The notes under the pieces are model-generated. The model worked only from the letters and a program-made list of their open reading frames with translations. It was not told the DNA's origin and searched no databases. Made by a program: the position numbers and the translations under genes. 32,835 nucleotides of DNA from positions 1-32,835 of the forward strand of contig JAJYDN010000024.1 of NCBI GenBank assembly GCA_021777535.1, read 5' to 3'. This document shows positions 1 to 32,835 of this stretch, one piece after another. How positions within the stretch are numbered: position 1 is the stretch's first letter; every line of letters begins with the position of its first letter. The stretch comes from Pseudomonadota bacterium (GTDB lineage: Bacteria; Pseudomonadota; Gammaproteobacteria; Acidiferrobacterales; Acidiferrobacteraceae).

Positions 1-694
<694 letters not shown>

Positions 695-725
695 TCACGG
701 CCGCGCGCCGGCCACCGCGGCTTTT

Positions 726-747
726 GCAAAACGGCCCGCGGCGGGCC
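726..747 (-). terminator. Probable intrinsic terminator after lnt
   Basis: On the minus strand, GGCCCG-CCG-CGGGCC (733-747) forms a short GC-rich hairpin followed by GTTTTGC. It lies 43 bases after the lnt stop and would close the miaB-to-lnt operon. The T run is only four long, so efficiency is uncertain. Confidence 0.5.
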
Positions 748-789
748 ACCGAACCGGTGATCCCCGCACACCGCGGTCAACGGGGTGCC

Positions 790-2259
790 CTAGCGGACAG
801 GATGCCGGAGGCGGCGAATGGCGCCCGCCAGGACAATGAGGCAGGCCACGGCGGCGATGGGCATGTGACCATAGCGGTCATACGGCGTAAGGCCCGTGTA
901 CGGCTGTACGACTGCCGTCAGGACGCCTGGCCGAAAAGGCGCCAGACGGGCGGCCACCATGCCTTTGTGGTCTATCACGGCCGTCACGCCGTCATTCGTG
1001 GCAACCACCAGATCGCGTCCGGCCTCGGCCGCGCGCAGGCGGGCAATCTGCAACTGCTGGACCGCTTCGTTCGAATGGCCGTACCAGGAGTCGTCGCTCA
1101 CGTTGGCAAGGACGGTCGCCGCCGGCAACTCCTCGGTTACCAGCGCGCCGTAGGCGATTTCGTAACAGATGGTCATGCCGATGCGCGCACCGTGAACGGC
1201 GAGCGCGCGCTCCCGATGCGCCCACGGCGTAAAACCGGACATCGGGATATGGAGGACATCCAGAATGGGGCCCAGCACCGAAGGCCACGGCAGATACTCC
1301 CCGAAAGGAACCAGATGCTGTTTCCGGTAGAAACCGTCGTGGCGGCCGATACTCATGACCGCGTTATAGATGGGGGCATCCCCCCAGGCATTACCCTCGA
1401 CCACGCCGAGCAGGAAATGCCGATGCTCACGCGCGGCCATCGCCTGTATCCGCGGCACGAAGGCATGCCGCAATTGATGCGTATAGCCCGGCACCGCCGT
1501 TTCCGGCCAAACCACGAGCCGCCCGAACGCCTGCCCGGTCAGACGCAGGTAGCGACTGATGATATCCCGCTCGCTGGCCGCATCCCACTTGATCACCGGT
1601 GACACGTCACCCTGTACCAGTGAAACGGTAAGGGGCGCGCCGGCCTTGCGCACCGGATGCACATGAGCGAGTTCGGGTGTCGAGAGCAACAGCGCGAGGA
1701 ACAGCAGGACGGGCGACCACGGCCGCACCCGGACCTCTGCCATCATGGCCCCCATCAAGGCCATCAGAAAGCCCAGTCCAAGCACCCCGATCACCGGAGC
1801 CCAGGCCAGCAGGGGACTGCGGTCGAGACTGTAGCCGAGATCGAGCCACGGGAAGCCGGTCAGGAGAAAACCGCGCACCCATTCGCCCATCGTCCACAGG
1901 GAGGCGAAGAGCCACGGATCCAGTGCGCCGCGCCCGCGCAGGTGGGCGAACAGAGAACCGGCCACCGCCGGATAGGCAGCGAGGATCGCGATGAAACACG
2001 CGGTACCCAACAACGCCACGCCGGGCGGTGCCCCGCCGAAACGCACCAGCGTGAGATAGATCCAGGATACGCCGACCGCAAACAGTCCCACGCCGAACAG
2101 GAATCCGCGCCAGGCGCAGCGCCCGGGCGAATCCTGCCGCCACAGCCAGTAGAGGATCGCCATGCACACCGGCGCAAGCCACCATTGGCCAAATGGCGCA
2201 AAGGCGAAATCAAGCCCGGCGCCGGCCGCAAGCGCCAGCGCATCCAGGCCCGCCGCCAC
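790..2259 (-). CDS. lnt: Apolipoprotein N-acyltransferase
   Basis: Integral inner-membrane enzyme that adds the third acyl chain to the N-terminal cysteine of lipoproteins, the last step of lipoprotein maturation. The N-terminal half has several hydrophobic helices and the conserved FAPFG and GFPWLDLGYS motifs. The C-terminal half is a nitrilase-like periplasmic domain. The family's Glu-Lys-Cys triad is visible as E253 (VWPETAVPG), K313 (KQHLVPFGEYLPW) and C365 (MTICYEI). The length of 489 residues is normal. The GTG at 2259 is taken as start because TAAGG lies just upstream and it begins right after corC ends. A TTG at 2295, overlapping corC by 29 bases, would add MQKKAKWPAKAG, whose positive charges suit an inside N-terminus, so the start is uncertain. 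An open frame further upstream (to 2394) only overlaps corC. Confidence 0.96.
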   Translation of the reverse strand: MAAGLDALALAAGAGLDFAFAPFGQWWLAPVCMAILYWLWRQDSPGRCAWRGFLFGVGLFAVGVSWIYLTLVRFGGAPPGVALLGTACFIAILAAYPAVAGSLFAHLRGRGALDPWLFASLWTMGEWVRGFLLTGFPWLDLGYSLDRSPLLAWAPVIGVLGLGFLMALMGAMMAEVRVRPWSPVLLFLALLLSTPELAHVHPVRKAGAPLTVSLVQGDVSPVIKWDAASERDIISRYLRLTGQAFGRLVVWPETAVPGYTHQLRHAFVPRIQAMAAREHRHFLLGVVEGNAWGDAPIYNAVMSIGRHDGFYRKQHLVPFGEYLPWPSVLGPILDVLHIPMSGFTPWAHRERALAVHGARIGMTICYEIAYGALVTEELPAATVLANVSDDSWYGHSNEAVQQLQIARLRAAEAGRDLVVATNDGVTAVIDHKGMVAARLAPFRPGVLTAVVQPYTGLTPYDRYGHMPIAAVACLIVLAGAIRRLRHPVR

Positions 2260-2266
2260 CCCTGCC

Positions 2267-3130
2267 TTAGCCGGCCACTTGGCTTTCTTCTGCAACCGGA
2301 ACCACTTTGAGGAGATGAACCCGGCGGGAGTCTGCGCGCAGCACCTCGAATCGCATGCCGCCCACTTCGACACGTTCGCCACGCTTGGGCACACGCCCGA
2401 GCGCCGCCATCACAAGCCCCCCGATCGTGTCGACTTCCTCGCTTGCGTAGTGTGTACCGAAATACTCGTTGAATTCCCTGATCGGCGTGAGCGCCTTGGC
2501 GACGAATTCGTGCTCGGCACGCTGCATGATCATCACGTCGTCGACATCGAGATCGTGCTCGTCTTCGATCTCGCCGACGATCTGCTCGAGCACGTCCTCG
2601 ATGGTGACAAGCCCGGCAACGCCGCCGTATTCGTCGACCACGATCGCCATGTGGTTGCGGCTCGAACGGAAATCCCGCAAGAGCACGTCCAGACGCTTCG
2701 ATTCCGGAACAAAAACCGCAGGGCGCAGGAGATCATGGACATTGACCTGCCCATGGCGCTCCTTGTCGAAATAGCGCAGAAGATCCTTGGCGAGCAGGAT
2801 GCCGACGACCTTGTCCTTGTCCCCGTCGACCATGGGGAAGCGCGAATGGCCCGTCTGGATGACCCGCGGCAGATACTCCTCGGGCGCCTCGTCCTTGTCG
2901 ATGACGTCCATCTGCGCCCGCGGCACCATGATGTCGCGCACCCGCATCTCGGCCACCTGGAACACGCCTTCGATCATATCGAGCGCGTCGCTGCCGATCA
3001 GCCCGCGGTCGTGCGCCTCCCGCAGCATCTCCATGAGCGCGCCCCGATCTTCCGGCGCACCCCATAACACATGCCCTATTCGATCGAGAAAAGAACGCCC
3101 CGATCCGTGTCCGTGTTCGTCTTGACTCAT
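2267..3130 (-). CDS. corC: CorC/YbeX family CBS-domain protein
   Basis: Cytoplasmic 287-residue protein of the CorC/HlyC family, historically linked to magnesium and cobalt efflux and, as YbeX, to ribosome metabolism together with YbeY. After an acidic, variable N-terminus come two CBS domains, starting near VRDIMVPRAQMDVID and after LLRPAVFVPESKRLD, with VVDEYGGVAGLVTIED marking the second. A C-terminal CorC_HlyC domain contains DTIGGLVMAALGRVPKRGE. No membrane segment is present, so this is the short soluble type. Its ATG overlaps the ybeY stop by four bases (ATGA), implying translational coupling, and its stop is followed within a few bases by lnt. The order ybeY-corC-lnt matches E. coli. 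Confidence 0.95.
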   Translation of the reverse strand: MSQDEHGHGSGRSFLDRIGHVLWGAPEDRGALMEMLREAHDRGLIGSDALDMIEGVFQVAEMRVRDIMVPRAQMDVIDKDEAPEEYLPRVIQTGHSRFPMVDGDKDKVVGILLAKDLLRYFDKERHGQVNVHDLLRPAVFVPESKRLDVLLRDFRSSRNHMAIVVDEYGGVAGLVTIEDVLEQIVGEIEDEHDLDVDDVMIMQRAEHEFVAKALTPIREFNEYFGTHYASEEVDTIGGLVMAALGRVPKRGERVEVGGMRFEVLRADSRRVHLLKVVPVAEESQVAG

Positions 3131-3576
3131 AGCCCGCGATAAGGGTCCGGGAAACCGAGGTCCTTCATGACCCGGCTCTCCAGCCTTTCCATGACAGCGG
3201 CGTCTTCATCATGCACATGATCGTAGCCGCGAAGATGCATTATACCGTGAATCACCATATGCGCCCAATGCGCCTCGGCCCGGATGGCGCCCGATCGCGC
3301 CTCATCCTCCACGACCGGCCCGCAGATCACCAAGTCTCCCAGAAATCGCGTCCGGCCGCCGCTGTCACCGTACGGAAAAGACAACACGTTGGTGGGACCG
3401 CGCTTTTGCCGATAGTGACCGTTCAGTTCGGCACTCTCGGCAGCCGCCACGATGCGCACGCCCAGGCGGACCGTGCCGGTCATGTCGGCCAGTGCCGCGC
3501 GCGCAAAGCGGACCAGCCGCCGCCGTGGCGGCCAGGGACCCTCCCAGGCCACCTGCAGATCCAGGAAGAGCCGCAC
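3127..3576 (-). CDS. ybeY: Endoribonuclease YbeY (rRNA maturation factor)
   Basis: Zinc-dependent single-strand endoribonuclease involved in 16S rRNA 3'-end maturation and ribosome quality control. The 149-residue product has the diagnostic three-histidine metal site in HMVIHGIMHLRGYDHVHDED (pattern H-x3-H-x5-H), and upstream the family sequence RGPTNVLSFPYG. The start is a GTG that shares one base with the phoH stop (TAGTG), and the stop overlaps the corC start, so it is translated as the middle of a coupled phoH-ybeY-corC set. No atypical residues were seen. Confidence 0.96.
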   Translation of the reverse strand: MRLFLDLQVAWEGPWPPRRRLVRFARAALADMTGTVRLGVRIVAAAESAELNGHYRQKRGPTNVLSFPYGDSGGRTRFLGDLVICGPVVEDEARSGAIRAEAHWAHMVIHGIMHLRGYDHVHDEDAAVMERLESRVMKDLGFPDPYRGL

Positions 3577-4535
3577 TACTGGCTCTGCTCGTGCGCCTCG
3601 TACGCCTCGACGATGCGTTGCACGAGCGGATGGCGCACGACGTCATCGCTTGAAAAATGGGTGACGGCTATGCCCTCGACGCCGTCGAGAATCCGCAGCG
3701 CCTGCCGCAGGCCCGACAACTCCACACGCGGCAGATCGATCTGTGTGACATCGCCTGTAATAACGGCCGTTGCCCCGAATCCAAGGCGCGTAAGGAACAT
3801 CTTCATCTGCTCGGCCGTGGTGTTTTGCGCCTCGTCCAGGATGATGAAGGACTCGTTCAGCGTGCGGCCGCGCATGAAAGCGAGCGGCGCCACCTCAATG
3901 ACGCCCTTTTCGATCAACCGCGTGACCCGCTCCGGGCCGAGCATGTCATGCAGGGCATCATAGAGCGGGCGCAGATACGGATCGACCTTCTGCTCAAGAT
4001 CCCCCGGCAGAAAGCCGAGGCGCTCACCGGCCTCGACCGCCGGACGGGCCAGCACGATGCGGTTTGCCCGCCCACTCTCCAGCGCCTCGACGGCACAGGC
4101 CACGGCAAGATAGGTCTTCCCGGTGCCGGCCGGCCCCACGCCAAAGGTGACATCGTGCATGAGGATCTGCGCGATATAGCGCCTCTGGGCCTCAGTCCGT
4201 CCGTGCACGCGCTGCTTCGGCGTGCGCAATTCCGTGGGCGCGTCGATCGCACTCGGCAGGCGGGATACTTCCTTCAAGGCCATGTTTACCCCCGATGGTG
4301 TCAGGCTGTCTTCGTGTTCGGCTGCGTCGTAGAGCGCCGTGATGAGACGCTGTGCGTGCTGCACCCGCTCATGGTGACCGGTGATGCGGAACTGATTGCC
4401 GCGATTGGCGATTTCGACCCCGAGCGTGCCCTCGATCTGACGCAGATTCTCGTCGAGTTGTCCGCACAAGGCAGCGAGCCGCTGGTTATCAGGGGGGAGG
4501 AGACTGAATTGAACGGCGCGTGGTTTAGGGCTCAA
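3576..4535 (-). CDS. phoH: PhoH-like ATPase (YbeZ)
   Basis: P-loop ATPase of the PhoH/YbeZ family, a partner of YbeY thought to act in RNA metabolism. The 319-residue protein has an N-terminal KH-like part (to about residue 80) followed by the PhoH ATPase domain. Walker A is GPAGTGKT with Lys140 and Walker B is FIILDEAQN, then [21 protein letters not shown]. The start is a TTG only three bases after the miaB stop. No better ATG exists before the conserved region, and [12 protein letters not shown] fits as a family N-terminus, so expression probably depends on coupling to miaB translation. The stop overlaps the GTG of ybeY by one base. Confidence 0.95.
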
Positions 4536-4538
4536 TGG

Positions 4539-5918
4539 TTATGAATACCTCTCTGTTACAGTATAGTCTATCCGCAAACGTGACGGCTCTTCCAGATCCA
4601 GAAGCTCGCCGCGCAACGAGTTGGGCCTGGCCTCCAGGATGCGCACGGCGGCGAACCGGCCCACGAGCCCCGTACGGCCTGCCGCGGGGAAGTTGACCAC
4701 GCGATTGTTCTCCGTGCGCCCGGAAAGGTCGCCGCGCCCGCGTGGTGCCTCCCGGTCGATGAGAATACGCTGCACCGTGCCTATCATGGCCTCGCTGATA
4801 TGACGCGCATGCGTCAGATTCACCGCCTGCAGGCGCGCAAGCCGCCGCTCCTTCACATCCGCCGGCACATCATCGGCCAGCGCCGCCGCTGGCGTCCCGG
4901 GCCGCGCGCTGTAGGCGAAACTGTAGGAAAGATCGAAGCGCATCTCGTCGATCAGCGCCATCGTCGCGTCGAAATCGTCCGCGGTCTCGCCCGGAAAGCC
5001 GACGATGAAATCCGTCGAGATGCTGATATCCCGCCGCGCAAGGCGCAGGCGGGCGATCTTCGCCTTGTACTCCTCGACCGTATGGCCCCGCTTCATGCGC
5101 TCGAGCACGTCATTCGAGCCGCTCTGGACCGGTAAATGGAGGTGACCGACCAGTTTATCAAGGTGCGCAAAGGCATCGATCAGCCGGTCACCGAACGCAA
5201 GCGGGTGCGAGGTCGTGAACCGCAGGCGGCCGATGCCCTCCAGACACGACAGATACTCGAGGAGCTCGGCGAGATCAGCCATCCTCCCGTCGTGACGGCG
5301 GCCCTGATAGGCGTTGACGTTCTGGCCCAGAAGGGTGATTTCGCGCACCCCCTGACCGGCAAGCACCGCGGCCTCCGCAAGGACATCATCGAAAGGCCGG
5401 CTGAATTCGTTGCCGCGCGTATAGGGCACCACACAGAAACTGCAATACTTGCTGCAGCCCTCCATGATCGACAGGAAGGCCCGCGGACCTTCGGCGCGCG
5501 GCATGGGGAGATTGTCGAATTTCTCGATCTCCAGAAAGCGCAGGTCGATGGCGGCCTGCCTTCGCTGCGCGGCATGCAAAAGCGCGGGCACCTCGTGCAG
5601 GGTCTGGGGGCCAAACACCAGATCCACATAGGGGGCGCGGCGCTGAATGTCTTCGCCCTCCTGGCTTGCGACGCAACCGCCGACACCGATCAGGACCTCG
5701 GGCCGGAGGCGCTTCCATTCATGGAGCCGCCCCAGATCGGAAAAGAGCTTCTCGGAGGCCTTCTCCCGGATCGAACAGCTGTTTATGAGCAGGACATCCG
5801 CTCCGTCGGGTTTTGGAACACGCAGGAGTCCATGACTTTCGCGGAGAAGATCGGCCAGGCGGGATGAATCGTACTCGTTCATCTGGCAGCCGTAGGTCTT
5901 GATGTAGACGGTGCGCAT
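4539..5918 (-). CDS. miaB: tRNA-2-methylthio-N6-dimethylallyladenosine synthase
   Basis: Radical-SAM methylthiotransferase that converts i6A37 to ms2i6A37 in tRNAs reading UNN codons. The N-terminal UPF0004 domain carries the cysteines of the auxiliary iron-sulfur cluster in [26 protein letters not shown] and [12 protein letters not shown]. The radical-SAM domain has the CxxxCxxC motif in [17 protein letters not shown]-terminal TRAM domain follows (from about [15 protein letters not shown]). The ATG at 5918 ([10 protein letters not shown]) matches the family start and has GGTAGG nine bases upstream. The frame stays open further upstream to 6074, but that stretch is low-complexity and overlaps the neighbouring gene. 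The product is 459 residues, a normal length. First gene of the miaB-phoH-ybeY-corC-lnt set. Confidence 0.97.
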
Positions 5919-5963
5919 TACCGGCATCCTACCACACCTGCCGCCCACTTTTGAGCGGGCCGC

Positions 5964-6009
5964 AGACGGGCGGCCGAGGCCGCCTGGCGGCCGCAAGGAA
6001 GACCCGTCT
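5964..6009. repeat. Nested inverted repeat between aminotransferase gene and miaB
   Basis: Outer arms AGACGGG (5964-5970) and CCCGTCT (6003-6009) enclose an inner GC palindrome GGCCGCC-T-GGCGGCC (5978-5992). It could fold into a stable structure in RNA of either strand. No T run follows on the minus strand, so it is not a classical terminator. It may limit transcription or stabilise the 3' end of the upstream transcript. Confidence 0.5.
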
Positions 6010-6012
6010 CCT

Positions 6013-7146
6013 CTATGGCCGGTAGCCCTGGGCGGCCAGCGCCGCGCGCAGGCCATCGAGACAAAGGGCGACATTGCGGCGGTTGCTGCCCTGCCCCATC
6101 AATCCGATACGCCAGATCTTGCCCGCCAGCTCACCGAGCCCCGCGCCGATCTCGATGCCAAACCGCTCGAGCAGGTCGGCACGGACGCGTGCCTCATCGA
6201 TGCCGGCCGGAACCAGCACGCTGTTTAGCTGGGGCAAACGGATGGCCGCCGGCACCGCCATCTCCAGCCCAAGACCCGCGAGGCCGGCAACGAGCTCTTC
6301 GTGATTTTGGCGATGGCGCGCAAACGAGCCCTCCAGACCCTCTTCCTGCAGCATGACGAGGGCCTCGTGCAGGGCGTACAGGAGATTGACCGGGGCCGTA
6401 TGGTGATAGGTCCGCTTGCCCGTCCCCCAATAGCTCATGAGCAGACTCAGATCCAGAAACCACGTATGCGGCTTCCCGCGCCGCCCCTTCACCTTTTCGA
6501 GCGCACGCTCGTTTAGCGTAAGAGGCGAAAGCCCGGGCGGACACGACAGGCATTTTTGCGTGCCGGCATACACCGCATCGAGCCCCCAGGCGTCGGTCTC
6601 CACGGGCACGCCGCCGATCGCGGTCACGGTATCCGCGAGCACCAGCGCACCGGCGCGATGCGCCACATCGGCTATCGCCTGCGCATCCGACAGCACACCG
6701 GTGGAGGTTTCGGCGTGAACGAAGGCCACGAGCTTCGTGTCCGGATTCTTGCGCAGCGCATCCGCGAGCCTGTCGGGATCGACGGCTTCGCCAAACGCAT
6801 TGTCGACCAGCACGGCCGTGCCGCCGACCCGGCCGACGATATCCGCCATCCGCGCCCCGAACACGCCATTACGGCAAACGACGACCTTGTCGCCGGGCTC
6901 CACCAGATTGGCAAGCGACGCTTCCATGCCGGCGGATCCCGGGGCCGAGATCGGCAATGTCACGTTGTTGCGCGTCCTGAAGACGTACTGCAATGACGCC
7001 TTCACTTCCTCCATCATGCCAACAAAGGCGGGATCGAGATGACCGATGGTCGGCTGGGCCATGGCAAGCAACACGCGCGGCGGTACGTCCGAGGGGCCGG
7101 GGCCCAGCAGAACGCGCGGCGGGGGCGTAAAGCGGGATGTCTTCAT
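6013..7146 (-). CDS. Class V aminotransferase, serine/alanine-glyoxylate type
   Basis: PLP-dependent enzyme of the class V (AGXT-like) family that moves an amino group from serine or alanine to glyoxylate, forming glycine. The 377-residue sequence opens with the family phrase [14 protein letters not shown] and contains [17 protein letters not shown] near the PLP phosphate site. [20 protein letters not shown] includes the cofactor aspartate, and [14 protein letters not shown] includes the Schiff-base lysine. Glycolate oxidase, which makes glyoxylate, is encoded just to the right. The pair therefore suggests a glycolate-to-glycine salvage route. Substrate (serine versus alanine) cannot be fixed from sequence alone. 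The ribosome binding site is weak. Confidence 0.88.
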
Positions 7147-7183
7147 GGGCCGAGTATGCCGTGACCCCTGGCGCTCCGCAACG

Positions 7184-7762
7184 TCAGGGCGTATCGAGCT
7201 TCACCGTCTGAAATTCGAGAGGCGCACCCGTGCCCGTATCGAAGTCGACGGCGGCCTCGAGTCCGGCGCGCGCGACCGCCTGCGCGTCGGCCGCGCTTTC
7301 GTAGACGGCGCGCATGGCGCCCAGCGCATACTGTTCGCCCGAACCGAACGCATAAAAGCGCGTGTACTCGAACACCGTGCGTCGCGCGCACACACCGAAA
7401 ATGCCATGCCGGTTGGCAAGCAAAAGGTTGACCTGCATCGACTCGAAGGCATCTTCTTCGCCGTCACCGTCGAGTTTGAGGAAATACCCTTCTTTCAGTG
7501 TGGCATGCAAATCGAGACTCGTCTTGTAGATGTCATTGGTGTCGCGGAACGAACGCCGGCAGCGGGTCTCCAGAAACACGTTGCGCAGCGCCATGTCCAT
7601 GGCGGCATGCCCGGTGGCCGCGATCCAGGTGCCATCCACCTCGATCAGCTTGCTCGCATTGCGGACGTAAGTGGCCGATTCCCGCTGGTCACCGTAGGTG
7701 CCGAGCGTATCGGCGGCGATGACGGCAGTGGAACCTTTCCTGACGACGACGATGGTGGTCAT
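7184..7762 (-). CDS. HslV-like Ntn-hydrolase (proteasome-fold peptidase)
   Basis: A 192-residue protein starting MTTIVVVRKGSTAVIAADT, closely parallel to HslV, whose mature form begins TTIVSVRR. After Met removal Thr1 would be the nucleophile. An aspartate sits at mature position 17 as in HslV, and the lysine of NASKLIEV (mature 37) aligns with HslV Lys33 after a small insertion. GTWIAATGH and FYAFGSGEQYALGAM also match the fold. The C-terminal half differs from true HslV and no hslU ATPase is seen here, so this is a relative with unknown partner and substrate rather than HslV itself. AGGA lies seven bases before the ATG. It is divergent from glcF and may share a transcript with the aminotransferase gene, 37 bases downstream. 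Confidence 0.75.
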   Translation of the reverse strand: MTTIVVVRKGSTAVIAADTLGTYGDQRESATYVRNASKLIEVDGTWIAATGHAAMDMALRNVFLETRCRRSFRDTNDIYKTSLDLHATLKEGYFLKLDGDGEEDAFESMQVNLLLANRHGIFGVCARRTVFEYTRFYAFGSGEQYALGAMRAVYESAADAQAVARAGLEAAVDFDTGTGAPLEFQTVKLDTP

Positions 7763-7808
7763 GATGCATCCTGGGTGACAAGCAGACGGGTCGCCGGTCG
7801 CGGCGATT

Positions 7809-7838
7809 TTGACGGGGCGGGCCGCAGCCCCTTAGTAT
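7809..7838 (+). promoter_or_regulatory. Candidate sigma-70 promoter for glcF
   Basis: TTGACG (7809-7814) and TAGTAT (7833-7838) are separated by 18 bases in the gap between the divergent peptidase gene and glcF. This would start transcription about 20 bases before the glcF ATG. It is a pattern match only. Confidence 0.4.
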
Positions 7839-7865
7839 GCGGCCAGTATAGAGGCCACACTACAC

Positions 7866-9053
7866 ATGAGCAATCCGTCACCGCCTCCTGGCATGCCGCG
7901 GGTCTTGCCGCGGATAGACGACCTGCTGCGGGCCTGCGTGCACTGCGGCTTCTGCAACGCGGCCTGCCCCACGTATCAGTTGTCGGGCGACGAACGCGAG
8001 GGTCCGCGCGGACGCCTCTATCTCGTCAAGGAGATCCTCGTCGACGGACGGGAAGCGCCTCTCGGCCCCCTTGAACACTGCCTCATGTGCCGCGCATGCG
8101 AAACGGCCTGCCCGGCGGGCATCCGCTATGGCGAGATCCTCGACTATGCGCGCGAGCAGACGAATGACCGGCGCTCATGGCGCGCGCGGTGGGCGGACCG
8201 GCTCCTCTACCGCGCACTGGACTCGCGCGCCCTCGTCCAGTCCGTAACCGGCTTTTTGCGCCGCACGCGCCGCCTGACACCGCGCGCAAGCAGCGGCATC
8301 GAGAAATCCCGGAACCTGCCATGGCCTGCGGTCCGCCACGCGCGCAAGGTGGGGCTTTTGCGCGGCTGCGTGCAGCCCCACATGAGGCCCGATCTCGACA
8401 ACAAGGCCGCCGTCATCCTCGATCACTGTGGCGTGAGCGCGATCCCCCTCGGACCGGCATGCTGCGGGGCATTACCCCACCATTTGCACCAGGTCGAGAC
8501 GGGGCGGCATCTGGCGAGACAGCGGCTCGACGAATGGCGGCCCGACTGGTTCGCCGTCACCAGCACGGCGACCGGTTGCGGCGCTTTCATGGCGGAATAT
8601 CCCCGCCTGCTGGATGACGACCGGGCACGCCCGTTCGCGGACAAGGTTACGGATATGGCAGCCCTCATAGACCCCGGCCGCCTGTCCCCGGTCACGCCGG
8701 AACGGCAAATGCGCATCGCGTTTCATGCACCCTGCAGCCTGCCGGCCGGCCCGCAAGGCCAGGAGCGCGTACAGGCCATCCTCCTTGCCCTCGGACACAC
8801 GCTGGTGCCCACGGACGCGCCGGCTCTCTGCTGCGGTTCGGCCGGTCCCTACGCACTGCGGTATCCGCGCTGGGCACAAGCGCTCGGCAACCGGAAATGG
8901 CAGGCCCTCACACGGCATGCGCCGCACCAGGTGGTAACCGCCAATATCGGCTGCCTGCGCCATCTCGCCGCGCGGGCGGACCGGCCCGTGCGCCACTGGA
9001 TCGATCTCGTCTACGAGGCGCTCACCACGCCGGGAACAGACGGCCACGGTTGA
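7866..9053 (+). CDS. glcF: Glycolate oxidase iron-sulfur subunit
   Basis: Electron-transfer subunit of glycolate dehydrogenase, which oxidises glycolate to glyoxylate with GlcD and GlcE at the membrane. Two 4Fe-4S motifs are clear: CVHCGFCNAACP near residue 19 and CLMCRACETACP near residue 77. The C-terminal half carries two CCG-type cysteine-rich domains, with GPACCGALPHH and later APCSLPAG followed by ALCCGSAGPY. The length of 395 residues is usual for GlcF. The start codon has only a weak GAGG upstream. The gene converges on glcE and their 3' ends overlap by 32 bases (9022-9053), so glcF is in opposite orientation to its partner genes, unlike the collinear glcDEF of E. coli. Confidence 0.94.
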   Translation: MSNPSPPPGMPRVLPRIDDLLRACVHCGFCNAACPTYQLSGDEREGPRGRLYLVKEILVDGREAPLGPLEHCLMCRACETACPAGIRYGEILDYAREQTNDRRSWRARWADRLLYRALDSRALVQSVTGFLRRTRRLTPRASSGIEKSRNLPWPAVRHARKVGLLRGCVQPHMRPDLDNKAAVILDHCGVSAIPLGPACCGALPHHLHQVETGRHLARQRLDEWRPDWFAVTSTATGCGAFMAEYPRLLDDDRARPFADKVTDMAALIDPGRLSPVTPERQMRIAFHAPCSLPAGPQGQERVQAILLALGHTLVPTDAPALCCGSAGPYALRYPRWAQALGNRKWQALTRHAPHQVVTANIGCLRHLAARADRPVRHWIDLVYEALTTPGTDGHG

Positions 9054-10074
9054 GCACATGGTGCGGATCCAGCGCACCCTTCAGACGCCCGAGAAGCGCC
9101 AGGGTGGCGATGGAGGACACCGGCCACACATCACCCCCGCGATCGGGCCCCTTCAGCCACACGGCCTGTCCGCCCCTGTCCGATGCAAACTGCCGCACGG
9201 TGGCTGCGGCCTCTGCCGTAGCCCAGAAACGCTGGGCGCCTCCCCAGTCGATGATCGACTCCGCAGGCCCCAGGGGCGTCGCCGGCGGCACCAGCACCCG
9301 CCAGAGCGCCACCGCAGGCGTCTGCAACCGCGCAAGGCGGAGGTCCCGCAGCGCATGAAACTCCCCGATCGGCGCAGCATCTCCCCCGATCTGGGCGGCG
9401 GCCCGCGCCACCAGCGCGCCGTCGCCACTCAATCGCACCCGCAAATGATCGCCGTAATAAGAGGCGCCGCTCAGCGGCAAGCGGCCGGACCAATGCAACA
9501 GCCGCGAGCAGGCCGCCGGCCAGTCGCAATGCAGGATGCGCACCGCCTCCTCCTCGGGGCGCGGCGCCAGCCGCAACGTCACATCCAGCAGGACACCCAG
9601 CGTTCCATAGGCGCCGACCATCAGCCGCGAAACGTCGAATCCGGCGACATTCTTCAGCACCTGGCCACCAAAGCGCAGCAACTGGCCGGTGCCCGTCACC
9701 ACGCGCACGCCGAGCACCGCATCCCGCAACGACCCGCGATAAGGCCGGCCCGGCCCGGTCAACCCCAGCGCCACGGCCCCGCCGATCGTCGAGCGCTGAT
9801 CGGCGCGGGGCAATTCCGCCAACAGCATCTGGCCATGCGCCGCGACTGCGGCTTCGATATCGGCAATCGGCGTGCCCGAACGGACCGTGATCACATACTC
9901 GCCTGGCTCGTAGCCGATGATCCCGCAATGTCCCGCGAGAGAGAGCGGCTCGCCGATTGGCGCGCGCCCGAAATCCCGGCGGCTGCCGCCGCCGACGACC
10001 TCGATCGGCGCATTGCGCTCGTAAGCAGACCGCACGCTCGCGCAGACTGATTCGGTCAGGTCGGCGTCGCCCAT
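9022..10074 (-). CDS. glcE: Glycolate oxidase FAD-binding subunit GlcE
   Basis: FAD-binding subunit of glycolate dehydrogenase. The 350-residue product has the PCMH-type FAD-binding fold, with IEVVGGGSRRDFGR, DQRSTIGGAVALGLTGPGRPY, SLRDAVLGVRVV and LKNVAGFDVSRLMVGAYGTLG. These correspond to the pyrophosphate and isoalloxazine contact regions of the family, and it ends with DPHHVLNRGRLFP. The chosen ATG at 10074 (MGDADLTES) is preceded by AGAGCGGGGG and lies 11 bases after the glcD stop. A longer open frame to 10263 would overlap glcD and is not needed. It is probably co-transcribed with glcD. Confidence 0.93.
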   Translation of the reverse strand: MGDADLTESVCASVRSAYERNAPIEVVGGGSRRDFGRAPIGEPLSLAGHCGIIGYEPGEYVITVRSGTPIADIEAAVAAHGQMLLAELPRADQRSTIGGAVALGLTGPGRPYRGSLRDAVLGVRVVTGTGQLLRFGGQVLKNVAGFDVSRLMVGAYGTLGVLLDVTLRLAPRPEEEAVRILHCDWPAACSRLLHWSGRLPLSGASYYGDHLRVRLSGDGALVARAAAQIGGDAAPIGEFHALRDLRLARLQTPAVALWRVLVPPATPLGPAESIIDWGGAQRFWATAEAAATVRQFASDRGGQAVWLKGPDRGGDVWPVSSIATLALLGRLKGALDPHHVLNRGRLFPAW

Positions 10075-10085
10075 GGGCCCCCGCT

Positions 10086-11561
10086 CTAAAAGCGCTCGAG
10101 GCGCCCAAACGGCATGCGGCCGCCATGGACATGCATTCCGCCCGGCTCCACGCAGCGTGCCGGCGTCGGGATGGCCTTGCCCCGGTTGAGCAGTGTATAG
10201 GGATCGAAGGCCGCCTTCAGGGCGTGGAAGACCACGAGTTCTGCCGGAGAAAACTGGGCACACATGCCGTCAAGTTTTTCGACGCCCACCCCGTGCTCGC
10301 CCGTGATCGTCCCCCCCTGGGCAAGGCACAATTTCAGGATGTCATTGCCCAGCTCTTCGACGCGGGCCAGTTCGCCGGGGCGGCGCGCGTCATAGAGGAT
10401 GAGCGGATGCAGGTTGCCGTCTCCGGCATGAAAGACGTTCGCCACGGGCAATCCGTACTGGGCCGACAGGGCCCCGATCTCGGTCAGTACGCCGACGAGC
10501 GCGCGCCGGGGGATGGTGCCATCCATGCAGTAGTAATCGGGCGCAAGCCGTCCCACCGCCGGAAACGCGGCCTTCCTGCCTGCCCACAGAAGCGCGCGTT
10601 CGGCATCGGTATGCGCCTCCTCGATCGCAAAAGCCCCCTGTGCCTCAAGGAGCGCGCGCAACTGCCGGTGCTCGGCCGCACAGGCCTCCTCGCTGCCATC
10701 GACCTCAGCCAGCACGACGGCCCCGGTTCCCGGTGGATAATGCTGCCCGGTATAGGCCCCGGCCGCCTCGAGGGCGAGCTTATCCATGAGCTCGAGACCC
10801 GCCGGCACGATGCCGGCGGCAATCACGGACTGCACCGCCGCTGCCGCCTGCGCGAGCGAAGGGAATGCCGCCAGCACCGCAATCACACACTGCGGCCTGG
10901 GCTTTAGTTGCACCGTAACCTCGACTACCACGCCAAGGAGGCCCTCCGACCCCACGACGAGGGCGAGCACGCCGAGCGGCCCCTCGGCGGTTGGACCGCC
11001 GAATTCATGGAGAACGCCGTCAGGGGTGAACATCTTCACCGCCAGCACGTTGTGGAGCGTGAGTCCGTATTTCAGGCAGTGCACGCCGCCTGCGTTTTCC
11101 GCCACGTTGCCCCCGATCGTGCAGGCAATCTGTGATGAGGGATCGGGGGCATAGAAAAGTCCGTGCGCCGCGACTGCCTCGGAAATCGCCGCATTGCGGA
11201 CACCCGGCTCGAGCCGCGCCGTCCTGTTTGCGGTATCGATGGCAAGGATCCTGTCCAGGCGGGCGAGACTGAGAACGATGCCGTCCGGACGCGGCAAGGC
11301 GCCGCCGGACAGACTGGTCCCCGCCCCCCGCGCGACGACCGGCACGGAATACTGATTGCACAGACGCAAGATGGCGCCAACCTGCTCGCGCGTGCGCGGC
11401 AGCGCCACGGCAAGCGGCCGGACCTTATACAGCGTCAATCCGTCGCACTCATAGGCGCCGAGCTCCCCGCTCTTGACGAGCAGGCCGTCGCCTGGCAGCA
11501 CCTTGCGCAATGCGCGCCAGAATGCGCCAGGCAGTGTTGGAGACACCGGAAAACCCTCCAT
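10086..11561 (-). CDS. glcD: Glycolate oxidase catalytic subunit GlcD
   Basis: FAD-linked subunit that oxidises glycolate. The protein resembles E. coli GlcD along its whole length: YECDGLTLYKVRPLAVALP, VVARGAGTSLSGGALP (FAD pyrophosphate binding), ASDPSS-type YAPDPSSQIACTIGGN, GSEGLLGVVVEVTV, DYYCMDGTIPRRAL and the metal-binding histidines of VFHAGDGNLHPL and GEHGVG. The C-terminal tail MHVHGGRMPFGRLERF also matches. The ATG at 11561 (MEGFPVSPTLPG) gives 491 residues. The frame remains open to 11642, but that would run into the start of the divergent OsmC gene, 52 bases away. No strong ribosome binding site is seen. Confidence 0.94.
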   Translation of the reverse strand: MEGFPVSPTLPGAFWRALRKVLPGDGLLVKSGELGAYECDGLTLYKVRPLAVALPRTREQVGAILRLCNQYSVPVVARGAGTSLSGGALPRPDGIVLSLARLDRILAIDTANRTARLEPGVRNAAISEAVAAHGLFYAPDPSSQIACTIGGNVAENAGGVHCLKYGLTLHNVLAVKMFTPDGVLHEFGGPTAEGPLGVLALVVGSEGLLGVVVEVTVQLKPRPQCVIAVLAAFPSLAQAAAAVQSVIAAGIVPAGLELMDKLALEAAGAYTGQHYPPGTGAVVLAEVDGSEEACAAEHRQLRALLEAQGAFAIEEAHTDAERALLWAGRKAAFPAVGRLAPDYYCMDGTIPRRALVGVLTEIGALSAQYGLPVANVFHAGDGNLHPLILYDARRPGELARVEELGNDILKLCLAQGGTITGEHGVGVEKLDGMCAQFSPAELVVFHALKAAFDPYTLLNRGKAIPTPARCVEPGGMHVHGGRMPFGRLERF

Positions 11562-11613
11562 ACGCGTATACTGCACAGCATTCCTTTGCCGGGCAAGATT
11601 GAAGAGGGCATCC

Positions 11614-12057
11614 ATGAGCCATTCGCTTCCGCTGGTCACCATCGAGCAACTGCGCGATTACCGCTTCGCCGTGAGCTTTGAGAACACAGCCGGCTTTTGC
11701 ACGGACGAACCAGCCCCCACCGGCGGCGGCGAGGGCCCCTCACCAAGCCAGCTGCTCGCGGCGGCCGTTGGCAATTGCCTTGCCGCAAGCCTCTTTTTTT
11801 GCCTGAAGAAGCGCGCACCGCCGACAGACCCCATCCGGGCGACCGTCACCGGGCGCGTGGAGCGCAACGCACAAGGGCGGCTGCGCATCGCCGACATGAC
11901 GGTCGTCCTCGACGTGTCTGCCGCCGATCCGCGCTGCCTCGATCTCTTTGAACACTATTGCACGGTCACCGAAAGTGTCCGGGGTGGTATTCCTGTGCGC
12001 GTACAGGTCCGCGACAATGCCGGAACCCTTCTCTACGACGATGCAAATGCCGGCTAA
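11614..12057 (+). CDS. OsmC/Ohr family protein
   Basis: A 147-residue OsmC-like protein, a family that includes thiol-dependent peroxide reductases. Typical family features are GEGPSPSQLLAAAVGNCLAA, carrying the first redox cysteine, and the later cysteines in ADPRCLDLFEHYCTV, where the second peroxidatic cysteine normally falls. These arrangements support a redox-active member, though whether the substrate is an organic hydroperoxide cannot be told. The start at 11614 (MSHSLPLVTIEQL) has AGAGGG seven bases upstream. It is divergent from glcD with a 52-base gap that must hold both promoters. Confidence 0.85.
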   Translation: MSHSLPLVTIEQLRDYRFAVSFENTAGFCTDEPAPTGGGEGPSPSQLLAAAVGNCLAASLFFCLKKRAPPTDPIRATVTGRVERNAQGRLRIADMTVVLDVSAADPRCLDLFEHYCTVTESVRGGIPVRVQVRDNAGTLLYDDANAG

Positions 12058-12098
12058 CTGACAGGTATCCGGCAAAGGGCCACTCGGACTTTCGCTGG

Positions 12099-12128
12099 TT
12101 GCCCGCCGGGCCGAACCGCCGGTAGAGT
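12099..12128 (+). promoter_or_regulatory. Candidate promoter of the cold-shock gene
   Basis: TTGCCC (12099-12104) and TAGAGT (12123-12128) with an 18-base spacer lie upstream of cspA. A start near 12135 would leave a leader of about 55 bases that contains the small inverted repeat CGTCAG-CAAC-CTGACG. The pattern is moderate only. Confidence 0.35.
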
Positions 12129-12189
12129 CTCGTCGTCAGCAACCTGACGGACGGTCGACTCTTTTATTCTCATGAAAGGACACATGACG

Positions 12190-12396
12190 ATGCGAACGGG
12201 AACGGTAAAGTGGTTCAACGAGGCCAAGGGATTCGGATTCATCGCGCCGCAAGACGGCAGCCCCGATGTGTTTGTCCACTACTCGGCAATCCAGGGTGAA
12301 GGGTTCCGCAACCTCACCGAAGGACAGATGGTCGAGTTCGAGAGCACGCGCGGCCAGAAGGGGATGCAGGCCACTCACGTCCGTCCGGCACGCTAG
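12190..12396 (+). CDS. Cold-shock protein of the CspA family
   Basis: Small single-strand RNA/DNA-binding protein with one cold-shock domain, acting as an RNA chaperone. RNP1 (KGFGFI) and RNP2 (VFVHYSAI) are intact, and [17 protein letters not shown] matches family starts. The ATG at 12190 gives 68 residues and has AAAGGA nine bases upstream. ATGs at 12184 and 12172 are alternatives but sit too close to, or before, this site. The gene is single, followed by a hairpin shared with the converging FKBP gene. Confidence 0.93.
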
Positions 12397-12414
12397 CCCA
12401 GACGACGCATCGCA

Positions 12415-12445
12415 AAGGAAAACAGGGAGCCTTCCGGCTCCCTGT
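12415..12445 (-). terminator. Intrinsic terminator of the FKBP gene, in the convergent gap
   Basis: A perfect 10-bp stem ACAGGGAGCC (12422-12431) / GGCTCCCTGT (12436-12445) with loop TTCC. On the minus strand the stem is followed by TTTCC, so it best serves the FKBP gene ending at 12461. On the plus strand it could slow cspA transcripts but has no T run there. Confidence 0.8.
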
Positions 12446-12460
12446 CGCTTGTCGGAGGAC

Positions 12461-13135
12461 CTATTTGATCGACCGCAGATGCATGGTGAAAATCAGGGTC
12501 GCATTCGGCGGAATCGGCCCGTTGCCACGCGGCCCATACGCAAGATGCCCCGGGATATAGATACGCCAGGTGGAACCGACCGGCATCCGCACCAGTGTTT
12601 CCTGCAGGCCCTGGATCAATCCCCGCAACGGGAATACCGCGGGCTTGCCCACCTTCTGCGTGCTCGCGAACACGTGGCCATTGATAAAGCTGCCCGTATA
12701 GTCGGCAACGACAGTCTGGCTTGCCGTCGGATGCGGACCGCTGCCCTGATGGATGATCTGATACTGCACGCCATCCGGCAGGACATGCATGCCGGGCCGC
12801 TTGGCGTTCTTTGCAAGGAATGCCCGGCCGGCGGCCTGCTCCTGCGTCGCCAGCGCACGGATCGCCGCCGCATTGCGTGCGGCCATTTCCTTCTGGAAGT
12901 TCTCCACCGCAGCCGCCATTTGGGCCGGCGGCAACAGCGGCCTCGATCCATTGAGGGCATCGCGGATACCCCGGGTGAAAATTCCGGGCTGTACGGGAAT
13001 GTGATTGTTGCGGACGTTCTCGCCAAACTGATAGCCAAGGCTATAGCTCAGCCGCTCCTGGGGGGACAGACCAGCCATGGCAGACGCCGTCATCATGCAG
13101 CCGGCAATCGCCAGGGCGATAGACTTCTTTGTCAT
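12461..13135 (-). CDS. Secreted FKBP-type peptidyl-prolyl cis-trans isomerase
   Basis: Mip/FkpA-like periplasmic folding helper of 224 residues. The N-terminus MTKKSIALAIAGCMMTASAMAG is a Sec signal peptide with likely cleavage after AMA. An FKBP_N dimerisation segment follows (LSYSLGYQFGENVRNN through KEMAARNAAAIRAL). The C-terminal FKBP domain has VVADYTGSFINGHVFAST, LIQGLQETLVRMPVGSTWRIYIP, HLAYGPRGNGPIPPNATLIF. The catalytic pocket sequences are intact. It ends at a clear intrinsic terminator and appears to be a single gene. Confidence 0.93.
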   Translation of the reverse strand: MTKKSIALAIAGCMMTASAMAGLSPQERLSYSLGYQFGENVRNNHIPVQPGIFTRGIRDALNGSRPLLPPAQMAAAVENFQKEMAARNAAAIRALATQEQAAGRAFLAKNAKRPGMHVLPDGVQYQIIHQGSGPHPTASQTVVADYTGSFINGHVFASTQKVGKPAVFPLRGLIQGLQETLVRMPVGSTWRIYIPGHLAYGPRGNGPIPPNATLIFTMHLRSIK

Positions 13136-13230
13136 GCACGCTCCTAGCTGTAGAAGACGGATCGCGGATTCGTCTAACCGCCTGCTCGGGATCCGGAAAG
13201 AGCCGGCGCGGTAAGTGTACCGGTACGGTC

Positions 13231-13271
13231 ATACAAAACATAGGCCCCCGGCACCGGAGGCGCCGGGGGCC
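13231..13271 (-). terminator. Intrinsic terminator of the superoxide dismutase gene
   Basis: A perfect 10-bp stem, GGCCCCCGGC (13243-13252) with GCCGGGGGCC (13262-13271) and a nine-base loop, is followed on the minus strand by TATGTTTTGTATG. It lies 17 bases after the stop of the dismutase gene. Confidence 0.75.
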
Positions 13272-13287
13272 GTCGATCGAACGGGCG

Positions 13288-13932
13288 TCAGGCCCCTTTC
13301 CTGGAACTCACCGTCGCCGCCAGCCCCACGTCGGCGGCCTTGGCGCGCTCAAAGCGCGCCGCGATGTCCTTCCAGTTCCACACGTTCCAGATCGCTTCAA
13401 AGAAGCGCGCCTTGTCATTGTGATACTGGAGATAATAGGCATGTTCCCAGGCGTCCAGCACCATGATCGGGGTGCTGCCCGTCGTGGTTTCCGACTGATG
13501 GTCGTGGATCTCCGTCGTCATCAGCCGCTTGCCGGCAGGATCCCAGACCAAAGCCGCCCAGCCCGACCCCATGGTGGTCATGGCGGCGTTGGTGAACTGG
13601 CCCTTCAGCCCCTCGAAGGAACCGAAATCACGATCGATGGCCTGCGCCAGGGCGCCCTCGGGGCGGCCACCGCCATGCGGGGACAGGTTCTTCCAGAATA
13701 GCGCGTGCAGGATGTGCCCGGACAGATTGAATGCGAGCGCGTGCTCCAGTGCCGCCACACGGGCGAAGTTCTTCGTCTCCTGCGCCTCCTTCAGGCCCTC
13801 GAGAGCCTGGTTGGCGCCGTTCACATACGCGAGGTGATGCTTGTCATGGTGGAGCTCCATGATTTTGGCGGAGATGTGCGGCTCCAGCGCTCCGTAATCA
13901 TAGTCAAGGTCGGGGAGGACATATTTTTCCAC
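13288..13932 (-). CDS. Superoxide dismutase (Fe/Mn family, archaeal-like)
   Basis: Cytoplasmic enzyme of 214 residues that converts superoxide to oxygen and peroxide. Family ligand regions are present: ELHHDKHHLAYVNGAN, FNLSGHILHALFWKNLSP and MVLDAWEHAYYLQYHND, supplying the three His and one Asp that hold the metal. The residue that is Gln in E. coli FeSOD (FNNAAQ) is His here (FNLSGH), and the whole NGAN and GHxLHALxW pattern recalls the tetrameric archaeal (Sulfolobus-type) dismutases. Metal choice (Fe, Mn or either) cannot be read from sequence. The start is GTG with AAGGAG six bases upstream; an out-of-frame ATG overlaps it. Confidence 0.93.
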   Translation of the reverse strand: MEKYVLPDLDYDYGALEPHISAKIMELHHDKHHLAYVNGANQALEGLKEAQETKNFARVAALEHALAFNLSGHILHALFWKNLSPHGGGRPEGALAQAIDRDFGSFEGLKGQFTNAAMTTMGSGWAALVWDPAGKRLMTTEIHDHQSETTTGSTPIMVLDAWEHAYYLQYHNDKARFFEAIWNVWNWKDIAARFERAKAADVGLAATVSSRKGA

Positions 13933-14101
13933 ATTATTCTCCTTCTGCAGAGGGTGTTATTGCTGACAACGGTACAACGAACCTTCGGACCGGGTGCGGA
14001 CCTAAGGATGACGCGCGCCTGGGCTTGCGCGCACCGTAGACACAAGGCACACGGACAGCCGTGCGCCCCGGTACCCCATATGGAGCCCGGCCCTGTTATT
14101 T

Positions 14102-14677
14102 TCAAGGATTTACCAAAAACCGTGTCCGATACTGCCCGGTCGCCGCATCGCGCACAAGATCACCGGACCGGAACGGGAACAGGCCACGCGCGCGATCGGC
14201 AAAATAAAGCCTGAGCGTCTCGCGAATGGGCGGGAAGGCGAGTTCGTCCCAGGGCACCTCATGCTCATCGAACAGCGCGACCTCCAGACTTTCCGTGCCC
14301 GGCCCGAAATCGAGATCACGCAGCCGCGCACGAAACATCAAGTAGACCTGACTTATGTGGGGCAAATTAAAGAGCGTGTACAGCCCCTCGATGTCGACGC
14401 GCGCCGACGCCTCCTCGAGGGTTTCGCGTACCGCCGCTTCGCTCGTCGTTTCCTCGTTTTCCATGAAACCCGCAGGCAGGGTCCAGAAACCGTAGCGCGG
14501 CTCGATCGCCCGCCGGCACAGAAGGACCCGCCCTTCCCACGTCGGCAGACTGCCCGCCACCACCTTGGGGTTTTCATAGTGCACTGCGCTGCAGCTCTCG
14601 CACACATCGCGCATGCGCGTGTCCCCCTCGGGTACCCGCCTCGCCAAGACCGCGCCGCATTCACCGCAAAATTTCAT
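14102..14677 (-). CDS. NUDIX hydrolase with N-terminal zinc ribbon
   Basis: A 191-residue hydrolase of nucleoside-diphosphate-linked compounds. The N-terminus has a zinc ribbon with CGECG near residue 4 and CESC near residue 27. The NUDIX domain follows with an intact Nudix box, GFMENEETTSEAAVRETLEE, carrying the metal-binding glutamates. This layout resembles NADH pyrophosphatase and ADP-ribose hydrolase relatives, but the NudC-specific SQPWPFPxS-type motif is not seen, so the substrate is open. It lies divergent from nrtR-nadA, so a role in NAD turnover is plausible by context. Confidence 0.88.
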   Translation of the reverse strand: MKFCGECGAVLARRVPEGDTRMRDVCESCSAVHYENPKVVAGSLPTWEGRVLLCRRAIEPRYGFWTLPAGFMENEETTSEAAVRETLEEASARVDIEGLYTLFNLPHISQVYLMFRARLRDLDFGPGTESLEVALFDEHEVPWDELAFPPIRETLRLYFADRARGLFPFRSGDLVRDAATGQYRTRFLVNP

Positions 14678-14733
14678 GGCGCCATTCTAGCGCGACTTCT
14701 GCTGAAGCTCATGCCCTTCTGGCAGGACACGCC

Positions 14734-14759
14734 AAAAAAACGGACTCCGCATGAGTCCG
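14734..14759 (-). terminator. Terminator-like hairpin upstream of the NUDIX gene
   Basis: CGGACTC (14741-14747) and GAGTCCG (14753-14759) with loop CGCAT are followed on the minus strand by seven T residues (14740-14734). It has classical terminator form, but no minus-strand gene lies upstream. It might stop antisense RNA coming from nrtR-nadA or attenuate a transcript entering the NUDIX gene. Confidence 0.65.
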
Positions 14760-14778
14760 GCGGTTCCCGCCCCGGGGG

Positions 14779-14807
14779 TTGACCCCCGCAAGCGGGCGGC
14801 GTAGCGT
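14779..14807 (+). promoter_or_regulatory. Candidate nrtR-nadA promoter giving leaderless mRNA
   Basis: TTGACC (14779-14784) and TAGCGT (14802-14807) are 17 bases apart. A start six to seven bases after the -10 falls on the A of the nrtR ATG at 14814. No Shine-Dalgarno sequence precedes that ATG, in agreement with a leaderless transcript. The -10 match is only 3 of 6. Confidence 0.45.
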
Positions 14808-14828
14808 TCGTGTATGAGTGACACTAAC
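14806..14828. promoter_or_regulatory. Candidate NrtR operator
   Basis: An inverted repeat GTTCGTGT (14806-14813), seven bases, ACACTAAC (14821-14828), with 7 of 8 arm positions symmetric. Known NrtR sites in proteobacteria are palindromes built on TTAGTGT/ACACTAA, so this fits. It covers the -10 edge, the predicted start of transcription and the nrtR start codon, which suits autorepression. Confidence 0.6.
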
Positions 14829-15461
14829 ACAAAAGGGCCGGCGACAGCCGTGGTGCTTTTTACCATGGATCGCGCCCTCAAAGTCCTGCTCGCCGCCACC
14901 GCCGGCGGCTGGCAGTTGCCGTCTGGCCCGGTCGCTGCGGGCGAAACGCTGGCCGCATGCGCAAAAAGGACATTGGAACAATCCGTACGGCAGGCCGATA
15001 TCTACCTGGAGCAGCTCTACACCTTCGATGGAGCAACCCTTGGAACGTACGATACCGGCATCCTGGTCGCCTATTACGCACTGGCCCCCTTGAACCGCGC
15101 CGGCGTTCTGCATCGCGATAGCCGCTGGTTCCCGCTGGCGGAACACCCCCCTCTGCCGGATGGCCAGGATCGGGTCGTCACTTGCGCAAGCGACAGACTG
15201 GTGGCAAAACTCGCCTATACGACGATTGCACACCAGTTCCTGCCGGATCAATTTACGCTGGCCGAACTCCAGTCGGTGTACGAGGCCATCAGCCAACAGC
15301 CGCTGGACAAGCGCAATTTCCGCCGACGCCTGCAGGCCTCGGACCATCTCGTAGAAACCGGCGGCATCCGGCGCGACGGCCGACACAGGCCGGCCCGCCT
15401 CTATCGGTTACGTCAACCCGACAAGGTGACCACTTTGAAGCAAGGAAGTGCGGGCAAATGA
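14814..15461 (+). CDS. nrtR: NrtR family NUDIX-related transcriptional regulator of NAD metabolism
   Basis: A 215-residue regulator with an N-terminal NUDIX-like ligand domain (about 10-145) and a C-terminal winged helix (about 150-205). The Nudix box is degenerate: after [19 protein letters not shown] the catalytic RExxEE glutamates are missing, as is typical of NrtR proteins that sense ADP-ribose-type ligands rather than hydrolyse them. The DNA-binding part, [13 protein letters not shown] then [14 protein letters not shown] and [14 protein letters not shown], matches NrtR. It overlaps nadA by four bases (ATGA), so the two are one operon, and a palindrome at its start codon could be its own operator. 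It is likely a repressor of NAD synthesis genes. Confidence 0.88.
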
Positions 15462-16495
15462 ACATGAGCCAGCCTCTCGTCCGCGGCATGCCCGATACGG
15501 CGCTGGACCGCGCGCGCCAGATCCACCGCATCAAGGCGCTCCTGAAGAAGGAGGATGCGGTACTGGTCGCGCACTACTATACGGACGCCGATCTGCAGGC
15601 ATTGGCGGAGGAAACCGGGGGCTACGTATCCGATTCCCTCGACATGGCCCGTTTTGGCCATGATCACCCCGCCAGCACACTGGTCGTTGCGGGCGTGCGC
15701 TTCATGGGGGAAACGGCCAAGATCCTGAACCCGGAAAAGCGCGTACTCATGCCGACCCTCGATGCCACCTGCTCGCTCGACGAAGGCTGCTCCGCACGCG
15801 AATTCATTCCCTACTGCGATGCCCACCCCGACAGGACGGTCGTCGTGTACGCCAACACCAGCGCCGAGGTCAAGGCGCGCGCCGATTGGGTGGTGACATC
15901 GAGCATCGCCATGCAAGTCGTCCGCCATTTGACCGCGCAGGGCCAGAAGATCCTGTGGGCGCCCGACCGCCACCTGGGCGACTACGTCCGCCGGGAAACG
16001 GGCGCTGACATGCTGATATGGCAAGGCTCCTGTGTCGTGCACGAAGAGTTTCGCCGGGAAGCGCTCCTCGAACTGAAGCGCCGCCATCCCCATGCCGACG
16101 TGCTGGCCCACCCGGAATCGCCGGCATCGGTGCTGGCCGAAGCCGACATGGTGGGCTCGACATCCGCCATGATCGAAGCGGCCCGTACCCGGACGGCCAG
16201 GAGTTTCATCGTGGCAACCGATCACGGCATTCTCTACAAGATGCGCCAGGCGGCGCCCGACAAGGAATTTCTCGAGGCGCCCACGGGCGGCCACGGGGCC
16301 ACCTGCAAATCCTGCGCGCACTGCCCGTGGATGGCCATGAACAGCCTCACGACGCTGGAACAGGTTTTGCGCCACGGGAAACCCGAGATCACGATCCCCG
16401 AACCGGTCCGCGCCGCCGCACTCCAGTCGGTCGAGCGCATGCTCGCCTTCGCCGCCGATCAGCGCAAACCCGTACTGGGGCTCGGTAACACCTAG
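15458..16495 (+). CDS. nadA: Quinolinate synthase
   Basis: 4Fe-4S enzyme that condenses iminoaspartate with dihydroxyacetone phosphate to quinolinate in de novo NAD synthesis. The 345-residue product contains [34 protein letters not shown] and the three cluster cysteines in [21 protein letters not shown] and the final [14 protein letters not shown] region. The substrate histidine and serine stretches, such as [22 protein letters not shown], are intact. It starts inside the nrtR stop codon region (ATGA overlap) with AAGGAAG upstream. A second in-frame ATG two codons on is possible. Neither nadB nor nadC is in this window, so the pathway is split in the genome. Confidence 0.97.
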
Positions 16496-16541
16496 ACATT
16501 GACCTCTTACGCGCACGGCAGATGCCGCATACTCTGGCCGC

Positions 16542-17420
16542 ATGGCGACACACGATCAGATGAAATCGCCCCGTGGGAACCTGACGCACCGTGGCATCAG
16601 GGACCTCGTTGTGCGTGTCGCAAAGACGGCTGACGACTGCGAACTCACCGGCTATAGCGCGCAGCTCGCCTATTATTTTTTTCTGTCGCTGTTTCCCGCC
16701 CTGCTCTTTCTCACCACGCTAATTGGCTATCTCCCCATGGCGCACCACCACACCGTGCTCCTCGGTTTTCTGGGCCGCATACTGCCTGCGCAAGCCATGC
16801 TGCTGGTCCGCCGCAACCTCGAAAGCCTCGTACACACGCACAAGGGCGGTCTTTTATCGTTTAGCGCGCTGTTTGCCCTCTATAGCGCCGGCAACGCCGT
16901 CATCGCCATAGCCGCCGCCCTCAATCGCGTCTTTGGCGTACACGAGAAACGGCCCTACTGGCGGGTGTGGGCGGTAGCCGTGATGCTGATCATCGCACTG
17001 GCGATCCTGCTGCTGGTGGCGGTGACCCTTTTCTTCTTCGGACCGTGGCTCGTCACCATGCTGGCCACGCAGTTTGGGTGGGCGCTTGTGCCGGCCGTGC
17101 TCGACGTCGTGCGCTGGCCGGTCATTCTGGGCGCGCTCATCATGGCAACGGCGCTCGTCTATCATTTCGCGCCCGATGTCCGCCAGGAATGGCGCTGGGT
17201 TTCGCCGGGTGTTGTCTTCTCGGTCTCCGGCTGGCTCGCCGCCTCCGCGCTCTTTGCGTTCTATGTGGATCATTTCGGATCCTACAACCGCATGTACGGC
17301 TCGATAGGCGCGGTCATCGTCCTGCTGACATGGATGTACTTGAGCGGTCTTGTGCTGCTCGTCGGCGGCGGCATCAACGCCGTACTGGCCGGGGCCCACG
17401 ACCCTTCCGGGCACCGGTAG
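16542..17420 (+). CDS. YihY/virulence factor BrkB family membrane protein
   Basis: A 292-residue inner-membrane protein with about six hydrophobic helices, beginning near AYYFFLSLFPALLFLTTLIGYLP. Family marks include SAQLAYYFFLSLFPAL, SAGNAVIAIAAALNRVFGV, WRWVSPGVVFSVSGWL and SYNRMYGSIGAVIVLLTWMYLSG, which correspond to the YihY/RbnA signature. The older RNase BN name for this family is incorrect; its transport substrate is not known. It ends four bases from the convergent chaperedoxin gene, leaving no room for a separate terminator. Confidence 0.92.
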   Translation: MATHDQMKSPRGNLTHRGIRDLVVRVAKTADDCELTGYSAQLAYYFFLSLFPALLFLTTLIGYLPMAHHHTVLLGFLGRILPAQAMLLVRRNLESLVHTHKGGLLSFSALFALYSAGNAVIAIAAALNRVFGVHEKRPYWRVWAVAVMLIIALAILLLVAVTLFFFGPWLVTMLATQFGWALVPAVLDVVRWPVILGALIMATALVYHFAPDVRQEWRWVSPGVVFSVSGWLAASALFAFYVDHFGSYNRMYGSIGAVIVLLTWMYLSGLVLLVGGGINAVLAGAHDPSGHR

Positions 17421-17424
17421 CTTG

Positions 17425-18264
17425 TCAGTACCCGGCGCGCTGCAATGCCTCCTGCAAAAGCAGGCGTGCCGCGGCCGGCAATTGCGGCAGGGACGCTACG
17501 GCTTGTGCCGCATGTACCCCGAGCCCGCCGCCGAAATCGGGGACGGCCGCCACCAGTTGCCCAAGATGACGGGCGGCACCCGCGTAATCGTCTTGCTGCA
17601 AAGCAAGGCCGGCTGCGGTAAAGAGGAGTTCGGGATCAGGGGACGCCGCCAGGGCCGATGCAATGGCCCGTGGATCGGCGCGCAGGGCGCGGGTGATGAG
17701 GCTCAGATGGGCATGCAAGTCTGCCGTTTCGGCGGAGCGAACCGGAACCGGAACGGTCTCCAGCAGAGCGAGCGCCTCTTCAGGCCGTCCATCGAGCACA
17801 AGCAGCTTGGCCACCCGCAGGGCGGCCGCCGGATCTTCCGGACGCTCCAGAGCGGCTTCGGCAGCCAGCGTCACCGCCTGGCCGACATCGCCGCGCACAT
17901 AAGCCTGATCGGCTCCATCCGGCATCTGCGCATGACGACCGAGAAATGCGCGCAACGCCGCTTCCGGCTCGACCCCCTGGAGACGGTCCACCACGACACC
18001 CTCGCGAAACACCTGGGTCATGGGCAGGGCCCGGACACCGAGCCGAACGGCGAGTTGCGGATATTCATCGACGTTCACCATCACGCCGAGTACGCGTCCG
18101 CCATACTCGCCGAGTACGCGCACGAGGCGCGGCATCAGCACCATGCAGGGCCCGGCATGCGGTGACCAGAAGTTGACGAGAACCGGCCCCCGCCGGGAGT
18201 TTTCCAGAACGACGCGGCTGAAATTGTCGGCCGTACCGTCCACTACATAGTGCAGAATGGCCAT
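17425..18264 (-). CDS. CnoX/YbbN-like thioredoxin-fold chaperedoxin
   Basis: A 279-residue protein with a thioredoxin domain (about 1-110) and a C-terminal TPR-like helical part. The active-site region reads NFWSPHAGPCMVLMP: the first cysteine of CGPC is Ala, leaving only the second, so it cannot act as a classical disulfide reductase. E. coli CnoX (YbbN) also has a single-cysteine site (SQHC) and works as a holdase that hands clients to GroEL/ES and DnaK. VRALPMTQVFREGVVVDRLQG keeps the cis-proline loop. The start is four bases after the stop of a small exported-protein gene, so the pair is probably one operon. Confidence 0.85.
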   Translation of the reverse strand: MAILHYVVDGTADNFSRVVLENSRRGPVLVNFWSPHAGPCMVLMPRLVRVLGEYGGRVLGVMVNVDEYPQLAVRLGVRALPMTQVFREGVVVDRLQGVEPEAALRAFLGRHAQMPDGADQAYVRGDVGQAVTLAAEAALERPEDPAAALRVAKLLVLDGRPEEALALLETVPVPVRSAETADLHAHLSLITRALRADPRAIASALAASPDPELLFTAAGLALQQDDYAGAARHLGQLVAAVPDFGGGLGVHAAQAVASLPQLPAAARLLLQEALQRAGY

Positions 18265-18267
18265 GGG

Positions 18268-18693
18268 CTACGGCAAGCGGCTGCGAATGCCGATAAAGTT
18301 CGTGCCGGTCTGCAGGCCGCGGGCATACTCCAGCCGGACACCACCGACACGCACCCCGACGCCCGCGCCCAGGGTACGGATGGGATGCATGGGGGTGGGG
18401 CTGATGATGCCCCCTTCGGCGCAGGCGCGCGCAAAGGTCTTGCATGAACCGAGGTCCGGCTTCAGAACCAGGGATTCCCCCAGGATCGCGGACCACGCCG
18501 ACGTCCGCTGCACCGAAACGGGACGCAGCGGGCCAAAAACATCCGCAAGCGGCGCGGAAGGGACACCGAGGGCGGCATCGAGGGCTATGTGCGCGACCAG
18601 AGGATGGACAGGTATCCGCGTGCTGGCACGCGCCCACAGAGGCACGACTGCCGCCAGCACCGCGATCCACCGCCACGCACACCGCATCGTCAC
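18268..18693 (-). CDS. Small exported protein of unknown function
   Basis: I do not recognise this 141-residue protein. The N-terminus MTMRCAWRWIAVLAAVVPLWARAS is a convincing signal peptide with cleavage after the ARA-type site. The mature part has two cysteines (GSCKTFARAC) that could form a disulfide, and a C-terminal segment rich in alternating small and hydrophobic residues (GAGVGVRVGGVRLEYARG) that could be beta-strand. The start is GTG, with an ATG two codons later; GGGAGG lies upstream. It ends three bases before the chaperedoxin gene, on the same strand. Codon use is GC-rich at third positions like its neighbours, which supports coding. Confidence 0.65.
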   Translation of the reverse strand: MTMRCAWRWIAVLAAVVPLWARASTRIPVHPLVAHIALDAALGVPSAPLADVFGPLRPVSVQRTSAWSAILGESLVLKPDLGSCKTFARACAEGGIISPTPMHPIRTLGAGVGVRVGGVRLEYARGLQTGTNFIGIRSRLP

Positions 18694-19145
18694 GATTCCC
18701 CCGTCCTCCCGATCTCATTCGCCTGCCGGACATCATGCCCCGCTCCCCGGCCCGGGCAAAGCCCCGGCCGACGGGCAGCACGACCGCACGGAACACTCCT
18801 TCAGACCACCAAAGCGCGCAGACGTTCGCGCGCCGCGGCCGGCGGACCCATCAAGGCCTGGACCGGGACTTGCCAAACCGGCAGCAGCCAAGACATGCCG
18901 ACCGGCCATCCTTTCAAGGATAGCTCTTCCCGGGATACCGCGTAGCCGCCCAAAACCGTGCCCGCGACGGACGGGCAATCGCCCGGGCAGGCTGCCTTCA
19001 AGCAACCGGCCGGGCGCAGAACCCGCACCATCGAGAACCGCCCTGCATCGCAAAACGCCAGGCGGCACCCAAACCGCTGATTGCCTGTGGAATGCACCCT
19101 TCGTAGTCTGTTTCGTCACCGGTACCAAAAGCGCAAGGAGAGACG
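18694..19145. other. Intergenic stretch with a weak candidate small gene
   Basis: The 452 bases between the exported-protein gene and the GH15 gene hold no recognised gene. On the minus strand an open frame (19097 to 18801, up to 98 codons, or 76 from an ATG at 19031) has fairly GC-rich third positions and ends MGPPAAARERLRALVV, but has no clear ribosome binding site or family match. It is left as a possibility. The GH15 gene has AAGGAGA just before its ATG at the right end. Confidence 0.3.
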
Positions 19146-20978
19146 ATGGTCGCGGATCCCGAACCCCTCCGTATTGCCGACTATGCCTTCATCAGCAATG
19201 CCATGACCGGCGCCCTGGTCGGCTGCAACGGTTCCATCGACTGGTTTTGCGCGCCACGTATCGATGCCGCCGCCTGCCTTGCCGCCCTCCTGGGTGGCCC
19301 GGAACATGGCTACTGGAAAATCGCGCCGGCAACGAGCGTCACGCGCCGGTCCCGGCGCTACGAAAAAGACACCCTGGTCCTCGAAACCGATTTCGAGACG
19401 GCCGAAGGGGCCGTCCGCATCATCGATTTCATGCCAGCCGATGACGAGCGATCCCCCATAAGCGCGCATATCATCCGCATCGTCGAGGGCCTCCATGGCC
19501 GCGTGGAGATGGCGATGCAGCTCGTGATCCGCTTTTACTACGGATCGATGCGTCCGTGGGTACGACAGGTCGGGGGCATTTACACCGCGGTCGCCGGGCC
19601 AGACAGCCTCGATATCGCCACCTCCGCCACCCTCGAGGTCAATGACCGCGGTATCGAAGCCCGTTTCGTGGCCGAGGCGGGCCGGCGCACCCATTTTCGC
19701 CTATCCTACCGGCGCTCCCACCATCCCTACACAAAACCCTTCGACATCGAGAAGTCGCTCCACGAGACGGTCGTCTGGTGGCGCACGTGGGCCGGCCAAT
19801 GCAGCTATCATGGCCCATGGCGCGAGGAAATAGTGCGCTCGCTGCTCACCCTGAAAGGACTCACCTCGCGCACCACCGGCGGCATCGCCGCCGCACTCAC
19901 GACCTCCTTGCCGGAACGGATCGGCAGCGTACGCAACTGGGACTACCGCTTCTGCTGGTTGCGGGATTCCACCTTTACGCTGTGGTCCTTGCTGTCCAAC
20001 GGCTATCGGCAGGAAGGCGTCGCCTGGGGCCACTGGCTGTTGCGCGCCATCGCCGGCGACCCCGCCGATCTCCAGATCGTCTACGGCATCAGCGGTGAGC
20101 GCTGGCTCACTGAACGGGAAATTCCGTGGCTTGCGGGTTACCGGGACTCGCGGCCCGTACGGGTGGGAAACGCCGCTTCGGGCCAGTTCCAGCTCGATGT
20201 ATATGGGGAAATCATGGACTCGCTCCACGTCGCGCAGGCCGAGGGCATCCGTCCGGAACGCCACGCCTGGGACATCCAGCTAAACCTCATGGACTTTCTC
20301 GAATCACACTGGCAGAAACCGGACGACGGCATCTGGGAGGTTCGCGGGGGGCCCAGGCATTTTACCCACTCAAAGGTCATGGCCTGGGTCGCCTTCGACC
20401 GGGCCGTCAAGGATGCCCGCATCTATCATCCGGATGCCCCGGTAGAGCGCTGGATCCGGATTCGGGACGCCATCCACGCCGAGGTCTGTGAGCGCGGCTT
20501 TAGCAAGGAGAAAGGCAGTTTCACGCAACATTACGGTTCGGCCGAGCTCGACGCGAGCCTCCTCATGATGACCCTCGTGGGCTTCTTGCCGCCGCAGGAT
20601 CCGCGCGTACGCGGAACCGTCCAGGCCATCGAACGGGAACTCATGGAAGATGGCCTGGTGCGGCGTTACCACACTCATCCCCTCACCGACGGCCTGCCGG
20701 AGGGGGAGGGTCTCTTTCTGCCCTGCTCCTTCTGGCTTGTCGACAATCTCGTCTTGCAGGGGCGGCGCGAGGACGCCGAACGCCTTTTCGAGAGACTGCT
20801 TGCACTGCGCAACGACGTTGGCCTGCTCTCGGAGGAATATGACCCCCGCAACCGGGAACTGATCGGCAACATCCCCCAGGCCTTCACCCATGTCGGGCTC
20901 ATCAACTCTGCGCGCAACCTGACCGGAGACGGCCTGGGTGCCCGCCGGGCCCGCAATTGCCCGGCCGGACCTCCCTAG
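19146..20978 (+). CDS. Glycoside hydrolase family 15 protein (glucoamylase/trehalase-like)
   Basis: A 610-residue cytoplasmic hydrolase with no signal peptide. It has the typical N-terminal beta-sandwich, starting RIADYAFISNAMTGALVGCNGSIDW (seen in parts), and a C-terminal (alpha/alpha)6 barrel. Barrel marks are RNWDYRFCWLRDSTFTLW, GQFQLDVYGEIMDSL and DDGIWEVRGGPRHFTHSK with Glu398 as likely acid, and LLSEEYDP with Glu563/564 as likely base. IPQAFTHVGLI follows. Bacterial members of this group act on trehalose or alpha-glucans; which one is not clear. AAGGAGA sits four bases before the ATG. No partner trehalose or glycogen genes are nearby. Confidence 0.93.
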   Translation: MVADPEPLRIADYAFISNAMTGALVGCNGSIDWFCAPRIDAAACLAALLGGPEHGYWKIAPATSVTRRSRRYEKDTLVLETDFETAEGAVRIIDFMPADDERSPISAHIIRIVEGLHGRVEMAMQLVIRFYYGSMRPWVRQVGGIYTAVAGPDSLDIATSATLEVNDRGIEARFVAEAGRRTHFRLSYRRSHHPYTKPFDIEKSLHETVVWWRTWAGQCSYHGPWREEIVRSLLTLKGLTSRTTGGIAAALTTSLPERIGSVRNWDYRFCWLRDSTFTLWSLLSNGYRQEGVAWGHWLLRAIAGDPADLQIVYGISGERWLTEREIPWLAGYRDSRPVRVGNAASGQFQLDVYGEIMDSLHVAQAEGIRPERHAWDIQLNLMDFLESHWQKPDDGIWEVRGGPRHFTHSKVMAWVAFDRAVKDARIYHPDAPVERWIRIRDAIHAEVCERGFSKEKGSFTQHYGSAELDASLLMMTLVGFLPPQDPRVRGTVQAIERELMEDGLVRRYHTHPLTDGLPEGEGLFLPCSFWLVDNLVLQGRREDAERLFERLLALRNDVGLLSEEYDPRNRELIGNIPQAFTHVGLINSARNLTGDGLGARRARNCPAGPP

Positions 20979-21055
20979 GTACCCCGTAAAAAGGGGCGGG
21001 TCCCGCTCATGGCAGACTTATGATGGACGCGATCCGCCAGAAAGCTGTCTCTGGA

Positions 21056-21089
21056 ATGCCATGAAAGTGTCATAAAGGTTACGGACAAT
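21056..21089 (+). promoter_or_regulatory. Possible Pho box and -10 before the porin gene
   Basis: ATGCCAT-GAAA-GTGTCAT (21056-21073) resembles the PhoB direct repeat CTGTCAT-N4-CTGTCAT, matching 5 and 6 of 7 positions. A further partial half-site CTGTCTC begins 11 bases earlier at 21045. Ten bases after the second half-site lies GACAAT (21084-21089), the spacing expected for a -10 at a Pho promoter. This is a pattern reading, not proof. Confidence 0.35.
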
Positions 21090-21129
21090 GCGCAGGTCGA
21101 TGACGACGGCCACAATTTCAGGGGAAGTC

Positions 21130-22419
21130 ATGAAGCCGAAGCATTTTGGCAAAAGAACTGTCATGTCCGTGGCGTGCGCGTGCGCCCTCGCGGCACCTGC
21201 CGTACACGCGGAGACGTTGGGGAGCTTTCTTGCACAGGGACAGTTTAATGGTGTTGTGCGCTCCTATTATTTCAGCCGCCTCTACACCAGCAAGCCACCT
21301 AACGCCAATGCCTTCGCGCTGGGCGGCATGTTCAATTACACAACGCCGACCTTCTGGGACGGCTTCGGGATGGGCGTGAGCTTCTTTACGGCAAGCGACG
21401 TCGGCACACATGGCGCCAATCCGGCGACCACCGATACGACGCTCATGGGTCTTGCCCCCAACCTGAATGCGCTCGGCCAGGCCTATGTCCAGTATGCCAT
21501 TCCCCACCGCCTGCTGATCCGCGCCGGCGATCAGGAGATCCACAACCCGTGGATCAACGGAGGGTTCGGCTCCCGTATTCTGGTATCGACCTACCAGGGC
21601 GTCACCGCCGAATATTCGCCCGTCCGCCAGCTGCATCTCTACGGCCTCGACATCAACAACTGGAAGAGCCGCACTTCGGCGAACTACAACAACGACAATC
21701 TCTACTACCCGACGAATTACGGCGGCGATACGCTCTACGGGGGCGAAACGAAGCTCGGCATAGGCGCGCCGCCCACTACCGGCACGGTCGCCGTCGGCGC
21801 CGAAGGCCACGTCGCGGGCCTGAACGCACAACTCTGGTACTACAACTTCAACCAGTTCGCGCGGATGTTCTATACGAACGACGTCTACACACTGAAGACC
21901 GGCAGCCCGGTGGATCCGTTCCTCGGCGGCCAGTACGTCAGCGAGACCAACAGCAATTCACTGCTTGGCAACGTCGACAGCCGCGTCGAAGGCGCCATCG
22001 CCGGCGTCCAGATCCCCCATGGGGCCTTGAGCTGGGGCTATGACCACGTGCCGCTGAAAACCGGCGCCTACGGATCCGGAAGTGTCGTATCCCCGTATAC
22101 GGCAGGCTACGCCACCGACCCGCTCTACAGCACGTCCATGATTCGTGGTATGGTAGAGCTTGGGCCCGGTAGTGGCTGGCGCACCAAATTCGATTACAAT
22201 CTGTTGCAAAACAAGATCCACGTCGGACTCGCCTATGGCCAGTACAGGACGTATCTTGCAGGCCCAAGCCACGATGTGTATGCGGACCTGATTTACACCC
22301 CGGGCGGGCGCTTCAAGGGCCTGTCGATCCGCGACCGCGTCGAAGTATCAAAAGGCAGGGCCAATCCCGGCGGCCATTCCTTCATCTATAACCGCGTGAT
22401 GCTGGCTTACGCGTTCTGA
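21130..22419 (+). CDS. Outer-membrane porin, OprD-like
   Basis: A 429-residue outer-membrane channel. The start at 21130 (MKPKHFGKRTVMSVACACALA) gives a clean signal peptide cleaved after VHA, with AGGGGAAG upstream. The longer frame from 21088 would mask it. The mature protein is rich in aromatic and small residues alternating as beta strands (for example FNGVVRSYYFSRLY and MFNYTTPTFWDGFGMGVSF), and ends in VMLAYAF with the terminal Phe used in barrel assembly. The NPWINGGFGSRILVSTYQG stretch is OprD-like. The solute is unknown. A strong terminator follows directly. Confidence 0.8.
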   Translation: MKPKHFGKRTVMSVACACALAAPAVHAETLGSFLAQGQFNGVVRSYYFSRLYTSKPPNANAFALGGMFNYTTPTFWDGFGMGVSFFTASDVGTHGANPATTDTTLMGLAPNLNALGQAYVQYAIPHRLLIRAGDQEIHNPWINGGFGSRILVSTYQGVTAEYSPVRQLHLYGLDINNWKSRTSANYNNDNLYYPTNYGGDTLYGGETKLGIGAPPTTGTVAVGAEGHVAGLNAQLWYYNFNQFARMFYTNDVYTLKTGSPVDPFLGGQYVSETNSNSLLGNVDSRVEGAIAGVQIPHGALSWGYDHVPLKTGAYGSGSVVSPYTAGYATDPLYSTSMIRGMVELGPGSGWRTKFDYNLLQNKIHVGLAYGQYRTYLAGPSHDVYADLIYTPGGRFKGLSIRDRVEVSKGRANPGGHSFIYNRVMLAYAF

Positions 22420-22446
22420 CCGGCACCCGCAATTCCGTGTTTTTTG

Positions 22447-22480
22447 GAGGTCATCCGCCCCCCGGATGGCCTCTTTTTTT
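22447..22480 (+). terminator. Strong intrinsic terminator of the porin gene
   Basis: An 11-bp stem GAGGTCATCCG (22447-22457) / CGGATGGCCTC (22463-22473), with one G-T wobble and a five-C loop, followed by seven T residues (22474-22480). Confidence 0.9.
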
Positions 22481-22797
22481 GCCCGGAGCCCGCCGCCGCG
22501 CCCGCATCCCCTCCCCGCAGAACGCGCTGGAAAGGCCGCGCATCACGGCACCCGGGGGACTTTCGCTGCCACTGTCCGATCGGCTAGCATGAATCCACGA
22601 AGGGATGGGGCCGGGCTGCACCCGCCAGCAAGGTGCGGGAGCAGCCGGCAATGTGGCCCCGGAGAATGAAACACCCGTCCGCACAGCTGCTGCGGGAAGC
22701 ATTGTCACAGGAACAGGGAGGACCCAGGCAAAGGAAAACACAAGCCTCGTGCGAGGCCCGGAAACAGGAGGGGCGCAGTGCTCCGGAGTAGCAGACC
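22481..22797. other. Leader region of the diguanylate cyclase gene
   Basis: 317 bases with no gene seen. It contains a short palindrome GCCTCG-TG-CGAGGC (22744-22757) and, next to the ATG, CGGAG about ten bases upstream. Despite the c-di-GMP enzyme downstream, I could not match a c-di-GMP riboswitch. The region could hold a long untranslated leader. Confidence 0.5.
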
Positions 22798-25494
22798 ATG
22801 ACCGCGAACAGGGAGGATGTCCGGATCAGCCTGATGGGCGGCATGATCCTCGTCCTCCTCACCGTAGCTGCAGTAACCCTGACCTACCTTGTCATGCTGC
22901 ACGAGGCGCAGTCGATTTTGAAGCGCAACGTCAACGCGCTGCTGCAAAACGATGCACATTTCTTCCAGCTGGAAGTCGAACGGGGAATGCGCATGGGCAC
23001 CGTGGTGGCGAGTCGCCCGTTCATCATCCGAAACCTGACCAGGCTCGACGCGCACCCCGGCAGCGCATCTGCCCAGCGAAACCTGCAGCGCACCGCCCGG
23101 TCATTTCTGCCTGTCGGGCTAAGCGCCGTCGTGTTCTACGACGCACGCGGCCGCATGGTGGCCCAGGCCGGAAAAATAGCCAACCCCCCGTTCGTGGTGC
23201 CCCTGAAGACACGCCACGAAAGCTTTCTGCTCTGGGACCGCCATCCCATGGTGCGCACCCTGACGCTGATTAAGGCGGGCAAGCGGCGCGTCGGCAGCGC
23301 CATCACCCAGAGCTACGCCGTTTTTGGCGGCAAAATGGCCCCCTCCGTGCGCGCACTCGGCAAGAGCGCCGACCTCGATCTCTGCGCGCGCGTGGCGCCA
23401 GGCACAATGCGGTGCCTGCCGGATGTGCGCCGCGCACATTATATAGATAGCCCGGTTTCCGGGTTCCGGGACGGGAAGCCAACGCCCATGGAGCGGGCGC
23501 TGAATGGCCATACCGGCTTCGTCTACACGCACGATGCGCAGGGCTTCGCCACCATCACCGCCTACACGCCAGTCCCGCACACGGGCCTTGGCATGGCACT
23601 CACCATCCGGCAGTCGGACCTCTTTCGTGGCGTAACCGAACGCCTGATCGATGTCGCCATCATTCTCCTCGTTTTGCTGCTCGCCGGCATGTTCCTCATG
23701 CGCTGGCTGATACTGCCCATCCTGCGCCGCCGCACGGAAGCCGAAAAAGGGACACAAGCCGCCAATCTCCAGCTGCGCAACAGGGAGGCGCAGATCCAGG
23801 GCCTCCTTGCCCACATGGCCGATGGCGTCATCGTCATCAATGAAGAAGGTATCGTTCAGATCTACAACACAGCCTGCGAAAAGATCTTCGGCCATAAATC
23901 CGCAGACGTCGTCGGCAACAACATCCGCATGCTGATGCCGGAACCCTACCGCAGCGAGCATGACGGCTATCTGCGGCGCTATCACGAAACGGGAGAGGCG
24001 CGGGTCATCGGCCGCAGCCGCGAGGTGGCGGGCCTGCGCAAAAACGGCGAGCAATTCCCGCTCGAACTGCGCGTAAGCGAAGTGCGCAGCGCCGGTAGCC
24101 GGCTTTATATTGCCACCGTCCGCGATATCACCCTGGAAAAGGAAGCCGCGCAACAGACGCTCTATCTCGCGACCCATGATGCGCTCACCCAGCTGCCGAA
24201 CCGCCTCCTGTTTGGCGAGCGCCTCCAGCACGCGATCGCTGGCGCCCGGCGTACGCACGCAAAGCTCGCCCTGCTCTTTCTCGACCTCGATGAATTCAAG
24301 GGCATCAATGACCGTCTGGGCCACCATGTCGGCGATACCCTGCTGCAGATCGTCGCCCAGCGACTCACAGCCACCCTGCGGACGGATGATACGGTCGCGC
24401 GGCTCGGCGGCGACGAGTTCGTCGTCATTTTGTCGGGCGCAGGAGCGTCCGGCGCCATCGAGGCCGTCGCCGGCAAACTCCTTGCGGCGATTCGCGCCCC
24501 TTACGTCATCCACGGTCACACTCTGCAGGTGGGTACGAGCATTGGCATCGCGATATTTCCCCATGACGGGGAGGACAACGAAACGCTCCTGAAAAGCGGT
24601 GATACGGCGATGTATCAGGCCAAACAGCAGGGCGGCAACCGCTACGCGTTCTTTGCCTCGGCCCCTGCATCCCCCCATGCGGGCGATCCAGCGCTCGCGG
24701 CCGACTGGCTGGACGCCCACGCACGGGGAGACCTCGCGCTTCGCTACCAGCCCGTGCGCAGTCTCGCCACCGGTGCCATAACGAGCCTGGAGGTCCTTGT
24801 CATGTGGCCTCACCCGGCGCATGGCCAGCTCGACCACAACAATGTGCTGCGGCTGGCCGAACAGACGGGTACCACCGCGACACTGTACGCATGGATCCTG
24901 AACAAGGCCTGCCTGCAATGGAAAGCGTGGTCACGAGAAGGGATCCCCGCACCGCCCCTCACCATCACCTGGGCGTCAGGGCAGATGCAAAAAGACTTCT
25001 CCCCTGCTGCCATCGGGAAAATCCTGCTTGAGCAGGACGTCGCGCCCGATCACTTGATTATCGGCATCAATGAGGCGCTCATCACGGAGCAGGGCGCCGT
25101 TGCCGACGCAGTGCGGGCGCTGCGCAACCTTGGCGTGCAGATCGCCATCGATGGATTCGGATCGGGGCTTTCGAGCCTCACGGTCCTGCGCAACCTCTCG
25201 CCCCAGGCATTGAAGATCGATCCCTGGATCGTCCATGGCATGACATCGAACAACGATGATGCGAGCCTCATCACAGCCATCGTGGCGCTGGCCCATGGCC
25301 TGCGCATGACCGTGATCGCCAAGGGTGTCGAGAACGACGCGCAGCGCGTACTGCTGGGCCAACTTGGCTGTGATGAATACCAGGGCGATGAGTGGAACAA
25401 CCCGCTGCCGGCAGAAGAGGCGGCGTCGCTTCTTTATGCGGGCCACTCCACAATGCCCAACGTCCCGATACCCCCCGGCAACGACGGCCGCTGA
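22798..25494 (+). CDS. Membrane diguanylate cyclase with PAS, GGDEF and degenerate EAL domains
   Basis: An 898-residue inner-membrane signalling protein. Helix 1 (about 9-38) and helix 2 (about 281-308, AIILLVLLLAGMFLMRWLIL) flank a periplasmic Cache-like sensor. A PAS domain (about 325-450, DGVIVINEEGIVQIYNTACEKIFG) and a GGDEF domain follow. The GGDEF motif is intact at 537-541 and the I-site RxxD is present (RTDD), so it should make c-di-GMP under product control. The EAL domain (about 640-890) is eroded: EAL reads EVL (665), DDFGTG reads DGFGSG (785-790), and EGVE reads KGVE (842). Phosphodiesterase activity is therefore unlikely. The gene stands alone, convergent with pspA. Confidence 0.93.
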   Translation: MTANREDVRISLMGGMILVLLTVAAVTLTYLVMLHEAQSILKRNVNALLQNDAHFFQLEVERGMRMGTVVASRPFIIRNLTRLDAHPGSASAQRNLQRTARSFLPVGLSAVVFYDARGRMVAQAGKIANPPFVVPLKTRHESFLLWDRHPMVRTLTLIKAGKRRVGSAITQSYAVFGGKMAPSVRALGKSADLDLCARVAPGTMRCLPDVRRAHYIDSPVSGFRDGKPTPMERALNGHTGFVYTHDAQGFATITAYTPVPHTGLGMALTIRQSDLFRGVTERLIDVAIILLVLLLAGMFLMRWLILPILRRRTEAEKGTQAANLQLRNREAQIQGLLAHMADGVIVINEEGIVQIYNTACEKIFGHKSADVVGNNIRMLMPEPYRSEHDGYLRRYHETGEARVIGRSREVAGLRKNGEQFPLELRVSEVRSAGSRLYIATVRDITLEKEAAQQTLYLATHDALTQLPNRLLFGERLQHAIAGARRTHAKLALLFLDLDEFKGINDRLGHHVGDTLLQIVAQRLTATLRTDDTVARLGGDEFVVILSGAGASGAIEAVAGKLLAAIRAPYVIHGHTLQVGTSIGIAIFPHDGEDNETLLKSGDTAMYQAKQQGGNRYAFFASAPASPHAGDPALAADWLDAHARGDLALRYQPVRSLATGAITSLEVLVMWPHPAHGQLDHNNVLRLAEQTGTTATLYAWILNKACLQWKAWSREGIPAPPLTITWASGQMQKDFSPAAIGKILLEQDVAPDHLIIGINEALITEQGAVADAVRALRNLGVQIAIDGFGSGLSSLTVLRNLSPQALKIDPWIVHGMTSNNDDASLITAIVALAHGLRMTVIAKGVENDAQRVLLGQLGCDEYQGDEWNNPLPAEEAASLLYAGHSTMPNVPIPPGNDGR

Positions 25495-25611
25495 GCCCGC
25501 TCCCGCTTAAACAGCGCGGCAACGCCTGCATTCCCGTGAAAATGATTGCCTCCGAAAAACGCCCTCGTCGGCCCATTCATCCTGCCAGAGGGGGCACTAC
25601 GGCGGTCGGGC

Positions 25612-26307
25612 TTATTTCTTTATCTGATCCTTCAGGCGGGCCAGGTCTGCATCCACGGTATTGGTGTTCCGCATCTTGTCGAGTTCGCGTTCGGTCCGTG
25701 TGCGGCCATCGCCCTCGTCAAGAACACCGCCATCGGCCAGCGTATCCAGCGCCTGCGCGCGCGCCTGCATCTTTTCTGTCTTGTCTTCGGCGCGTCGGAT
25801 CGTGTCCCCGACTCCCCCAAGCTTGTCGCCAAGTCCTGCCATGGACTCGTTGACTTTCACCTGCGCCTGCGCGCTGCCGTACTGACTCTTTAGCACCTCC
25901 TTTTGCGTACGGAACTGCTCGATGCGATCCTGGAACTTCTGTTCGTAGTCCGTAAGCTTCGCGACCTGCGCGGCGATATTGTCGCGTGCCTGCGTAAGGG
26001 ATGCGAGCTTGCTCACTTCCGCCTGCTTGTCGGTGAGGGCGGCCCTGGCGAGATCTTCGCGGTTGGCCTCAAGGGCCATCTTCGCATCATTCTCGTGACG
26101 GGCTACCTTCGCCTGCGCATCGGCGATCTGCTGCTCCAGCATCTTCTGCTCGGTGACGACGTCTGCCAGATGCCGCCGGGTTTCCTGAAGCCCCGCCAGC
26201 ATCTTTTCATATGATAGATCAAGGCTTTCGTTCGGATCCTCGGCGGCGTTGAGCAGTTTGTTGATTTTCCCTTCCAAAACCTCGGTGGCGCGTTTCAAGA
26301 AACTCAT
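25612..26307 (-). CDS. pspA: PspA/IM30 family envelope-stress protein
   Basis: Peripheral membrane protein of the ESCRT-III-like PspA/Vipp1 family that oligomerises on damaged inner membrane. The 231 residues are almost wholly helical and coiled-coil. The N-terminus MSFLKRATEVLEGKINKLLN is amphipathic helix 0/1 with the family phrase AEDPNESLDLSYEKM, followed by long charged heptads to about residue 150 and a variable tail. A 12-base gap separates it from the upstream YbjQ-like gene on the same strand, and it is the last gene of that four-gene operon. No pspF, pspB or pspC is visible, so control differs from enterobacteria. Confidence 0.93.
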   Translation of the reverse strand: MSFLKRATEVLEGKINKLLNAAEDPNESLDLSYEKMLAGLQETRRHLADVVTEQKMLEQQIADAQAKVARHENDAKMALEANREDLARAALTDKQAEVSKLASLTQARDNIAAQVAKLTDYEQKFQDRIEQFRTQKEVLKSQYGSAQAQVKVNESMAGLGDKLGGVGDTIRRAEDKTEKMQARAQALDTLADGGVLDEGDGRTRTERELDKMRNTNTVDADLARLKDQIKK

Positions 26308-26318
26308 GACGGTCTCCT

Positions 26319-27143
26319 TCAGTCGTTGACTGGAATGACAATCTGCGGCGTCATTTTCTCGGGAATTATGGTGGCATCCTCAATCGGCGTCACCGCCGTC
26401 CCGACCGCGAAGAATTCGATGACATGCGGCTGCCAGTTATGGGAGCCTTCGTGGAGCTGGACACCGACAACCCCTTCCGCCGCAGCGGCCTGGGCCTCAT
26501 GCTGCATGCGCTCCATGGCGAGCTCACGGGCGTCGTACATCGCCTGGGTAAACTGGGGTATTTCGACGTTGCGTCCGACGTTGCCAAGAGACTGGAAGAC
26601 GCCCTGGTGCGCCACATGGTAGACGCAGGAGCCCATCACCATGGCTAATGGCCGGTAACCGGACTGGAGAAGCATCCACAGATCCTGGCCCGACAAATCC
26701 GAAGTGAAGGGCTTGCCGTTGATCCCCTTGAAGCCCGGATGTCCCTGGCGGTGCGCAATGGCCGTCCCGATGGCCAGAAACTCGAGGATATCTTTGTCCC
26801 AGTCCATGCGCTTGACTTCCAGCTGCACACCCACGACGCCATCGGCGAGCAAAGCCTGCGCCTCCTCTTCCATGCGCGTCATGGCAAGCTCACGGGCGTC
26901 GTACATGGCCTGCGACAGCACCGACATCTCCTGGTTTTTCGCCCATGCCGAGTATTGGATGCCCGTATGATAGATGCAGGAGCCGACAACGAGACCGAGC
27001 GGCTCGAAACCGGCCTCACCCACCATGAGAAATTCGTTGACAGAAAAATCCGATGTGAAGATGCCGCCGCGGCGGCTTGTGTCGCGGAGCCCTTTCAAGC
27101 GCTCCACGGCGTGTTGGGGCAGACCCTCCAGTGCTTCACTCAT
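26319..27143 (-). CDS. Protein with two YbjQ (UPF0145) domains
   Basis: A 274-residue cytoplasmic protein made of two copies of the YbjQ fold, a small domain annotated as putative heavy-metal binding but without known role. Copy 1 spans about 30-150 and copy 2 about 155-262. Both end with the same pattern: AMYDARELAMTRMEEEAQALLADGVVGV (in parts) then LEFLAIGTAI, and AMYDARELAMERMQHEA then VVGVQL and IEFFAVGTAV. Each copy also has a GSC(I/V)YH motif placing Cys and His close together, which might bind metal or heme. The ATG overlaps the stop of the upstream gene (TGATG), so translation is coupled. The upstream gene's region is also open in this frame. Confidence 0.85.
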   Translation of the reverse strand: MSEALEGLPQHAVERLKGLRDTSRRGGIFTSDFSVNEFLMVGEAGFEPLGLVVGSCIYHTGIQYSAWAKNQEMSVLSQAMYDARELAMTRMEEEAQALLADGVVGVQLEVKRMDWDKDILEFLAIGTAIAHRQGHPGFKGINGKPFTSDLSGQDLWMLLQSGYRPLAMVMGSCVYHVAHQGVFQSLGNVGRNVEIPQFTQAMYDARELAMERMQHEAQAAAAEGVVGVQLHEGSHNWQPHVIEFFAVGTAVTPIEDATIIPEKMTPQIVIPVND

Positions 27144-28126
27144 CAAATGACCTCCCTCGTTTTGTCGTCCCGCACCAGACGGCCGTCGTTTCCGGCATTG
27201 ATTACGGGCACCACGCCCATCTTCTTCACCACACGGCCGTCGTGCAGAACTGCGGTGCCCAAAGCTATATGGCGCACCAGAAATCGCGGATAAGGGTTTT
27301 CCTGATCGGCAGGGAAACCAAGGACTTCCGAGTGCTGCGTATGCGCCAGAACGCCGGTCCCCATGCTGAGCCCGTCTTCGCGCATCTGCTGGATCGCCTG
27401 GCGACGCACCTGCCCGGCAAGCCGGGAAAGGGCGACCCACTCCTGATTCCACCCGCCGATGCCCATACCCATGCCGCCCATACCCATGCCGCCCATACCC
27501 ATCGGTCCGCCTGTGTTCAAAACCGCCACGTTCGCACCCGCCGTCATGCCCATGCCCGCCATACCCGGACCCAACCAGCTGTACTGGGCACCAATCGCCA
27601 CACCCACCGGAACGATCCCCGCCTCGAGAAGCCGCAGGAATTCCAGCGCCGATACGGTAGCTACTGCCGGATTGGCCGATTCCGGCAGACCATCGAGGCG
27701 TACCGCCGTCCCTGTGACGCCGTAGTCCATGTGATCTGCGTTTTCGGTGCCGGGCATGCGCCTGATGCGCATGGTCACATCCACAACAGCATTGGCGCCC
27801 ATAAGGGCGGCTTCCTGCCACATACGATTGAGCGCGGTCTTCCAGCCATGGAAATGACCTTGCGTCCAGGAATACCCGAAATGGAACCAGCAGTTTCCCG
27901 ATACCATCCCTATGGGGCGAATGCCGCGAAGACGTTGCGCAAGCAGACTTCCTGGCGCGCTGGTACTCACCCAGGGCTCGCGCCCGTCCGCAGTCGCCTT
28001 GAGGCGCGCCTTGACGAACTCCGGCAAGTCTCCCCGCTCCAGTGCCGTCTCCCATTGCTGGGCGCGCGCAGCCGCCTCTGCGCTGACACTCCCGTTGTTG
28101 CCAAACAAACCCCTGAACCATGCCAT
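27143..28126 (-). CDS. Diverged double YbjQ-like protein with Gly/Met linker
   Basis: A 327-residue protein with two diverged YbjQ-like halves. Half one (about 65-155) has IRPIGMVSGNCWFHFGY then EAALMGANAVVDVTMRI and YGVTGTAVRL. Half two (about 170-310) has LEAGIVPVGVAIGAQYSW, IQQMREDGLSMGTGV and IALGTAVLHDG. Inside half two a low-complexity insert GPMGMGGMGMGGMGMGIGG is coded by a 15-bp tandem repeat. The N-terminal 60 residues are unmatched. GGGGGAAA precedes the ATG. The gene sits between an unknown small gene (10 bases upstream) and the second YbjQ-like gene (overlapping by one base). It is unlike common YbjQ proteins in length and sequence, so the domain call is moderate. Confidence 0.75.
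   Translation of the reverse strand: MAWFRGLFGNNGSVSAEAAARAQQWETALERGDLPEFVKARLKATADGREPWVSTSAPGSLLAQRLRGIRPIGMVSGNCWFHFGYSWTQGHFHGWKTALNRMWQEAALMGANAVVDVTMRIRRMPGTENADHMDYGVTGTAVRLDGLPESANPAVATVSALEFLRLLEAGIVPVGVAIGAQYSWLGPGMAGMGMTAGANVAVLNTGGPMGMGGMGMGGMGMGIGGWNQEWVALSRLAGQVRRQAIQQMREDGLSMGTGVLAHTQHSEVLGFPADQENPYPRFLVRHIALGTAVLHDGRVVKKMGVVPVINAGNDGRLVRDDKTREVI
27461..27503. repeat. 15-bp tandem repeat coding the Gly/Met linker
   Basis: GCCCATACCCATGCC occurs at 27461-27475 and 27476-27490, with a partial third copy to 27503. On the minus strand it codes a repeated GMGGM pattern. Copy number could vary between strains without breaking the frame. Confidence 0.85.
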
Positions 28127-28136
28127 ACATTTCCCC

Positions 28137-28523
28137 CTAGGACATGAGGAATTCCTGGAGTACCCGGCTTGCGTCCGTCACACTGCCAGACAGTTGTTCC
28201 AAGTCCTTCTGGAGCGCGTTGAGCCAGTCAGAAATGGTCATCGCCTCCGTTCGGACCACGATGCCGCGCACTTCATGCTGCCGGGTCGTATCCACTTGCG
28301 CGTTTTGTGCGATGAGGGTATATCGCCCGCCACCCGTACTTATACTTATTCTGCTTACGTGTCTCTGGGTACTAAACAGAGCATCCCTCTTCCTTTCTAC
28401 TTCGACATGTCCCGGCAGGGATTGTTCAAGCTTACCCGCAAGCGCTTCTATGAAGGCCTTGAGATCCGTCTGCGCGCGCCGGACCCACGCGGCGTGGAGG
28501 TCGAAACTATTGATCTCATCCAT
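28137..28523 (-). CDS. Unknown 128-residue protein, first gene of the psp-like operon
   Basis: Not recognised. The protein has a helical N-terminal third (INSFDLHAAWVRRAQTDLK), a beta-rich middle (HVSRISISTGGGRYTLIAQNA and EVRGIVVRTEAMT), and a helical C-terminus (DWLNALQKDLEQLSGSVTDA). It has no signal peptide or membrane helix and no cysteine, so it is likely a cytoplasmic soluble or membrane-surface protein. It is 10 bases from the first YbjQ-like gene on the same strand and leads the operon that ends in pspA. Its third-position GC is lower than the housekeeping genes. A binding or regulatory role next to PspA is a guess from context. Confidence 0.72.
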   Translation of the reverse strand: MDEINSFDLHAAWVRRAQTDLKAFIEALAGKLEQSLPGHVEVERKRDALFSTQRHVSRISISTGGGRYTLIAQNAQVDTTRQHEVRGIVVRTEAMTISDWLNALQKDLEQLSGSVTDASRVLQEFLMS

Positions 28524-29064
28524 CGTTCCACCGTATCAAATCGCACTTTCCAAGGTTAGTTGACAACACGAAATGGTGCATTGCGAACGCCTTTCCCGCT
28601 TCTTGACCCAGGCCTCCCGCGGCCTCTCGATTCCTATCGCGCATCGCACCGCGACGTCAAAACACGAGGTCGCATTGCAATGCGTACCTTTGGATGCGGA
28701 ACATCCGCCGGCATACGCGGCGCCCCTGCGGCCCCGACATTGGGGAAACGCGAGCTCCCACGCTCCGCCCGAAATCCCCATGGGCCCCTTTCAGGGCGGG
28801 GACCCCTCTGCACCCTGCGGTATTAGAGGGCCTCCGCTCTCGGGCGTTCCCGCATCTGCTCACATACTCAGCGATCCGGGCGCCACGAGACACCCGGCCG
28901 CCCGACACACTGCCCCCCCGGCAAAACACCGCCCCTTCCTCTGCAAAGGGGCTCCGTTCGCGAAACGCCAGGTGTATTTTGTGTGCGCACACAGACCGGA
29001 CGCGTCGGGAACCAAGCGCTGATCCCGTGCCGCCGTTTTGCAGTGAATTCGCACAGGTAGCGGT
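28524..29064. other. 541-base gap with no gene seen
   Basis: Several frames are open but read as low-complexity, Pro/Arg-rich peptides without family signal or ribosome binding sites. A small inverted repeat GCCCCTT/AAGGGGC lies near 28931-28952 without a T run. It also holds the unseen promoter of the psp-like operon at its left end, where TTGTCAACTAA occurs on the minus strand. Confidence 0.4.
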
Positions 29065-29742
29065 TCAATCGAACCGCTGAAATATCGCAGAAAGGGGCTG
29101 ACGGCTTTTTGCAGGCTGCGGCTCACTGCGATACCCAAAAGCTACCATGCAACTCACGCGCATTTGTTCTGTATCGACATGAAAATCATCACGCAGGATG
29201 CCATTGACCGCGTCCATCGGGAACCCCTCGATGGGACAGCTGTCTATCCCAAGGAGTGCGGCTGCCGTCATCATGTTGCCCAAGGCAATATACGTCTGTC
29301 TTGCCGACCACTCGAAAAGCAGGCGATCCGACTCGAGAAGATGGAAATCGGATTCCTGGAAATTTTTTACCAGCCCCTCGCGTCTCTCGAGATGCGCCTC
29401 CGGCAAATGGTGCACATCACGCATCATGTGCCAGATGTAATCCGCATCATAGCGCATACTCTTGGCCGTTCGCGCCAGAATGATGACGAAATGGCTTGCT
29501 GTCGGCAGCGATTTCTGCGCGCCCCATGTCACGACGCGCAGCTTGTCGCGCAAACCCATATTCTGGACAAGAAGGAACTTCCATGGCTCGAAGCCATAAG
29601 AACTCGGACTAAGGCGGCCTGACTCGAGAATCGCGTCGAACTGAGAATCCGGTATTTTTCTAGTTCCGTCGAATACCTTGCAGGCATGCCGAAATCGCAT
29701 GGCATCAAGAACCGTTTCAACTGCGACTCCCTCAGTACTCAT
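29065..29742 (-). CDS. Nitroreductase family NAD(P)H-dependent oxidoreductase
   Basis: A 225-residue FMN enzyme of the NfsB-like nitroreductase family, dimeric and cytoplasmic, reducing nitroaromatics, quinones or similar compounds. Marks are MRFRHACKVFDGTRKIPD at the N-terminal FMN phosphate site (R..RH..), ESGRLSPSSYGFEPWKFLLVQ, and AALLGIDSCPIEGFPMDAVNGIL near the C-terminal flavin contacts. It ends VAFGYRSEPQPAKSRQPLS. AGGAGA lies nine bases before the ATG. It sits alone at the edge of the mobile region and uses fewer GC-ending codons than the core genes, so it may have been acquired. The natural substrate cannot be named. Confidence 0.9.
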   Translation of the reverse strand: MSTEGVAVETVLDAMRFRHACKVFDGTRKIPDSQFDAILESGRLSPSSYGFEPWKFLLVQNMGLRDKLRVVTWGAQKSLPTASHFVIILARTAKSMRYDADYIWHMMRDVHHLPEAHLERREGLVKNFQESDFHLLESDRLLFEWSARQTYIALGNMMTAAALLGIDSCPIEGFPMDAVNGILRDDFHVDTEQMRVSCMVAFGYRSEPQPAKSRQPLSAIFQRFD

Positions 29743-29993
29743 TTTTAATGTCTCCTGGTGATGGGCGACATAATCACGAAGCGCAGCGGGGGAAAACCCA
29801 TCTCCCGCGAGGGTACTCCGCCGAACGGATTTATGGAAGCGCCGTTTTTGAGCGAACCGCGCGGTAGACCGCGAGGCGCCGTCTTACGCGGTCTGGGTCG
29901 CATGAAGACCGGCGGCCGGAGACTTCTATCCAGGCGGCATGGTCACCACGATGCGCCTTGATGGGCCGCAACGAGATATATGTAATAGGCAGG

Positions 29994-30335
29994 TTAGGCT
30001 GGGTGGCTGCCGGGCGGCGCATGGTCGTCGCAAGCTATCGAATACCGGTGTTGCAGTACCCGCAGGCGGCCCGGGGCACCGCAGGTCTCGCACACGGTGC
30101 CGGACTCGGCGCCCGCCTCCTCAATGAGCGCGTCCATCGCCTCGTTCAGGTGATCGCCATACCAACGCAAACGGGCAAACTTGCTCTTCACCTGGGTCGC
30201 GCAAGGATGGTCGTGCGCGCCAAGTTGGAGGCCTGCTGCCCGGGCTTGGGCGTCCAGCCGCTCCGACAACTGCCACAGGAGAACGAACCAGCCATCACCG
30301 CACTCAAACCCGAAAGGAAGTTTCCGACGGTACAA
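29994..30335 (-). pseudogene. Phage-type hypothetical protein, probably 5'-truncated
   Basis: The frame codes a small protein with the sequence pattern PFGFECGDGWFVLLWQLSERL, then QVKSKFARLRWYGD, and a zinc-knuckle-like end CETCGAPGRLR...ACDDHA. I associate this layout with hypothetical proteins in phages and genomic islands; function is unknown. The only start codon available is a TTG at 30335, but the same frame stays open and family-like upstream (RLHEAFPAL), without an ATG or GTG before a stop near 30410. The real N-terminus therefore seems lost. The neighbouring IS66 remnant fits a decayed island. Confidence 0.5.
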
Positions 30336-30542
30336 CGCCGGGAAGGCCTCGTGCAGGCGGCATTCGTGATCTGCGTTCGTATGCTCTGTTTGGCCTACGG
30401 TGTTGACCAGTTATTGGTAAGGAGGTATCCGCTCCATAAACCCCACCCTCCCCACAGTGGCTTTGGATCTGTAGTCTTTTTCTTCGGAAGGGCGGCGAGA
30501 TCAGGGCAGACGGGGCGATACAGCGGGATGGCAGACGGGCGT

Positions 30543-30770
30543 TTAAGCGGCGGACCGGCGAAGCGTCGGATCGGAGGCAAGGTTCATGGACAGCAAGGCC
30601 TCGAGGTCGTCGATGGTCTGGGCCTTGGGGAGATCGGTAAAGATCTTTCGCAGGTAATGGTAGGGCTCGAGGCCATTGGCCTTACAGGTCTCGATCAGGC
30701 TATAGAGATTGGCCGAGGCCTTCACGCCACCGACACTGTCTGTGAAAAGCCAGTTGCGCCGTTTATGCAA
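30543..30770 (-). pseudogene. IS66-family transposase, C-terminal remnant
   Basis: The 75-codon frame reads KRRNWLFTDSVGGVKASANLY, then SLIETCKANGLEPYHYLRKI and FTDLPKAQTIDDLEALL. This is the C-terminal domain of IS66-type DDE transposases (TnpC), normally the last part of a protein of about 500 residues. Everything upstream, including the DDE core, is missing. The break coincides with a 32-bp perfect palindrome (30757-30788), whose left arm is IS66 sequence. Terminal repeats of the element were not identified. Confidence 0.9.
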
Positions 30771-30788
30771 AGCTTTGCATAAACGGCG
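30757..30788. repeat. 32-bp perfect palindrome at the IS66 break point
   Basis: CGCCGTTTATGCAAAG joined to its exact reverse complement CTTTGCATAAACGGCG, with AAGCTT at the centre and no spacer. The left arm includes codons of the IS66 transposase remnant. The symmetry ends abruptly on both sides. Confidence 0.95.
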
Positions 30789-30936
30789 TTATGCACGGTT
30801 CATTATTAGGTACGGTTTGCGTTCAGTTACCCCCAAGGTCCCCGGTTTCCCAAGGATCGCGGCGCGCATCGTTATTTTCCACCTGACATAAAAATGGTGT
30901 TTCCTGGGGATCTTGGACCCCCACCAGGAGAACATC

Positions 30937-32178
30937 ATGTCAAGAGATTCCTATTTGGCAACACCCTCGGGCCTGCGACTGACCGCAGGTCCACTCCGCG
31001 GTATCGTGACCCCCTACATCGAGACCCTGCGCGTCGGGCGCTATGCGGCGCGCACCGTCCAGATATATCTAGACTGCCTGGCCCGATTCGGCGATTGGAT
31101 GGCGGTCGAAGGGATTGCTGCGTCATGCATTGATAGACCACTCATCGAGCGCTTCCTGGACCGGTTGGTTTCGCCTCCTTCCGGTTCGGCGCATCGGAGC
31201 GCGGTGGCCAACGCGCAGGCGGCGCTTAGGCATATGCTTTTGCTGCTACCGCGCACCGGGACCACAGCGACCGCCGATCCGCTGACGGCCGAACTCGCTG
31301 GGTTTGACGCCTATCTCGCGGATGTCTGCGGGCTTGCGGAGGCCACACGTGGTGAGCGGTCTCGGCATGTGGGCGCCTTCCTCGGCCAGGTGTTTGGCGC
31401 CCACGCCCCGGTCACCGCCCAGATTTCCGCAAGGCACGTGGAGGCATTCATCGTCGGATTGAGTGCGCGTTGGCGCCCCAGCGCACTGCGGGTCGTCTGC
31501 GGGAGCCTGCGCAGCTACTTCCGGTACCGGGCCTTGCTCGGGGAGTCCACGGCGGCCTTGTCGGCGGCCCTCCCCAGGATCGCGGACTGGCGGGACGCGA
31601 ACTTACCCAAGGTGCTTTCGGACCATGAGTTGGACGCCTTCTTGCAAGCCTTCGATCGCTCAGACCCCGTTGGACGACGCGATTACGCGATCGCCCGCTG
31701 CCTGATCGATCTCGGTCTGCGCGGCCATGAGGTGACCTATCTCACGCTGGAGTCGGTGGACTGGCGCGCCGCCACACTCGCGATCCGAAACCCCAAGAGC
31801 CGACGTGTGCAGAGGCTGCCGCTGGCCGCCTCAACAGGCGAGGCTATCGCGCACTATCTGCGCCAGGGGCGGCCCCAGACCGTAAACCGCGCCCTATTCG
31901 TGCGGCACCGCGCCCCCTTCGACACGCCGCTTGGCGTGCCGGCCATCCGCAATGCGATGAACCGCGCCTTCGTGCGCTGCGGACTGCGCGATCGCTTCTG
32001 CAACACCCACGTCCTGCGACGGACCGTGGCCACCCGATTGCAGTGCGCGGGGGCCTCGATCAAGGAAATCGCCGATCTCTTGCGCCACCAGAGCCTGGAC
32101 ACGGCCCGTTCCTACGTCCGCGTCGACATTGAGACCTTGCGCGCGGTCGCTCTTCCGTGGCCCGGGAGTCTGTCATGA
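30937..32178 (+). CDS. Tyrosine recombinase, first of a tandem set (RIT-like)
   Basis: A 413-residue site-specific recombinase with an N-terminal SAM-like DNA-binding part (about 25-195) and a C-terminal catalytic domain. The catalytic residues are all visible: R262 (LGLRGHEVTYL), K287 (NPKSRRVQRL), H358 and R361 (THVLRRTVATRL), H384 (LLRHQSLD) and nucleophile Y393 (SYVRVD). AGGAG seven bases before the ATG at 30937 decides the start over an upstream in-frame option at 30913. Its stop overlaps the ATG of a second recombinase (ATGA). Overlapping recombinase genes in one direction are the mark of recombinase-in-trio (RIT) elements. The active site looks functional. Confidence 0.92.
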   Translation: MSRDSYLATPSGLRLTAGPLRGIVTPYIETLRVGRYAARTVQIYLDCLARFGDWMAVEGIAASCIDRPLIERFLDRLVSPPSGSAHRSAVANAQAALRHMLLLLPRTGTTATADPLTAELAGFDAYLADVCGLAEATRGERSRHVGAFLGQVFGAHAPVTAQISARHVEAFIVGLSARWRPSALRVVCGSLRSYFRYRALLGESTAALSAALPRIADWRDANLPKVLSDHELDAFLQAFDRSDPVGRRDYAIARCLIDLGLRGHEVTYLTLESVDWRAATLAIRNPKSRRVQRLPLAASTGEAIAHYLRQGRPQTVNRALFVRHRAPFDTPLGVPAIRNAMNRAFVRCGLRDRFCNTHVLRRTVATRLQCAGASIKEIADLLRHQSLDTARSYVRVDIETLRAVALPWPGSLS

Positions 32179-32705
32179 GGGCCCCGGCTTCGTGGCAGAC
32201 GCGGGTCGCGGCGTACCTGGCGTACCGGCGCGCCCACGGTTTCGTGCTCGTTATCGCAGACAGTCAGCTGCGGGCGTTTGCCCGCTTCGCCGACACCCAG
32301 GGTCCGGCCGAACATCTGACGGTGGCGCTCGCCGCGGCCTGGGCCCGAACGGCGCGCCGGCCCCATCCGCTGACCTTGGCGCGTCGCATGGAAGTGCTGC
32401 GCGGCTTCGCCCACTACTGCCGGCGCCTGGATCCGGCAACCGAGATCCCTCCGCGGAATCTCTTCGGCTCCGCCCATCGGCGTCTGGTGCCGCATATCTT
32501 CACGGAAGGGGAGCTCATCGCGCTACTTGAAGCGACCGAGACCCTGGTTCCCCGGGGCGGATTGCGCCCGGCGACCTGTCGATGCGTCTTGGGGCTGCTC
32601 GCCGCAAGCGGGCTGCGCATCTCCGAGGCGCTCGCGCTCTCCTGCGCCGACGTTGACTTGAAGACCGGTGTGCTCTCGATTCGCGCCGGCAAGTTCCAGA
32701 AGTAG
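32175..32705 (+). pseudogene. Second tyrosine recombinase, interrupted by a group II intron
   Basis: The frame starts with an ATG overlapping the upstream stop and codes an N-terminal DNA-binding domain (LAYRRAHGFVLVIADSQLRAF to FAHYCRRLDPATEI). The first half of a catalytic domain follows, including the first catalytic Arg in LLAASGLRISEALAL. It stops after RAGKFQK at a TAG that lies on the boundary with intron sequence, before the remaining catalytic residues. A complete protein of this type is normally over 300 residues, so 176 residues is a truncation. The rest of the gene would lie beyond the intron, outside the window. Confidence 0.85.
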
Positions 32706-32744
32706 TCGCGGTAGGGATGCCGATCACTCGGCACCCCCCGCACA

Positions 32745-32777
32745 GATCCGGACAGGCGCTGCTAACGCATCCGGCTC
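32745..32777 (-). ncRNA. Group II intron domain V-like segment
   Basis: GAGCCGGA and TCCGGATC form the lower stem, and GCG/CGC the upper one. The AGC catalytic triad is in place near the 5' end. The segment starts at the base after the RT stop codon. Confidence 0.6.
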
Positions 32778-32835
32778 CTACCTTGAGTATTTGGCGTCAA
32801 AGCGTTTGTAGGGATAAGGATGCACAATCCTAGCC
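32778..32835 (-). CDS. Group II intron reverse transcriptase/maturase, last 18 residues
   Basis: The frame enters from the right edge and ends ARIVHPYPYKRFDAKYSR then TAG at 32780-32778, immediately before the domain V-like segment. The short tail (HPYP..RFDA.YSR) resembles C-termini of bacterial intron reverse transcriptases. The call rests mainly on its position ahead of domains V and VI, because no RT motif lies inside the window. Confidence 0.6.
   Translation of the reverse strand, partial: ARIVHPYPYKRFDAKYSR

Follow-up and report, generated by a model that had tools for sequence, protein, structure and literature searches.

The window analysed here is a whole contig of 32,835 nt (contig 13 of a 2.3-Mb draft assembly in 76 contigs), and shortly before its end at position 32835 the second of two tyrosine recombinase genes breaks off. 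We asked what breaks this gene, whether it might simply end there, and what the break would mean for the element to which the gene belongs. The original prediction had placed the 3′ part of a group II intron, antisense to the recombinase gene, directly after its residue 176. The features that we assign to this region are collected in Table 1.

Table 1. Assigned features at the right-hand end of the window
Feature	Position	Strand	Evidence
C-terminal remnant of an IS66 transposase that hosts the RIT element	30546–30770	−	Pfam PF13817, E 5e-16
32-nt perfect palindrome where IS66 and RIT meet; probable RIT end	30757–30788	.	Position beside ritA compared with L057
ritA, intact tyrosine recombinase	30937–32178	+	PF00589, E 1.1e-20; DNA match to the L057 trio
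ritB 5′ part, 176 codons; junction-made stop TAG at 32703–32705	32175–32705	+	
Group II intron 3′ end, truncated where the contig stops	32705–32835	−	
Intron-encoded RT, C-terminal 18 codons and stop	32778–32834	−	Translation compared with the RT of L034, L035 and L037
Domain V; triad AGC, G opposite A	32744–32778	−	
Domain VI; bulged A at 32712, 7 nt ahead of the intron end	32707–32742	−	
3′ splice end, last intron base; intron ending ..GAC	32705	−	

The broken recombinase gene and its host element

The broken gene comprises 176 codons counted from the ATG at 32175 (182 from an upstream GTG start), as first described, and closes with a TAG of which the TA comes from the host and the G from the intron. 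Its 176 amino acids match the XerC/XerD families up to mid-profile only. An uninterrupted recombinase trio is present in a same-family genome, on contig 20 of G011 (locus L057), which is apparently JAKBUS010000082.1 (100% identical over ritB). BLASTN of window positions 30201–32835 against this trio returned a single alignment at 78% identity that ends exactly at 32702, and the RitB homologue of L057 (81% identical at the amino acid level) reads on past the break (GKFQK-PRLVPLH...) to 315 aa. The same trio is annotated, again uninterrupted, in Marinobacter and Roseibium plasmids. Further, among 60 homologous loci retrieved from genome contigs, ritB forms one uninterrupted match of >285 aa in 50, and because of these 50 loci we conclude that the gene, judged by its homologues, does not normally end at the break seen in the window. 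The other 10 loci are broken or partial in different ways, and the window's intron was found in the ritB of none of the 60. The truncated RitB is without the HDHRH (HxxR) region, the GHA motif and the C-terminal Tyr (homologue positions 248, 281 onward); the HxxR residues, the His of GHA and this Tyr are what we take to be the active-site residues of the recombinase.

The tyrosine recombinase gene of the original prediction can be specified as ritB of a RIT (recombinase-in-trio) element that itself lies inside an IS66 transposase gene. RIT elements are defined by three overlapping tyrosine recombinase genes, ritA-ritB-ritC, and a palindrome flanking ritA/ritC is known for them (PMC3414803). 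The window shows ritA and the start of ritB, all three genes being present in the homologous trio of L057, and a palindrome at 30757–30788 near ritA at the one RIT end that the window reaches. The window shares with RIT elements the neighbouring tyrosine recombinase genes, a 4-bp overlap (here ATGA, the ritA TGA with the ritB start), the palindrome by ritA and the insertion into a transposase gene; it differs in that ritB is interrupted and ritC would lie beyond the contig (PMC3414803).

Several observations on related loci were made alongside. The RIT elements of the window (30546–30788) and of L057 sit at about the same codon of the IS66 transposase, in opposite orientation relative to the IS66 gene. 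L057 and L064 each contain two RIT trios tail to tail, with their ritC ends meeting or overlapping. In L117, ritB is broken two residues before the window site, near a contig end, by an unrelated inverted-repeat sequence (6522–6630), and L086 (631–4539) holds a broken ritB in two pieces ∼2.96 kb apart. RT-like matches with ∼30–36% identity to the RT of the window's intron occur at L084 8427–9365 and L110 11836–12270, each in one fetched stretch with a ritB gene that stays uninterrupted.

The 3′ end of a group II intron

On the minus strand, from 32835 to 32705, the sequence reads as the C terminus of an RT with its stop codon, domain V and domain VI, followed by host sequence. The RT tail (32834–32778, minus strand), ARIVHPYPYKRFDAKYSR and a stop, matches the C terminus of the RT of full-length introns. 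This intron stretch is matched in 11 of 18 same-family genomes, the window's own included, at identities of up to 98%, and by 4187 records of the plasmid collection, the plasmid relatives being distant ones. With the window's own match excluded, 16 of 26 same-family matches start exactly at 32705 (query position 16) and 21 of 26 at query positions 13–17; among the best 20 of the 4187 plasmid records, the end lies at 32705 itself in 14 and no more than 2 nt from it in 19. The 3′ splice end, which the original prediction had put at the gene break, can be placed to the base, at 32705, by this end shared among relatives, and the host-side (32702) and intron-side (32705) boundaries agree within 2 nt.

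A covariance-model search for domain V, which had been proposed as a check, yielded a match to Rfam RF00029 at 32705–32779 (minus strand) with 34.5 bits, short of the gathering score (40 bits); its E value was 0.0025 when the whole window was searched and 1.8e-5 when the search was confined to the last 236 bases. Taken by itself this match would be weak evidence, whereas the homology to introns in other genomes is strong. Compared with dinucleotide shuffles, the fold of domains V and VI gave a z of −3.7. We then aligned the domain V of the window (32744–32778) with those of L013, L014, L034, L036, L038, L127, L139, L140 and L147–L150, the 13 members having been hand-picked from domain V pattern matches. 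In this alignment 46 cells carried changes in both partners of a pair, where the shuffles averaged 13.7; of five measures of the structure, four exceeded every one of 500 shuffles and the remaining one exceeded 471 of them, and changes on both sides were seen at 13 pairs besides the middle of the triad. A chance match to domain V was ruled out by this covariation together with the 3′ end shared by relatives and plasmids.

Domain V shows an AGC triad and a bulge, domain VI a bulged A and an AY 3′ end, and of the RT the window holds the last 18 codons and the stop, the complete protein being encoded in L034, L035 and L037. The RT tail, domain V, the bulged-A domain VI and the AY 3′ end are common to D1D4-6 group II introns (RF02005, RF00029), from which the window differs in that 131 nt are visible, in the G opposite A of its triad, and in an RF00029 score below gathering. 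Homology in same-family genomes and plasmids, RF00029 and covariation all argue for the reading first proposed, and we read minus-strand positions 32835–32705 as the final 131 nt of a group II intron whose 3′ splice end is base 32705.

The contig stops inside this intron. Searches of the window's own assembly found no RT, no intron 5′ end, no second copy of the window's intron, no remainder of ritB and no ritC. The simplest reason for this gap would be further copies of the intron in the sample, at which the assembly broke; the remainder of the intron, of ritB and of ritC would then lie past the contig end. The 3′ end of a second, different group II intron was seen in the same assembly at the edge of another contig (G000:C74:11–100; L010, L012; 45.5 bits), and its domain V has the usual G-U. 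Elsewhere in the window, positions 12131–12450 gave a weak match to the cspA thermoregulator (23.5 bits, against a gathering score of 78).

Full-length relatives and the domain V triad

Full-length copies were found in genomes G001 (two at different sites, without a single difference over 1935 nt) and G014, and two Rhizobium copies, also at different sites, share 99.95% identity over 1932 nt. Such near-identity between copies at separate sites suggests that this intron lineage moves. The full-length relatives carry RF02005 (D1D4-6) at 167–172 bits and an RT; the RT of the G001 copy contains PF00078, and a Pfam search of it found no endonuclease domain. Their 5′ ends are GTACG or GTGCG, that is, GUGYG-like. 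In the G001 and G014 copies GTACGCC is preceded by TGGAGCGC(T/A)TA, and with a Rhizobium relative as the query, 37 of the 60 plasmid matches listed start at the position of GTGCGCC (query 58–64). An 11-nt 5′ extension before GTACG in G001 and G014 was considered as part of the intron; the plasmid starts at the GTGCG position favour an exon motif. Most likely, the intron proper starts at GTGCG/GTACG and the bases upstream are a 5′ exon target motif, which gives a length of about 1923 nt (∼1.92 kb in the relatives).

The first base of the 3′ exon is T in the window and C in nine of nine same-family copies (one artefactual junction omitted), and because of this T the window's insertion may occupy an off-consensus site. 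Among the same-family 3′ flanks, compared for open frames only, the window offers the clear example of a long known gene with an insertion in it, and these flanks allow no claim of a preference for antisense orientation or for recombinases. One G001 locus (L035, 5255–7424) consists of the first 118 nt of the intron, a full 1934-nt copy and the last 118 nt of the intron, all identical. A nested intron ('twintron') was set aside for this locus as a likely artefact, because contigs joined with their overlaps uncollapsed give exactly such an arrangement. In G014, a HEARO RNA (RF02033, 100 bits; L039 6312–6501), cut by the locus end, lies ∼4 kb from an intron copy.

Domain V had been called non-canonical in the original prediction. 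The departure stands, at the middle of the triad, and it is the norm of the lineage instead of a defect: in all 13 aligned sequences the G in the middle of AGC faces an A, where the usual partner is U. Across the loci, 30 distinct pattern matches have an A opposite in 29 and a T in one, in a set that is biased, most loci having been fetched by similarity to the window's intron; one of the 29 with A (L083) was on inspection not an intron. RF00029 scored at least 40 bits in one of seven lineage rows of one scan, with the other six below, and in 8 of 12 rows at lineage domain V positions of another scan (an off-position L130 row omitted). These scores lie near or under the Rfam threshold because the lineage's triad has G opposite A, and as most close copies fall just under the gathering threshold, a default scan would miss them.

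We rejected decay as an explanation for the odd domain V, G opposite A being common to the lineage, including recently moved copies. Because copies with this pair are 100% (G001) or 99.95% (Rhizobium) identical at different sites, we regard G opposite A as a lineage trait that appears compatible with mobility. We put forward only tentatively, and with some doubt, the wider proposal that an alpha-/gammaproteobacterial lineage works with a G-A triad and is still mobile, such that the triad would tolerate this pairing.

Insertion into ritB and its probable consequences

Taken together, the results make us highly confident that an RT-bearing mobile group II intron was retro-inserted into the non-coding strand of ritB in an IS66-borne RIT element. 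An intron with its own RT, of the D1D4-6 type and ∼1.92 kb if like its relatives, would have entered this strand through reverse splicing with reverse transcription, and the DNA strand into which an intron reverse-splices determines its orientation.

The visible part might instead belong to a 5′-truncated fragment, left by incomplete reverse transcription or by a later deletion, with the remainder of ritB either coming directly after it or lost. Truncated copies are described as common in bacteria (PMC4424553, PMC4028801), in several same-family copies the alignment covers only a portion of the full length, and the intron 5′ end was not found in the window's own assembly. However, the contig breaks off after 131 nt of intron, as drafts do at repeats present elsewhere in the sample; G011:C16 also holds an intron copy within 280 nt of a contig end, and the artefact in G001 shows 118-nt intron overhangs. 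We consider a fragment rather unlikely.

It is far less probable that the junction of ritB and intron exists in the assembly alone, as a chimera. The junction does lie 131 nt from the end of a draft contig, and a related genome has a probable contig-joining artefact at the same intron, but the junction falls exactly at the true 3′ end of the intron, which was set independently by relatives and would rarely be hit by a random chimera, and the window's own assembly yielded no other copy of the intron. Two stable hairpins after the ritB stop codon could also suggest a recombinase family that naturally ends here, with the hairpins as its terminator. To this we give practically no credence, given that 50 of the 60 homologues run past the break in one piece and that the same hairpins stand behind RT genes in otherwise unrelated surroundings and show covariation as domains V and VI. 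Against the insertion of a mobile intron, which we prefer, it counts that the broken ritB of L117 shows this stretch of the gene to be breakable in other ways. The RF00029 score under gathering, the T as first base of the 3′ exon, and the failure to find the 5′ end, most of the RT and the other ritB exon in the window's own assembly count against it as well.

As the intron lies antisense to ritB, the ritB transcript contains it only in complement, a form that cannot be spliced out, and RitB stops after 176 codons without HxxR, His and Tyr. Loss of RitB function is thus strongly indicated by the sequence. The RIT element as a whole would probably be immobile unless a RIT elsewhere helps, a conclusion that we hold less firmly because the literature read does not settle what RitA, RitB and RitC each do.

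Bacterial group II introns are mostly mobile elements that often lie amid other mobile DNA (PMC4424553). The titles and abstract openings found held no group II intron in a RIT element and no G-A pair in the triad, both weak negatives with most subscription journals outside the coverage. The window provides a real but ordinary case of mobile DNA landing in mobile DNA, a kind of event that is already known. It documents a retroelement that would disable one gene of a three-recombinase transposon, and it corrects the idea that the odd domain V reflects decay; the lineage-wide G-A at the catalytic triad poses a small, testable question about the ribozyme core.
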